From contig CAIYUV010000122.1 of the NCBI GenBank assembly GCA_903929475.1, positions 1 to 64,000 of the forward strand: a stretch of 64,000 nucleotides of DNA, given 5' to 3'. Under the pieces are notes generated by a model. It saw only the letters and a list, made by a program, of their open reading frames with translations. It was not told where the DNA came from and made no database searches. Source of the DNA: an uncultured Spartobacteria bacterium. Its GTDB lineage: Bacteria > Verrucomicrobiota > Verrucomicrobiia > Chthoniobacterales > Chthoniobacteraceae. This document shows positions 1 through 64,000 of the stretch, in pieces. Each line of letters begins with the position of its first letter. Within the stretch, counting starts at the first letter, position 1. The position numbers and the translations under genes were made by a program.

Positions 1-138
1 AACGGAGGGGAGGATTTTTCGTCCGCAAATCACACCCTTCCGCCTTGACCACAATAAAGCATCCCGTCATCACTCACTCACACGCTTTTCCGCCATAGCT
101 TAATTTCTATCATCTCTGGCCGAAGAACGGGGTCCACC

Positions 139-357
139 TCAAACCTTCACGGAAGGTTCGGGCAACTGGTTGATGATCGGCTTTAGATCATTGGGAAGCT
201 TTTCCAAAATGGAACGCAGCGAAAGCGAAGCGACTTCCACGGCTCCGGCAGCCTCGGGATGATGCCGCGCGGAAGCGACAGCAACAGGAACTGGAGCGTG
301 AGCAGGTGCGGCTTTGAAGCCTGCCTTGCTGAAAAGTTGTTTGAGAAACGTGAACAT
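139..357 (-). CDS. Small hypothetical protein (72 aa)
   Basis: ORF with ATG start; contains SLRSILEKLPNDLKPII; lies upstream of the divergent response regulator gene. Confidence 0.45.
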   Translation of the reverse strand: MFTFLKQLFSKAGFKAAPAHAPVPVAVASARHHPEAAGAVEVASLSLRSILEKLPNDLKPIINQLPEPSVKV

Positions 358-512
358 CGTCGGGCGGTTTTTGCAAAAAGAGGGTTAGCAGCATGGGTGC
401 CACGCCGACTCTCGATACAAAAAAACTTTCTCGCCTGCTGGCGGCTTGCCCCCTGCTATAATTTACTGTTCCTCCGCGTTGCAAATTTAAGCGCGAGCCT
501 TACACACCAACA

Positions 513-1571
513 TTGCACATGGGCACCCGCCAAAAAATTCTCATTCTCGATGACGAACAGGATCTCCTGGAAATCTACCAGGAGATACTCGCGCGCCTGC
601 CCAGCCAGCCGGAAATCCGCACCGCCACGAACGGAAACGACGCCATCGCCCTCCTCGAAAACGAACCGTGCGCCCTGCTGCTCGTGGATTTGAACATGCC
701 GCAGATGGACGGCTTCCAAGTGCTCGCCATCGTCCGCCGCCGCTTCCCCACACTCCGCACCGTGGTGATGACGGGCGCGACCGAGGAAGATCTCCGCGCC
801 CGCGCCTACAGCATCGGCGTGGATCTTTATTTGGAAAAACCAAAGACGGGCCGCGAGATCATCTTCTTCGTGGACTGCATCGAGAGCCTGCTCGAACGCG
901 AGAATCAGGGCGGCTTCCGTGGCGTCCAGAGCAAGACTCTGCTCGATATTCTCCAAATGGAATGCATCACGCAAAACACCTGCGTTCTCAAAATCACCAG
1001 CGCACACGGCGAAGGTCGCGTGTGGATTCAGAAAGGCGAAATCATTGACGCCGCCGTCGAAGATAAAAGCGGAAAGCCCGCAATCGTGGAAATGCTCGCA
1101 TGGAAGGCGGGCAATTTTGAAATCCTGCCCTACGGCCTGCCGCGCCCGCGCAATATCTTCATCAACTACGAAAGCCTGCTCATGGAGACGGCCCAGACGA
1201 TGGATGAAGCTGTGGATGCCTCCGAAAATCCCGAGCAAACACCCGAAGGAATGCTCGCATCTTTCTCCCGTTTCACGGGCGTTCAATTTGCGATGGCCGT
1301 GGATCTCACTGGAAGTAAACACGAACACTGGGGCTGTGACGATCCTATCGCACTCGGCGATTGGATTTCCAAAACCGCCAAATCCTTCAAACAACTCGGC
1401 GCAAAAATCCAGGCAGGCGAACTCCTCGACATCGAATCCCTCGGCCAGCAACGCCACCTCTCCATTCTTTCCGGTGATGAAGAAGCCCTCGGCATCGGCT
1501 TCACACGCACACTCGGCATTGGTCAAATCCGCGAAACCCTCAAACAAATCGAAGCAAAATGGGCATTCTAA
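513..1571 (+). CDS. Response regulator receiver with C-terminal DUF4388-like and roadblock-like regions
   Basis: N-terminal receiver motifs ILILDDEQDLLE / LLLVDLNMPQMDG / VVMTGAT; then SKTLLDILQMECITQNTCVLKI..GRVWIQKGEIIDA. Confidence 0.8.
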   Translation: MHMGTRQKILILDDEQDLLEIYQEILARLPSQPEIRTATNGNDAIALLENEPCALLLVDLNMPQMDGFQVLAIVRRRFPTLRTVVMTGATEEDLRARAYSIGVDLYLEKPKTGREIIFFVDCIESLLERENQGGFRGVQSKTLLDILQMECITQNTCVLKITSAHGEGRVWIQKGEIIDAAVEDKSGKPAIVEMLAWKAGNFEILPYGLPRPRNIFINYESLLMETAQTMDEAVDASENPEQTPEGMLASFSRFTGVQFAMAVDLTGSKHEHWGCDDPIALGDWISKTAKSFKQLGAKIQAGELLDIESLGQQRHLSILSGDEEALGIGFTRTLGIGQIRETLKQIEAKWAF

Positions 1572-2275
1572 GACCGTTCTCCCGCACCACCGCCCCCATC
1601 AGCCACGACCGGCTTCCCGGCGGCTGCTTCGCCGTCCACCGCGGCGGCGTCGTCATTTCCTCCACACTTCCCAGTTCCTATTCGCAAAAACTCATCGCTG
1701 AAATCGCGCAAACCGTCCTTGAAGCCTTCAAGTCCGCCGTGGATGCCAATCTCCCGCTCAACGACCTGCACATCAGCTACAGCGGACTCAACATCCTCGC
1801 CCGCGAACTTCGCGGTGGCGCACTCATCTTCCTCAATCCACACCAGCCGAACTTCACACGCCCCAAACATCCTGCCGCCATGAGCTACAAAAACCTCGAC
1901 GAATTCATCCTCCACCTCGAAGCACACATCGAGTGCTGGAAGCAATTCAACCACTACGTGAACCTCGCCCGCGACAAAAAATTCACCCCCGAGGATGAGA
2001 GCCAGTTTCTCGATCTGAAAAGCCTCATCACCCAGGGCACCGAGGCCATCGCCGCAAGCGAGGCAAAAGGCGGCCCGCGCAAGGAAGACGTGCTTGCACT
2101 CTTCGCCAGCGCGCCCTCACTGCGCTACCTTTCCGAAATGAGCGAAAGCATCCCCGCCGTCGAAGGCCAGTGGCACCGCATCTACCTCGCCCTCCAGTCC
2201 CTCCTCGGCCAGCTCAAGGTGCAGCAAAACAAGACCGAGGAAAAAACCGGCTGGAGTCTGTTTGGTAAAAAGTAG
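1559..2275 (+). CDS. Roadblock/LC7-like domain protein (hypothetical)
   Basis: Overlaps the upstream gene by 13 bp; GGVVISSTLPSSYSQKLIAEIAQTVLEAF...ELRGGALIFLNP resembles a roadblock fold. Confidence 0.55.
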   Translation: MGILRPFSRTTAPISHDRLPGGCFAVHRGGVVISSTLPSSYSQKLIAEIAQTVLEAFKSAVDANLPLNDLHISYSGLNILARELRGGALIFLNPHQPNFTRPKHPAAMSYKNLDEFILHLEAHIECWKQFNHYVNLARDKKFTPEDESQFLDLKSLITQGTEAIAASEAKGGPRKEDVLALFASAPSLRYLSEMSESIPAVEGQWHRIYLALQSLLGQLKVQQNKTEEKTGWSLFGKK

Positions 2276-2278
2276 CGA

Positions 2279-5200
2279 TTACTTCCCGCTGGCCCACTGC
2301 ACTGCGTTTTTCAGCAGCGTTTGGTAGGCTTCGAGGTTGTGGGCGCGTTCGTCGTGGCCGAGGGTGAAGCCGACGATGCGGGCCTTTGGGTGTTTCACGA
2401 TGAAGACTTGTGGGAAGACTTTGCCGCTCTTGCGACTTGTCGCGGTGGCGAGGACTTCGATGGGCGTGGCGCCGGGATCGGGATTGTAGTTATAGAGTTC
2501 GTCGGTGATTTCAAACTCCGCTGGCACGCCCTTCGTGATCGGGTGTTCGGCGTTGGTGACTTTCGCCGTGAACGGTCCGAGCGCGTCGTGACCCTTCGTT
2601 CCGCCGCCGATGATTTCCTTGTTCCACTCGGGGAAGTTTCTCCACGCATACCAGCAGCCGGGATGGTGCGCGATGATGGCACCGCCGCGATTCGCGTAGT
2701 CGAGCAGCGCCTTCTTCGTCGCGGAACTGATGGGCTGGTTCGCGCTGAGCAACAGCACGTCAACGCGGTCGAGGATGGCGGGGATGCCGTTCAGGTTTTG
2801 CGTATAATCCACCCAGCCGGTGACGGGCGTGAGCGTGGCTTTGTCGGTGCCGCCGAAAAACTTCACGAAATCGTGCGACGAACCTCCGCCGACGATGAGC
2901 ACGCGCGGGCCGTTCGCGGGGCGGGCGGCAGGTGGCTGCGGGACAGGGTCGGTGAACTGCGGCTTGAAGCCTGCGTCTTCATCCACAGCAGCGCTCTTCG
3001 GCGCGGGCGCGGGCGCTGCGGCACCGTCACCTAACTCCGCAGTGATCGCCACGATGGTCGGCGCGGCGTTCGTGCCGAAGCTCTCCAGCACGATGCGATC
3101 GATCTCCGTCGCGGCGCTCAACTGCTTCGTGAACCAGCGCAACTGGCGCGCTTTCACGATGCCTTCGGCGAATTTCGAGCCGGGGACATCCACGCGGTTG
3201 ATGTAGTCGGAAAACTCGTTGCCGTTCTTGCACACGAACGTCTCGCTCGCGCCGCCGGTTGCGTGGACGGTGATTTTCAGCACGTCGCTGGTGTCCGTGC
3301 CTTCTTTCAAAAATCCCCAGCCAGTCACACCGCCGAGGAAGTGCAGCCTGCTCGCCCTGAATCCCACTTTCACTTCCACGCGCTGCGGCATCGTCTGCGC
3401 GACCGCGTTTGCCGGGCCGCCTTTGAGCACGACGATGTTCGACGCCGCTTTTTCAGGCGCGACGACATTGAATGGAATGGTGCCGATCATGACCGTGCCC
3501 GTCTTGCTGAACTCGAACGATTCGCCCTTCGCAGCGGCGCTGTTGTAAATGCCGCGCGAGGTGTTCGTGGTGAATGCGCTCTTGAGATCGAGCACGCGGA
3601 ACTTCCCGCCGTCCACGCTCTGCATGTAGGCGATGATGTCGCGCAGCGCTTCGCCGCCGAGTCCCTCGAAGCCCTCGGGCATGAGCGAGCGTCCGGTGTT
3701 CGAGCGCGATTTGAGATCGGCGACTTTCACCTCCTGGACTCCAGCGAGGCTCTTCAGCGTGATGCTCGCGGCGTTTTCCGCAGCGATGACTCCGGAGAAA
3801 AGCTGGCCGTCCTTCGTTTCGAGATTCCATGCGTTAAAGCTCGGGTCCACCTCGGCATTCGGGTCCACGATTGCGCCGAGTAATTCCGCTGCGCCGTGCG
3901 CGCCCATACCGGTGAGGCCGGGGCCGATGTCCGCTCCACCGTCGCCAAATTTATGGCAGATGGCGCAGGTCGTCGTGAAAAGCGCCTTGCCCTTCGCGGG
4001 ATCGCCTTTGCCTTCGACGACGGGGAGGAGCTTCGCGATGGCCTCCTTCTTCGCCTTCGTCTGCGGGTTCAATTCCGCGAGCATGTCGGTGGCGCGTTTG
4101 GCCACGCCTTTGTCGGGATGCGTGCGGAGACGCGCGGCGGTGGTCGGGCCGAGCTTCGTCACGTCCACGGCGTTGCTCTTCAGCGCATCGAGGAAAGCGA
4201 GCGTCCAGTCGGCGCGCTTGAGCAATGTGTCAAAAGCGGGAGCCTGCACGTCGGCGGGCAGTTTTTCATAGGCGGCGGAAAGCGCCGTGCCCACGCTCAC
4301 GTCGTCGGTTTCGCCGAGGGCGGCGATGAGGCCGCGCTGGAAGCCGGGCGTGCCGGCGGCGAGTTGTTTCACCACGGCGGGGAGAATCGTGGCGTCGCTG
4401 CTGCGGAGGCTGATGAGACTGCGCGCGGCGGCGAGACGCGTGGCGTCGTCGGCCTTTGCGTCTGCGACGGCGGAAAGGAGCGAGCCGGAGAGTTTGGCGA
4501 CCTCGCCTTTGAGCGCGCCGGCCTTGTCCCACTTCGCGGCGAGCGGGAGCACGCTGGAATTGGCTCCGCTCACAAGCAGCTTGGCGAGCGCGGCGGAAAG
4601 TTCCGGCGTCATCGCAGGCGCGTCTTTGAGTTTGCCGAGTTTTTCGAGAATCGCGCTCTTGAGCGCATCGGTGCTGGCGGGCTTGCCCGCGAGCGCGACG
4701 ACGAGCTTCGCCGCAGCATCCACATTGTTTCTCCACGCGATGGCGCTGGCGAGTTGCCCGACGAGCTGCGCGAACTGCGCTGGATCCGCGCTATCGAGCG
4801 CAGCCGCTATCGCCGCATCGGGAGCTTGATTGAGCGCGCCAACGGCGGCACTGCGCTGCCAGTCGTCGTCGAATTTGGACCAAGCGGTGGTGATAGTCTT
4901 GGCGGTCGTGGGCCAAACAACGCCTGCGGCAAAAGCACGAAGTGCAGCGAGACGAACTGTGGGATCAGCATCCTCAACAAGCTTTCCAATTTTCGGCTCG
5001 TAGTCTGTGTAAACGCTCATCCCTTTGGCGTAAGCCTCCAAAATCAGCGCGGCGTTTCTGCGAACCGAGGCATCTGTATCTTCAAATCCGGAAAGCATAT
5101 TAAAAGCGGTTGGGAAAATCGCTTGCTTGGTCCAGAGCGTGGCGATGCGAGCATCGGGTGATTTACTGGCTTCAAGCGGTCGCAGAGCAGCGAAAATCGC

Positions 5201-7423
5201 CGCTCTCGTGTCCTCTTTTTTGCCCGGTCCTGCCAATTCCACGAGCAACCTGCTCGCCGTCATCCGCATATGTGCGCTTGGAAACTCCAGCGCCTTCACC
5301 AACTCCGCAACTCCCGCCTTCGACAAATCCGGCACCGTGAGTTTTTTCGCGTCCTTGTGATCAATACGCCAGATGCGGCCGAAGTAGTGGTCGCGGTCGG
5401 GGCGCACGGCAGCGTTGGACTTGTTGTGATCGGGGCCGCGCGTGTCGTTGTGGATGACGGCCTGATTGTAAAAGTCGCCGATATACACCGCGCCGTCCGG
5501 GCCGACGCGCACTTCGATGGGACGCCACCACATGTCGCGGCTGCGGATGAACTCCGTCTCCTCGCGGCCCGGCAGTTTTTTCGCCGAGTAGGTGGAGCCG
5601 GCGGGCGTGAGGCGCTGGTGCGCAATGATGTTGATGGTCGGCTCGGTGCAGAAGTAATCGCCGTTGTATTCCGCCGGCCACGAACCGCCGTCGTAAATCG
5701 CGCAGCCCGCGCCCGCCGTGAAATCGCCCACTCGGTCAATCTGCACGTAGGCCATTTGCTCCCACGTCATCGCGGGGAAACTCTTTTGTGCGCCGATGAT
5801 GACGCTGGAACTTTGCGTGTTGCCCACTTTTCCGCGCGCCAGCGCATACTCGGGCAGGACGACCTGGCTGAGCAGCGTGCCGCTCGTCGGCTGCGTCCAG
5901 AAAAAGCGGTTGTCGCCGGTGATGTGGAGACCCCACGTGTTGCCGCCGCGCGAGCTGTATTGCTCGAAGGCGGAGCCGTCCGGTTTGAAGCGCACGACGC
6001 CGGAGCCGATGTTGCCGAATTTCTTGCTGCCGTCGGGGCTCGTCACGTCGCCTGCGCTGTAGCCGTGCGTGGCGTAGATCCAGCCATCCCAACCCCATCG
6101 CGGATTGTTGATGACCGCGTGAGTGTCGCGCGTGCCGAGGCCGGTGTAGAGTTTTTCGACTTTGCGCGCCTTGCCGTCCGGGCCCGGGTCGTGGATGAAA
6201 AGAATGTCCGGCGCCTGCGTGACGATGACGCCGTCCTTGTAAAAGACGAAGCCGGTGACGAGTTCGAGTCCTTCGTAAAAGACCTCTTTTTTGTCCATCA
6301 CACCGTCGCCTTTGCTCGATGTGAGGATGCTGATTTTGTCGAGAGCCTTGCGCTCCTGCTGGCCGGGCGTGGGGTCAATGCCGCCGTGATCCTTCCACTC
6401 CTTACCACGGTAATCCGGGCGCATCCCGCGACGGCCATTCGGATACTCGGGCGTCTCGGCGACCCACAAACGGCCCGCAGGATCCCAGTCGAAATTCATA
6501 GGCTTCGTGATGAGCGGCTCGGCGGCGACGAGCGTGAGTTTGAAATCCGGGTGAATCTCCAGCGCCTTGAGCGTGTCCTCGGGTTTCTGCGGCCCGCCCT
6601 CGGGATACGTGAGCGAGGCGACTTCCTCCTTCTTGCAAAATTCATCAATATTTTCGCGATGCGCTGCCCACGCAATCGAGCGCAGCAAAATCGCGCGATA
6701 GTGCGGCTTTTCAAAAGTGAAGTAGAGATGGCCGGGGATACTTACCACGGCACGGTATGGTTTCGTCCCGCCCTCGGTGGTCTTTTCGTAAGCCCACATC
6801 ATCGGCTGGATGTCGAAGACCTGCGCCTTGTTGCCGAGGCCCTTGCCGCCGCGCCCGTAGGGCGTGTAGGTCGTGGCCAGCACCTTCACGTCGGGCGAGA
6901 TGTCCATGTCGTAGTAAATCTCGTCATCAATGCGGAAATTCGAGGCTCCACGAGTGATGGGATGACCGCCGCCGATTTGCTGATTCTCCGTGTAGTAGAG
7001 GTCCATCATCCCCTCCTTGAACTTCGTCTTTCCCTGCACCCACGCGCCGCCGATAACCGATTTCCACCACGCCGGATCATTACTCACCGACGCCGTGTGG
7101 ATGACGACAAGCCCGCCGCCGCGCTTCGTGAACTCGGCGACATTCGCCTTCTGCTCCTCGGTCGCGTTGCCGCCATCCTGAGCATACATCACGAGCACGT
7201 CTGTCTGTTTGAGTTGCTCGGCGGTCGGCCAGTCCATCGCGCCGTCGGTTTTCATCCCGCGCTGCGCGAGCAACACCTTCCAGTCATTCAGAAATTTCTC
7301 GTGCTCATGCGCATTCGGCCCATGTGATTTTTTTCCACCACGGATGAATACCCGGAGCGGTTCGGCGGAGAAGGCGGAGAGTGAAAAACAGAGGAAGAGA
7401 CAGAGTTGAATGAAGCGTTTCAT
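2279..7423 (-). CDS. PVC-type membrane-bound dehydrogenase with HEAT-like region, cytochrome c (CAICH) and a ThuA-like domain at each end
   Basis: Signal peptide MKRFIQLCLFLCFSLSAFSA; N-terminal ThuA-like region; FKLTLVAAEPLITKPMNFDWDPAGRLWVAETPEYPNG; CAICHKFGDGG; C-terminal second ThuA-like region (GPRVLIVGGGSSHDF). Confidence 0.85.
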   Translation of the reverse strand: MKRFIQLCLFLCFSLSAFSAEPLRVFIRGGKKSHGPNAHEHEKFLNDWKVLLAQRGMKTDGAMDWPTAEQLKQTDVLVMYAQDGGNATEEQKANVAEFTKRGGGLVVIHTASVSNDPAWWKSVIGGAWVQGKTKFKEGMMDLYYTENQQIGGGHPITRGASNFRIDDEIYYDMDISPDVKVLATTYTPYGRGGKGLGNKAQVFDIQPMMWAYEKTTEGGTKPYRAVVSIPGHLYFTFEKPHYRAILLRSIAWAAHRENIDEFCKKEEVASLTYPEGGPQKPEDTLKALEIHPDFKLTLVAAEPLITKPMNFDWDPAGRLWVAETPEYPNGRRGMRPDYRGKEWKDHGGIDPTPGQQERKALDKISILTSSKGDGVMDKKEVFYEGLELVTGFVFYKDGVIVTQAPDILFIHDPGPDGKARKVEKLYTGLGTRDTHAVINNPRWGWDGWIYATHGYSAGDVTSPDGSKKFGNIGSGVVRFKPDGSAFEQYSSRGGNTWGLHITGDNRFFWTQPTSGTLLSQVVLPEYALARGKVGNTQSSSVIIGAQKSFPAMTWEQMAYVQIDRVGDFTAGAGCAIYDGGSWPAEYNGDYFCTEPTINIIAHQRLTPAGSTYSAKKLPGREETEFIRSRDMWWRPIEVRVGPDGAVYIGDFYNQAVIHNDTRGPDHNKSNAAVRPDRDHYFGRIWRIDHKDAKKLTVPDLSKAGVAELVKALEFPSAHMRMTASRLLVELAGPGKKEDTRAAIFAALRPLEASKSPDARIATLWTKQAIFPTAFNMLSGFEDTDASVRRNAALILEAYAKGMSVYTDYEPKIGKLVEDADPTVRLAALRAFAAGVVWPTTAKTITTAWSKFDDDWQRSAAVGALNQAPDAAIAAALDSADPAQFAQLVGQLASAIAWRNNVDAAAKLVVALAGKPASTDALKSAILEKLGKLKDAPAMTPELSAALAKLLVSGANSSVLPLAAKWDKAGALKGEVAKLSGSLLSAVADAKADDATRLAAARSLISLRSSDATILPAVVKQLAAGTPGFQRGLIAALGETDDVSVGTALSAAYEKLPADVQAPAFDTLLKRADWTLAFLDALKSNAVDVTKLGPTTAARLRTHPDKGVAKRATDMLAELNPQTKAKKEAIAKLLPVVEGKGDPAKGKALFTTTCAICHKFGDGGADIGPGLTGMGAHGAAELLGAIVDPNAEVDPSFNAWNLETKDGQLFSGVIAAENAASITLKSLAGVQEVKVADLKSRSNTGRSLMPEGFEGLGGEALRDIIAYMQSVDGGKFRVLDLKSAFTTNTSRGIYNSAAAKGESFEFSKTGTVMIGTIPFNVVAPEKAASNIVVLKGGPANAVAQTMPQRVEVKVGFRASRLHFLGGVTGWGFLKEGTDTSDVLKITVHATGGASETFVCKNGNEFSDYINRVDVPGSKFAEGIVKARQLRWFTKQLSAATEIDRIVLESFGTNAAPTIVAITAELGDGAAAPAPAPKSAAVDEDAGFKPQFTDPVPQPPAARPANGPRVLIVGGGSSHDFVKFFGGTDKATLTPVTGWVDYTQNLNGIPAILDRVDVLLLSANQPISSATKKALLDYANRGGAIIAHHPGCWYAWRNFPEWNKEIIGGGTKGHDALGPFTAKVTNAEHPITKGVPAEFEITDELYNYNPDPGATPIEVLATATSRKSGKVFPQVFIVKHPKARIVGFTLGHDERAHNLEAYQTLLKNAVQWASGK

Positions 7424-7516
7424 GAATGTTTCTAGCGGTTGGGAATTTGAAGCGGGCGTCGTGTGTAGCCCGCCCGCAGACAACCGCCAGCCTTTCCAAA
7501 AACTTAGGCGAAACCC

Positions 7517-8551
7517 CTAGCGCGTGATGAGCGCGCCCGTGGCCTGCTGATTCCAGCCGAGCGCCGCGACGAGTGCGCGCGAGCTAGACTGGCGTTCGAG
7601 GGCGTCGGCGGCGAGGACGACTTGCAGCAATGCTCCTGCGCCGATGGCTTCTCCGAGGAATTCTTTCGCAAAAAGATCGCGAGGAGCGGGCGATGGGAAA
7701 TGACGTGCGGTTGCAGCGCGAAGAAGCGCGTCCACCCACGTTCCGTTTGCACCGCTGGCTAAAATATCCACGCCTCCATCGGGCTTGAGCGCGGTGAAGA
7801 CGCGATCCAGCGCGGCGGAGGCTTCGCGACGGGAGATGAAACTTTCGCCGGGATGCGAGGCGATTTTGCCGCGACGACCATCGTGTCCGAGCAGCACGGC
7901 TGCCGCGCCTTCAGCGAGCAGCGCGCCTTTTCCCGGACGCGCGAGCCGCCAGTCGCGATGCGCTTCGATGAGCGCCCAGTCGAGTTCCTCGGCGGCGACG
8001 ACGAGGACGTGATCCGCGTCGCCAAGTTCGAGGAGTTGTGTGCCGAAGTGCAGCGCCTGCAAGCCGACCGTGCCATCGCCGACGAGCGTGTAAGTCGCGC
8101 CGTCCACGCCGAGCATCGCGGCGAGATGGCTGGCGGGTGCGTTGTAAACAGTCTCGGGAAACAGCATCGGGCTGGCGGCATTCGCGCCCTGTTTGACAAT
8201 CTGCTCGTAGAATCGCCGCGTGTATTGCACGCACCCGCTCGACACGCCGAACACGATGGCGAGCCGCGATTTTTGTGCGGGAGTAAACTCGGTGCCTCTA
8301 TCCGCCATCGCCGCCTTTCCCGCCGCAGCCGCGAGCAAACTGATCGCGCTCGAACGACGCAAACGTGGCTCGCGACCGAGGTGCGCGGTGTATTCCGCCG
8401 GCACCGGTGCTGCGCACAGTTTGCGACCAGTCTCGGGATTCGTGACTTCGACGACTGCCGCCCGCTCGCCTGCTTCGATGCGACGGCAGATCGTATCGAG
8501 ATCGCCACCGAGCGGAGTCACGCAGCCGATGCCAGCGATGCGTGCGCTCAT
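7517..8551 (-). CDS. Beta-ketoacyl synthase-like protein (chain-length-factor type)
   Basis: MSARIAGIGCVTPLGGDLDTI; KS fold, stops overlapping the KS upstream; lacks a clear catalytic Cys context. Confidence 0.7.
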   Translation of the reverse strand: MSARIAGIGCVTPLGGDLDTICRRIEAGERAAVVEVTNPETGRKLCAAPVPAEYTAHLGREPRLRRSSAISLLAAAAGKAAMADRGTEFTPAQKSRLAIVFGVSSGCVQYTRRFYEQIVKQGANAASPMLFPETVYNAPASHLAAMLGVDGATYTLVGDGTVGLQALHFGTQLLELGDADHVLVVAAEELDWALIEAHRDWRLARPGKGALLAEGAAAVLLGHDGRRGKIASHPGESFISRREASAALDRVFTALKPDGGVDILASGANGTWVDALLRAATARHFPSPAPRDLFAKEFLGEAIGAGALLQVVLAADALERQSSSRALVAALGWNQQATGALITR

Positions 8552-9759
8552 TCCCACGCCTCCTCGATGACTACGCTCGCATTCGTGCCGCCAAAGCCGA
8601 ACGAGTTCGACACTACGCAGCCAACTCGCGCAGTGCGTGCGGCGTTGGCGACGATGTTCAATTCCCACGCGGGATCCGGCTCGCGGTAGTTGATATTAGG
8701 CGGGAGAAATTGTCCGCGCAGCGCGAGCACGCTGAACACCGCCTCAATCGCACCCGCCGCGCCGAGTGAATGTCCCATCATTCCTTTCGTCGAACTCACC
8801 GGCACGCGCGCACCGAAAATCTTCGCGATGGCCGCGCCCTCGCTCGCGTCGTTGAACGGTGTCGCGGTTCCGTGCGCGTTGATGTAGTCCACTTCGCCGG
8901 GCGAAAGCGCGGCGTCTTCGAGCGCACGACGCATCGCCATCTCGGGGCCGATTCCGCTCGGGTGCGGCTGCGTGAGATGGTGATTGTCCGTCGAAATGCC
9001 GTAGCCCGTGACCTCCGCAAGAATCGTCGCACCGCGTAGCTGCGCAGTTTCAAAATCCTCCAGCGCGAGCACCGCCGCTCCTTCACCAAGCACAAGTCCG
9101 CTGCGAGCTTTGTCGAAAGGCCGCACCTTGTCCGTCGTCGCCGCTTGCAGGGAGTCGAAACCTACGAAGACCAGCTCCGAAATTGCATCGTAGCCGCCGC
9201 ACAACACGCGCCGGTATTTTCCCGACCGCACGAGGCGAAATGCGTGGCCGATAGCGTTGGAGCCGGACGCACACGCATTCGCGATAATCTGAACCGGCAC
9301 GCGAAAGCCGCCCGCCTCCATCGCATCGAGCGCCGGTTTCTGCGGCTGGTAGTTTGCCAGCCAGCGAGCGCGTTCTTTCGGTCGCCGCCGCTCGACCTGC
9401 GCACGATAGAACTGCTCGCCAAACGACATCCCGCCACTCGTCGTTCCGATGATCATGAACTCCGGTGCAAACGCCTCATCCGCCCGCAACGCCTCACGCG
9501 TCGCCCCAATCATCATCCTGCTCGCACGATGCAGCCCCTTCGTCATTCCAAATTCGCCATCCGTCATTTTCCCCACGCGCCCCGCCGATTTGCACCGGCA
9601 TTTCGTCGTGTCGAAAGCAGTCACCTCCGTCACGCAGTCGCACGCCTCGCGAAGCGCGTTCTCATTTTCCGCCACACCGAGGCCGAGCGGACTGACAATG
9701 CCGACAGCCGTCACAGCGACGCGACGGGCATTGAGTTGTGATCTGGTTGTTCGAGGCAC
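8548..9759 (-). CDS. Beta-ketoacyl-ACP synthase II-like (FabF family)
   Basis: VAVTAVGIVSPLGLG; NACASGSNAIGHAFRLVRSG; YINAHGTATPFND; GMMGHSLGAAGAIEAV. Confidence 0.88.
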   Translation of the reverse strand: MPRTTRSQLNARRVAVTAVGIVSPLGLGVAENENALREACDCVTEVTAFDTTKCRCKSAGRVGKMTDGEFGMTKGLHRASRMMIGATREALRADEAFAPEFMIIGTTSGGMSFGEQFYRAQVERRRPKERARWLANYQPQKPALDAMEAGGFRVPVQIIANACASGSNAIGHAFRLVRSGKYRRVLCGGYDAISELVFVGFDSLQAATTDKVRPFDKARSGLVLGEGAAVLALEDFETAQLRGATILAEVTGYGISTDNHHLTQPHPSGIGPEMAMRRALEDAALSPGEVDYINAHGTATPFNDASEGAAIAKIFGARVPVSSTKGMMGHSLGAAGAIEAVFSVLALRGQFLPPNINYREPDPAWELNIVANAARTARVGCVVSNSFGFGGTNASVVIEEAWE

Positions 9760-9855
9760 TGCCGGACGTTACGCGCAGCGGCGTGCGCAAGGCAACTGCG
9801 GGAGATGTTCAGCGCGAAGTTGGCAAGCGCGTCGCATTGCCCTATGCCGCGTGCG

Positions 9856-10308
9856 ATGGAAAACAACAACAACCGCGAAACTGCCACACAGCGCCAGCCT
9901 GTGACCCAACGGCTGCTGTGGTTCCTCGCCGGGGCGGTCGTGAACTACCTGCTGATCGCGACGCCTTTCAAATACCTGAGCAAGCACCATCCCGACTGGC
10001 CGACGCTGTTGATTTCGGCGTGCAGCCTCGGGGTAAGCACGACGTTTTTCTATTTTTGGAATTATTTCGTCAATTTCCGCACTGACTCGCGCAAGCGCGA
10101 CGCCTTTGCGCGCTACATCACTGCCGTGATTGTTCTCTGGCTTATCTCCACCGGTCTTCTTGCATTCTTCAAAAGTTTCAATGCTGGCTTCGCGCTAAAA
10201 CTCGGCAATTACCAAATCGATCTCGATGTCGTGGCTCTCCAGGCCTGCTTCGGGCCACTGAAATTTCTCGTCTATCACTATTGGGCCTTCCCCGTGGCGA
10301 AACATTGA
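9856..10308 (+). CDS. GtrA-like multi-TM protein
   Basis: FLAGAVVNYLLIATPFKYL..; four predicted TM helices; GtrA-type C-terminus PLKFLVYHYWAF. Confidence 0.6.
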   Translation: MENNNNRETATQRQPVTQRLLWFLAGAVVNYLLIATPFKYLSKHHPDWPTLLISACSLGVSTTFFYFWNYFVNFRTDSRKRDAFARYITAVIVLWLISTGLLAFFKSFNAGFALKLGNYQIDLDVVALQACFGPLKFLVYHYWAFPVAKH

Positions 10309-10352
10309 ACAAGAGTTGCCGGATGACGCGCCGACCGACTAAGTCTGTTCCC

Positions 10353-10985
10353 ATGTTGCGCACGACCTTTCTCGCCGCCGTCCTCGCCTTCACCGCCGAT
10401 GCCGCGCCTCTGCCGCAGGCGCGCGCCAATGCGCTGCGCGATCAATTTGAAACACGACAGCGCGAGACGAAGACTTGGTCGGCAAATTTCACACAGACCG
10501 TTGCGATGCCGGGCATGCGCGAACCGGTCGTGAGCACTGGCACGCTGTCGTATCGCGCGCCGGAGCAACTGCGGCTCGATTTCACGAAGCCTGCGGATGA
10601 ATTCGTCCTCGCGCTGGGTGATCAGCTTTTTGTGCAAAAGGCGGGGAAAAAACCCGCGCTCAAATCGCTGAGCGGCGACAATGCGGGAAAACCCTTCCAG
10701 TCGCTGCTCGGCCTGCTGCGCGGCAAGCCGGTAGAGGAGGAGGCTTTTTACACAGCGGAAGTTTCGCGCGAGGCAGGTCGCTACATCGTGGTGCTCACGC
10801 GCAAGGCGGATGCCTCGGGCCGGATGCCGAAGCGCATCACCAACTCGATTGACGTGGAGTCGCTCGAAGTGCGCGAGGTGATTGTCGAACTGCCGAATGG
10901 TGGCACGCTCACGTATCGCTTCGACGAAATCGCACGCAACCGCCCGCTCGATGCAACCCGCTTCGCCGCACCCGCGATACGCTGA
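10353..10985 (+). CDS. LolA-like outer membrane lipoprotein carrier protein
   Basis: Signal peptide; TWSANFTQTVAMPGMREPVVSTGTLSYRAPEQLRLDFTKP is typical of LolA-like proteins in polyene clusters. Confidence 0.75.
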   Translation: MLRTTFLAAVLAFTADAAPLPQARANALRDQFETRQRETKTWSANFTQTVAMPGMREPVVSTGTLSYRAPEQLRLDFTKPADEFVLALGDQLFVQKAGKKPALKSLSGDNAGKPFQSLLGLLRGKPVEEEAFYTAEVSREAGRYIVVLTRKADASGRMPKRITNSIDVESLEVREVIVELPNGGTLTYRFDEIARNRPLDATRFAAPAIR

Positions 10986-11036
10986 CGCATCCTTGCGCTT
11001 GTCACATTCCCGCCGCTGTCTAATGTCGGGCCGACA

Positions 11037-11330
11037 ATGAGTGAACGTCCGGACAACCTCGACGCCATGCCATGCGATCCCGCTACGATGCAGGTCGCAA
11101 CGCGCCTGCTGGGACGCATCCGCAGCGAACTGTTGGAACTCGACGGCTCCTTCGGCGTGGACTCCGATCTTTTCGCCGCGGGGCTCGACTCGATGGCGAT
11201 CATGCAACTCGTCCTTATGCTCGAGGACGAATTCAACGTGAAGTTGCCCGACTGCTCGATCACGCGCACGACTTTCGCCACCGCGCGCCAGATAGCCGAG
11301 GCCGTCGCCACGGCCCGCGCGCAATCCTGA
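11037..11330 (+). CDS. Acyl carrier protein
   Basis: Phosphopantetheine motif FAAGLDSMAIMQLVLMLEDEF. Confidence 0.88.
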   Translation: MSERPDNLDAMPCDPATMQVATRLLGRIRSELLELDGSFGVDSDLFAAGLDSMAIMQLVLMLEDEFNVKLPDCSITRTTFATARQIAEAVATARAQS

Positions 11331-12619
11331 TGCCCGTGACCCAGGCCGGACGGACGGAGTTGAGCGGCGCTGACTGGTTCCTTTTCAGCGTCGAACAAAT
11401 GATGCGCGCGACGGGACAGGGCGAGCACGCCGGACTCACCGTGCTGCGACTCGGGCCGGGTTTTGAAATTGATGCGCTCCGCTCCGCTGCCTCACGTCTC
11501 GCGGGCGCGAGTCCCATCGCCGCCGCACGGCTGCGCAAACCGATCCTCGGCGTCCCACGCTGGCAATGGGGCGCGGAGACACGCACAGATTTTCCCGTGG
11601 GCGAAGCGAGTGGCACGTGGAAAAACGCGGGCGATGAATTGCTGAACGCACCATCCGAGGCACCGGTGAAATTCGTCGTTCTGCCGGAGGCCGACGGACG
11701 CGCGACGGTGCTCGTGCGCTGGCGGCATGGATTGCTGGACGGAAAAGGCGTGGAGCTTTTCCTCGCCGAGATCGCGCGACTGGCAGACGGAAAAGCCGAG
11801 TCAACGCGCGAAAATTCGTGGGGCGTGTCCGCTCCGCGCACACAGGGCTGGCGGGCGTTTGCGCGTGAGGCGGGAAAATTCAAAGATCACTTTTATGCAC
11901 TGTCGAAACTCGGCATCCGCTCGCTCGGTGGCGCAGAGGCGCGGGCGGGGGCGGCGCGGTTTTGCGTCGAGGAATTCAATGCGGAGGAAACTGCTCGCAT
12001 CACCGCACGCGCGGAAAATGTGACGCACGGAGTTTTTCAAATGGGCTGGTTTCTCGCGGCGACAATGCGGATGCACCTCGCGGTGCTGGAGCGGCGCGGG
12101 GAGACGGCGGAGTCGTTTCAATCCGGCTGCGCGGTGCAGCAGCGCAAACGCGGCTCGCGTCATCCGATTTGGCAAAATCAAGTCTCACAGCTTTTCTTTC
12201 ACCTGCTCCCGGCGGAACTCGCAGACCACGCGAGTGCGGCGCGACGTCTCAATGAGCAATTCGGCGAGCAGACACGCCAGCGGCTCGATGCGGCGTTTGC
12301 GGCGATGACACGGCTTTTCCGGCGACTGCCGGCACGCTTGTATCTGCGTATGTTGCTGCGCAATTCCGGCGGTCATCTCACTTCGTTTTTCTTTTCGCAC
12401 ACCGGCGAATTCCTGCCGGAGTGCAAGACGTTCTGCGGCGCGCCTGTGGAGGATGGCTGGCACATTCCCTCGGTGAGCCAGCCACCGGGCACGGGCGTTT
12501 TTTTTAGCAATCGCGGTGGAAAACTCGCCGCGACGATCTCGTGGCGCGAAGGCTCGGTGAGTGATGAAGAACTAAAACTCATGCGCGCAAAGATGCGCGA
12601 GGATTTGCTCGGAATATGA
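11330..12619 (+). CDS. Condensation/acyltransferase-like protein
   Basis: RWRHGLLDGKGVELFLAEI resembles the HHxxxDG region of condensation/wax-ester-synthase folds; cluster context. Confidence 0.5.
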   Translation: MPVTQAGRTELSGADWFLFSVEQMMRATGQGEHAGLTVLRLGPGFEIDALRSAASRLAGASPIAAARLRKPILGVPRWQWGAETRTDFPVGEASGTWKNAGDELLNAPSEAPVKFVVLPEADGRATVLVRWRHGLLDGKGVELFLAEIARLADGKAESTRENSWGVSAPRTQGWRAFAREAGKFKDHFYALSKLGIRSLGGAEARAGAARFCVEEFNAEETARITARAENVTHGVFQMGWFLAATMRMHLAVLERRGETAESFQSGCAVQQRKRGSRHPIWQNQVSQLFFHLLPAELADHASAARRLNEQFGEQTRQRLDAAFAAMTRLFRRLPARLYLRMLLRNSGGHLTSFFFSHTGEFLPECKTFCGAPVEDGWHIPSVSQPPGTGVFFSNRGGKLAATISWREGSVSDEELKLMRAKMREDLLGI

Positions 12620-13887
12620 AATGCGACGTTCTCATTCTCGGCGGCGGCGGCGCAGGTATCGCGGCGGCAGTTTCGGCAGCGCGGGCGGGCGCGCACACGG
12701 TGCTTGTTGAACGTCACGGCGCTCTCGGCGGGATGGCGACTGCGGCGCTCGTTCATTCGGTCTGCGGACTCTATCTGCTGCGCGCCGAACCGGGCGCGGT
12801 GCTCGCCAATCGCGGACTGCCGGGTGAATTTGTTGCGCGTCTAGTGCGCGCGGGAGCCTCTGCGGGCCCGGTGCGAATGGGACGGCTCGATGTGCTGCCA
12901 CACTCACCTCCGGGATTCGCCGCCGTGGCCGACGCAATCACGGCGGAGTGCGGGACGCTTGATGTGCTGCTGCACACGGAACTCATCGCCGCACATGGCA
13001 GCGGTCGCGTGGATTCGGTGGAAGTCATCTGCCGTGGCGCACGCATGGCGTTGGAGCCGCGCACCATCGCGGATGCGAGCGGCGATGCCGTGCTTGCCGC
13101 GCTCGCGGGCGCGGGCACCGAAATGGCGGAGTCGGCCCATCTCCAGCGGCCCGCGTTCATTTTCGCGCTGCACACGGTGGATGTCGCGGCGCTCGGCGAC
13201 GAGGGGCGCATCCATCTCGCGCATCAAATTGCGGAGGCAGTGCATGACGGACGGCTGGATCGCGGCGCGCTCGGGGCGCAGTTCCGCACGACCGGGTGCG
13301 GCTCGGAAGTTTATGTCACGGTGGATCTCGCGGGGCCGGAAAATTTTGATCCAACTTCGCCCGCACATTTGTCCGCGCTCGAAGTCACAGGACGAAAAAT
13401 CGCGGTGGAGCTGTTCGCTTTCCTCCGTGCAAATCACGCCGCGTTTGCACGCGCAGAGCTGGCGGCTTTTCCTGCGCGCGTGGGCATCCGCGAAAGTCGG
13501 CGCGTGCGCGGGGAAATTACCATCTCCGCCGACGATGTGCTGCGAGGCACGGAGTCGCACGATGTGGTCGCACTCGGAACATGGCCGATGGAGTTGCGCG
13601 AAAAGGCAACGGGGCCGCGCTGGCGTTTCCCGGAGGACAACCGCCCGACGCAAATCCCGCTCGGCGCTTTAAAAGCGGAGGGAATGGAAAATTTATGGAC
13701 GGCGGGGCGCTGCATTTCGTGCGAACACGAAGCACAGGCGGCACTGCGTGTGATTGGAACGTGCCTCGCCACGGGGCAGGCGGCGGGCATCGCCGCGGCA
13801 TCGCAGGCAAAGCACGGACGCGCACCGATGGCGGCGGATGTGCGGGCGCAAATCGAAACCGTGATGGGAGGCGAGACATGGCGTTGA
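12616..13887 (+). CDS. FAD-dependent oxidoreductase
   Basis: MKCDVLILGGGGAGIAAAVSAARAGAHTVLVERHGALGGMAT dinucleotide-binding motif; NLWTAGRCIS. Confidence 0.85.
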   Translation: MKCDVLILGGGGAGIAAAVSAARAGAHTVLVERHGALGGMATAALVHSVCGLYLLRAEPGAVLANRGLPGEFVARLVRAGASAGPVRMGRLDVLPHSPPGFAAVADAITAECGTLDVLLHTELIAAHGSGRVDSVEVICRGARMALEPRTIADASGDAVLAALAGAGTEMAESAHLQRPAFIFALHTVDVAALGDEGRIHLAHQIAEAVHDGRLDRGALGAQFRTTGCGSEVYVTVDLAGPENFDPTSPAHLSALEVTGRKIAVELFAFLRANHAAFARAELAAFPARVGIRESRRVRGEITISADDVLRGTESHDVVALGTWPMELREKATGPRWRFPEDNRPTQIPLGALKAEGMENLWTAGRCISCEHEAQAALRVIGTCLATGQAAGIAAASQAKHGRAPMAADVRAQIETVMGGETWR

Positions 13888-15317
13888 ACGTGACCGTCCT
13901 TGTCGCCGCGCGTGCGGCAAACGATCCGGATCGCGTGGCGCTGCTGCACAGCGGACAGTCGTGGACTTATGGCGAACTGCTCGCGCGCGCGGATGCGATT
14001 GCGGCACGCCTGCGCGAATTGCTTCACGGCGAGCACAGCGCACGTGTGGCTTTGTTTTGCCCGAACGGGCCGGACTACGTCGCGCTCGCTCTGGGAATCC
14101 TGCGCGCCGGTGCGTGCCTTGTTCCCGTGGCATCCGAACTGGCGGTGCCGGAACGCACGGCACAAATCGCGCTCACTGCCCCGCGGCTCATGCTCGCAGC
14201 AGGAGCGCATCCGTGGCTGCCTGCGGCGGGCGTGGCGGAGGAAATTGCAGGCGTTCATTTTTCATGGTGCGCTGTGGATGCGACTCCTGCGTTTCCCGAG
14301 GATCATTTTGCCGCGCTCAATCCTGCGTTCGTCCGCTTCAGCTCGGGCACGACGGGGACGAGCAAGGGCATCGTGCTCGGACACGAGACGCTGCTTGCGC
14401 GCGTGCACTCGGCAAACCGGCGGCTCCAAATCACGCCGCTGGATCGCGTGCTGTGGACGCTGCCGATGGCGCATCATTTTGCAGTCACCATCATGCTCTA
14501 CATGATCGAGGGAGCGACGACAGTGCTTGAGGACTCGCACCTCGCCGCAGAGGTGCTCGCGACTGCGTGCGCGACGGGCGCGACGGTTTTCTACGGCTCA
14601 CCATTTCACCTCGCGCTGCTGGCGGCGGAAGGATCGGGGCGCGGCTGGCCATCGTTGCGCCTTGCCGTCGGCACGGCTGCGGCGGTGCCCGCGACGACCG
14701 CGCAGGCTTTTCAAAAACGCTACGGCATCGCGCCTGCGCAAGGTTTCGGAATCATCGAGGCCGGGCTGCCACTTTTGAACACCGATGCCGCCGTGACGAA
14801 GCCAACGAGCGTCGGGCGGCCCGATGACATCGCGGTGCGGCTGCGCGACGAGCACGGCGCCGACGTGGCGCGCGGGGAAATCGGCGAGATGTGGCTGCGC
14901 GGGCCTGGGATGTTTGATGCGTATCTCGCGCCGTGGTGCGAGCGGGCGCAGGCGACGGACGACGGCTGGTTCGCCACCGGCGACCTCGCGTGCCAAGATG
15001 AGGATGGTCACGTTTTCCTGCGCGGCCGGCGCAAGTCGGTGATCAATTTCGGCGGGATGAAATTTTTCCCGGAGGAAGTGGAGGCGGTGCTCAATGCACA
15101 TCCGGCGGTGCGTGAAAGTCGTGTGAGCGGCGAGGCGCACGAGCGATGGGGAATGGTGGCGGTGGCGGAGATTGTTCCCCGCGATGCAGCGCAGCCGCCG
15201 GCGGGCGCGGCGCTCGGCAAGCACTGCCGCGGGCAGCTCGCGGGCTACAAAGTGCCGGTGAAATTTCGTGTCGTCACCGAGTTGCCACGAACTGCGAGCG
15301 GAAAATTGAAACGATGA
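13878..15317 (+). CDS. AMP-dependent acyl-CoA/ACP ligase
   Basis: FSSGTTGTSKGIVLGHETL; WFATGDLACQDEDGHVFLRGRRKSVINFGGMKFFPEEVE. Confidence 0.9.
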   Translation: MALNVTVLVAARAANDPDRVALLHSGQSWTYGELLARADAIAARLRELLHGEHSARVALFCPNGPDYVALALGILRAGACLVPVASELAVPERTAQIALTAPRLMLAAGAHPWLPAAGVAEEIAGVHFSWCAVDATPAFPEDHFAALNPAFVRFSSGTTGTSKGIVLGHETLLARVHSANRRLQITPLDRVLWTLPMAHHFAVTIMLYMIEGATTVLEDSHLAAEVLATACATGATVFYGSPFHLALLAAEGSGRGWPSLRLAVGTAAAVPATTAQAFQKRYGIAPAQGFGIIEAGLPLLNTDAAVTKPTSVGRPDDIAVRLRDEHGADVARGEIGEMWLRGPGMFDAYLAPWCERAQATDDGWFATGDLACQDEDGHVFLRGRRKSVINFGGMKFFPEEVEAVLNAHPAVRESRVSGEAHERWGMVAVAEIVPRDAAQPPAGAALGKHCRGQLAGYKVPVKFRVVTELPRTASGKLKR

Positions 15318-15970
15318 GTGCGAGCACCCAAGAAATCGTAGTGCGAATTTCATCGCACTTTGAACGGCGCTGGATGCGTTTTTATTCGCGCGGTAAATTG
15401 CGCCACGACCCTGCTTTTCCGGCGGCTTTTGAGCGCATCGGCTCTTCTAAACTTCCACTGCTGGACATCGGCTGTGGAGTCGGACTGCTCGCTTTTTACC
15501 TTCGTGAATACGGCTTTGCGCCCGACATCGTGGGTCTGGATGTGGACAGAAATAAAATCTGCGAAGGTCAGGTGGTAGCCAGGAAACACTACGCAGGGAT
15601 CTCTCTGCACACGGGCGATGTTTCGGCGCAGCCGGAGTTCTCAGGCAATGTAGCCATGCTCGATGTGCTGCACTATTTACCAGCGGAGGCGCAGCAGCGT
15701 GCGCTTGCTGAAATGGCGCGAAGGGTTGCGCCGGGCGGATGGTGTTTCATTCGCACGACACCGCACGACGGGAGCTGGCGGTTTCGTTTCACTCAGATCG
15801 AAGAGTGGTTTGCGCGAGTGATCTCATGGAGCGCGCGACCTGTGGTCGTGTATCCCACGCTCGCGCAAATTCAGGCGTGTTTTCCAACGGCGGAGTTCGA
15901 TTCGGAAGTGCGCCCGCTGTGGGGGAGCACGCCGTTCAACAGTTGGCTGCTGGCTTTTCGGCGGCGCTAG
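15314..15970 (+). CDS. Class I SAM-dependent methyltransferase
   Basis: LLDIGCGVGLLAFYLREYG; ATGA overlap with the ligase gene. Confidence 0.85.
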   Translation: MSASTQEIVVRISSHFERRWMRFYSRGKLRHDPAFPAAFERIGSSKLPLLDIGCGVGLLAFYLREYGFAPDIVGLDVDRNKICEGQVVARKHYAGISLHTGDVSAQPEFSGNVAMLDVLHYLPAEAQQRALAEMARRVAPGGWCFIRTTPHDGSWRFRFTQIEEWFARVISWSARPVVVYPTLAQIQACFPTAEFDSEVRPLWGSTPFNSWLLAFRRR

Positions 15971-16829
15971 AAAGCGTCGCTGCAACGGTGCGCGCGGAGG
16001 ATGCGCCGAGCGCCATGAGATCGCGGGCGTAGTCGGGCCACGGCTTGGGCGGCGGAAGCGTAATGGGAATGCCGATGCGGGGGCGCCGTGAAATCGTTTC
16101 CGCTGTGACGACGATCTTGCCGGAGCGACGCGCGAGTTCGAGTTTCCACCTCAGCAACTCATCGGCGGTGAGTTGGTGTCCCGCGAGCATGGCTGCGGCG
16201 AAGTTGAAGCGATGTGTGCGTTCGCGCGAGCGAAGCTGCGAGTCGTAGATGATGCTGTGCGTGACGATGTGGGTGACTTCGGGATCATCTATCCACTGCT
16301 CGACGGGAACGGAGCTGCCGAGGCCGCCGTCCCACAGAAGTTCGTCCCCGATTTTTCGCGGAGCGATGATGCCGGGAAGTGCGCAGCTCGCGAGCATGGT
16401 TTCGACAAGCGGGCCGCAATTGCGAACTTCGACGCAATTGGTGCGGAGGTTGGTGACGGCGATGTGGAGGCGGGCGGCAGCGCAGTCCTCGATGCGGCGG
16501 TCACCTACGAGATCGCGCAGCATGCGCTCAAGATGCACACCTTTGATCAAAGCGGGAAAACCCGGCAGACCGAGCAGGACACAAGGCCCGCGAAAGGGTG
16601 TGCGCCATTCACGGAATTTACTGCGCAGCTCTGGGTGTGTGAAAGCGGCCTCCATTTCATCGAGACTGAGCCCGGCTGCGTAAAGGCCGGCGACAATGGC
16701 GCCTGCGGAAGAGCCCGCGACGCTCGCAGGGCCATGGCCTGCTGCGATGAGCCCGCGCAAAAATCCAAGATGCGTTGCGAAGCCAAGGAACGAGGAACCG
16801 AATGAAACGGCGAGGCGGGATTCAGGCAT
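15936..16829 (-). CDS. Patatin-like phospholipase
   Basis: SVAGSSAGAIVAGLYAAG (GxSxG), DGGLGSSVP (DGG). Confidence 0.85.
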   Translation of the reverse strand: MPESRLAVSFGSSFLGFATHLGFLRGLIAAGHGPASVAGSSAGAIVAGLYAAGLSLDEMEAAFTHPELRSKFREWRTPFRGPCVLLGLPGFPALIKGVHLERMLRDLVGDRRIEDCAAARLHIAVTNLRTNCVEVRNCGPLVETMLASCALPGIIAPRKIGDELLWDGGLGSSVPVEQWIDDPEVTHIVTHSIIYDSQLRSRERTHRFNFAAAMLAGHQLTADELLRWKLELARRSGKIVVTAETISRRPRIGIPITLPPPKPWPDYARDLMALGASSARTVAATLSSAAEKPAANC

Positions 16830-17796
16830 GAGTGGTGTCTGTCTTTTGCACGGAACGAAAGCGAAGGAAAACTGGAACGCCCGCAAACGCCCACGAAGCG
16901 GCGATGAGGAATCCGCTGAGCGAAATAAAAACCGCGGTGGCTGGCGCGATGCCGCAGAGCGGAGTGAGAAGGGCTTGCATTGTCGTTTCACGCAGACCGA
17001 GACCGGAGATGGTGACGGGTAGCATCGAGACGACATCCATCACCGGCATCACGCTAAAGGCGTCGCCTAGTGAAAGGTCTCCAGCGAAAGCGAGCGCCGT
17101 AAAATAATAGAGCAGGAAGTAGCAGGCGTGACTGGAGGCGGAGAGAACGAGCGCAGCACAAGCACGACGGCGATCGGCGAAAAATGTGTCGAAGACAGCG
17201 GCTATCTCAATGATGCGTGCACGGAGCGGAATCCATTGCGGAGTCCTGCGCAATAGTGGCGCGCGGCTGGAGATGAACCACACGAGCAGTGCGCCCGCTG
17301 CGACGCCGAGAAAGATAAGCACCGCGTGAAAGAGCGCGGCGGTTGCGGGAGTCTGGCGGAACCATTCACCGCGCTTCATGGCGACGATGAAGGTCCACAC
17401 GATGATGGAGACGAAACCGCTGAGGCGATCCATGAGCACCGCGAGCACGCCGCCCATTTTCCGCTGCGGAAATTGCAGCGCGAGGAATGCGATTTTCACC
17501 GCATCGCCGCCGGCCATGCCCGGGAGAAAGAGCGAGGTGAAGAGGCCGAGGAAGTGCAGCGCGGCAGCGCGGCGAAGCGGCAACGCAACGCCCGCGAGAT
17601 GAAGGCAGCACCACCAGCGGAGGAGGCTGGCGAGTTCGTTGAGGCCGGCGGCGATCCAAGCGGGAAGAAGCCACGCGGGCGCGGGCGGGCGCGGAAGTGC
17701 GGCGAGTTGTTCGCGCAATTTAGGATCGCGCAGCAGCCATGCGAAAAGCGCGATGGTGAGTGCGAGCCGGAGGATGAGCCAGAGGTAGCGTTTCAT
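16822..17796 (-). CDS. Flippase-like / lysylphosphatidylglycerol synthase TM-domain protein
   Basis: Multi-TM; FTSLFLPGMAGGDAVKIAFLALQFPQRKMGGVLAVLMDRLSG; PVTISGLGLRE. Confidence 0.8.
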   Translation of the reverse strand: MKRYLWLILRLALTIALFAWLLRDPKLREQLAALPRPPAPAWLLPAWIAAGLNELASLLRWWCCLHLAGVALPLRRAAALHFLGLFTSLFLPGMAGGDAVKIAFLALQFPQRKMGGVLAVLMDRLSGFVSIIVWTFIVAMKRGEWFRQTPATAALFHAVLIFLGVAAGALLVWFISSRAPLLRRTPQWIPLRARIIEIAAVFDTFFADRRRACAALVLSASSHACYFLLYYFTALAFAGDLSLGDAFSVMPVMDVVSMLPVTISGLGLRETTMQALLTPLCGIAPATAVFISLSGFLIAASWAFAGVPVFLRFRSVQKTDTTHA

Positions 17797-17806
17797 CGTT
17801 CCTTTT

Positions 17807-19051
17807 TCAGACGATTGCTGACGCAGAAGGATCGCCGAGCCATGAGCCGTGGCGCGACATGAGTTTCACCAGCCCGCGCGAGTAGCGGGAGAGTGTGCTC
17901 GCGCCGGAGGCCATGCAGGCGATGTTGCGCTCCATGTGGCTTTGCATGAAACGGCTGATCGCGCCGGGATATTTTTTCCCGAGCGCGAGGCCGGTGTGAT
18001 ACATGGCGAAGATTCTGCCGTCGTAAAAATAGCCGATGAGTTCCTGCCATGCGCGCAGCCATGCGTCCATCTGCCGTGCGTATTTTGCGGGGGTCTCGAT
18101 GTTGTCGGCGAGGATTTCAGCAGAGCGCAATGCGAGCATGAGGCCGGGCGAAAGCATCGGATCCACAAAGCCGAATGCGTCGCCGACCATGACCCAGCCG
18201 GGGCCGTGGCCGCGCTCGGTGATGAGTTGGTAATTCGTGTAGCTCGCCACTTTCGTGAGTCGCTGGCGGTTTGCGCCTGCGGCGGAAAGCGCGGGGTCGC
18301 GAGCGATGGCGGCTTCGAGTCGCTGCTCTGGCGTTTCGCCAAGGCGGGCGGCTTCGTCGCGATTGATGACGACGCCGACGGAAAGACGATCTCGAAGCGG
18401 GATGCGCCAGCTCCAGCCGACGGCGAGACGCGTGATGACAATTTGCCCTCGTGGCTGCGGCTCCTCGAATCCGGCATAGTGAGCGAAATATGCGGCGTCT
18501 TTGCGTGTGCCGACGGTTGCCGGGATTTCGAGCACGCGCGCGAAGGTGCGTGCGCGGCCCGTGGCGTCCACGAGCAAGTCCGGCTGTTTGCCGCCGAGTG
18601 ATGGCGCAGCGGCGAGGGATTCAGCGGTGAGGTGCAGTGTGTCTGTGCCGGTGCGTTCGACTTTCGCGCGCTGCGCGACACGCGAGACACCGAGTTCGAT
18701 GGCGCGTTGCTCGATTATCGCATCGAACTCTGCACGCGGAACGTTGTAGGCGAAAGTCGGGAGCTTGCACTTGGAGACGGCCTGGAAGTTGAACGTGATC
18801 GTGCTGTCGGGGCCGAAGACGAATGTCGCACCGGGTTTGTGCAACCCGACTGCCGCGACACGCTCACGGACGCCGAGGCGATCCAGCATCGGGAGGATGG
18901 AGGGAATGAGTGATTCGCCGACGAGGAGGTCGGGCCGCGAGCCGTCGTCAAAAAGTGTAACGGAATAACCGCGCTGGATGAGATGGCAGGCAAGTGCGGA
19001 GCCGGATGGCCCGCTACCGAGGATAGCGACTGTATGGATGCGTTTTTTCAT
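17807..19051 (-). CDS. FAD-dependent oxidoreductase (tryptophan-halogenase-like/geranylgeranyl-reductase-like)
   Basis: HTVAILGSGPSGSALACHLIQRGYSVTLFD; GDAFGFVDPMLSPGLMLAL. Confidence 0.8.
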   Translation of the reverse strand: MKKRIHTVAILGSGPSGSALACHLIQRGYSVTLFDDGSRPDLLVGESLIPSILPMLDRLGVRERVAAVGLHKPGATFVFGPDSTITFNFQAVSKCKLPTFAYNVPRAEFDAIIEQRAIELGVSRVAQRAKVERTGTDTLHLTAESLAAAPSLGGKQPDLLVDATGRARTFARVLEIPATVGTRKDAAYFAHYAGFEEPQPRGQIVITRLAVGWSWRIPLRDRLSVGVVINRDEAARLGETPEQRLEAAIARDPALSAAGANRQRLTKVASYTNYQLITERGHGPGWVMVGDAFGFVDPMLSPGLMLALRSAEILADNIETPAKYARQMDAWLRAWQELIGYFYDGRIFAMYHTGLALGKKYPGAISRFMQSHMERNIACMASGASTLSRYSRGLVKLMSRHGSWLGDPSASAIV

Positions 19052-19147
19052 CGCGCAAAATGCCACGCACTGCGCGGCGAAAGGCTGCGCGTTATGGTCG
19101 GCGGGGACGCGCGGTGCAATACGGGATGCGGCGGATGCGCCGTGCGA

Positions 19148-19324
19148 TCAGTAATTGCCCGCTCCAGGCATCATCGAACCAAAGGGCCCCGTGCCCTCCC
19201 ATCGCTCGGGTTTATTCCACGGAATCGTGGTGACTTGGTTGGGGTCTTTTTTTTCCTCGGTGCTTGCGCAGCCACCAAGGCTGAATAGCAGGCCGAGTAA
19301 AAGTGAATACGCAAGTGCTCGCAT
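19148..19324 (-). CDS. Small putative lipoprotein
   Basis: Lipobox-like LLFSLGGCAS. Confidence 0.6.
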   Translation of the reverse strand: MRALAYSLLLGLLFSLGGCASTEEKKDPNQVTTIPWNKPERWEGTGPFGSMMPGAGNY

Positions 19325-19331
19325 GAGGAGA

Positions 19332-20249
19332 CTATTGATGTGGAAGCGCGAGGACAGGTGCGCCTGCGGGTGCGGGGGCACCTGCAACGACCGGCTTCTC
19401 CTCTTCAAATTTCACATTCTCATCACCAACATAAATGACTTCGTCGCCGGGTTGGACAAAACTACCGCGTATGAAAGTGGATGCCTGTATATCGGCGATG
19501 GACTGGTTGGTCTCGACATTCGTGATTTTCACTTTGCCGATGGCTTTGCCATCGCGGGCGACAATCATCATTCTTCCGGTTGCAGCACCTTGCTTGTCAC
19601 CAGTGCTGAGAACACAGAAGCCCCAACCTGGATTTACGGCCAAGACCTTGCCCTTGACGCCCTTTTGCATGACATGATCCTGATATTTCTTGATGACCTT
19701 TCCTTTGGTGGCGATTTCCGCTTCGTTCCGTTGTTTGTCAGCAGTGAGTCCGGCGATGATTGTCTCGTGCTCGGCCTTGATTTTTTCCAATTCAACAATC
19801 TTGGCGTCCTGATCCTTGACCTTGGCAGCCATGGTGGCGATTTGCTCCTTGATGGCCTCAATGGCCTTGGCTGGATCTAAATTTTCGCTCTTCGGAATTC
19901 CGAGCGCTTCGGCGATCTTTGTCTGCATGTCTTCCAAAGCAGCCTTCTGCGCATCACGCTCGGCAGTGACGGCGGCCAGCTTTGACTCAGTGCTGGCGAG
20001 TTTATCCTCGGTGTCGCGGAGCTTAGTTTTGGTTTCTTCGAGTTCTTTCTCGGTCTTCGTCAGCAAGGCCTCCACCTTGTCGTATTCGCCCTTCGTCCTC
20101 TTCAGCTCCCTCTTCGTATCCTCAAGAATGCCGTGTGTCTTCAAACCTATCTCTTGCAGATTGGTGACGCGCTTTTCGCTCTCAACGCCGAGCCATATAG
20201 CAACTCCGGCGATGATAATCGTGAGAATGGAAAATATTTTCGGGGCCAT
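19332..20249 (-). CDS. Coiled-coil membrane-anchored hypothetical protein
   Basis: N-terminal TM, long K/E/L coiled coil, C-terminal globular domain. Confidence 0.7.
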   Translation of the reverse strand: MAPKIFSILTIIIAGVAIWLGVESEKRVTNLQEIGLKTHGILEDTKRELKRTKGEYDKVEALLTKTEKELEETKTKLRDTEDKLASTESKLAAVTAERDAQKAALEDMQTKIAEALGIPKSENLDPAKAIEAIKEQIATMAAKVKDQDAKIVELEKIKAEHETIIAGLTADKQRNEAEIATKGKVIKKYQDHVMQKGVKGKVLAVNPGWGFCVLSTGDKQGAATGRMMIVARDGKAIGKVKITNVETNQSIADIQASTFIRGSFVQPGDEVIYVGDENVKFEEEKPVVAGAPAPAGAPVLALPHQ

Positions 20250-20420
20250 GTTTGTTTGAGGTGTTTGTTAAAAATGTTGTTGCTGAGGGCGGCGTAGGTA
20301 AGTGCGCCCTTTCAAAGTGATCGCCTTTTAAGCCGTGGTCTTTTTAATTGGCAAGGGGTTTCCACTAAATCTTCCTGACTTTTCATTTTGCATCATTCGC
20401 CGGGCCTGCCACTGTCCGCG

Positions 20421-20519
20421 CCTCCGTCAGGGGCCACGGACTGAAGGCTAGCCAACCCCGCCAGGGCCGGAAGGCAGCAACGGCAGCTTGCCCTTCTTTG
20501 TCGTGGTTCCCTGACGGAC
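20421..20519 (+). ncRNA. ffs: Bacterial small signal recognition particle RNA (4.5S-like)
   Basis: Apical domain AGGGCCGGAAGGCAGCAACGG with GGAA tetraloop and AGCA motif; terminal stem CCGTCAGGGGCCACG pairs with CGTGGTTCCCTGACGG. Confidence 0.85.
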
Positions 20520-20592
20520 TTTCTTTTTCTCACTGAAATGGCCCAGCATTTCGCTCGACGAACGCCGCTCCCCTCGGCAAGCAGTGCCTACG

Positions 20593-21099
20593 ATGAAACC
20601 GCACCATTTTCTCCCACTCCTCGCCGCGTTTGCACTCTCCGCCTGCTCCACCACCCGCAAAGGCGCGGGCGGCGGCGGTGCCGATGGCGACTACGTGAGC
20701 GGCACCCCGCTCGGCACTCCGCTGCCCGACAGACAAGAAGGCGTGTCCTTCCTCGGCGCCAATGTGGATCGCTCGAAATTCCCACCCGTGTATTTCGGTT
20801 TCGACAGCACGAGCCTGAGCGCGGGTGAAAAGGCGAAACTTCACGGCGTGGCGGAAGCCGCCAAGAGCGGGAGCACGATCATCATCGCGGGCTTCACAGA
20901 CGAGCGCGGCACACCGGAATACAACCGCGGCCTCGGCGAGCGCCGCGCGCTCACGGTGCGCGAGGAATTGATTGCACTCGGCGCAGGCGCAGGGCGTTTG
21001 CAGACCGTGAGCTTCGGCGAGGAAATGCCCGCCGACTCCGGCAGCGGCGAATCCGCATGGGCGAAAAACCGCCGCGCGGAATTCGGCGTGACGCGCTAG
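20593..21099 (+). CDS. OmpA/Pal-family peptidoglycan-associated lipoprotein
   Basis: Lipobox ALSACS; VYFGFDSTSLS; GFTDERGTPEYNRGLGERRALTV. Confidence 0.9.
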   Translation: MKPHHFLPLLAAFALSACSTTRKGAGGGGADGDYVSGTPLGTPLPDRQEGVSFLGANVDRSKFPPVYFGFDSTSLSAGEKAKLHGVAEAAKSGSTIIIAGFTDERGTPEYNRGLGERRALTVREELIALGAGAGRLQTVSFGEEMPADSGSGESAWAKNRRAEFGVTR

Positions 21100-21105
21100 C
21101 GCCCG

Positions 21106-22158
21106 CTACTTTTTCCCAGCAGCCGCGTCTTCGTTCAGCTTCGCCTGCACGACGGCGTAAAGCTCCTCGTAGAGCTTCGTGTCCGTCTTCAGCAATTCCT
21201 TCGCAGCGTCACGACCCTGCGCGAGCTGATTGCCTTTGTAGCTGAGCCACGAACCGCGTTTTTCCACGATGCCCTTTTCCAGCGCGAGGTCGAGCAGCGC
21301 GCCGGTCGAGGAAATGCCCTCGTTATACATGATGTCGAACTCGCACTCGCAGAATGGCGGCGCGATTTTGTTCTTCACGATTTTCACCTTCGTGCGGTTG
21401 CCCGTCACCACGCCGTCGTTCGATTTGATCGCGCCGATGCGGCGGATGTCCACGCGCACGCTGGAGTAAAATTTCAGCGCCTTGCCGCCGGGTGTCGTCT
21501 CCGGGTTGCCAAACATCACGCCGATCTTCTCGCGGATCTGGTTCGTGAAAACACACACCGTCCGCGCCTTTGAAATCAGCGCCGTCAGCTTGCGCAACGC
21601 CGCGCTCATCAGCCGCGCCTGCGCGCCCACCGTGCTGTCGCCGATCTCGCCCTCGAGCTCCTGCTTCGTCACGAGCGCCGCCACCGAGTCGAGCACGATC
21701 ACATCAAGCGCATTCGAGCGAACCAGCGTCTCCACGATGCGCAGGGCCTCCTCGCCACTGCTCGGCTGAGACACGAGCAAATCGTCCAGATTCACGCCCA
21801 GCTTCTTCGCATATTGCGGGTCGAGCGCGTGCTCCACGTCAATGAACGCCGCCAGCCCGCCGCGCTTCTGCGCCTGCGCGATGAGAGTGAGCGTGAGCGT
21901 CGTCTTGCCCGACGACTCCGGCCCGAAAACTTCGCACACACGTCCGCGCGGAAACCCGCCCGCACCCAGCGCGCGATCGATGAGAATGTTGCCCGTCGGG
22001 ATCACCTCCACATCCATCTGCTGCGAATCCCCGAGGCGCATGATGGCCCCCTCGCCAAAATCCTTCGCAATCGTCTGGAGGACGAGATCGAGATTCTTGT
22101 TACGTGCTGCGATCACTTTGCTTTCTTTCGTTTCGTCGGTTTCTGAAGCTTTGGCCAT
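21106..22158 (-). CDS. recA: Recombinase RecA
   Basis: [64 protein letters not shown]. Confidence 0.98.
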
Positions 22159-22312
22159 GGTAGATGAGTGCTGTGGGTTGGTGTGAAATTGAACGCCCCG
22201 TGAGTATGCCCCACACGCCGCCGGGGAAAGCGAAAACATCCGTAAAAAAAACGCAGCCTGCTTATTTTCCAGCATATCATCCCACTTCACCTGAAAGATT
22301 GAGACACTCCCT

Positions 22313-22744
22313 CTATTTAGCCTCGGCTTTCGGAAGCTCTGCTTTTTGAACTGAAGGCTTTGCCCACTTCTCGTTCGGCAAGATCACCTTCATCGGCCAA
22401 ACCGCGTCTTCGGGAAACACTCTATACCCGACGCGATTCACTATAATACTGAGGCTTTGAAAACCCGGATTCCCAAACTGTATTTTACAAACTCCTTTAG
22501 CATCCGGTGTGAACTTTCTCGGATTGTTAGACCCATACCACACCCCGACAAAGTAGTTTAATACCGTCTTCCCATCCGAATCGGTCACAATGAGACGCGT
22601 ATCCTCGTTCCGAACGTCGGCTGTCTCTACGGCCATCGAGCGCAGAATGGCGACCGCGAAAACGCAAAACGCTACCCACAATCTTACGCTTGTTCGCTGG
22701 AGAATGTGCTCGCACGAGTATGATGGACTATCGAGAGAGAGCAT
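22313..22744 (-). CDS. Hypothetical secreted/membrane-anchored protein
   Basis: N-terminal hydrophobic segment [12 protein letters not shown]; start chosen within the longer ORF. Confidence 0.5.
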
Positions 22745-22912
22745 GGAGACATGGGTAGTTGGTTTGCCTCCCAAAGTCCATGTGAGATTCAAAGCCAAGA
22801 GCACAGTGCAACCGCCCCCAAGGGAAAGAGAAAACATCCGTGATATCCCCTTTCCCCTCCTCCTAACAACAAAGCCACGGGCACCCGCCGGGTGCTGTGC
22901 TAAATTCCCGCT

Positions 22913-23800
22913 ATGAAACACTGGCTCGCCCCGTTTGTCGTCGCCCTCTTCATCGCCGCCGCTGCCGCTCAGGAAGCTCCATCGCTCCAGACTTTGCGCA
23001 CGGACGCCGCGAAGCTCCAGCCGCTCATGCAAAAGAAAACGCGGCCCGCCGCCGGTGACTGGCTCACGGAGCATCCCGAGGACGGACAGACGTTTGATCA
23101 ATACCTCGCCTCGAATCCAAACCGCCCGACTGCCGAGCGCACGACACTTTACATCCAGCCCATCGGCGATTTCACCAAAGCGCAGGAGCCGCTCGTGAAA
23201 GACACGGCGGAAATCCTGCGCATCCACTTCGGCGTGCCGGTGAAAATCCTCGACGCCCTGCCGGACGCCGCGATTCCCGACCGCGCACGCCGCACGCATC
23301 CCAAGTGGGGCATGAAGCAATTCCTCAGCGCCTACATTTTGGAAAGCGTGCTGCTGCCGCGCCGCCCGAAGGACGCCGTCGCGGTGCTCGGCCTCACGGC
23401 GACGGATCTTTTTCCGCAGCCCTCATGGAATTTCGTCTTCGGCGAGGCATCGCTCGAAGAACGCGTCGGCGTGTGGTCGCTCGCCCGCTACGGCGATGTG
23501 GAGAAAGACTACGCCACCGTGCTTCGCCGCACGCTGCAAGTGGCGACGCACGAAACCGGCCACATGTTCGGCATCGAACACTGCACGCTCCACGAATGCG
23601 GCATGAACGGCTCCAACAATCTCGCCGAAAGCGACCGCGCTCCGATGCCCTTCTGCTCCGAGTGCGATCTGAAACTCTGGTGGGCCTGCCGCCTTGATCC
23701 CGCAGCTCGCTACACCGCCCTCGCCGATTTCGCAAAAGCCCACGGGCTCGCAAAAGAGGAAGCCCAATGGAGACGCCGTGCGGAGGTGCTGAAAAAGTAG
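22913..23800 (+). CDS. Archaemetzincin-like zinc metalloprotease (peptidase M54)
   Basis: HETGHMFGIEHCTLHECGMNGSNNLAESDRAPMPFCSECDLKL: HExxHxxGxxHC..C.M...CxxC signature; signal peptide. Confidence 0.85.
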   Translation: MKHWLAPFVVALFIAAAAAQEAPSLQTLRTDAAKLQPLMQKKTRPAAGDWLTEHPEDGQTFDQYLASNPNRPTAERTTLYIQPIGDFTKAQEPLVKDTAEILRIHFGVPVKILDALPDAAIPDRARRTHPKWGMKQFLSAYILESVLLPRRPKDAVAVLGLTATDLFPQPSWNFVFGEASLEERVGVWSLARYGDVEKDYATVLRRTLQVATHETGHMFGIEHCTLHECGMNGSNNLAESDRAPMPFCSECDLKLWWACRLDPAARYTALADFAKAHGLAKEEAQWRRRAEVLKK

Positions 23801-23814
23801 GCCGAGGGTTAAGA

Positions 23815-26244
23815 TTACTGTTTCCCTTCGCCAGTAGGATAGATGCTGATCAATGCAGGCGGGTTTTTGTCGACTTCGGCGGCGGCGATGATTTCGCGGA
23901 GCTTGGCGATTTGTGGGGTGAGGCCGTGGCTGGTAGCCTCGTCCACGGTCCATGTGCGCTCGATTTCCCGGAGCACGGGCAGCGCGTGGGCGCCGTATTC
24001 CTTGAGCGCGTCGAGGCAGACGGCGATGCGCTCGCCGGATCCCCAGTTACGCCAGTCCATCGCAGTGAAGGCGAGCGGGATTCCTTCTTTGATGCGGTAT
24101 TTTGTGAGTAATTTCACGCCTGCGAGGCGGACTCCGCCGGCGAACATTTCTCCGCTCGGGGCTTTTTCGGCGATGGATTTCACGATGTCCGGTGCGAGTG
24201 CGCGCACGTCGTCGAGCGTGAGGAATTGGTAGGTGGAACGGAGGCAGCCGCGAGCGCGTCCGTCGTCGGTCGTGGCTACGCTGCGGATGGCGGGATAGAG
24301 CAGGCTGCGGTCAACGCCTTCTATGGATCGGGCCAGCAATCCATCGCCGCCAAGTGCGCCACGCGGGTAGAAGAGCGAGAATGCGAGGCCGCGCCGCTGG
24401 AAGCCGCGAGGGTCTTTGGGGTCCTGACGCGCACAGGCTTTGAGCATCGCGGGGATGGCCGGGCGTGCGGGTTCGCCGATGCCCGCGAGCGCTTCGGCGG
24501 CGCAGACGCGGAGCCATATGTCGTCGTGATCGAGCAGACGGATCAAAACGGGCACGGCTGCGGCACCGCGCGCCTTGAGTTCTTTCACCGCCTGACACGC
24601 GCCAATGCGCGCCTGAGCGTCGTTGCCTTCGAGCAGTTGGAGCAGGGCGGACGTCACGTCCTCCTTCTTTTTCGCAATGGCCTCGGCAGCCCGCGTGCGC
24701 ACAACCAGCGACCAGCTTCCCAGTTCCTTCATCAGCGCGGGGAGATCCAGCTTTTCGTAATCCATGTTGCGCCCCGCTTCGATGGCCTCCTTCACGTCCT
24801 TTTCGCTCAGCCATGTATCCGACTTCGCGTCCTTGCCGGTGAGGAAAAGTTTCCGCAACGGCAGCGCGTAAGTGAGCATGTAGCCAGTCGTGGAATCCCA
24901 ATAGCCGCCGCCACCGCCGCCGAGCCCTTGATAAACGAAATCGCCCTTCCAAGTGCGCGCCAGATCGTAATACCAGCGCATCTCTTTGAGGAATGCCGAC
25001 GCCGCCTTCGGCCCGCCGCGCGCCACGCCCATCCCGGACCATTGGTGGCTGAATTGATTCCCCGTGTGCCCCTCCTCGCGGTCTTCGTAGGACGCCGTGA
25101 TCAGCTTCGTGTAAAACTGCGAGCCTCCCTTCATCCCTTGCAGATCAAAGATGAGCGCCGCCTGACAATTCTTCCCGTTGTCGTCGTGGCAATTCAGCGT
25201 CGGGTTGTGATCGCCGTAGGGAATCGTGCCCTTTCCCACGTAGTAACTCAGAAAATCATTCGCCCGTTTCAGCGCCGCAGCGATTTCACCGTCCTTGTCC
25301 TCGATGCCGCACTTCGTCGCGAGGATCAGCCCCATGTGGCAGACGAGCCCCGCTTGATTCAGCGCGCCGTAGCCGGGGATGTTGCCGTGAATCACGCCGC
25401 CATTCAGATCCGTCCACGTCATGTTCGAGCCCCACGTGCCGATGCGGCTTTGCCCCAGTGCGATGAAGTGCGCGTATTCCTGAATCGCTGGCAGGACATA
25501 CTTGTCGCCGGTTGCGAGATAGTATTCCGAGAGAAAGACGCACGTGTAGCCCGTGATCCAGCCGCCGGGATTTCCGGGCACCCATTTATCAATCGGGAAA
25601 TGCGGATTCTGAGGAGCGACCTCATGCGCCTTCGCTTTCAGCAACTCGGCATACTGCGGATCGCCCGACGCCAGCAGTGCGAGGTAGCCGACGAGACACC
25701 GCCCGTAATCCTTGTTCTCCACGATGCGCTTGCAGCCTTCCTCCAAAATCTTGCGCGATTTCGCGCAATCATACGGAGCCGTCTCCGCATAGGAACCCAT
25801 CACCTTCAGCTTCACCACCACATCCTTCTGCTCGCCCTTGCGCCACACCATCAGCGCCAGCGCGCCGTCCTTTTCCGCGCCGTCAATCGCCCGGCCAAAC
25901 ACCCGGCGCGCATCCTCGCTGAAAAGTTTCCTCGCCACGCCGAGGATCACATCGCCAACCTGCATCACCCCGTCCGCAGGCGAGCCGGCGTCAATTTTCG
26001 TCACCAAAATCTGCCGCGCATCATCCGTGTAATTGTCCTTCACAAACATCCACCCCCGCATCCCCGTCGGCCCCAGATTCCAATCCCCTTTTCCCTCCGC
26101 CGCCTTCGGCTCCTTCGTCAAATCCGGCGGCACCGCAGGCTGCGCCGCATCAGCGAAACAAGCCGCCGCTACCAGCATCGCCATCGCCAAAATACGAGTG
26201 AACATCTCAAAAGTCCCCGCCCTGCATTTTGTGAAACGCCTCAT
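23815..26244 (-). CDS. DUF6288-like secreted protein with PDZ-like and HEAT-like regions
   Basis: WNLGPTGMRGWMFVKDNYTDDARQILVTKIDAGSPADGVMQVGDVILGV; C-terminal HEAT repeats. Confidence 0.7.
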   Translation of the reverse strand: MRRFTKCRAGTFEMFTRILAMAMLVAAACFADAAQPAVPPDLTKEPKAAEGKGDWNLGPTGMRGWMFVKDNYTDDARQILVTKIDAGSPADGVMQVGDVILGVARKLFSEDARRVFGRAIDGAEKDGALALMVWRKGEQKDVVVKLKVMGSYAETAPYDCAKSRKILEEGCKRIVENKDYGRCLVGYLALLASGDPQYAELLKAKAHEVAPQNPHFPIDKWVPGNPGGWITGYTCVFLSEYYLATGDKYVLPAIQEYAHFIALGQSRIGTWGSNMTWTDLNGGVIHGNIPGYGALNQAGLVCHMGLILATKCGIEDKDGEIAAALKRANDFLSYYVGKGTIPYGDHNPTLNCHDDNGKNCQAALIFDLQGMKGGSQFYTKLITASYEDREEGHTGNQFSHQWSGMGVARGGPKAASAFLKEMRWYYDLARTWKGDFVYQGLGGGGGGYWDSTTGYMLTYALPLRKLFLTGKDAKSDTWLSEKDVKEAIEAGRNMDYEKLDLPALMKELGSWSLVVRTRAAEAIAKKKEDVTSALLQLLEGNDAQARIGACQAVKELKARGAAAVPVLIRLLDHDDIWLRVCAAEALAGIGEPARPAIPAMLKACARQDPKDPRGFQRRGLAFSLFYPRGALGGDGLLARSIEGVDRSLLYPAIRSVATTDDGRARGCLRSTYQFLTLDDVRALAPDIVKSIAEKAPSGEMFAGGVRLAGVKLLTKYRIKEGIPLAFTAMDWRNWGSGERIAVCLDALKEYGAHALPVLREIERTWTVDEATSHGLTPQIAKLREIIAAAEVDKNPPALISIYPTGEGKQ

Positions 26245-27389
26245 TTCGACTTCATCAATTCCAGCATCGTGTCGGCGAATTGCTTTCCGAGCAGGATGAA
26301 GAAGCGGCCTTCGCCGTTGTAGTGAAAGCCCATGTTCGATGTGGAGCGTTGCAGCAGCGCTTTTTCCTCAGGGGTGTGCGGGTCTTTTTTGAAATCGCGG
26401 GTGTGCAGCCATTCACCAGCGGTCAGCTCCACTACTTTCGGATGCAGCAGTGGCGCGCTCTCGAACGCCTTCACGTTTCCTTTGAACTCCTCGACCGTGT
26501 TCACGAAGCGTTGCCCCTCGCGCACGTCCTTCTGCTTTGGGTTGATTGTTCCTTCGTTCAGCGGGCCGTTCACACCCATCACGCCGACGGCCACTTTCAT
26601 ATTCGGCGCGTTGAATTCCTTCCGCAAATCCTTGATCAGCATCACGAGGTTTTTGCCGTATTCCTTGCGACCCGTTTCGTCGAACATGTCGTTATAGCCC
26701 TGAAACCAGACGAGCCCCGCGATTTCATAGCCGGTCTTTTCGTCGTAGGCGGGGAAGAGTTTTTTTAAATCGCGCACCGTGTCGTGCGTGTTCTGCACCA
26801 GCGCGCGATACATCTCGCCGACTTCCTCGGGCTTCACATTCGGCAGCGGCCCCGCACTCGGCGGACGCCAGTTTTGGTGCAGGCTCGTGCCGCCCTCCGC
26901 CACTTTGATCAAAAGCACCTGCTCATCCAGCGCCTCACCCATGAAATAGCCGAACCCGTATTCCGGCCCGATTTTTCCACCGAGTGTCGCGGCATCCTTC
27001 CGCGCGCCGAGCCCCGGCTGGAGTTTGTCGAAAGGCGCGCCGTTGCTCACCACCCACACGTCATCACGGGTCACGAGCGTCTTGCCGTCGGGTTTGAATT
27101 TTTTAAGCAACGCCGCCCGCGCCGGGTCCTGGTCCTCGCCGAGAAAATCAATCGTAGGCAAAGTCGCGTGCCCCTCCATGTTCGACTGACCCGCGAGCAG
27201 GAAAATCTTCAGCGGCCCCTTCGCAAGCTTGCCCGTAGCCACATCTTCCGCCCGTCCTCCCGAAGCGAACAGCACAGCCAGCGCACACATTGCAGTGATA
27301 GTTTTGACGAAGGATCGAAAAATGGCGGGTGATTTCATGGGTGGGTTATTTGTGAGATTTGCGCAGAAAGTGTCAGTCAAAATCATCAA
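26241..27389 (-). CDS. Sialate O-acetylesterase-like (SASA domain) protein
   Basis: KIFLLAGQSNMEGHATL; VWFQGYNDMFD. Confidence 0.8.
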   Translation of the reverse strand: MMILTDTFCANLTNNPPMKSPAIFRSFVKTITAMCALAVLFASGGRAEDVATGKLAKGPLKIFLLAGQSNMEGHATLPTIDFLGEDQDPARAALLKKFKPDGKTLVTRDDVWVVSNGAPFDKLQPGLGARKDAATLGGKIGPEYGFGYFMGEALDEQVLLIKVAEGGTSLHQNWRPPSAGPLPNVKPEEVGEMYRALVQNTHDTVRDLKKLFPAYDEKTGYEIAGLVWFQGYNDMFDETGRKEYGKNLVMLIKDLRKEFNAPNMKVAVGVMGVNGPLNEGTINPKQKDVREGQRFVNTVEEFKGNVKAFESAPLLHPKVVELTAGEWLHTRDFKKDPHTPEEKALLQRSTSNMGFHYNGEGRFFILLGKQFADTMLELMKSK

Positions 27390-27612
27390 GTGTTTTCCTC
27401 AGTTCGCTCGCTCCAGACCGATAACGAATGACCGTTAGTGATTTACCACCGTTGTAGCAACGCACTTGAAGTAGGAAATTAATAGCGACAACACCAATCA
27501 GTGCCACAATAGGAAATGCAACGCCGTTATGGTCAAATACCGCGAGGCAGAATACGATTCAAACGATCACACTGAGAGAGCTGAAAATCACCATGTGCGG
27601 CGGCGAAATAAA

Positions 27613-27903
27613 CTAAGGCCATTGAATGTGAACCGTAGTGTTTCTCCATTGCAATGCGGCACAAATATTATTGAGAATTTCGACTCGTTTTTCCGCAGTA
27701 ATTTCTTCCTTATTGTGAGGCGATTCCCAAACTTTTACGGAACTTTTCCATACGACGATGCTTGGTGCGTCAGTCATTAAAATCTCAGATTCAATATGCA
27801 TTGTCTTTTTCCCTTCGCGATATTTCATCCCTGTTCGTCCAAGCAATTGAACAGAAAATCCTGTATCACTCACGATCCAGTTAGTGCAGGGAATAGAAAA
27901 CAT
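27613..27903 (-). CDS. Hypothetical protein resembling Imm74-type immunity proteins
   Basis: GMKYREGKKTMHIESEILMTDAPSIVVWKSSVKVWESPHNKEEITAEKRVEILNNICAAL; locally AT-rich. Confidence 0.45.
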   Translation of the reverse strand: MFSIPCTNWIVSDTGFSVQLLGRTGMKYREGKKTMHIESEILMTDAPSIVVWKSSVKVWESPHNKEEITAEKRVEILNNICAALQWRNTTVHIQWP

Positions 27904-27954
27904 AGACCATTTATAGCCTGTTCTGTTTATCGCTACGTCACATAAAGAAGTCCG

Positions 27955-29139
27955 CTACGCACTCGGCAGCGGCTGCATCGGCTCGGCTTCGGCTTCGTAG
28001 TTGATGCCTTCCAGTCCGAAACCGAAGAGCTTCAAAAATTCCGCACGGTATCCGGCGATGTCGCTGATGTCGGCGAGGTTTTCGGTGCTCACTTTCTCCC
28101 ATAGCGCGGCGACTTCGGCCTGGATGTCCTCGCGCATTTCCCAATCGTCGATGCGGATGCGGCCATCTTCGTCGGGTTGCGGATTTCCGGCGAGGCGCGT
28201 GGCGAAGAGCCGCTGGATTTGCTCGATACAACCTTCGTGGAGGCCCTTTGCCTTCATCACACGATAGAGCAGCGAAATGTAGAGCGGCACAACGGGAATC
28301 GCGCTGCTCGCCTGCGTGACGAGTGCTTTGTTCACGCTCACCCATGCGCGGCCTTCCTTGTCGGCGAGCTTTGCCGAAATGCGGTCGGCGGTTTCTTCGA
28401 GATGTTCCTTCGCGCGACCGATGGTGCCGTTGCGATAAATCGCCCACGTGAGCGACGGCCCGATGTAGCTGTAGGCGACCGTGACGACGCCCGGCGCGAG
28501 CACGCCCGCAGCTTCCAAAGCGTCCATCCACATCTCCCAATCTTCGCCGCCCATGACCGCGACCGTGTCCGCGATGTCCGCATCGCTTGCGGGCTCGATG
28601 TTCACTTCGCTCACGATGCCGCGATCGGTGTCCACGGTCTTGTTGGAATACGCTGCGCCGATGGGTTTCAGGCAGCTTTTGTGCGTGACGCCCGTGCGCG
28701 GATTCGTGCGGCGGGGCGAGGCGAGGGAGTAAATGACGGCGTCCACCTGACCGAGGTCGGCCTTGATTGTGGCGATGACCTGCTCCTTCACCGCGTCGGA
28801 AAATGCGTCGCCATTGATGCTCTTCGCATACAGACCGGCGGCGTGCGCCTCGCGCTCGAAGGCGACCGAGTTATACCATCCCGCCGTGCCCGTGCGATCC
28901 GGCTCCGGTGGTTTTTCAAAGAACACGCCGAGTGTGGCTGCGCCGCCCGCAAACGCTGGAACGATGCGGCTCGCGAGGCCGTAGCCGGTGCTGGAACCAA
29001 TCACGAGCACACGCTTTGGCGCGCTCGCGATGGGGCCTTTGCTGCGCACGTATTCGATTTGCTGGCGCACGTGGGCCGCGCAGCCGTCGGGGTGCGATGT
29101 AGTGCAGATGAAACCGCGAATCTTGGGCTTGATGATCAT
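27955..29139 (-). CDS. fabV: Trans-2-enoyl-CoA/enoyl-ACP reductase FabV
   Basis: MIIKPKIRGFICTTSHPDGCAAHVRQQIEYV; VLVIGSSTGYGLASRI; SLASPRRTNPRTG. Confidence 0.95.
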   Translation of the reverse strand: MIIKPKIRGFICTTSHPDGCAAHVRQQIEYVRSKGPIASAPKRVLVIGSSTGYGLASRIVPAFAGGAATLGVFFEKPPEPDRTGTAGWYNSVAFEREAHAAGLYAKSINGDAFSDAVKEQVIATIKADLGQVDAVIYSLASPRRTNPRTGVTHKSCLKPIGAAYSNKTVDTDRGIVSEVNIEPASDADIADTVAVMGGEDWEMWMDALEAAGVLAPGVVTVAYSYIGPSLTWAIYRNGTIGRAKEHLEETADRISAKLADKEGRAWVSVNKALVTQASSAIPVVPLYISLLYRVMKAKGLHEGCIEQIQRLFATRLAGNPQPDEDGRIRIDDWEMREDIQAEVAALWEKVSTENLADISDIAGYRAEFLKLFGFGLEGINYEAEAEPMQPLPSA

Positions 29140-29235
29140 GCTCAGACGGTGCGCGAGCGCCGCGCGGGGCGTCGAGGTTTTTTCTGGTGTGAACCATTGT
29201 TGGAAATGCGGGAACGGCCCGCTAGCATCCGCGAT

Positions 29236-30027
29236 GTGAAACTTCGTGGCATCCTTTTGATCCTATCCATTTTCGTCGGCTCAGCGCTGGCGCAGAAACC
29301 AACACCCAAGCCTGCGCCCGCTCCCGCGCTCGATGAAAACACGGCGCTCGGCGCGCTGCGTCAGCTCCCGAAGGACGCTGCAAAACGTCTCGCCCGCATC
29401 GAAGCGCGCGACGGCAACCCGTGGCCGCAGCGCTGGTATTTGCTCGTGCATGATCCCGCCCAGCCGCGCGGGTTGCGCGAATTTGTCTTCGCCGACGGCA
29501 AGCTCGTCACCGCACGCACGCTCTCGCAATTCGCCGACACGCTGAAAGCGACCGACGTCATCGGCGACACCGTCGCAAAAGTGAACAGCGATCAGGCCGC
29601 CGGCATCGCCGGGCAATACGCGCTCACCAACGCCGTGCGCCTCGGCACCGTGAACTACGAACTTTCCAAAACGAGCGCCGGAATCGTGTGGCAGCTCACC
29701 TGCCTCGATCCGCAGGGCAACCAGCTCGGAGTCCTCATCGTCAACGCCACGAAGGGCGGCGTGCTCAGCCACGAGGGTTTTGAAAAAGCACCCGTCACCG
29801 CAGCGCCCGCACCAACTCCCGAACCGAAAACCGTCGCGCCGCGTCCCGTCGTCACTGCCACGCCCGCGCCAAAACAAACGCCGAAGCCTGCGCCTAAACC
29901 CGCCGAGGCAGAGCCGCCAAAACCCGTCATCATTTCCACACCCGCAGCAACCCCGGCACCCACTCCAAAGCCCGGCGTCGGCAAACGTGTCGGCGATTCG
30001 GTGCGTAAACTTTTCGGCAGCGAATAG
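29236..30027 (+). CDS. Hypothetical secreted protein with Pro/Ala-rich C-terminal segment
   Basis: GTG start, signal peptide LRGILLILSIFVGSALAQ; PAPTPEPKTVAPRP low-complexity tail. Confidence 0.65.
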   Translation: MKLRGILLILSIFVGSALAQKPTPKPAPAPALDENTALGALRQLPKDAAKRLARIEARDGNPWPQRWYLLVHDPAQPRGLREFVFADGKLVTARTLSQFADTLKATDVIGDTVAKVNSDQAAGIAGQYALTNAVRLGTVNYELSKTSAGIVWQLTCLDPQGNQLGVLIVNATKGGVLSHEGFEKAPVTAAPAPTPEPKTVAPRPVVTATPAPKQTPKPAPKPAEAEPPKPVIISTPAATPAPTPKPGVGKRVGDSVRKLFGSE

Positions 30028-30028
30028 C

Positions 30029-31402
30029 ATGACTCCTCTCGCCCGCTCGCTCACAAAACTGCTCGGCCAAGGCATCGTCCGCGACGACCCGGCCACGCTC
30101 GCCACGCACGCGACGGATCGCTGGTTCGCATCCCGCAAGCCGGATGTTGTCGTGCTCGCAAAGACCCGCGCACACGTCGAAGCGACGCTCGCTTTCGCCA
30201 ACAAACGCGGAATCCCCGTGACTCCACGCGGCGCGGGCTACGGCTACGTCGGCGGCTGCGTGCCGTCGCACGGCGGCATCGCGCTCAGCGTCGCGCGCAT
30301 GAACCGCATCAAGGAAATCCACGTCGCCAATGGAGTCGCAGTCGTGCAGCCGGGCGTCATCACCGGCGAGTTGCAGGCGGCAGTGCGAGCAAAGGGACTT
30401 TTCTATCCGCCCGATCCCGCGTCGCTCGCCGATTGCAGCATCGGCGGCAACATCGCCACCAACGCCGGCGGGCCGCGCTGTTTGAAATACGGCGTCACGC
30501 GCCACTACGTGCTCGGCCTCGAAGTCGTGCTCGCCGACGGGCGCGTCCTCCACTGCGGCGGGCGCACTCACAAAAACAAACAGGGCTTTGATCTCATCGG
30601 TTCCTTCGTCGGCAGCGAAGGACTGCTCGGCGTCGTCACCGAAGCCACGCTGCGCCTGCTCCCCCACCCTCCCGCACGCGCCACGCTCGCCGCGAGCTTC
30701 CGCACTTTCCGCGCAGCAGCGGATGCCGTGCAGCAAATTTTCGCCGCCGGATTCCTGCCGTGCGCACTGGAAATCGCCGACCCTTTCACGCTGAAAAGCG
30801 CACGCGAATTCCTCGGACGCGAGATCGCACCCGGCGCGCAATCGCTCGTGCTCGTCGAATTGGATGGCCAGGTGGACTCCGTGAAAAGCGAGTCCGCCGC
30901 CGTCGCAAAACTACTGCGGAAAATTGACGCCATCCGCGTGCTCAGCGCATTCGGCGACGAGGAATCCGAAAAACTCTGGGGCCTCCGCCGCGCCTACAGC
31001 GCATCGCTCAAAGCCACCGGCCTCACGAAGCTGAACGAAGACATCGTCGTCCCGCGTGGCCAGCTAGTCGCGCTCGCGGAATTTGGCGAACACCTCGCAA
31101 AAAAACACGGTTACCCCGTCGCGTGCTTCGGCCACGCGGGCGATGGCAACATCCACGTCAACATCATGGCCGCGAACTACCACGAAGACCGCCGCGTGAA
31201 AGCCAAAGTGGATCGCGCGCTCGACGAACTTTTTACATGGGTGCTGAAACACGACGGTGTCATCACCGGCGAACACGGCATCGGCCTCGCCAAAAAACCA
31301 TGGTGGCCCCAAGCCTTGGACAAAGTAGGCCGCGACGTCCACCGCGCCCTCAAAACCGCGCTCGATCCAAAAGGAATCCTGAACCCCGGAAAGTTCGTCT
31401 GA
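30029..31402 (+). CDS. FAD-binding oxidase (glycolate oxidase GlcD/D-lactate dehydrogenase-like)
   Basis: VTPRGAGYGYVGGCVPSHGGIALS; GGNIATNAGGPRCLKYGVTRHYVLGLEVVLADG; GEHGIG. Confidence 0.9.
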   Translation: MTPLARSLTKLLGQGIVRDDPATLATHATDRWFASRKPDVVVLAKTRAHVEATLAFANKRGIPVTPRGAGYGYVGGCVPSHGGIALSVARMNRIKEIHVANGVAVVQPGVITGELQAAVRAKGLFYPPDPASLADCSIGGNIATNAGGPRCLKYGVTRHYVLGLEVVLADGRVLHCGGRTHKNKQGFDLIGSFVGSEGLLGVVTEATLRLLPHPPARATLAASFRTFRAAADAVQQIFAAGFLPCALEIADPFTLKSAREFLGREIAPGAQSLVLVELDGQVDSVKSESAAVAKLLRKIDAIRVLSAFGDEESEKLWGLRRAYSASLKATGLTKLNEDIVVPRGQLVALAEFGEHLAKKHGYPVACFGHAGDGNIHVNIMAANYHEDRRVKAKVDRALDELFTWVLKHDGVITGEHGIGLAKKPWWPQALDKVGRDVHRALKTALDPKGILNPGKFV

Positions 31403-31405
31403 GCC

Positions 31406-32413
31406 CTACGCCACGTTCACCACACTTGCGCGGCCGCTTTTTTGCGTCGCGACGATCTCGTCGTGGATCCATGCGTAGGTCTTTTCGAGGCCGGCGCGCA
31501 GGCGGATGTTTGGCTCCCAGCTGAATACTTTTTGGATGAGCGTGTTGTCAGAGTTGCGACCGTTCACGCCCTTCGGTGCGTCGAGTTTGTAGCGGCGTTT
31601 CAGCTTGATGCCCGCGATGTCCTCCACCACATCCACGAGCTGGTTGATGCTTACTTTTTCCGAGCTGCCGATGTTGATCGGCTCGATGAAATCGGAGCGC
31701 GTAAGCATCTGCGTGCCGTGTAAGCAGTCGTCAATATACATGAAGCTGCGCGTCTGGTGTCCGTCGCCCCAAATCTCGATGTCGTGCTTCCCGCTCAGCT
31801 TCGCCTGGATGACTTTGCGGCACACCGCCGCCGGAGCTTTCTCGCGTCCGCCGTCGTAAGTCCCGTTCGGGCCATAGACGTTGTGATACCGCGCCACGCG
31901 CGTCGGGATTTTGAAGTCCTCGCGGAAATGCCGGCACATGCGCTCGCTGAAAAGCTTCTCCCAGCCGTAGCCATCCTCGGGCAGCGCCGGATACGCATCC
32001 GCCTCCGCAAGCGCCGTCACGTTGGGGTCCTTCTGCTTGTCGCCGTTATACACGCACGCGCTCGATGCGTAGAAAAACCGCTCCACGCCGCCCGCCTTCC
32101 GGGCCGCCATGAGCAGGTGCGTGTTGATGAGCACCGTCAACATGCACAGCCCCTTGTTCAATTCGATGAAACCCATCCCACCCATGTCCGCCGCCAGATT
32201 GTAAATCCAGTCGCAGCCCGGCACCACTTTCTCGCAAGCATCGAGCCGGCTCAGATCGAGGTGAAAATTCTCCACGTCATCGAAACGCTGATACCATTGG
32301 TCGAAAGGCTTGATGTCCACCGCGCAGATGGACTTCGCGCCCTGTCGGCGCAAATCAGCAACAAGATGACCGCCGATAAAACCACCGGCACCGCAAACGA
32401 GGACTTTGTTCAT
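31406..32413 (-). CDS. NAD-dependent sugar epimerase (GDP-mannose 3,5-epimerase-like)
   Basis: VLVCGAGGFIGGHLVADLRRQGAK; ADMGGMGFIE; YGWEKLFSE. Confidence 0.88.
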   Translation of the reverse strand: MNKVLVCGAGGFIGGHLVADLRRQGAKSICAVDIKPFDQWYQRFDDVENFHLDLSRLDACEKVVPGCDWIYNLAADMGGMGFIELNKGLCMLTVLINTHLLMAARKAGGVERFFYASSACVYNGDKQKDPNVTALAEADAYPALPEDGYGWEKLFSERMCRHFREDFKIPTRVARYHNVYGPNGTYDGGREKAPAAVCRKVIQAKLSGKHDIEIWGDGHQTRSFMYIDDCLHGTQMLTRSDFIEPINIGSSEKVSINQLVDVVEDIAGIKLKRRYKLDAPKGVNGRNSDNTLIQKVFSWEPNIRLRAGLEKTYAWIHDEIVATQKSGRASVVNVA

Positions 32414-32484
32414 AGAGTTTCTTGGAAAAAGGGGCCGCAACTCTCGTCATCCGCGCTCACACTGCAAGCGGAGAGTTCACGCCT

Positions 32485-32841
32485 TCATTTCGTAAATCTG
32501 TCAATGATCCCGAAACCGAGCGCGGCGATGAAACCGTTCACCATAGCAAATGCGCCCCACCAAACAGGAATGCCTACAATCCGTAGGGGCCATCTTTTCT
32601 CACGGAAAGAAAAGACGACTGCCGGAACCAATGTAGCCACATAAAATACCATCGCCGAAAGTAACAGCGCATGGAAACCAGCATCTTGGTATGTGGGTGG
32701 GTGGCTCGCTAATTTTGCGCGAAAGAACGCGTATGACACTGGATAGACAATGGCAACGGCAAGCGTTGGTAAAAACACTATCAACCACTGCCAGTATTTT
32801 AGGCCAAATAAACGCGGTGATGTGCTGGGAGATTCATTCAT
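32485..32841 (-). CDS. Small membrane protein
   Basis: MNESPSTSPRLFGLKYWQWLIVFLPTLAVAIVYPVSYAFF..; 3-4 TM; 4-bp overlap with the upstream gene. Confidence 0.6.
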   Translation of the reverse strand: MNESPSTSPRLFGLKYWQWLIVFLPTLAVAIVYPVSYAFFRAKLASHPPTYQDAGFHALLLSAMVFYVATLVPAVVFSFREKRWPLRIVGIPVWWGAFAMVNGFIAALGFGIIDRFTK

Positions 32842-33626
32842 GAAAGCGGATGATTCTCTTCGCCGATAGGATACTTTTTCAGGCCGGTGCGCTGGAGGAA
32901 GATTCGGAAGAGGTAGGTGGGGACGATGACGGCGTAGCGTTTCCAAAGGCGGCGCGGGTCGCTGAGGACGCGGTGGAACCATTGGAGGCCGACGCGCATC
33001 ATCCAGCGAGGGGCTTCTTTGATGCGGCCTGTGTGGAAGTCGAATGCGGCGCCGACTCCGAACATGAGGGTGGTTTCGAGCTTGGGGAGATTTTCGGCCA
33101 TGAAGCGCTCTTGTTTTGGCGTGCTGAGGCCGACCCAGATGATGTCGGTTTTTTTCTGCGCGATGTCGGCGGAAAGCGCGGCCTGCTCGGCTTCGTTGAG
33201 AGGGCGAAAGGGCGGGCAGTAGGTGCCGAGGATGCGGACGCCGGGGAAGCGGCGCTGCAATTCGTCGCGCAGCGCGTCGGCGACTCCGGGTGCTCCGCCG
33301 TAGAAATAGTGCGTGTATTTTCCGTCCTGCGTAGCGGCCATGATGCGGAGCATGAGGTCGGGGCCATAGACGCGGCTGACCCACTGGCCGAGCTGTCGGC
33401 GGCCCTGCCAGACGAGAGGCATTCCGTCGCACGTGTTGAGAAAGGCGTTGTTGAGGATCTGGCGAAAGGCCGGGTCGTTCTGTGCTTCATGCACGCCGTG
33501 GACGCCGGTGACGCAGATGTATCCTTTTTGCCGCTGTGCGCAGGCTTCGAGCGTGGCGGCTGTGGCGATGTCGAGATCCATGGCGCTCATGGCGACACCG
33601 AGGACGTTGAATTTCTGAATGTCCAT
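32838..33626 (-). CDS. WecG/TagA/CpsF-family glycosyltransferase
   Basis: VTGVHGVHEAQNDPAFRQILNNAFLNTCDGMPLVW; DIIWVGLSTPKQERFMAENLP. Confidence 0.9.
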   Translation of the reverse strand: MDIQKFNVLGVAMSAMDLDIATAATLEACAQRQKGYICVTGVHGVHEAQNDPAFRQILNNAFLNTCDGMPLVWQGRRQLGQWVSRVYGPDLMLRIMAATQDGKYTHYFYGGAPGVADALRDELQRRFPGVRILGTYCPPFRPLNEAEQAALSADIAQKKTDIIWVGLSTPKQERFMAENLPKLETTLMFGVGAAFDFHTGRIKEAPRWMMRVGLQWFHRVLSDPRRLWKRYAVIVPTYLFRIFLQRTGLKKYPIGEENHPLS

Positions 33627-33632
33627 GCAGGG

Positions 33633-34940
33633 CTAAATGTTTTCTTTGATCCACTCTATGGCGGCATCGCGCGTGGTGAGGGTGCCTTCGAGCTGGAGGT
33701 TGGCGACGGTATCGAGGATTTGCTTAAAACGCGGGCCGGGGGTGATGCCGAGTTTCATGAGGTCGTGGCCGTTAACGAGGGGCGGAGGGATGAGCGGGGC
33801 GGCGGCAAATTCTTCGCGCTTGGCGCGGATGAAATCGTAGTTGTCCAACATGCCGTGGCTGCTGGTGCAATCCACGCGGTGGAGTTCGAGTTCGTCGTCG
33901 AAACCGTCGCGCGCCATGAAGCGTTTGAGCTTGGCGACGCGCATTTCCTTCACGTCTTTGAAGACCATGTGATTGGCGACGGCGGAGACGGTGGCATCAA
34001 TTTCCGCACGGCTGAAACGAAGGCGCGTGAGGATTTCTTCGGTCATCGTCGCGCCGATCTTGTCGTGGCCGTTGAAGCGAATGCGGCCTGTGGGGTCCAC
34101 GTTGTAGGTGGCGGGTTTGCCGATGTCGTGAAGCAGGACGCTAAAGACGAGCGGCACGCTGACTCGCTCTGGCAACAGCGCGAGCATGGCGCGTGTGTGA
34201 ACGAAGACGTCGCCCTCGGGGTGAAATTGCGGCGGCTGTTCGCAGCCGCGCAGGATGAGAATTTCCGGCAGGACGTGCTGCATCAGGCCACTCTCGACGA
34301 GGAGGTCGAAGCCGCGCACGCGTGCGGGGGAGAGGAAGATTTTCACCAGCTCGTCGCGGATACGCTCGGCGCTCACGTCGTGAATGTCGCGCGCGTGTTC
34401 GAGGACGGCGGCCCATGTTTTGGGTTCGATTTCAAAGCCGAGCACTGCGGCGAAACGAACGGCACGAAGCAGGCGGAGTTTGTCTTCGCGAAAACGCGCG
34501 ACGGGATCGCCGATGGCACGGATGAGGCGGGCGGCGAGATCCACGCGGCCCGCGACGTAGTCTATGACTTCGCCAGCGATGGGATCGTAGAAGAGGCCGT
34601 TGATGGTGAAGTCGCGGCGCTCGGCATCGGTCTGCGGGTTGCTGAAGGTAACTTCCGTGGGGCGGCGACCATCCACGTATGCGCCGTCGCTGCGGAAGGT
34701 GGCGATTTGAAAGTCGTGATCATTTTCGTGGACGACGATGACGCCGAAATGCGCGCCGACCGCATAGGTGCGCGGGAAAAGCGCCTGAACTTGCTCGGGT
34801 CGTGCATCGGTCGCGATGTCGTAGTCGTGCGGCTCGTGGCCGAGGAGCATGTCGCGCACGCTGCCACCGGCATAGAGCGCGGTGTAGCCGGCCTCGCGGA
34901 GGCGGCTGACGAGCGAACGTGCGGTGGCTTCAAGTGACAT
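33633..34940 (-). CDS. CCA tRNA nucleotidyltransferase / poly(A) polymerase family with HD domain
   Basis: ALYAGGSVRDMLLGHEPHDYDIATDARPEQV; RRDFTINGLFYDP; LLHDIGKP. Confidence 0.92.
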   Translation of the reverse strand: MSLEATARSLVSRLREAGYTALYAGGSVRDMLLGHEPHDYDIATDARPEQVQALFPRTYAVGAHFGVIVVHENDHDFQIATFRSDGAYVDGRRPTEVTFSNPQTDAERRDFTINGLFYDPIAGEVIDYVAGRVDLAARLIRAIGDPVARFREDKLRLLRAVRFAAVLGFEIEPKTWAAVLEHARDIHDVSAERIRDELVKIFLSPARVRGFDLLVESGLMQHVLPEILILRGCEQPPQFHPEGDVFVHTRAMLALLPERVSVPLVFSVLLHDIGKPATYNVDPTGRIRFNGHDKIGATMTEEILTRLRFSRAEIDATVSAVANHMVFKDVKEMRVAKLKRFMARDGFDDELELHRVDCTSSHGMLDNYDFIRAKREEFAAAPLIPPPLVNGHDLMKLGITPGPRFKQILDTVANLQLEGTLTTRDAAIEWIKENI

Positions 34941-34999
34941 GGCTTGCGAAGATAGCCAAATACCCCGGTGCGTGCGCGAGTGAAATGCCGGAAAAAGAA

Positions 35000-35025
35000 G
35001 AAGGCCGGAGTTTCCTCCGGCCTTC
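35000..35025 (-). terminator. Rho-independent terminator-like hairpin
   Basis: GAAGGCCGGAG-tttc-CTCCGGCCTTC perfect 11-bp stem; followed on the minus strand by a T-rich tract (TTCTTTTT); downstream of minus-strand CDS 35058-35507. Confidence 0.7.
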
Positions 35026-35057
35026 GACTGTTTGAATTTCGCGAGCGATGAAGCGAC

Positions 35058-35507
35058 TCAGGGATTCTTTTTCTCTTCCTTCTTGTCTTCCTTCTTGTCT
35101 TCCTTCTTCTCCTCTTTTTTGTCGTCCTTCTTGTCCTTCTTTTCGGTGGCGGCAGGGCCGGAATCTGTGGAGGCGATGCCGTAGGTTTTCACAATGAGCT
35201 GGGCGTCCTTGTCTCCGCTATCGGCGATTTCAAGAAGGTCTTTCATGATTTCACCAAACTGCTTTTGCGTCTGCTCGGCTATGGCGACGTTTTGCTTGTT
35301 TTGTTCGAGCGACTTCTCGTTGTTCTCGCGCTGCTTCTTCCGTGCTTCAATTACTTCCTTGTTGTATTTGTTCTGCCACTCGAGGTTCTCGGCGGTTTGT
35401 TTTGCGCCCCCGTAGTTGAGGTAGAAAAATAGCGAAAATGCCAGGGCGATGAGTGTCAGCGGGAGGTGGATGCTGAAAAATGGGTTCTGTTCTTCTTTGG
35501 TGTCCAT
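35058..35507 (-). CDS. Hypothetical TM/coiled-coil protein with Lys/Glu/Asp-rich tail
   Basis: One TM, coiled coil, EKKDKKDDKKEEKKEDKKEDKKEEKK tail. Confidence 0.65.
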   Translation of the reverse strand: MDTKEEQNPFFSIHLPLTLIALAFSLFFYLNYGGAKQTAENLEWQNKYNKEVIEARKKQRENNEKSLEQNKQNVAIAEQTQKQFGEIMKDLLEIADSGDKDAQLIVKTYGIASTDSGPAATEKKDKKDDKKEEKKEDKKEDKKEEKKNP

Positions 35508-35519
35508 GGTAGTAAAAAT

Positions 35520-35966
35520 TTAGCGTGCTGGTGCTGGTGTGGCAGCCGGGGCTACAGCAGGTGCTGGCGCACTTGCTCCTCCTTGTTGGGCTTTGAGTTT
35601 CTCGGCCTGCTCGTCAATTTGCTTCACCTGCTCGGGTTTGAGGATAAAGCCGTCAAGCTTCTGGCGGATGAGGATTTTTTCGAGCTTTTCGTTCTTATTC
35701 TTGGCAGCGAAATAACCGATATTGGTAAGGATTTCGCGTCCTAGCTTCTGAGCGATATTGGCTCCCGTCTGGATGATCTGTTGCTGGCGATTAATATCTT
35801 GCTGTTGAATCGAGATGGCGTCATCGAGACTTTTAATCTCCTGCTGCTGCTTGAGGATATCGCCGGAGATTTGCTGATTGGAACGGCCTTTGTATAAATA
35901 AAGACCGCTAAAAGCGAGGCAGACGACTGCCATGATGGTGGATACGAAGAAGGGGATATTTTTCAT
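35520..35966 (-). CDS. Hypothetical TM/coiled-coil protein
   Basis: N-terminal TM, Gln-rich coiled coil, Ala/Pro-rich tail; operonic with 35058-35507. Confidence 0.65.
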   Translation of the reverse strand: MKNIPFFVSTIMAVVCLAFSGLYLYKGRSNQQISGDILKQQQEIKSLDDAISIQQQDINRQQQIIQTGANIAQKLGREILTNIGYFAAKNKNEKLEKILIRQKLDGFILKPEQVKQIDEQAEKLKAQQGGASAPAPAVAPAATPAPAR

Positions 35967-36032
35967 TTTGGGCGCGGAGGTATCGGCTTGGAGCAGGGCT
36001 CAGTCAAGTATTTGTAACGGAAAAATTCACCT

Positions 36033-37145
36033 CTATTTTCCGGGTTGCTGTTCGCGCATTTTCACGCCGAGGATGATTTTTTGCGCCTCGGCGCGGATGC
36101 CGGCGCGTATCTGGCGGTCAGCCTCCTGCGCGGCGGCGCTCGCCATTTCATCCACGGGCAGGACGACTGTAGTCACGGGGATGCACGACGGGATTTCGCC
36201 TGCGTGGTCTGCGAGGGCAAGGACGACAAGCTTGGAGGCGAGACCCTTGGCGTGAATGCGCGCGGCGAGGCCACAAGCGGCGGCTTCGCTGAGAGCGAAG
36301 ACGGCGGTGGGAGAAGGGGTGTGCGCAAGTAGGGAATCGAAAGCCGCGACGCCTGCGGCAAAACTGAGGTCGCCCTGAAAAATATTTTGCGCGGCGATAT
36401 TGAGGCTGAGTTCCACCGTTGCGTGGCCGATCGCGCTGTTCAATTCCGCCAGCCGTGGCTCGGGGTTGCCGAATGGCCCGCCGACGATGGCCACGTGCTT
36501 GTGCCCGCTTTTTATGAAATGTCCGAAAGCTAGGCGCGCGGCGGCGAGGTAGTCGGGCACGATGCTCGTGGTGCCCGGAAATTGCGTCTCGTGCCCGAGT
36601 ATGATGACCGGACATCCGCGCCGCTGCGCAATTCTACAAAGCGACGCGCTGGCTGTGCCGAGTGAGATGAATTTGGAACTCGTGCCGTTCTTGAGCGGCG
36701 GCGGGAGGCTGTCGTCATCGGCGGTGTATTCGCGCGCCTCGTCGTAAAAGGAGACCGTGATGTTGCGCTGCGGTGATGCGGCGATGACCGCACCGGCGAC
36801 GCGGGCGACGAAGGGATTTGCCAGACCGCCGGGCACTTTCGTGGAGACGAGCAGGCTGGTGTCGCCGACTTCGGGATACATCCGCACGACGGCGCGCAGA
36901 TCGTTCGGAACATAGTTCATCTCGCGGCAGACTTTGAAAACGCGCTCGCGTGTTTTTTCGCTCACTCGGATGCCGTAGTCGCGATCGTTGAGCAGCGAGG
37001 AAATTGCACCCTGAGAGACGCCCGCCGCCCTGGCGATGTGCGCCATGGTGATGGGCTTGGACAGACCGGCGCTGTTGCGCACGATCCGTGGGTCTGGGAC
37101 TCCGCCGCCCTGCGCGGGAAGTCCTCCCTCTGTGGGCAAATTCAT
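36033..37145 (-). CDS. LacI-family transcriptional regulator
   Basis: HTH TMAHIARAAGVSQGAISSLLNDRDYGIRVSEKTRERVFKVCREMNYVPN plus periplasmic-binding-like domain. Confidence 0.92.
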   Translation of the reverse strand: MNLPTEGGLPAQGGGVPDPRIVRNSAGLSKPITMAHIARAAGVSQGAISSLLNDRDYGIRVSEKTRERVFKVCREMNYVPNDLRAVVRMYPEVGDTSLLVSTKVPGGLANPFVARVAGAVIAASPQRNITVSFYDEAREYTADDDSLPPPLKNGTSSKFISLGTASASLCRIAQRRGCPVIILGHETQFPGTTSIVPDYLAAARLAFGHFIKSGHKHVAIVGGPFGNPEPRLAELNSAIGHATVELSLNIAAQNIFQGDLSFAAGVAAFDSLLAHTPSPTAVFALSEAAACGLAARIHAKGLASKLVVLALADHAGEIPSCIPVTTVVLPVDEMASAAAQEADRQIRAGIRAEAQKIILGVKMREQQPGK

Positions 37146-37292
37146 GACCTGCTATAAGTGCGGCTCGATGCGAAAAAACAAGAGCAAACTTGGGCTGACC
37201 GATGAAAAAGCCGTGCACCCGCATGGCACGCGGGCTTGCAGTGGGCGGCGCTCGCTGCGAGACGGAGGCGATGCGAACGGAAAATTTGTCAC

Positions 37293-39635
37293 ATGGCGTC
37301 CACTCACGCTGACTCCGTAAAGAAGCGGCGTCACGCATGGCGTCCGCGAATCATCGTCGTGCTGGCGCTGCTCGCAGGCGCGGTGTGGGCGGGTTGCACG
37401 ATCCGGCTGGAAACTGAACTGCTCGCACTGCTGCCGCCGGACTTGCCGAGCGTGCGCGGGCTCGATGGCTTTCAGCGCCAGTTCGCCAGCGACCGCGAAG
37501 TGGTGCTCGTGGCCGAGGAAAATCTGCCCGCAGCGGAACGCGAGGAGTTTTTCCGGAAACTCAAGCCCGCCCTCGCGGCTCTGCCGGGCGTCGAGTCCGT
37601 GGAAAGCACAGGCGGCGAGTGGCTGAAATCCGCACCGCAGCTCGCAGCCTGGGCCGTCTGGAATCTCCCGCCGGAGCAATTTGCAAAAGTCACCGCCTCG
37701 CTTACCGATGAACGCGTCAAACAGCGTCTCGCGGAACTCCCCTCGATCCTCGCCGGCGCCCTCGATCCCGAGGAAATGGCGAAGCGGCAGTTCGATCCCC
37801 TCGACTTGCTCGACGCACTCGGCGGAGGCGGAGACGACAGCGGCTTCCAATGGACGGGGCAGGCTGCAAAATCCCTCACGATCACATCCTCGCACCCGCT
37901 CATTGCATTCCAGGACTGCGCGAGTTTCTGCAATGCAATCCAGTCCGCCATCCAGCGCGCACTTCCCGGTGAAAAGCGGCTGCTGCTCACGGGAAGGCCC
38001 GCATTTACCGCCGAAATCTCCACACAAATGCGCAGCGACATGATCCTCATGATGGTCGTCGCGACCGTGCTCGTGAGCGCGGCGTTCTGGGCCTTCTACC
38101 GCACCGTGCGGCCGCTCGGCTGGATACTCCTCGGCCAGTTCCTCGCACTCGGCGTCGGCCTCATCACCGCGCGGCTCGGCGCAGGGTCGCTGAATGTCAT
38201 CAGCATGGGCTTCGCCTGCATTCTCCTTGGGATCAGCATGGACTACAGCATCCTCGTCTATCACCACTTTGCCTCGCCGCTTCGCGAAGATCACCACGTC
38301 TGGGAGCGCTTGAAACACGGCATCTGGTTCAGCGCCGTCACGACTGCCGCCGCGTTTCTCGTGCTCGCGTTCTCATCGCTCCCGGGCCTCCGCCAGCTCG
38401 CGATGCTTGTCGCCTCGGGCCTGGTTGCCTCCGCGTGGTTCGCCACATGGCTGCTGCCGGCAGCGTGGGCCACGCGCATTCCGAAACCGCTCCCCTTCCT
38501 CCAGCGCGCGAGCGACGCGATGGCCCGCACGATGGACCGCCGCGGACTCCTTTTGCTCGTCATCGTGATCCTCGCCGCACTCCCCGTCGGCTGGAAGCTC
38601 CTCCGCAACCCCGCCTCCCTCTACGCGCCCGAGTTGGACAACCTCCAGCCCTCCACCAGCGCCGCATTTCGCGGACAACTCATCCTCGCAAAAAACGACC
38701 CCTCCTTCCGCGACGCCATCTACCTCGTCCAGGCACCTTCCTGGGATGCCGTAAAAGACGCATCCGCCGAAATCACCAACCGTGTCGCCCCCGGGCGCAT
38801 CTCGCCGATGAACGGCTTCCTCCCCTCCCCGAAAAACCAGACCGCAAATCGCAAATTGTGGCCCGCCTCCCCGCAAACCACCGCCGCCCGCCTGCGAAAA
38901 GCCTTCGCAGACGCCGGCCTCGGCAGCGAGTGGAGCGAATCCACCATCACCTTCGCAGAAACGCTCGACCATGCCGGTTCCAGCGAAGCCTTTCACGCCG
39001 TCCAGCCACTCCTTTCCAAGCTCTTCACGGAAAAAACCGGCCAGTGCCGCGCCATCATCCGCGTCCCCGACGCCGGCGAACACCCCATCCCCGCCGCCGG
39101 CCTCGCCATCGCCGGAGCGGACGTGATGCCCGTGAGCTGGGTCGCCCTCAAAGAAGAACTCAACCGCACCTCCACCGGCGACCTCGGGCGCCTTGGCGGA
39201 TGGGCCCTCGTCGCCATCGCCGCACTCTGCGCCCTCGCCCAGCGTTCCCTGCGAATGGTGCTCTTGAATTTCGCCGCGCTCGTCATTTCCCTCCTCCTGC
39301 TCGCCGCTTTGCTTTCAATCACCGGCACACAACTCAGCGCACTCTCCCTCCTCTGCGTCCCGCTGCTCCTCGGCCTCGTCGTGGACTACAGCCTCCACGT
39401 CCTCATGGCCCTAGAACATGAACACGGCGACTTCCGCCAGCTCTACGCCCACATCGGCGCCCCCATATTACTCACCGGCCTCTCCTCGTGCATCGGCTTC
39501 GGCGCACCCATGCTCACCAGCCAGCCCGCATTGCAAAACTTCGGCCTCGTCATGGACCTCGGCATCATCGCCGCCGTCACCTCCTGCCTCTTCCTCCTCC
39601 CCGTCCTCGCCCGCATCACCGCACGGCGGAAATGA
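37293..39635 (+). CDS. MMPL/RND-superfamily exporter
   Basis: Two sets of TM helices around large loops; GFACILLGISMDYSILVYHHF; LLLGLVVDYSLHVLMALEHEHG. Confidence 0.85.
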   Translation: MASTHADSVKKRRHAWRPRIIVVLALLAGAVWAGCTIRLETELLALLPPDLPSVRGLDGFQRQFASDREVVLVAEENLPAAEREEFFRKLKPALAALPGVESVESTGGEWLKSAPQLAAWAVWNLPPEQFAKVTASLTDERVKQRLAELPSILAGALDPEEMAKRQFDPLDLLDALGGGGDDSGFQWTGQAAKSLTITSSHPLIAFQDCASFCNAIQSAIQRALPGEKRLLLTGRPAFTAEISTQMRSDMILMMVVATVLVSAAFWAFYRTVRPLGWILLGQFLALGVGLITARLGAGSLNVISMGFACILLGISMDYSILVYHHFASPLREDHHVWERLKHGIWFSAVTTAAAFLVLAFSSLPGLRQLAMLVASGLVASAWFATWLLPAAWATRIPKPLPFLQRASDAMARTMDRRGLLLLVIVILAALPVGWKLLRNPASLYAPELDNLQPSTSAAFRGQLILAKNDPSFRDAIYLVQAPSWDAVKDASAEITNRVAPGRISPMNGFLPSPKNQTANRKLWPASPQTTAARLRKAFADAGLGSEWSESTITFAETLDHAGSSEAFHAVQPLLSKLFTEKTGQCRAIIRVPDAGEHPIPAAGLAIAGADVMPVSWVALKEELNRTSTGDLGRLGGWALVAIAALCALAQRSLRMVLLNFAALVISLLLLAALLSITGTQLSALSLLCVPLLLGLVVDYSLHVLMALEHEHGDFRQLYAHIGAPILLTGLSSCIGFGAPMLTSQPALQNFGLVMDLGIIAAVTSCLFLLPVLARITARRK

Positions 39636-39791
39636 GACGCGTGTCCCTTGCGACCATAGAGCCCGTGCAGTCCAGCGGCACTCCCCAAAGACAAATGGAC
39701 TCCGTGGACACGATGGACAGGGAAACTCCCCCCTCGCTCCGTGGGCGTTTGCGCCGTCCCCGGCCCTGATTGTGGCTGGATGGGGAAATGG

Positions 39792-40673
39792 AACGCCGAA
39801 TCGGTGAAAGATTGCGGCCTACGGGTGGAAAATTGCGAGCTACGATGCCACGCTTGCGGCAAATTTGAAGAATTTTACCGGAAAACGGTGAAGTATCGCT
39901 GGAAAACCGTGGAATCTTGCTGGAAAACGTGAAAAGCGAGCGGCCTACTGGAAGTGTGGAATGGCAAAAAGTAAGTGTCTAGCACGAGATGCAACTTATT
40001 TTATGCGCAAAAGACTTTGTATTTTTTAAAAAACAGACTGCATTTTGCTCAAAATAGAATTTCTAGTTCTTAATGCATACTTTCTTTCCATAAATGCAGT
40101 ATTGCTCGTGCTAAATGCAGCGTGTCTCGGACTAGATGTAGACTAACTTTAGCTTAATGCAGAGTTTATTTATCTAAATGCAGTATTTCTTTACAGAAAT
40201 GCAGTTTGCATTTAATACAAGTAACACTGCATTTTACTCAAGTCACACTGCATTTCGCATAAGATTTCTTACATTTGCTATAAGTTTCTTTGCATTTGCT
40301 GCAATAACTCGTGCATTTTATGTGAGAAAGTCTGCATTTAGTGCTAGCAACTCTGCATTTTAAGCGAGACTTTTTAAAGTTGCCGCAAGTGACCTTAAAG
40401 TTGCCACGAATGTTCTCCGAGTTATCGCAAGTAATCTCCGAGTTGCCATGAGTGTTCTCCGGGTTGCCGCAAGTGTCCTACAAGTTGTCGTAAGCGTTCT
40501 CCGAGTGGGCGCAAATGATCTCCGAGTTGCCATGAGTGTTCTCCGGGTTGCCGCAGGTGTCCTCCAAGTTGCCGTAAGCGTTCTCCGAGTGGGCGCAAGT
40601 GATCTCCGGGTTGCCGCAGGTGTCCTCCAAGTTGCCGCAAATTATCTCCGGGTAGCCATAAGGGTCGTCTCGG
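39792..40673. repeat. Array of 42 head-to-tail, indel-free, strongly drifting 21-bp units
   Basis: Units cut every 21 bp from 39792 align without a gap (e.g. 39897 cgctggaaaaccgtggaatct; 40170 ttatctaaatgcagtatttct; 40233 tttactcaagtcacactgcat; 40464 ttgccgcaagtgtcctacaag); unit position 9 is A in 40 of 42 units by hand count. Confidence 0.92.
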
Positions 40674-40705
40674 CCGCTAATCCCCATGCGTCGTCTGCGA
40701 TTCGA

Positions 40706-40934
40706 GGAACGCCAACGGCGTTCAATCATTCAGCCCAGGGTTGGCGCGACGAAGGAGCGCCTACCCTGGGTAACGGGAGAGCGGCATCAACCCTGAAAGG
40801 GTTGAATCCATTCGTGCAACCGCCGGTGGATTCAACCCCGTTGGGGTTGTGGTTTTGTCGGGGCGCTATCCCAGGGTAGCCACGACTGCGTCGCGTCAAC
40901 CCTGGGCTGATAGATGGAACGCCGTCAGCGTTCC
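40706..40934. repeat. REP-like, mirrored multi-hairpin palindromic element
   Basis: GAACGCC-aac-GGCGTTC (40707-40723); CAGCCCAGGGTTG (40731-40743) is the exact reverse complement of CAACCCTGGGCTG (40897-40909); inner hairpins TCAACCCT-gaa-AGGGTTGA and CAACCCC-gtt-GGGGTTG; GGAACGC-cgtca-GCGTTCC (40916-40934). Confidence 0.88.
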
Positions 40935-41095
40935 CACACAGGCCAGCCACCACTCGCCTTGCCTCTTCTGCGTTCCCACACAGGCCAGATGCCACTCGCC
41001 TTGCGTCGTCTGCGTTTCCACACAGGCCAGCCGCCGTTCGCCTTTCCCCTTCTGCGTTCCGACACTGGCCATCCGCCGTTCGGCTTTCCCGTTTG
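40928..41095. repeat. 42-bp tandem repeat, 4 units
   Basis: Units at 40928, 40970, 41012 and 41054: gcgttcccacacaggccagccaccactcgccttgcctcttct and variants, period exactly 42. Confidence 0.92.
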
Positions 41096-41110
41096 CTCAG
41101 TAATCGCCCC

Positions 41111-41932
41111 TTATTTCGCGGGCGCTGGTTCGGCGGGCGGGGTCGGTGTTCCCGTTTTGGCGGCTTCTTCGAGGGTTTCGCGGACAAATTTCGCGTGCAA
41201 CACGTCGCCGATGCCGAGGGGGTAGTGGACGGAGCGCTCTTCATACTTGGTGTTGATTTTTTCGTCGCTGCGGAATTGCGCGATGACCATGCCGATGACC
41301 ACCGGGTGGCCGTCGCCGCCGGGGATGAAGGCAGGCCCGCCGCTGTCGCCGTCGAACGCCGTGAAGTCGGCGAGAAAGGTGTGCTTTTTGCCGTAAGGCA
41401 GCAGCGGGTGGCTGGCGATGATCCCCTGCCGCGCGACGGGGTAGCCCGCTTCGTTGGCCTCGAAGGTCGTGGGGTAGGTGAGCACGAAGAGCTGGCTGGT
41501 CACGCCGAGCGCTGCGGCTTTCAGGCGTGCTTCGTCGGCGAGCGCGTTCATGGGCACCGTCGGCGCGGGCACCGGGAGCGCGCTCGTGATTCGCAGCACG
41601 GCTACGTCGTCTTTCGGATGGCGCACCCACAGCGCCTTGCCGGCGTTTTTGATCTCCACCTTGTGCTCGCGCTTTTTGAAAGTGCCGTCTTCGCGCCGCT
41701 CGCGCAGCACGAGCGTCGCCTTGTCCGCCTTCATGCCTTCGAAAACATGCGCTGCGGTGACGAGATAGATCGCTTCATCCGGCGCATCGCGCTTTACGAG
41801 GAAGCAAGTGCCCGTCACCGCCGGGTCCCACACTTTGAAAGTCGCCTCGACCATCTCCGTCGCCGAATCGGCAGAGGCAGTGAGCGCAAAACCGAGGATG
41901 CCGAGGAGCGTTGTGAAAAGAGAAAGTTTCAT
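41111..41932 (-). CDS. Trypsin-like serine protease
   Basis: GTCFLVKRDAPDEAIYLVTAAHVFEG; KDDVAVLRI; FDGDSGGPAFIP catalytic triad; signal peptide. Confidence 0.85.
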   Translation of the reverse strand: MKLSLFTTLLGILGFALTASADSATEMVEATFKVWDPAVTGTCFLVKRDAPDEAIYLVTAAHVFEGMKADKATLVLRERREDGTFKKREHKVEIKNAGKALWVRHPKDDVAVLRITSALPVPAPTVPMNALADEARLKAAALGVTSQLFVLTYPTTFEANEAGYPVARQGIIASHPLLPYGKKHTFLADFTAFDGDSGGPAFIPGGDGHPVVIGMVIAQFRSDEKINTKYEERSVHYPLGIGDVLHAKFVRETLEEAAKTGTPTPPAEPAPAK

Positions 41933-42143
41933 CCGAGGAAAATGGTTCGCATGGCGCGGGGAGTAGAGCGCCCCCGCAGCGATGTGAACAGCGGGAAGTG
42001 TTACTTGCGGCGGCGTCACTGCACATCACTTCCGCATCTTAGTCACTTTTTGCACGCGACCCGCTAATAATTACGCCAGAAATACTGGACACCTCTCGCA
42101 CGCTTCCCCACCGTCCCGCGCCTTACCCCCGCTCACACATACC

Positions 42144-43409
42144 ATGAAACTCAACGTCACCACTAAAACATGGCTCCTCGCGCTGCCGTTCATCGCAGCC
42201 CTCCTCTCCGCCACTCCCGCCAGTGCGCAGGCACCAGCCGCTGCCCCGGCTGCAAAAAAGGACAAGAAATCGAAATCCACGCCCGCCGAGAAAGCCGCGA
42301 AGGCCGCGAAATCCGAGGCGACACGCGCCGCATTCTTCAAAAGCACGAGCGACAAGATTCCCACCATCAATGTCACCATCGCTCCGTCGCCCGGTGCCGT
42401 GAAGCCCCTCACGCCGCTCATGACGGAGCCGAAGAAATACGTCAAAGCGTCCATCAACATCGGGCCCTATAATTTCGCCAACGTCGGCATCCACCTCCGC
42501 GGCGGTCTCGGCAGCTTCCGCAACGTCAACGACAAGGCCGGGTTCACGGTCAACATGGGCAAATTCGCTGAGAAAAAGGATTTCTTCGGCATGGATAAAT
42601 GGGCGCTCGTCAATTCCGCACAGGACGGCAGCTACCTCTCCCTCCTCGTCGCCAATGAAATGCTCCGCGAATCCGGCGTCCCCGCCCCGCGCATCAGCCA
42701 CGCCATCGTGAACCTCAATGGAATGCCCAAAGGTTTCTACTGCATCCAGGAGGGTTACGATTCCAACTACTTCCAGATTCATTTCAAAAACGGCGACGGC
42801 AATTTCTACGATCCCGGCTTCAAGAGAGACATTGATCAGCCCTTCGAACTCGTCCGCACCAAGGACGACGTCAAAGACAACGCCGATGTCAAAGCCCTCC
42901 TCGCCGCAGCCCGCATCGGCGACCCCAACCAGCGCTTTACCGAAATGGCAAAGCTCATGGACATGGATACCTTCATCAGCGGCTTCTGCATCCAGGCCAT
43001 CCTCGGCGACTGGGACGGCTACGTTTTCAATCGAAACAACTACCGCGTCTATCACAACCCGGCGACCAACAAAATCTTCATCCTCCCGCACGGCCTCGAC
43101 CAGGAATTTGGCAACGCCGACCAAGGCCCGCTCGTCCCGCCGATGCAATCAATCCTCGGCCCCGCAGTCTTCAACACTCCCGAAGGCAAGGCGCGCTACC
43201 TGAAACGCATGGGCGAAATCAACACTACCGTCATGGACACCGACAAATGGCTCAAGCGCCTCGATGCCCTGCAAGCCAAACTCCAGCCCGCCATCGCCAG
43301 CGTGGACGCCAAAGCCGGAGCCGACTACCCCAACCAAGTCAACCGTCTCCGCGAGTTCTTCAAAGTGCGCCCCAAGAGCATTGACCGCCAGCTCAAGGCC
43401 GCGAAGTAA
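42144..43409 (+). CDS. CotH-family kinase-like secreted protein
   Basis: VGIHLRGGLGSFRNVNDKAGFTVNMGKF; ILGDWDGYVFNRNNYRVYHNPATNKIFILPHGLDQEFG. Confidence 0.88.
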   Translation: MKLNVTTKTWLLALPFIAALLSATPASAQAPAAAPAAKKDKKSKSTPAEKAAKAAKSEATRAAFFKSTSDKIPTINVTIAPSPGAVKPLTPLMTEPKKYVKASINIGPYNFANVGIHLRGGLGSFRNVNDKAGFTVNMGKFAEKKDFFGMDKWALVNSAQDGSYLSLLVANEMLRESGVPAPRISHAIVNLNGMPKGFYCIQEGYDSNYFQIHFKNGDGNFYDPGFKRDIDQPFELVRTKDDVKDNADVKALLAAARIGDPNQRFTEMAKLMDMDTFISGFCIQAILGDWDGYVFNRNNYRVYHNPATNKIFILPHGLDQEFGNADQGPLVPPMQSILGPAVFNTPEGKARYLKRMGEINTTVMDTDKWLKRLDALQAKLQPAIASVDAKAGADYPNQVNRLREFFKVRPKSIDRQLKAAK

Positions 43410-43523
43410 GCGGGGTTTTATTGTAGCCAGAATGGTATTTTGCAGAAGGCAGGGATCTGCATCCGCTTTCGCGGCTCGGCGCTCCCGATTGACGCCGCCC
43501 CTGCTCTGCGGCAGGCTGGCGCG

Positions 43524-43886
43524 GTGAAATCAATCCTCACACTGCTTTTGCTCCTCGCCGCCGTGCTGCCTTCCGGCGCGGGCGAGCGGGTCGTGCTTTA
43601 TGTGACACTGCTGGAAAATACGACCACCGAACTGAGCGACGGCGCGAAGTGGCAGATGGACAAGGGCGACTGCTTTCCCGTCGTTTCCTACAAGGAATCG
43701 CACACCATGGTGATCCTCCAGCTCGCGAGCGCGACGTTCATGATCCCGGCGGTAAAAACACGGGTCGTCTCGGAAAAAGAACTGCCCGTGGCAATCGCCA
43801 ATTATCGCGCAAACGTGAGCACCTACATCAACGGCGTCGCCGCCCGGTGGCGCGCAGCGGCGGAATCCGGAAAGGCGCCGCAATGA
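43524..43886 (+). CDS. Hypothetical secreted protein
   Basis: GTG start, signal peptide VKSILTLLLLLAAVLPSGAG; overlaps the downstream glutaredoxin by 4 bp. Confidence 0.6.
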   Translation: MKSILTLLLLLAAVLPSGAGERVVLYVTLLENTTTELSDGAKWQMDKGDCFPVVSYKESHTMVILQLASATFMIPAVKTRVVSEKELPVAIANYRANVSTYINGVAARWRAAAESGKAPQ

Positions 43887-44125
43887 AACTCTTCGTCAAA
43901 GTCTGGTGCCCGTGGTGCGTCTCGGCGCGCGAGTGGCTCGACAAGCGCGGCTACCAATACGAACTCGTGGACGTGGAGGAAAACGACGCCGATTACGAAG
44001 AGATGCGCCGCATTTCCGGCCAGAGCAAAACGCCGACGCTACTCACGCACGACGGTCTCGTGCTGCCGGATTTCGGCCCTGAGGAACTGGCTGCTTTCAT
44101 CAAGGAAAACAACATCACGCCCTAG
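43883..44125 (+). CDS. Glutaredoxin-like protein
   Basis: MKLFVKVWCPWCVSAREWLDKRGYQYE; CPWC active site; KTPTLL. Confidence 0.88.
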   Translation: MKLFVKVWCPWCVSAREWLDKRGYQYELVDVEENDADYEEMRRISGQSKTPTLLTHDGLVLPDFGPEELAAFIKENNITP

Positions 44126-44128
44126 GAA

Positions 44129-44944
44129 ATGTTCGACCTTCTGCTCATCGCTGGCGTGTTTGTGCTCAGCCTTTCGCTGCGCTCGCTGAACAGCGTCCTC
44201 CTTCGCAAACTGGGCACATTTGGTTTTCTCGCCACGTCGTTCCTCATCGGCTGGCGCTTCACGGAATCCTGGCCGATGGGGATTTTGTTCGCGAGCTTCT
44301 GGCTCGTGTGGCCGTGGTATGAACTCATCACGCGCGTGCGCAAAATCAAAATGCCTGCGGACAAAACGCTGCGGCACAAAACGCCGCCGCACCGCGAATT
44401 TTTCCCCGCGCTCGCCGACCTGACCGAGGAGATCGAGGGCGAAGGCTACGAACATCTCGAAGACCTCGGGCGCGATTGGGACGAGACCCAGCAGTTCTTC
44501 CGCATCTTTCACAAAAACGACGAGCGCGCGCAGGCGGTCATCTGCCTCATCGAGCAGGAAAGCTACGCGTTTTACTACATCCGCCTCATCTCCCGTGCGC
44601 AGGACGGGACGGTGTGGACGACGTGGAATTATCCATTTTCGCTCAACCTCAAAGTCGCCCCCGAGTGGCGCATGAATCGCGAGAGCGGCGACAAAACTTT
44701 CATCCAGCTCCTCGACAGCCACCGCGCCTGCCTCGAACGCAACGGAGTCCGCCCGGAAAATCTTCTCGAAACAAATCCTCTGGAACTTGCCGATCAGCTT
44801 CAGTCCGAGCAGCAGGCGCAAATCGCGCACAACGTCACCGCCGGCATCCTCGCCAAGGGCAAGGACGGCGAGATCCGCTACACATGGCGCGGGCTGCTAT
44901 TTATCTGGCTGCAATTTCTCCGCGACCTCGTGAGACTCCACTAG
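44129..44944 (+). CDS. Hypothetical membrane protein
   Basis: Two N-terminal TM helices; operonic spacing with glutaredoxin and deoC. Confidence 0.7.
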   Translation: MFDLLLIAGVFVLSLSLRSLNSVLLRKLGTFGFLATSFLIGWRFTESWPMGILFASFWLVWPWYELITRVRKIKMPADKTLRHKTPPHREFFPALADLTEEIEGEGYEHLEDLGRDWDETQQFFRIFHKNDERAQAVICLIEQESYAFYYIRLISRAQDGTVWTTWNYPFSLNLKVAPEWRMNRESGDKTFIQLLDSHRACLERNGVRPENLLETNPLELADQLQSEQQAQIAHNVTAGILAKGKDGEIRYTWRGLLFIWLQFLRDLVRLH

Positions 44945-44946
44945 TC

Positions 44947-45822
44947 ATGCCCGCGATTGATCAAGTGATGGCCAAGGAACGCGCATCCGCGTTCACCAAA
45001 CGCAGCATCAAAAACGCGTCGAAACTCGCTGGCCTGAAAATGGTCGTCTCGATGATGGACCTCACCACGCTCGAGGGAAAAGACACGCCCGGCAAAGTCG
45101 CCTACCTCTGCCGCAAAGCCATCCAGCCCGCAGAGCCGCGCCTCGGAGTTCCATCGTGCGCAGCCGTCTGTGTTTATCCGAATCTCGTCCGTGCCGCGCG
45201 CCCGTTCGTTGGCGACAGCGGCGTGAAAGTCGCGGCAGTCGCCACCGCATTTCCCAGCGGCGCGATGCCACTGCGCGTGAAGCTCGCCGACGTCCGCATG
45301 GCCGTGGTTTTCGGCGCGGATGAAATAGACATGGTCATCGATCGCGGCGCATTCCTCGCGGGCGAACATGGGCGCGTGAGCGATGAAATCGCCGCCGTGA
45401 AAGAAGCATGCGGCCACGCGCACTTGAAGGTGATTTTGGAAACCGGCGAGCTGCACAGCTACGACAACGTCCGCATCGCCAGCGATCTCGCCATGCACGC
45501 AGGCGCGGATTTCATCAAGACCAGCACCGGTAAAGTCGCGCCCGCCGCCACGCTGCCCGTCACGCTCGTCATGCTCGAAGCAATCCGCGATTTCTTTTTC
45601 GCCACAGGCCGCCGCATCGGCATGAAGCCCGCAGGCGGCATCCGCACCGCAAAGGAATCACTCTCCTACCTCGTGATGCTCGCCGAGACGCTCGGCGACG
45701 ACTGGATGACGCCCGACCTGTTCCGCTTCGGAGCCAGCACCCTCGCAAACGACGTCGTCATGCAAATCGCAAAACTCACCGACGGCAGCTACCAGGGCGC
45801 GGATTATTTTTCGCAGCCGTAG
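44947..45822 (+). CDS. deoC: Deoxyribose-phosphate aldolase
   Basis: VCVYPNLV; VATAFPSG; DEIDMVID; LKVILETGEL; ADFIKTSTGK; GMKPAGGIRT. Confidence 0.93.
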   Translation: MPAIDQVMAKERASAFTKRSIKNASKLAGLKMVVSMMDLTTLEGKDTPGKVAYLCRKAIQPAEPRLGVPSCAAVCVYPNLVRAARPFVGDSGVKVAAVATAFPSGAMPLRVKLADVRMAVVFGADEIDMVIDRGAFLAGEHGRVSDEIAAVKEACGHAHLKVILETGELHSYDNVRIASDLAMHAGADFIKTSTGKVAPAATLPVTLVMLEAIRDFFFATGRRIGMKPAGGIRTAKESLSYLVMLAETLGDDWMTPDLFRFGASTLANDVVMQIAKLTDGSYQGADYFSQP

Positions 45823-45839
45823 CCTGAAGTCGCTTGCGC

Positions 45840-46018
45840 AAGGAGCGGCGACATTCCTGTCGCCGACCTCCAAATGCGAAGCACAAACTTTCCAACGCCG
45901 CGCCGGGAAGATCAGGCGCTACGCGCAAATATGGACGGCGACAGGAACCGAGCTTGCGAGATAGCCTGCCATAGGCAGCCCGCAGGGCGAGCGTAGCGAG
46001 GCAATGTCGCCGCTCCTT
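45840..46018. repeat. REP-like inverted-repeat element
   Basis: AAGGAGCGGCGACATT (45840-45855) is the perfect 16-bp reverse complement of AATGTCGCCGCTCCTT (46003-46018); inner pair CCTGTCGCCG/CGGCGACAGG (45856-45865/45936-45945). Confidence 0.85.
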
Positions 46019-46019
46019 G

Positions 46020-49000
46020 TTAACTGCTCGCTGATTTCGATCCTTTCTTCGTCGCCTCGTATTGAACACGGAGTTTTTCCGCCTCGGCTTTTGCGGCGGT
46101 TATTTCCTTCGCCAGCGCAGCAGCGGCCTTCTCGGCGGCGGCTTTGTTTTTCACAGCATCCTTTTCAAGTTGCGGGATGCGCGCCTTGAGTTCGACGATT
46201 TGCTTTTTTGCCTCCTCGACGGACTTCTTCGTTTCGTCGAGAGCCTTTTGCGCGGGCGAGATTTTATCGGCGTCGCGCTTTGCTTCCGTCTGTGCTTTCT
46301 TCACGGCTTCGATCAATTCCGGCATAACAACGACCGGCTTGCCGACGGGTTTTTCCTTCGTAGCAACGAGTGCCTCCTCGGCTTTGGCGACGACTTGCTT
46401 TTGCGCCTGAACCAGCCCGTTGGTCTTTGTGTATTCCGGCGTGCCCTCGGCAAACTTCGCACGCTCGGCTCGGAGACGCGCAAGTTCCGCCGTCGCTTCC
46501 TCTAATTTTTTCGTCAGCCCGGCGTTTTCGCCGACGGGTTTTTCCGGCGAAGCTGCCACCGTTTTGTTGTCAGCGACGGCTTTCTCCGCATTCGCAAGTG
46601 CGCTCTTCGCAACTTCAGCAGTCTGTTTTGCCGCTACGAGTGACTGCTCTTTGGCTGCGATGGTTTTTGGAGCGGCGGAGACAGTTTGTTGCGCTGCCGC
46701 GAGACCTTGTTTCGTCAATTCGACCTGACGGAAAGCGTCCTTCGCGGCAGCCACGGTCTCGTCGTATTTCGCCTGCTTGTCGGCGGCGTTTTGCTTCGCG
46801 TTGAAAACAGTCTGGTAAATCTGCGCGCGCTTCCACCGCTCCACGCCCGCCCTCGACGCGCTGATGCGGGCGTTTGCTGCATCAAGCTCTCCTTTGGTTT
46901 TGGCAAACACCTGCTCCGCCTCGGTCTGTGACGGCGAGGGCTTGGCTGGTGTTTGCAGTTTCTGAATATCGGCTTCCGCAGCGGTTATGTTTTTCGTGGC
47001 CGCCTCGATTTGCCTTGGCGCATCAGCCTTCAATTTCCTCATCTCCGTCTGTGCTTGCTGGAGCTGCTGAGAAACAGCCTCCACATTTTTTTGTGCGGCT
47101 GTGATTGCACTTTTTGCAGCCTCGGATTCCGCAGGATTTCCACTCACTCCCCCGCCCTGATTTGCAGCGGCAAGCGCCTGCTCGGCCTTGCTGATTTCCG
47201 GCTTGAGCGCCTGCACCACTTCGTTGGCGCGTGCGTATTCTGGTGTGCCTTGTGAAAATTTCGCGCGCTCATCGCGGCGTCTGGCGATCTCGGCGTTCAA
47301 CTCATCGAGCTTCTTTTTCACAGCAGCCCGCGCGGAATCATCCGCAGGCGCGGCAGTGGTCTTCTGCTGCTCAACGCCCGTGGCGCGCGCTTTTGCGACG
47401 GCGTCCTTCGCCTTGGCCAGTTCGGCAGTGAGTTCGTTCACCGTTTTCTCCGCACTGGCAGATGCGATTTTTATCGCTTCGATTTGCTTCGCCTTCCCGG
47501 CCTTGCGCGCCTCGGCGGCGGTGATGTCCGCCTTGCGTTTCGACTCTGCGGCTTCTTTCTCCCATTTCACCCTGGCCTCCGCTTTTGCGAGGGCCTCCTG
47601 TAATGCGGGCAGCGCGTCGCTGTTCTCAGTGATCGCTTTTTCCGCGGCGGCAATTTGCTCGGCGATGGCGGGCGGATTCGTATCCAGCGCACCGACGCGT
47701 TTGCCATCGAGCGAGCAGACGCGCACTTCACCCGTCCAGTCAGTCGCGATGACTCGCTCGCCATTCAGCGTGCAGCGGACAGCGAGGTCGCCGAACGCCT
47801 CGGTCGTCGCGATTTGTTTTCCGCCCGCATCCCAAATCTTCACAAGCTTGTCGCGCCCGCACGTGGCCAGCCGCCCGTCGGGCGAAAACTCCGCCCACAG
47901 CACGCCGCCATTGTGCGCGGCCCAGCTTTTCATCTCCGTGCCGTCTTTGACATTCCACAGCGTCACTTTCCCGTCCTCGCTCGCGCTCGCGAGCACGCCG
48001 GGCATAAACGCCAGAGCCGTTACGCCCGCCTTGTGCCCGGCGAGCGAGTTGAAAAGCTTCGGCTCCGCGCCCGTCTCCCACACTTCGATGCCACCGTTGC
48101 GGTCGCCCGAGGCGAGATATTTTCCATCCGGGCTGAAAGCGATCGCAGTCACCCACTCGGTGTGTTTTTTGATCATCGCGGTCTGTTTGCCGTCTTTCGT
48201 CTGGAAAATTTTCAGTCGCCTGTCCGCGCCGCCGAGCGCGACGAACTGATGGTCCGGCGAAATGTCCGCCGCCAGCACGGCGTCCGTTTCATTGCCCACG
48301 GTGCCCGCTCGCTCGCCCGTCGCCACGTCCCAAAGCACGACCCTGCCCGACTTCCCGCCAAGACCGCCCGCGGCGAGCAGCAGCTTCGCATTGCGCGAAA
48401 AACGCAGCACATTCGGAAACCCCTCGGGGAACGCCAGCACGCCGAGCCGCTCGGTGGTCTCGGTGTTGAAAAGGAACACCTGTCTTTGCCCTCCAACCGC
48501 CACGAGCGGGGCCCACGGACTCGCGGCCATCGCGAGAATCACGTTTCCCTGACGCGCACGCACAAACGGCTCCATCGGCAAATCGCCCGGCATTGGCGGC
48601 GGGCCGTCGGGTCGTTTGAGCGAAACGATTGCGGCGTCCACTTTGTTCGCGGCGACCTGCGCCGGTTTGCTGCCGGGATTTTCGAGCGCAAAACCGGCGA
48701 TCCAGTTTTTCAGCAACGCGATTTCGCCCTCGCTCAGCTTGTCGCCCTTCGGCGGCATCTTCGGATCCTCCACTTGCATGCAGACTTTATACATCAGCGA
48801 TCCGTCCGCATTTCCCGGTTTGATGACAGGGCCGTTCTCGCTGCCGGCGAGCGCGCCCGCGTAAGTCGTCAGATCGAGTCCCGCTTTTTTTTTGTCGGGG
48901 TTGTGGCAGTTCGTGCAGATGTTGCGGAAGATGGGCGCGATGTGCTCGGCATACGTCACCTTCGCCGGTGCCTGCGCATTTGCGGCGGAGCAAACGACGA

Positions 49001-49097
49001 GCATTGCTGTGGTGATGGGAAGGAGCGTCTTCACGTTCGTATATTTGAAAGCGGCAAGGGCGGTTTGAATTAGCGGATTTTTCCAGAGTAACAGCAA
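46020..49097 (-). CDS. Planctomycete-type cytochrome c / WD40 / long coiled-coil protein
   Basis: ICTNCHNPDKKKAGLDL; WD40 repeats (TEWVTAIAFSPDGKYLASGDRNGGIEVWE); >500-residue Ala/Lys/Glu coiled coil; true start may be downstream of 49097. Confidence 0.85.
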   Translation of the reverse strand: MLLLWKNPLIQTALAAFKYTNVKTLLPITTAMLVVCSAANAQAPAKVTYAEHIAPIFRNICTNCHNPDKKKAGLDLTTYAGALAGSENGPVIKPGNADGSLMYKVCMQVEDPKMPPKGDKLSEGEIALLKNWIAGFALENPGSKPAQVAANKVDAAIVSLKRPDGPPPMPGDLPMEPFVRARQGNVILAMAASPWAPLVAVGGQRQVFLFNTETTERLGVLAFPEGFPNVLRFSRNAKLLLAAGGLGGKSGRVVLWDVATGERAGTVGNETDAVLAADISPDHQFVALGGADRRLKIFQTKDGKQTAMIKKHTEWVTAIAFSPDGKYLASGDRNGGIEVWETGAEPKLFNSLAGHKAGVTALAFMPGVLASASEDGKVTLWNVKDGTEMKSWAAHNGGVLWAEFSPDGRLATCGRDKLVKIWDAGGKQIATTEAFGDLAVRCTLNGERVIATDWTGEVRVCSLDGKRVGALDTNPPAIAEQIAAAEKAITENSDALPALQEALAKAEARVKWEKEAAESKRKADITAAEARKAGKAKQIEAIKIASASAEKTVNELTAELAKAKDAVAKARATGVEQQKTTAAPADDSARAAVKKKLDELNAEIARRRDERAKFSQGTPEYARANEVVQALKPEISKAEQALAAANQGGGVSGNPAESEAAKSAITAAQKNVEAVSQQLQQAQTEMRKLKADAPRQIEAATKNITAAEADIQKLQTPAKPSPSQTEAEQVFAKTKGELDAANARISASRAGVERWKRAQIYQTVFNAKQNAADKQAKYDETVAAAKDAFRQVELTKQGLAAAQQTVSAAPKTIAAKEQSLVAAKQTAEVAKSALANAEKAVADNKTVAASPEKPVGENAGLTKKLEEATAELARLRAERAKFAEGTPEYTKTNGLVQAQKQVVAKAEEALVATKEKPVGKPVVVMPELIEAVKKAQTEAKRDADKISPAQKALDETKKSVEEAKKQIVELKARIPQLEKDAVKNKAAAEKAAAALAKEITAAKAEAEKLRVQYEATKKGSKSASS

Positions 49098-49137
49098 TCA
49101 CTCATTGCCCTCGCCGCACAGCACCGGGTCGGCAATA

Positions 49138-50007
49138 ATGCCGCGCATGAGTAACGCACCGCGCACAGCCTTTATCCTCGGTGCCGGGCTGGGCACGCGG
49201 CTGCGACCGCTGACGGCACGGCGCCCGAAACCGCTCATTCCCGTGGGTGGAAAGCCGCTGATCTGTCATGCGTTCGATCATTTGCTGGCGCTGGGCGTGG
49301 AGCGTTTCGTGGTGAACACGCACTGGTGCGCGGAGCGGTATGCGGAGTTTTTTCCGAAAGGGACTTACAAGAGCGCGCCCATAGTTTTTGTCCACGAATC
49401 GCCCGAAGTGCTGGAGACAGCGGGCGGGATTTGGAACGCACGCGCTCATTTAGGAGACGGACCATTCGTTGTTTATAACGGGGACATCCTCAGTGACGTC
49501 CCGCTGGAACGTGCGTGGGCGCATCACACGGCCAGCGGAAATGAAGTGACGCTCGTTTTGCGCTCGCACGGCGGAAATCAGAACGTGTCGTTCGACGCGG
49601 GCCGCGTGCTGGATTTACGACGCGCACTAAGTCCGGACATCGTTCCGGGCCATGTGTTCACGGGGATTTATTTTGTAGAGCCGGGCTTCATCGCGCGTAT
49701 TCCGGCGGGTGTGAAAATGTCGGTGGTTCCGATTTTTCACACGATGATCCGCGAGGGTGCGAAACTCGGAGGCATCGTGCTCGACGAAGGCGAATGGCGC
49801 GATCTCGGGACTCGCGACGAATATCTCGCCGCTTGCACCGCCATCGGCGAACCGCCCGCTGCTCCATCACAAATCGGCGAATGCGCGGTGCTGCGCGATT
49901 GCATCATCTGGCCCGGCGGCGAAGTCGCGCCCGGCGCGCGGTTGACGCGCTGTATCGTGACCGACGGCGCGCACGCAGAGGGCGAGTGGGTGGACAGGGA
50001 TTTCTGA
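49138..50007 (+). CDS. Nucleotidyltransferase family protein (sugar-1-phosphate NTP transferase, MurU-like)
   Basis: AFILGAGLGTRLRPLTARRPKPLIPVGGKPLI. Confidence 0.9.
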   Translation: MPRMSNAPRTAFILGAGLGTRLRPLTARRPKPLIPVGGKPLICHAFDHLLALGVERFVVNTHWCAERYAEFFPKGTYKSAPIVFVHESPEVLETAGGIWNARAHLGDGPFVVYNGDILSDVPLERAWAHHTASGNEVTLVLRSHGGNQNVSFDAGRVLDLRRALSPDIVPGHVFTGIYFVEPGFIARIPAGVKMSVVPIFHTMIREGAKLGGIVLDEGEWRDLGTRDEYLAACTAIGEPPAAPSQIGECAVLRDCIIWPGGEVAPGARLTRCIVTDGAHAEGEWVDRDF

Positions 50008-50010
50008 GCG

Positions 50011-51183
50011 TCACCGCGCGCTCGCCGATGCCAGCGAACGCAGCAGACGCGCGACCACCGCCTCCCGCCGCAGCAGGTGCGGCAACAATTTTCCCGGCAG
50101 AGCGCCGAGCAGCGGGATGTTCAATAAACGAAATAAACGCCCAGCCAGCCGCGATGGACGCACACCGCGCTCATTCGCGGACCGCCGCGCAGACTCGTAG
50201 GCAGCGACGAGATTTTTTTCCCCTGCGAGAATCAGCCGTGCAAGCGCGACGGCGTCCGCGATGGCCATGTTCGCTCCCTGCCCGCCGGCGGGCGTGACCG
50301 GGTGGATCGCATCGCCGAGCAGCACCGCGCCCTCGACGCCATAGCGCTCCGCGTGTCCCCACGGACGGCGAATGCGCGTGAAGCCGTGCGGAAATCCGCA
50401 CGCGCGCAATTCCTGCGGCACTTCGGCGGCGTGTGAAAAGATCTGCTCCAATTCCGCGGCAAGCACATCATCCGCGCAACCGGCGCGGACAACACCCAGA
50501 GCCGCCGCCGCCGCACCGGGCAATGGCATGACGCCAAACGCCATCAACCCACCGCCACGCTGCGCGGGAAAATACAGTCGCACCACGTCCGGTGCCCACT
50601 GTGCGGGCCACGGCAGCCCGCGCACGATGAACTCCACGGGAAACTCCCGGCGCTCAATACCAATGCCGCAACCCTCGAGCACCCGCGATTCACCGCCATC
50701 ATCGCCGACGGTGAGCGCGGCCTCCACCTCGAAGGTCTCGCCGTTTTCAATAACACGCGCCTGCAAACCGCACACGCGCATACCATCGCGCAGCAGTCCG
50801 ATCACTTCGACGCCACGCCGCACCTCTGCGCCGCAGATTCCGAGCAGGGTTTCGCGTGTGTGATTTGGCTGGGTAAGAAAAGGCTGCACGCCCGCGCGGG
50901 CGAGTGTCACGCGCGTGACGAACGGCTCGACGCGTCCGCCTTGATCCACGGTGATGCCCCCGAGCGGGCGCAGGCACTCGCTTTCCCAAAATTCGCGGGG
51001 CTTCAGTGCAAAAAGCGCAGCGGCAGCGGGTGGCCAGAGAACCTCCGGGCGCAAAAACGGCGGCGGCCCCTTTGCCCGCTCAACGATGAGCACGCGCTTC
51101 CCGCCGCGCACCAGCAGCGCCGCGAGCAGCGTGCCGCCGATGCCTCCACCGGCGATGACCACATCTGTTTGAATAACAGCCAT
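50011..51183 (-). CDS. FAD-dependent monooxygenase (UbiH/PHBH-like)
   Basis: DVVIAGGGIGGTLLAALLVRGGKRVLIVER; AVLLGDAIHPVTPAGGQGANMAIADAVALA. Confidence 0.9.
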   Translation of the reverse strand: MAVIQTDVVIAGGGIGGTLLAALLVRGGKRVLIVERAKGPPPFLRPEVLWPPAAAALFALKPREFWESECLRPLGGITVDQGGRVEPFVTRVTLARAGVQPFLTQPNHTRETLLGICGAEVRRGVEVIGLLRDGMRVCGLQARVIENGETFEVEAALTVGDDGGESRVLEGCGIGIERREFPVEFIVRGLPWPAQWAPDVVRLYFPAQRGGGLMAFGVMPLPGAAAAALGVVRAGCADDVLAAELEQIFSHAAEVPQELRACGFPHGFTRIRRPWGHAERYGVEGAVLLGDAIHPVTPAGGQGANMAIADAVALARLILAGEKNLVAAYESARRSANERGVRPSRLAGRLFRLLNIPLLGALPGKLLPHLLRREAVVARLLRSLASASAR

Positions 51184-51214
51184 GCGTGAAATCTCGTCTG
51201 AGGAAAACCCGGCG

Positions 51215-52582
51215 TCACGCTTTTGTCGCGGGCTTTCCAGGAGAACGGAGACGAATTTCAAATTCGGTGATTTCCTCGTCCGAGCGCAGCAATCGTAAAT
51301 CGCCACCCTGCGCTCGTGCGAGTTCGCGTGCGATGCTGAGGCCGAGACCGTGACCGACGCGCTGTTCGTCGCTCTCGCCGCGCGTGAAGCGGTTGAAAAT
51401 AATCGGCATTTTTTCGCCGGGGATCGGCGTGCCGGTGCTCGCGACGATAATGAATACGCCGTCCTCGTCGGTGCCTGCGCTGACGTTGATGAGCCCGCCG
51501 TCGCGATTATATTTCACCGCGTTTTCGAGAAGGTTCAGCAGCACCTGCTCGACGCGCGCCTCGTCGGCGATGGCAGGAATTTTTTCCGGCAGGTCGTGCT
51601 CGATGCGGAGTTTGCGCTGGGCGGCGAGGACTTCGGCATCTTCGAGACAACCTTCGATGAGTTGACGCAAATCGGTTTCCACCGCTTTGACGACAAGACG
51701 CCCGGCATCGGCGCGCGCGAGGAGGAGCAGACCCTCAGCCAGCGAGGAAAGACGGCGCGTCTGCTGGAGGAGTTCATCCAGCTCGCGACAATGCTCGGGC
51801 GAAAGGCCGGGCTGCCGCATGAGGGACTCGATGCACGAACGCATGACGGTGATTGGCGTCTTGAGTTGGTGTGATGCGTCGGATGAGAAGCGAACGGCTT
51901 GAGTATATCCTTTTTCGAGCTGCTCGAACGTTTTGTTGAGCACCTCGGTGAGTTCGTGGATTTCATCATTCGCAGCAGGCACAGGCAGCCGCTGGTGCAG
52001 ATCTTCCGTGGTGATGCGCCGCGCGGCATCGGTGATTTTTTTCACAGGCCGCAGAGCGCGGACGGCCACCAGCAGTCCGCCCGCGAGACTGAACAGCAGG
52101 ATCGCCGGCAGCGAAATGATGATGGCGTGTGAGACACGGGTGAGCGTGGCATCGTCATTCGCGAGCGACGCGCCGAGGTGGAGGGTGAGCGATTTGTGAT
52201 AGTAGGTGCCGACACGGTAGGGCCGTTCGCGGAAAGTGAATTCGTGCAACTCCGGCTGGCCGTCATGAAGGCCCGTGTCCTTGAGGTTGGGGGAGCGGTA
52301 GAGCGTCTGTTTGTTTGCGCCGATGATCTCGATCAAATGCGAGGCGGCGGACGGCGGCATGAGATCGTCCGCGATGAAAGTGCGCGCTTCAGCGGGGCCG
52401 CCGGGGCGTTGATCGAGGTTCCAAAAAATCTCGCTCGCCACGCGATCCATGCGCTGATCCAAAATCTCCATCAGTTCGTATTGGAGAAAGTAGCGGATGC
52501 CGAAGAGCGCAAGCCCCATCGCTCCGCCGGCCATCAGTGCGGACCAAAGCGCGACTTTGACCCGCAAGGGCAGTGCGCTCAT
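51215..52582 (-). CDS. Sensor histidine kinase with HAMP domain
   Basis: FSSDASHQLKTPITVMRSCIESL H-box; NLLENAVKYN; VGHGLGLSIARELARAQGG. Confidence 0.93.
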   Translation of the reverse strand: MSALPLRVKVALWSALMAGGAMGLALFGIRYFLQYELMEILDQRMDRVASEIFWNLDQRPGGPAEARTFIADDLMPPSAASHLIEIIGANKQTLYRSPNLKDTGLHDGQPELHEFTFRERPYRVGTYYHKSLTLHLGASLANDDATLTRVSHAIIISLPAILLFSLAGGLLVAVRALRPVKKITDAARRITTEDLHQRLPVPAANDEIHELTEVLNKTFEQLEKGYTQAVRFSSDASHQLKTPITVMRSCIESLMRQPGLSPEHCRELDELLQQTRRLSSLAEGLLLLARADAGRLVVKAVETDLRQLIEGCLEDAEVLAAQRKLRIEHDLPEKIPAIADEARVEQVLLNLLENAVKYNRDGGLINVSAGTDEDGVFIIVASTGTPIPGEKMPIIFNRFTRGESDEQRVGHGLGLSIARELARAQGGDLRLLRSDEEITEFEIRLRSPGKPATKA

Positions 52583-53256
52583 GCCGCCGGCGCTTCGATT
52601 TTATAGCCGACGTTGCGCACTGTCTGGATGAGCTTCACGGGGAAATCCTCATCCACCTTACGGCGCACGCGCTGGATATACACGTCCACGGCGTTCGTTT
52701 CGTCATCGAGCGCGCTCTTCCACACGTGCTCGCACAATTCCGTGCGCGTAAAGGCGCGGCCCATGTGGCGCATGAGGAAATTGAGCAGCCCGAATTCGCG
52801 CAGCGAGAGGTAGAGTTTGGTCGTGCCGCGAATCACATCGCGTGTGGTTTCATTCAACACGAGATCGCCGACGCGCAGCAGCGGCGAACTGTCGGTGCCC
52901 TTGCGCCGGGTGAGCGCATTCACACGGGCGATCAATTCCTCCATCGCAAACGGCTTCGGTAAATAATCGTCGGCGCCGAGATCGAGGCCGCTGATGCGGT
53001 CGGGCAGTTCGCCGCGTGCAGTGATGATGAGCACCGGCGTGGCGACGCTGCGGTTGCGGATGGCTCGGAGGATTTCGATGCCGTCGCAACCCGGCAGCGC
53101 CAGATCGAGAAGGATGATGTCAAACGGGCGGGTCGTTGCGGCTTTGAGACCTTCGTCGCCTTTGTGAATGGTCTCCACCGTGTGGCCCTCGGCTGTTAGG
53201 GCTTTCGCGATGTAACGGGCGATTTTTTCTTCGTCTTCGACTAGTAGTATTTTCAT
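52579..53256 (-). CDS. OmpR-family response regulator
   Basis: MKILLVEDEEKIARYIAKAL; DIILLDLALPGCDG; winged-helix C-terminus; ATGA overlap with the kinase. Confidence 0.94.
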   Translation of the reverse strand: MKILLVEDEEKIARYIAKALTAEGHTVETIHKGDEGLKAATTRPFDIILLDLALPGCDGIEILRAIRNRSVATPVLIITARGELPDRISGLDLGADDYLPKPFAMEELIARVNALTRRKGTDSSPLLRVGDLVLNETTRDVIRGTTKLYLSLREFGLLNFLMRHMGRAFTRTELCEHVWKSALDDETNAVDVYIQRVRRKVDEDFPVKLIQTVRNVGYKIEAPAA

Positions 53257-53394
53257 GGGAGGTGAGTGTTATTTTTCAAATACATGAGCAGTTTCCGCCG
53301 ATGTGCAATAACGGCGTTGATTGCTAACGAATTTTTTACAACTCCCGCACGAAGTCCTGACAACTCCGTTATCACAGTGCGCTACGTTCGCGGC

Positions 53395-54534
53395 ATGAAA
53401 ACAACACGCACACTAGCCATCGCCACGCTCGCTCTCTGCGGGCTTTCCTTCACCCACGCTTCGGACGCCAAGTCCGACCAGCCGGTAGTTTAAATCGCCA
53501 TCCTGCTCGATAACTCGGGCAGCATGAGCGGGCTGATCGCACAGGCAAAAACGCAGCTCTGGAATATCGTCAACGAATTCATCTCCGCCAAACAGGACGG
53601 CAAAGCGCCGCGCGTGCAGGTCGCGCTTTTTGAATACGGGCTGAATAATGCACCTTCGAATGTCGGCTATATCCACCAGCTTTCGCCGCTCACGGACGAC
53701 CTCGATAAACTGAGCGAACAACTTTTCTCCATCTCGCAGAAAAATGCCGGCAGCGAGGAGTATTGCGGCTGGGTCATCCGCGATGCGGTGGAGAAACTCG
53801 AATGGGACAATTCGCCGAAGACTTACAAGGCGATCTTCATCGCAGGCAATGAACCTTTCACGCAAGGGCCGGTGAAATACACCGTCGCGTGCAAGGCAGC
53901 GATCTCGAAGGGAATCATCGTGAACACCATCCACTGCGGCCCGGAAAACGAGGGCATCAGCGGCATGTGGAAGGACGCGGCGGCAATTTCCGACGGACGT
54001 TTTCTCATCATCAACCACAACGCGCAGGTCGCCGCGATCCCTGCACCGCAGGATAAGGACATCGCCGAATTAAACGCAAAACTGAACACGACCTACGTGG
54101 CCTACGGTGCAAAAGGTGCAGAAGGTAAAGGCAGGCAGATCGCTCAGGACGCGAACGCCGCTGCGGCACCGGCAGCCCCCGAAGTGATTGCCAAGCGTGC
54201 CGCGAGCAAAGCCTCCGCGAACTACGACAATGGTTCATGGGATATAGTGGATCGCGCAAAGCAGAAAGGCTTCGACATCAGCAAGGTCGCGGATGCGGAA
54301 CTACCGGAGGAAATGCGGAAGATGAGCGTGGAAGAGCGCAAGACCTACGTGGAAAAGAAACGCACCGAGCGCGAGGAACTCCAAAAGAAACTCAGCAGCC
54401 TCGCAGCCGAGCGCGACAAATACGTCGCAGAAAAACAAAAGGAGCTGAGCAAGAATCCGACGCTCGCGAGCGCAGTCACCACCGCCGTGCGCGAACAGGC
54501 GGAGAAAAAGGGCATGAGCTTCGAGAAGAAATAG
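53395..54534 (+). pseudogene. von Willebrand factor A domain protein interrupted by an in-frame TAA stop (53491-53493)
   Basis: Same frame before and after the stop: signal peptide MKTTRTLAIATLALCGLSFTHASDAKSDQPVV * IAILLDNSGSMSGLIAQAKTQLWNIV (MIDAS DxSxS). Confidence 0.75.
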
Positions 54535-54538
54535 CGGG

Positions 54539-55549
54539 CTATTTTAAGAGCCAGTCGGCCCAACCCGGCGACTCGGTAAGTTCAACTTTGTCCGCAGGCT
54601 GGCGCTGAAAAAACGCGGCGGCCTTCCACCGGGCGACGAGCTTCAGGCCTTGTTCGGGACCAATCACGCTGCACGCGGTCGAGATGCCCGCCGTCAGGCC
54701 GTCGCGGGCGATCACGGTCACGAGATTGTGGTCGGTGAGAGGCTGGCCTGTGCGTGGATCGAGGATGTGCGAGTAGCGCTTCCCGCCGATCTCCAGTCGC
54801 TGAAACCGATCTCCGCTCGTCGAAATTGCAGCATTCGCAATCTCCACGACAGGCGGCGCCGGTTTGGGCGCATCACCCTCCGCGTCGAGCGAACCAATCT
54901 CCACGCGCCAGCCTTTTCGGCCCGGCGGCGCGTCGCCCGCAACCGTGTCTCCACCAGCAGCCACTAGTGAAATAGGTAGTCCTTTTTCCTTCAACACTCT
55001 CACTGCCTGATCGCAAGCATAGCCCTTCGCGATGGAGCCGAGATCTAAGCGCATCTGTGGAGCGAGCAAATCCACTGTGCGCTTTTTTTCATCCAGTCGC
55101 ATTTTTTTAAAGCCAACGCGGTCTCGCATCTCCGCGACCAATTCTTGTGACGGCAGTTCCTTCTTCCGCCGTGCCCGCCGCCAAACGCTCGTGAGCGGCC
55201 CGCAAGTCACGTCGAATGCTCCATCCGTCTGCACCGCCAGTTTCTGCGCGCGTGATAGCACCGTCCACAAATCTTCGCTAACCTTCACCGCTTTGCCTCC
55301 GCCCGAGCTTTGCGAAAGTTTCGCCAGTTCGCTGTCGTCCTCGTAATCGCTGAAGATTGCATTCAACGCCTCGATGCGTGTGAACGCTGCATCCGCCGCT
55401 GCACTCGCATCACTTTCCTTTTCAGCAAAGATCGTGATCTGAAATGGAACTCCCATCTCCGCTTTCTCAAACGCAAACTTTTGCAATTCCACCGCCCTTG
55501 CAGAGAGCGCTGCGCAGATGGTGACAAGAAAGCGAATTGTTTTCAGCAT
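54539..55549 (-). CDS. apbE: FAD:protein FMN transferase (ApbE family)
   Basis: MGVPFQITIFAEKESDA; LDLGSIAKGYACDQAVRVL; AISTSGDRFQRLEIGGKRYSHILDPRTGQPL. Confidence 0.9.
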   Translation of the reverse strand: MLKTIRFLVTICAALSARAVELQKFAFEKAEMGVPFQITIFAEKESDASAAADAAFTRIEALNAIFSDYEDDSELAKLSQSSGGGKAVKVSEDLWTVLSRAQKLAVQTDGAFDVTCGPLTSVWRRARRKKELPSQELVAEMRDRVGFKKMRLDEKKRTVDLLAPQMRLDLGSIAKGYACDQAVRVLKEKGLPISLVAAGGDTVAGDAPPGRKGWRVEIGSLDAEGDAPKPAPPVVEIANAAISTSGDRFQRLEIGGKRYSHILDPRTGQPLTDHNLVTVIARDGLTAGISTACSVIGPEQGLKLVARWKAAAFFQRQPADKVELTESPGWADWLLK

Positions 55550-55553
55550 CGGC

Positions 55554-58103
55554 TCAAAGCAGATTCATCTGTGGCGGCATCGCCTGCATTGCTTTCTCAG
55601 CTGCCTTTTTTCCGCGTGGTTTGCCGTGTTTTTTTGGCGCTGGCGCTTCCGCGAGCATGGGTTTGCCGTCAGCGGTGAGTTCGTGCTGCTCGAGGTTGGA
55701 GAGGATTTCTTTTGCGCGTGCGATGACGCGCGCGGGGAGACCGGCGAGGCGGGCGACTTGGATGCCGTAGCTTTTGTCCGCGCCACCGGCGACGATTTTG
55801 CGGAGGAAGATGATCGCGTCGTTCCATTCGCGGACTGCGATGTGCCAGTTTTTCACGCTGCTGCGGGTGAGCGCGAGTTCGGTGAGTTCGTGGTAGTGCG
55901 TGGCGAAGAGCGTGCGGCACTTGGGTTCGTCGTGGAGAAATTCGGCGACGCTCCACGCGATGCTGAGGCCGTCAAACGTGCTCGTGCCGCGGCCGATTTC
56001 ATCAAGGATGACGAGGCTGCGCGCGGTGGCATTGTTGCAGATGTTGGCGGTTTCGTTCATCTCGACCATGAAGGTGCTCTGCCCGCGCGAGAGATCGTCG
56101 TTCGCACCAACGCGGGTGAAAATGCGGTCGGCGATTCCGATTTCCGCCTGCTTCGCGGGAACCCACGAGCCGATTTGCGCCATGAGGACGAGCAGCGCGA
56201 CCTGGCGGATGTAGGTGCTTTTGCCGGCCATGTTCGGGCCTGTGATGATGAGTAGCCGGTTCGCGGTTTCGTCGAGCGATGTGTCGTTGGGGACGAATTT
56301 TTCCTCCACGAGCGATTGATCCAAAACGGGGTGGCGTCCGTCGGTGATGCGGATGCGAAGTTCGTCGCTGAGTTGCGGGCGGCAGTAGCCGAAAAGGCGC
56401 GCGGTTTCCGCGAGGCCGGCGATGACATCGAGCGTGGCGACGGCGGATGCTGTGGCTTGTAGCGGGGTGAGTTCGCGCAGGACTTCGTCGCGGAGCTGGA
56501 GGAAGAGTTCGTATTCGAGCGCCTGCGAACGTTCGTCGGCACCGAGGATTTTGCTTTCGACCTCCTTCAACTCCGGCGTGATGAAGCGCTCGCCGTTGGC
56601 GATGGTTTGCTTGCGGTGCCACGTGGGCGGGACGGAACTGAGATTGGATTTTGTGACTTCGATAAAATAGCCAAAGACGCTCGTGTAACGGATTTTCAGC
56701 GACTTGATTCCGGTCTCCTCGATGGTTTTTTGTTGAAGCTGGGCCATCCAATCCTTGCCGGCGCGCGAGGCGTGGCGGAGTTCGTCGAGCGGGGCGTGGT
56801 AGCCGTCGCGGAAGATGCCGCCTTCCTTGGTCATCGCAGTCGGTTCGTCCACCATGGCTTTTGTCAAAAGCTCGACGATGTGCGGGAGCGTGTGCAGGTC
56901 GGCGTGGATGCTTGCGGCCAGTTGCAGATTACCGCTGGGTGCGGACGATGTGACAAGCGCATCCGGCCCTCGCAGGAGCGATTCGAGGTCGGTGCGAAGC
57001 TGCGGGATTTGTTCGAGCGAAGTGCGGAGGACTTGCAGGTCGCGCGCATTTCCGCCGGTTTGTGTGAGGCGACCGATGGTGCGCTCAAGATCGCGGATGC
57101 CTTTCAAAGTTTCGCGCAAATTTCCGAGGATGAATGGCTCGGCAATGAAGCGGCCGATGAGTTCCTGCCGTGCGTGGAGCACGGCGAGATCGCAGAGCGG
57201 ATGGAGAATCCAGTCACGCATCTTGCGCGCGCCCATCGGCGTGTGCGTGCGGTCCAGACAGCCAAGCAGCGAGGTGTCGCGGCCGCCGCCACGCGCGACG
57301 ACGAGTTCGAGGTTCGCCTGCGTTGCGGCGTCCACGATCATGAACTGCGAATTGCGATATGCAGCGAGCCGGGTGATGTGGCTGAGCGAGCGGCGCAGTT
57401 CTTTTAAATAGTTGATGATGGCGCCCGCCGCGCACTGCGCCGCCGGCATTTCGGCACAGCCAAATCCATCGAGCGACTGCACTTTGAAATGATCGCGCAG
57501 CGTGTAGTAGGCGTGGTCGGCGAGAAACGTGTAGCCGTCGCGGAGCTGGATGCCGTGAATTTCGCGGTAAAGCGCGGCGTGCTCGTCGCTCACGATCACC
57601 TCGGCGGGCTGGACGCGCGCGATTTCGTCGGCGAGCGCGGCGTCATCGGCAAGCTCGGTGAAGCGGAAATCGCCGGTGGTGAGATCCACAAATGCAAAAC
57701 CGTGCGCGCCTTTTTCGCCGGGATGAATTGCGGCGAGGAAGTTGTTCCGTTTCGCATCCAGCATCTGCAAATCTGCGACGGTGCCCGGCGAGACGATATG
57801 GGTGATCTCGCGCTGGACGATCTGCCCCGGCTTCGGCTCGCTCACCTGGTCGCAAATCGCGACGCGCTTCCCCGCTTTGATCAGCCGCCTCATGTAGCCA
57901 TCGCACGCGTGATGCGGGATGCCGCACATCGGCGTGCCGTTTCGCTTCGTGAGCGCGACATTGAGGATCGCTGAGGCCTCCTTGGCGTCTTCAAAGAACA
58001 TCTCGTAAAAGTCGCCGAGCCGGAAAAGCAGCAGGGTATCCGGCGGCAAAGTGCGCCGGATGCCTTGGTATTGCTGCATCATCGGGGTCAGGTGTTCGGA
58101 CAT
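55554..58103 (-). CDS. mutS: DNA mismatch repair protein MutS
   Basis: TPMMQQYQGIRRTLPPDTLLLFRLGDFYEMFFEDA; ITGPNMAGKSTYIRQVALLVLMAQIGSWVPA; LDEIGRGTSTFDG. Confidence 0.98.
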   Translation of the reverse strand: MSEHLTPMMQQYQGIRRTLPPDTLLLFRLGDFYEMFFEDAKEASAILNVALTKRNGTPMCGIPHHACDGYMRRLIKAGKRVAICDQVSEPKPGQIVQREITHIVSPGTVADLQMLDAKRNNFLAAIHPGEKGAHGFAFVDLTTGDFRFTELADDAALADEIARVQPAEVIVSDEHAALYREIHGIQLRDGYTFLADHAYYTLRDHFKVQSLDGFGCAEMPAAQCAAGAIINYLKELRRSLSHITRLAAYRNSQFMIVDAATQANLELVVARGGGRDTSLLGCLDRTHTPMGARKMRDWILHPLCDLAVLHARQELIGRFIAEPFILGNLRETLKGIRDLERTIGRLTQTGGNARDLQVLRTSLEQIPQLRTDLESLLRGPDALVTSSAPSGNLQLAASIHADLHTLPHIVELLTKAMVDEPTAMTKEGGIFRDGYHAPLDELRHASRAGKDWMAQLQQKTIEETGIKSLKIRYTSVFGYFIEVTKSNLSSVPPTWHRKQTIANGERFITPELKEVESKILGADERSQALEYELFLQLRDEVLRELTPLQATASAVATLDVIAGLAETARLFGYCRPQLSDELRIRITDGRHPVLDQSLVEEKFVPNDTSLDETANRLLIITGPNMAGKSTYIRQVALLVLMAQIGSWVPAKQAEIGIADRIFTRVGANDDLSRGQSTFMVEMNETANICNNATARSLVILDEIGRGTSTFDGLSIAWSVAEFLHDEPKCRTLFATHYHELTELALTRSSVKNWHIAVREWNDAIIFLRKIVAGGADKSYGIQVARLAGLPARVIARAKEILSNLEQHELTADGKPMLAEAPAPKKHGKPRGKKAAEKAMQAMPPQMNLL

Positions 58104-58244
58104 CGGGGAAGCAGACTAGCGGCTGGCGATTCGCGGGCAAGCAGAGGCACGAAAGGTGTGATTTTTTTCTCAAAATCGTATGGCGCAGCCCGAGATGCTC
58201 CACTTGCAATGTAATTACCCACCTGTATTGTCCCGCACCTTTCT

Positions 58245-60689
58245 ATGCGCCACTGGCTGCACTTTATCCTCAGCTTTATTTCTCTGACCCTCGTTCACGG
58301 GCAGGCGTTTTTACCTTTTCCAACAAATTTTCCGCCCAGTTTTTCCTTTGATGAAACTTACCGAGACGAAGTGATCGGAGACCCGTTCTCTCCGGGTGAT
58401 TATCTCACGAGATCACGGGGCACCATCACAATCGGCGCCACCGGTTCGCTGGATGGTTTTGATGTCAGCAACCCTGATAATCTGGATATTTTCAGCCCTT
58501 ACGAAATTACCATTGGCGAGTTCACCATGAGCGGAACCCTCGGAGACGATCCAGATTACGACCCTCTCGACAGCAAACACAATCGTTCGATCACCATCCC
58601 AGTTCTGGGCTACGACGACAATGGGAACGAAGTGAATGCAGGCTCCATGAATATCGCGTGGACATCCGCACGAGTGAACTTTTCTTTCAGCGTATCAGAC
58701 CCGCTTCTCTATGGAGTTGATCAGCCTTTAACATCGGTTGTCAGTGGCGACTACTACCCCGATGTGAACGAGCCGAGCATTAATCGAAATGATCTTCTGG
58801 CAAAGATGGTATTCGGTCCTTTTGGTATGGATATAAGGAGCTGCTACATCCTTGGCAGCGCAAGCGCCAAGCCTGATCCGCAGGGCCGTGTAACGGACAA
58901 CCTCTCGGATGTTCATGTCTATGGGGCGATTGATAGTATTGCTCCGATAGTGACAATTACCCAGCCAGCCGCCAATGCAATCGTGACCACCAATGACGTC
59001 ACTGTGGACGGCAAATACAATATCGTGGGCAAGGCTTCGGATACGCGTTCCATCTTTGGTCAGACAATGCCGGGTGCTGTTGATACCGTGGAGGTGCAGG
59101 TCGGCACACAGGCAAATCCAGGGACTTTTATGTTGGCACAACTCGATAATGCCGGAAACTGGATATTGCCAAACGCCCAACTCGACCCCGGAAAAAACCG
59201 CGTCTCCGTGCGCGCCACGGACATAGACGGTAATGCGATCACCACAGCACCGAGGGAGTTCACTTTTAGCAAGCAGGGCACCATATCCGTCACTTGCGCC
59301 GCGACAGGCTACAGCATGGCTGACAACGGAAAGGTCGCAGGCACGGTCACCGGTGCATTTTTCGTATCGCCGGGCAAAAAAATCACGATGGTCGTCGGTC
59401 AGGTGCCTTTTCAGGATTCGCGCGGCGGCGTGACGGCCGGCCAGATTTTTTCGGTAAAAGCCACACCCGCACCCGGCTCGGTTTTCAACGGGTGGGTGGG
59501 GAAAATCAACAACGTCACCGTGCTGACCGCAGTCACCGAGACGCTCGATTTCGAGACAAAACCAAATTTGGTTCTTACGGCCAATTTCGTTCCCGATCCC
59601 TTCATCACCAACATTCGCGGCAGTTACTATGGACTTGTCACTGGCGGCAGCGCGGTCGAGCGGGGATTGTTCAAGCTAGTCCTCTCAAAATCCGGTCTTT
59701 TTACGGGCACTGTGCAAATCGGCACCCTTACGTTCCCGCTCAAGGGCAAGATTCTCGGCAACGGGTTTTGGACAACCACCATCAAGAAAAAGGGCGGTGC
59801 TGCATACACCATCACATTGAACCTCACCTTGAGCCAGGCCGGAGACCGGCAGATCAGCGGTGCCGTCACAGCCACCGGTATCAATTCCACAATCACTGCG
59901 GACCTCAATGACTGGCACAAACCCAAGGGCGTTGACCTTGGCAAAGTTTCCGATGCTTATGCGGGATTTTACAACGTGCTCATGCCCCCGGCACTCACCA
60001 ACAACGACGCGAACTTCCCAACTGGAATTGGTTATGGTCGTGCGAACATTGGCAAGCTCGGCACTGTGAAATTCGTAGGCAAATTCGGGGACGGCTCGCC
60101 TGTAACAGCGGGCACCAAACTCGCCAAGCGCAATTCGGGCGCTGTAGTTTTCCCATTATTTTTTGCGCTGGATAAATTGCACGGCAATGTTTCCGGACTC
60201 GTAACCTATGACAATACACAGCCTAGCAGCGATCTGACGGCATCCCTAGACTGGGCCGAGCCGCTCACCACAGGCGCAGACCCGGATCCATTCATCGGAA
60301 ATATCGCGCTTCACGGCTCCCACTACGTAAAGCCCGCTTCCAATACACGCATCATTCTTCAATCAACAGGCGGCATCGGAAAATTATCTCTCGCAGCGCC
60401 ATCATACACAAAACCGGCCAAACCGCCGGCCGTGGATCTTGCCCTGAATTTCAATGCCGCGACGCTCGATGCCACAAAGCAAAGCGTCGGGCCACTCGGG
60501 GCGGAATTGGTAACACTCAAATTCAATACAAGCACCGGTCTTTTCACCGGCAGCTACAAGGATGCCCTGCTGAAAAAAGTCATTCCATTCTCTGGAGCAG
60601 CTTCACGCAAGGCAAACAGCGGGGCAGGCGAAGCGGGTGGTGTTTTTTTGCGTGGCAACAGTTCAGGTAGCATTCGTTTTGGACCATAG
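58245..60689 (+). CDS. Large secreted surface protein with repeated beta-rich modules
   Basis: Signal peptide; Ig-like segment; VKATPAPGSVFNGWVG InlB-B-like; YYGLVTGGSAVERGLFKLVLSKSGLFTGTVQ module. Confidence 0.65.
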   Translation: MRHWLHFILSFISLTLVHGQAFLPFPTNFPPSFSFDETYRDEVIGDPFSPGDYLTRSRGTITIGATGSLDGFDVSNPDNLDIFSPYEITIGEFTMSGTLGDDPDYDPLDSKHNRSITIPVLGYDDNGNEVNAGSMNIAWTSARVNFSFSVSDPLLYGVDQPLTSVVSGDYYPDVNEPSINRNDLLAKMVFGPFGMDIRSCYILGSASAKPDPQGRVTDNLSDVHVYGAIDSIAPIVTITQPAANAIVTTNDVTVDGKYNIVGKASDTRSIFGQTMPGAVDTVEVQVGTQANPGTFMLAQLDNAGNWILPNAQLDPGKNRVSVRATDIDGNAITTAPREFTFSKQGTISVTCAATGYSMADNGKVAGTVTGAFFVSPGKKITMVVGQVPFQDSRGGVTAGQIFSVKATPAPGSVFNGWVGKINNVTVLTAVTETLDFETKPNLVLTANFVPDPFITNIRGSYYGLVTGGSAVERGLFKLVLSKSGLFTGTVQIGTLTFPLKGKILGNGFWTTTIKKKGGAAYTITLNLTLSQAGDRQISGAVTATGINSTITADLNDWHKPKGVDLGKVSDAYAGFYNVLMPPALTNNDANFPTGIGYGRANIGKLGTVKFVGKFGDGSPVTAGTKLAKRNSGAVVFPLFFALDKLHGNVSGLVTYDNTQPSSDLTASLDWAEPLTTGADPDPFIGNIALHGSHYVKPASNTRIILQSTGGIGKLSLAAPSYTKPAKPPAVDLALNFNAATLDATKQSVGPLGAELVTLKFNTSTGLFTGSYKDALLKKVIPFSGAASRKANSGAGEAGGVFLRGNSSGSIRFGP

Positions 60690-60755
60690 CACTCAGCGGC
60701 TATTTCAATCCTTCTGTCACACGCTTGTTGCATACCGACACTTGACCTGCTGGCA

Positions 60756-61568
60756 TTGAGGACGGAATTTTCATCCGACTCCCAAAACATATCCATGCGT
60801 TTCTGCCGCCAACAACTGAATATCGCCTTCACTTTACTCGAGCTCGTCGTCGTCATCGCGATTATATCTATTCTGGCAGCGTTCCTCTTCCCAATTTTCG
60901 GGAGCACCAAACAAAGATCAAACCAGACCATCTCGCTCAACAACCTCAAACAGTGGGGCGTTGCCCTCAATCGCTCCCTCGGCGATAACAACGGCCTTAT
61001 GCCGTCCGACGGTCAGGGCAGCAGCAGCATCAAACTTTATGACACCAATGCCTGGTTCAATCGGTTACCTCCATACATTGACGAAAAACCACTATCAGAC
61101 CCCTACTATGTGACAAATCCACCGAAGCCCGGCAACCGGAGCGTCTGGATCAATCCCGCCGTTCCCAAGGATGACGGTATGCAATACGTCAAGCCGCCGC
61201 AGAAATTCCTGTTCTGCTACTCGATGAATTATTTTCTCAGCAACAGCGCTGAACCCACACAGCCCATCAGTCGCATCGAATATACTTCAACCACCGTTTT
61301 TATGGCCGAAAAAAACGACGATTTCGCCAACTGCAACCCGAAGTATATCAAAGCCTACTTTGGTTCCGACGCCCCCGGAGCTGCCGAAACAGACAAGAAT
61401 AACGCTGCCCATTTTCTTTTCTGTGACGGGCACGTCGAACTCATAAAACGCGCGATCTTTGATCCGAATTTTTCGCCAAACACGAACGACAACCCGAGTT
61501 CGATCAACACGACAAACATCAATACGCATTTCACCTTCATCCCCTATCCCGGGGCGAAGTCTTCGTAG
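60756..61568 (+). CDS. Prepilin-type N-terminal methylation domain / H-X9-DG-type protein
   Basis: AFTLLELVVVIAIISILAAFLFPIFG; C-terminal HFLFCDGHVELIKRAIFDPN. Confidence 0.85.
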   Translation: MRTEFSSDSQNISMRFCRQQLNIAFTLLELVVVIAIISILAAFLFPIFGSTKQRSNQTISLNNLKQWGVALNRSLGDNNGLMPSDGQGSSSIKLYDTNAWFNRLPPYIDEKPLSDPYYVTNPPKPGNRSVWINPAVPKDDGMQYVKPPQKFLFCYSMNYFLSNSAEPTQPISRIEYTSTTVFMAEKNDDFANCNPKYIKAYFGSDAPGAAETDKNNAAHFLFCDGHVELIKRAIFDPNFSPNTNDNPSSINTTNINTHFTFIPYPGAKSS

Positions 61569-61583
61569 AGGCGCGGCGCGGCT

Positions 61584-62399
61584 TTACCGTGCGAAAAACG
61601 GGTTATTCTTCTGCTCCTCGCCCACGCTCGTGAGCGGGCCGTGGCCGGGACAGATCACGGTGACGGGCGGCAGTGTCAGGATTTGCTCGATGTTGTTCTT
61701 CACCGCATCGGCGTAGCTCACGCCGCCGCCGCCCATGCTGCCGGCAAAAATGCTGTCGCCGACGATCGCCACAGGCCGCGCCAGCCCGCTAATGACGTAG
61801 GTGATTCCACCCGGCGAGTGACCCCACGTGAGACGGCTCTCCACTTTCAGCCCGCCAAACTGCCAGCTCTGGCCCGGTGCAAAAATATGCGCGACTGCGA
61901 CCGGTTCGCGATCCCCGGCCCACACCTCGGCCCCGGTTTTTTCGCGCAGGCGGTCGAGGTCAAAAATATGATCCCCGTGCGTGTGCGTGATGAAAATGTG
62001 CCGCACGTTGAGGCCGCGCGACTGCGCCTCGGCGAGGATGCCACTTGCATCCGCACCTGTGTCGAAAACAGCCGCGTCCTTCGTGACGGGGTCCCAGACG
62101 AGATACGCATTCACCGTCATGTCCTCGTAAGGCGTGTTGAATTGTGCCAGCCCGTCGAGCGTGACCGGCACTGGAAAATACCGCTTCTCCGCGAGCGCCG
62201 TCAGCGCACCGGCGCACAGTCCGAGCACCGGCGCAATCTTCGCCGCTGCTGCGCTGCTGAAATCCCCAGCTCGAAGCGTCTGCAAATCCGGCAAGCCGAT
62301 GCCAGCGCGTTGAGCAAGTGATTGGTCATCGAGATGCAGCCCCCGCATGGCCTTGCCGATGATGTCTGTGAAAGTGTCTTCGAGTGGGATAGTAGGCAT
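61584..62399 (-). CDS. MBL-fold metallo-hydrolase with N-terminal HTH-like segment
   Basis: IFITHTHGDHIFDLD; TWGHSPGGITYVI; N-terminal LDDQSLAQRAGIGLPDLQTLRAGDFSSAAAAKIAPVLGL resembles XRE-type HTH. Confidence 0.85.
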   Translation of the reverse strand: MPTIPLEDTFTDIIGKAMRGLHLDDQSLAQRAGIGLPDLQTLRAGDFSSAAAAKIAPVLGLCAGALTALAEKRYFPVPVTLDGLAQFNTPYEDMTVNAYLVWDPVTKDAAVFDTGADASGILAEAQSRGLNVRHIFITHTHGDHIFDLDRLREKTGAEVWAGDREPVAVAHIFAPGQSWQFGGLKVESRLTWGHSPGGITYVISGLARPVAIVGDSIFAGSMGGGGVSYADAVKNNIEQILTLPPVTVICPGHGPLTSVGEEQKNNPFFAR

Positions 62400-62524
62400 G
62401 AGCGCAAAGTAAATTGCCCGCGCACCGCCTGTCGAGTTTTTGGAAGCGCCGAAGCCCATGTCCATCGAATCCCTCCCCACGTATTTCGTGGACAACACCC
62501 ACTGTGCTCGCGTGCAATCCCTCC

Positions 62525-63271
62525 ATGCCCGCCGCCGAGTTCCTGCTGATTGATAACAGCAACTCTTTCACAAAATTTGCCCTCGCCTCACGCGACGCCA
62601 TCGGCCCCGTGCGAAAACTCCGCACCTCCGCACTCGACGCCACGAGCCTGCACCACATCCTTCGAGGCTGGCGCTTCGCACGCATCGTCATGTGCAGCGT
62701 CGTGCCGGAAAAAAGCGCGCTCATTTCGCAGTGCCTCGACGGCCTCCCGCTCCACCTCGTCTCGCACCGCAGCAAACTCGGCGTCGGCATCCAATATCCC
62801 CGCCCGCGCAGCATCGGCGCGGATCGCCTCGCCAACGCCGCCAGCGCCGCCGCGTTCCACGGCACGCCTTGCGTCGTCGTAGATTTTGGCACCGCAGTCA
62901 CGTTCGACATTTTGAGCAGTGCAAAAAAATACATCGGCGGCGTCATCGCGCCCGGCCTCGAAGCGATGACCGATTACCTGCATCAGCGCACCGCGCTCCT
63001 GCCGAAAATCACACTGCTCGAACCGCCCGGCCCCATCGGAAAATCCACCCGCCACGCCATGCTCGCCGGTGCCGTCTATGGCTACCGTGGCCTCGTGCGG
63101 GAAATCCTCGCGGAAATCCGCGGCAAACTCGGCGTGCGCAAAATGAAAGTCGTCGCCACCGGCGGCTACGCCTCGCTCATCGCCGCAGGCGTCCGCGAAA
63201 TTTCCACCGTCCACGAAAACCTCACGCTGGAAGGCCTTCGCCTCATCGGCGGATTGAACTTTCGTTCGTAG
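62525..63271 (+). CDS. coaX: Type III pantothenate kinase
   Basis: FLLIDNSNSFTKFALA; GADRLANAASAAAFHGTPCVVVDFGTAVTFDIL; GGVIAPGLEAM. Confidence 0.92.
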   Translation: MPAAEFLLIDNSNSFTKFALASRDAIGPVRKLRTSALDATSLHHILRGWRFARIVMCSVVPEKSALISQCLDGLPLHLVSHRSKLGVGIQYPRPRSIGADRLANAASAAAFHGTPCVVVDFGTAVTFDILSSAKKYIGGVIAPGLEAMTDYLHQRTALLPKITLLEPPGPIGKSTRHAMLAGAVYGYRGLVREILAEIRGKLGVRKMKVVATGGYASLIAAGVREISTVHENLTLEGLRLIGGLNFRS

Positions 63272-63277
63272 CCCCGC

Positions 63278-64000
63278 TCACGAAACCTGCGCGAGAATCG
63301 TGCGGCGCGTTTCGTTCAGCAGCACGCGACACCCGGCGTGCCCGGGCCTTTCGAGCTTCGGATCCTGCTCAAAAATCAAATACGCGTGGTTGCGCGCCAG
63401 CTTCATCAAATCCGCATCGCGGAAAAGATCGCCCAGTCTGAGTGGCGGCAGTCCGCTCTGCGCCGTGCCGAGTAAATCCCCCGCACCGCGCAGGCGAAGA
63501 TCCGCCTCCGCAATTTCAAATCCATCGTTCGTCTTTTCCAACACGCGGAGTTTTTCCATCGCCTCCTCCTCGTCTGTTCCTGTGATAAGAATGCAGTAAC
63601 TCTTGTGCTCGCCGCGCCCGATGCGTCCGCGGAGCTGGTGGATCTGCGCGAGGCCAAAACGCTCCGCGTTTTCAATAAGCATCACGTTTGCGTTCGGCAC
63701 ATCCACGCCCACCTCGATCACCGTCGTCGCAATGAGCGCCTTCGTCTCGCCGGAGCGGAAGCGCGTCATGATCGCATCCTTCTCCTCCGGCGGCACGCGG
63801 CCGTGGATGAGTTCGCATTTCAACGGCGCCAGCAACTCGCTCCATTTCGCAAACTCCGCAGTCGCCGCCTTCGCCTCCAGCTTTTCGCTCTCCTCGATCA
63901 GCGGATAAACGATGTAGCACTGCCGCCCGGCGTCGAGTTGCTCGCGGATGAATTTCGCCGCCTCCGGCAATTTCGATGGCGCGCGCACTCCTGTGATGAT
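63278..64000 (-). CDS. recG: ATP-dependent DNA helicase RecG (5' part beyond the window)
   Basis: CYIVYPLIEESEKLEAKAA; ALIATTVIEVGVDVPNANVMLIENAERFGLAQIHQLRGRIGRGEHKSYCIL. Confidence 0.93.
   Translation of the reverse strand: MITGVRAPSKLPEAAKFIREQLDAGRQCYIVYPLIEESEKLEAKAATAEFAKWSELLAPLKCELIHGRVPPEEKDAIMTRFRSGETKALIATTVIEVGVDVPNANVMLIENAERFGLAQIHQLRGRIGRGEHKSYCILITGTDEEEAMEKLRVLEKTNDGFEIAEADLRLRGAGDLLGTAQSGLPPLRLGDLFRDADLMKLARNHAYLIFEQDPKLERPGHAGCRVLLNETRRTILAQVS

Follow-up and report, generated by a model that had tools for sequence, protein, structure and literature searches.

Non-coding arrays with a fixed 21-bp period and their linkage to an undescribed gene family

Tandem repeats in bacteria are normally classed by sequence, and the described systems closest to the array analysed here share only some of its properties. 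Plasmid iterons are non-coding direct repeats about two helical turns apart, lying just upstream of a Rep_3 initiator gene; array A, in the 64,000-nucleotide window analysed (contig CAIYUV010000122.1 of an uncultured Spartobacteria bacterium, assembly GCA_903929475.1), has such spacing over 42 units but no Rep gene beside it, its neighbours being MMPL-family and trypsin-like genes, and the proteins linked to related arrays match no Rep family. These arrays are also longer, chromosomal, many per genome and locus-specific. The BrickBuilt minisatellite-MITE of Porphyromonas gingivalis (PMC4596501) is likewise a multi-copy intergenic tandem repeat of a unit of about two turns (23 nt), but has one unit sequence in a MITE with small inverted ends, whereas here the unit differs by locus, only the period is fixed and a gene family is linked. 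Borg tandem repeats (PMC9879509) are numerous, intergenic and genic, and fast-evolving, but their units are perfect and of many lengths, with only 14-38% of intergenic unit lengths divisible by three, whereas here the units diverge and the length is fixed. Cyanobacterial heptanucleotide repeats (STRR) invite comparison because 21 is three times 7 and heptamers occur beside array B (a second array of the same genome) and at locus L333, but there was no 7- or 14-bp sub-period (lag-7 excess 0.00 in A; means of -0.007 at lag 7 and -0.009 at lag 14 over 28 arrays), and a heptamer origin was rejected. CRISPR arrays are direct repeats beside genes, but array A shows no repeat-spacer alternation, no leader or cas gene was seen, and the whole unit drifts. 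In comparison with MITEs and other transposons, array B has inverted heptamer stretches at both ends and an empty site in the sister species G005, but the heptamers occur at the empty site in G005 too and no clean target-site duplication was found. No description of such arrays was found in the open-access literature, to which the searches were limited.

The 21-bp register of array A is real, and the observation made in the preliminary description is confirmed. Identity at lag 21 was 0.585 against about 0.27 (0.20-0.29 at lags 15-20 and 22-27), and every 150-bp window from about 39.8 to 40.65 kb had a positive lag-21 z against shuffles, including the 39.8-40.37 kb part (0.554), for which the lack of a significant 21-nt peak had been set beforehand as grounds for rejection. 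Unit column 9 is A in 40 and G in 2 of the 42 units, exactly as had been stated. Wraparound alignment to local consensus found 0 indels at 0.31 mismatches per base, although the spanning tree of units requires at least about 125 substitutions, for which 6-12 indels would be expected at an indel:substitution ratio of 1:20 to 1:10. TRF fits a compensated indel near 39880-39934, and the claim that not one base was inserted therefore holds for the net register. Over 39753-40743 there were 9 to 19 stops in each of the six frames, which rejects a coding origin, though single frames of up to 143 aa are open in the right half.

The preliminary description did not recognise that the array consists of two inverted arms meeting at ~40205. 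Left-arm units read AAATGCAGnnTnnCTTG on the + strand and right-arm units read the same on the - strand. Array B (G000:C203, G000 being the genome that contains array A) has the same unit, the same inversion and the same gradient from GC-richer outer units (GGGAGATTCTTGC) to AT-rich inner ones, and a profile built from B, an independent array, scored higher on + in 17 of 20 left windows of A and on - in 21 of 21 right windows. DNA searches with A in 57 relatives and with its core in 291 genomes of the phylum recovered only array B. Coordinates of these and other features are collected in the table, in which G and L numbers denote the genomes and loci of the analysis.

Table. Positions of array A, its surroundings and features at other loci
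Sequence	Position	Strand	Feature	Basis
Window	39792-40673		Array A, 42 units	Register and lag-21 identity
Window	39792-40211	+	Left arm, 20 units; inner type AAATGCAGnnTnnCTTGnnC, outer type GGAAAACCGTGGAATCTTGCT	Units and register; profile of array B
Window	40197-40213		Centre of symmetry, AAATGCAGTTTGCATTT, AT-rich	Sequence; best complement symmetry near 40205
Window	40212-40673	-	Right arm, 22 units, same motif on the - strand; outer type AACTCGGAGATCACTTGCGGC read on -	Units and register; profile of array B
Window	40378-40662	-	Higher-order 84-bp (4-unit) and 42-bp repeats within the right arm, a mark of unit-block duplication	TRF; lag-84 identity 0.79
Window	40673-41111		Palindromic, REP-like repeats (GGAACGCCAACGGCGTTC, CCCAGGGTTG...CTACCCTGGG) and a 42-bp array next to A; part matches A's right flank in inverted orientation	Sequence comparison
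Window	40846-41159		Neighbouring 42-bp array (GCGTTCCCACACAGGCCAGCCGCCACTCGCCTTGCCTCTTCT)	TRF; period scan
Window	37236-39635	+	Left neighbour gene, MMPL-family protein, ends facing the array	Pfam PF03176, 2.6e-17
Window	41111-42019	-	Right neighbour gene, trypsin-like protein, ends facing the array (convergent)	Pfam PF13365, 4.8e-10
Window	42144-43409		CotH-like protein
L008 (G000)	10308-10950		Array B
L008 (G000)	9829-9860 and 11140-11205		Heptamer repeats (TGGTGAATGGTGACTGGTGAA) at both ends of array B, in opposite orientation
L333	14825-14860		Heptamer repeats beside another 21-bp array
L338 (G000)	5295-5342		Terminator-like hairpin (GGGGCGCGCTCTTCAACGGGGCGCGCCCCGTTTGTTTG)
L413 (G007)	7387-7434		Terminator-like hairpin
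L383	14337-14397		Terminator-like hairpin
L130 (Chitinophagaceae)	3422-3814		Array directly upstream of a family-1 gene	Repeat pattern; family-1 HMM, E 1e-32
L074 (Chloroherpeton MAG)	3565-3992		Array next to a family-1 gene (weak match)	Repeat pattern; family-1 HMM, 2e-7
L112 (MAG contig)	2349-2724		21-bp array upstream of a Rep_3 gene, probable plasmid iterons	Pfam PF01051
L180 (MAG contig)	197-526		21-bp array upstream of a Rep_3 gene, probable plasmid iterons	Pfam PF01051

To determine whether array A is isolated, about 1.65 Mb of sampled stretches from six congeneric draft genomes was scanned at all periods from 5 to 130. Of 42 strong detections, 24 were at 21 bp (22 distinct arrays; one, L424, inside a long gene) and 6 at 42 bp, with the rest at 126 (3), 69 (2, leucine-rich-repeat type) and 7 (2) and single cases at 6, 8, 12, 18 and 60; none was at 19, 20, 22 or 23. 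At L397, the register was interrupted by one compensated indel pair in 789 bp. Units are mostly locus-specific, but some unit families recur between loci and species (A-B, L332-L413 and L349-L434-L442-L338 in blastn comparisons), with no hit in a column-permuted control. About 320 kb from four more distant relatives gave one 21-bp array (L372), probably coding to judge by its unit, and 80 kb of one congener (G008) gave none. Array sites also differ between species, with a tRNA in G007 where L333 has its array, and with array B absent from the gap between bioB (98% identical) and the hexosaminidase gene in G005.

Gene calls made by a script from codon usage placed nearly all arrays with at least one gene start facing them, array A being the only convergent case, and the array-facing proteins fell into families of about 205-260 aa. 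Family 1 (~233 aa; MKRxxYYPS...) occurs at L338, L383 and L423 in three species, and a search of the phylum found it in 6 of 390 genomes, in several families and classes, often in many copies (at least seven in G000 and in G298, a different family of the class). Of 15 members with at least 250 bp of upstream sequence, 13 have a 21/42-bp array there (z 6.9-17.1), with best windows 130-620 bp from the start, whereas downstream z21 never reached 6; several members with short upstream sequence are at contig ends, where assembly would break in an array. The binomial p is about 5e-19 against the array density of the genus, an approximate value because that density was also used for other genera. Family 1 had no match in Pfam or PHROGs, no meaningful match in NCBIfam or PADLOC, and none in viral, phage and plasmid searches, and the structure model of one member (L130) was useless (pLDDT 31). 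In G298, the order is array, small WxSG-repeat ORF, family 1 and then a gene starting MPFDP; such an ORF with W-x-S/D-G repeats (MALWSNGALWNSGTLWGP...) between array and family-1 gene, and the MPFDP gene downstream, were seen at L485, L486, L488, L479, L475 and L477, a probable conserved operon of unknown function. No family-1 hit was found in the window.

Repeat-pattern scans of genome and viral contigs returned mostly coding heptad repeats by chance of AATGCA, but the non-coding minority, obtained by pattern rather than by unbiased sampling, extended the class to other phyla. The family-1 HMM hit L130, the Bacteroidetes locus L308 (3e-33) and, weakly, L074, of which L130 and L074 had been fetched only by repeat pattern. 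A second pair of Chitinophagaceae genes (L148, L151), 26-33 bp from 21-bp arrays, has a predicted helical N-terminal part and, in L151, for which the structure model was only partly confident, a CarboxypepD_reg beta-sandwich. Two further 21-bp arrays found by pattern (L112, L180) lie upstream of Rep_3 genes (PF01051) and are probable plasmid iterons. Some non-coding arrays in Nostocales-type cyanobacterial genomes (L157, L171, L185 and other loci; for example TGCATTAACATAACATCGCTC), sometimes several per genome, also have period 21.

Array+gene units have been exchanged between shared flanks. L338 and L413 share a 488-bp flank at 94.7% and a 48-bp flank at 90%, around different array+gene units of about 1.28 kb each. 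The 48-bp element, a GC-rich hairpin followed by T-runs, follows several family-1 genes as well, and this conserved terminator-like hairpin was found after different array-linked genes at L338, L413, L383, L474, L478, L343 and L482. L332 and L482 carry homologous arrays, only L482 with the family-1 gene, so solo arrays such as A are not unique.

The interpretation offered in the preliminary description is partly supported. The array is non-coding, its register is kept beyond ordinary decay and 21 bp matters more than sequence, but the inverted arms, the dozens of sister arrays and the linked gene family were missed. Phased curvature, one of the roles it proposed, is weakly supported: in the wedge model, the predicted net bend of A is 88.6 deg per 126 bp, above the genome 99th percentile (83.8) and 2.6 sd above column-permuted arrays, but only 17 of 27 arrays exceed their controls and many GC-rich ones do not, so curvature alone is not the likely function. 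A structured RNA, also proposed, remains possible, as A and B fold better than shuffles (z -3.3 and -7.4, on only 20 shuffles each), but most other arrays show no obvious inverted arms.

A tentative explanation is that array A is a gene-less (solo) member of a class of non-coding arrays with a fixed 21-bp period, which would normally form the 5' part of a two-part module: an array, then 20-420 bp later a gene for a small two-domain protein (family 1), sometimes with more genes, and in several copies the shared terminator-like hairpin. In this view, with sequence free, spacing fixed and indels absent, the property kept is helical phase (21 = 2 x 10.5), so that every unit lies on one face of the helix and the array could act as a long phased platform for cooperative binding or wrapping by a protein, working like plasmid iterons. 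The analysis itself establishes the class, the period lock, the linkage to the gene family, the absence of an array at a sister species' site and the exchange of array+gene between shared flanks, whereas it is only inferred that a protein binds and reads the array (perhaps the module's own product), that this controls or marks the downstream unit, and that A lost its gene. Array A lacks a family-1 or other array-facing orphan gene within ~0.5 kb downstream and is therefore classed as a solo array and not a full member, its assignment resting on array anatomy and on array B, whose downstream ORF is of unknown family. A bolder version, which is considered doubtful although not excluded, is that bacteria of several phyla carry an undescribed two-part genetic system, in which a period-locked array of free sequence but fixed helical phase is paired with a fast-evolving protein, with a helical N-terminal and (where seen) a beta-sandwich C-terminal domain, that assembles on the array or depends on it, with array+gene units moving and swapping between loci and A being a solo array with inverted arms. 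That the sequence is free and only the spacing is held suggests that something reads DNA by helical phase, and the link to one uncharacterised protein family, in many copies and in more than one phylum, turns a curiosity into a definable system with a gene to test. Such a system would be new as a kind, a judgement resting on the absence of matches in the searched libraries and of an open-access description.

The strongest alternative, although considered unlikely, is a selfish or neutral 21-bp minisatellite family, in which units spread and amplify by slippage, unequal exchange and recombination and the period is simply inherited from ancestral arrays without function. The unit sequences shared between loci, the higher-order 42/84-bp blocks, the empty site and the lineage-specific arrays are consistent with this, but unit length should then wander, whereas no array is 19, 20, 22 or 23 bp and A has no indel at 31% divergence, and linkage to one gene family across classes and phyla would not be expected. 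Less likely still is that the array is transcribed and works as RNA, as a long hairpin of the inverted arms or as a repeat-bearing 5' leader that binds the downstream protein; the folding of A and B and the frequent ending of arrays within a few hundred bases of a start codon could be explained in this way, but RNA gives no reason for exactly 21, A lies between convergent genes, and the Rfam search returned nothing credible.

Similarly improbable is that the arrays are recombination substrates through which array+gene cassettes are exchanged, somewhat like integron or Rhs cassettes. The shared flanks of L338 and L413, the shared 3' element after different genes and the shared outer units favour this reading, but there is one clear swap case, the 3' element looks like an intrinsic terminator, no integrase was seen next to the arrays, and exchange does not need a 21-bp period. 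A decayed gene for a heptad-repeat protein (21 bp being seven codons) or an assembly artefact is very unlikely: single frames of the right half are open and A comes from a draft genome, but the stops in every frame, the inverted arms, the absence of indels and the similar arrays in several genomes and phyla all argue against it. Beyond the immediate surroundings of array A, a CotH-like protein family is present in the window and in at least five further places in the genome, in six or more diverged copies, some with a single stop codon, and lies near several arrays (L332, L383, L033).
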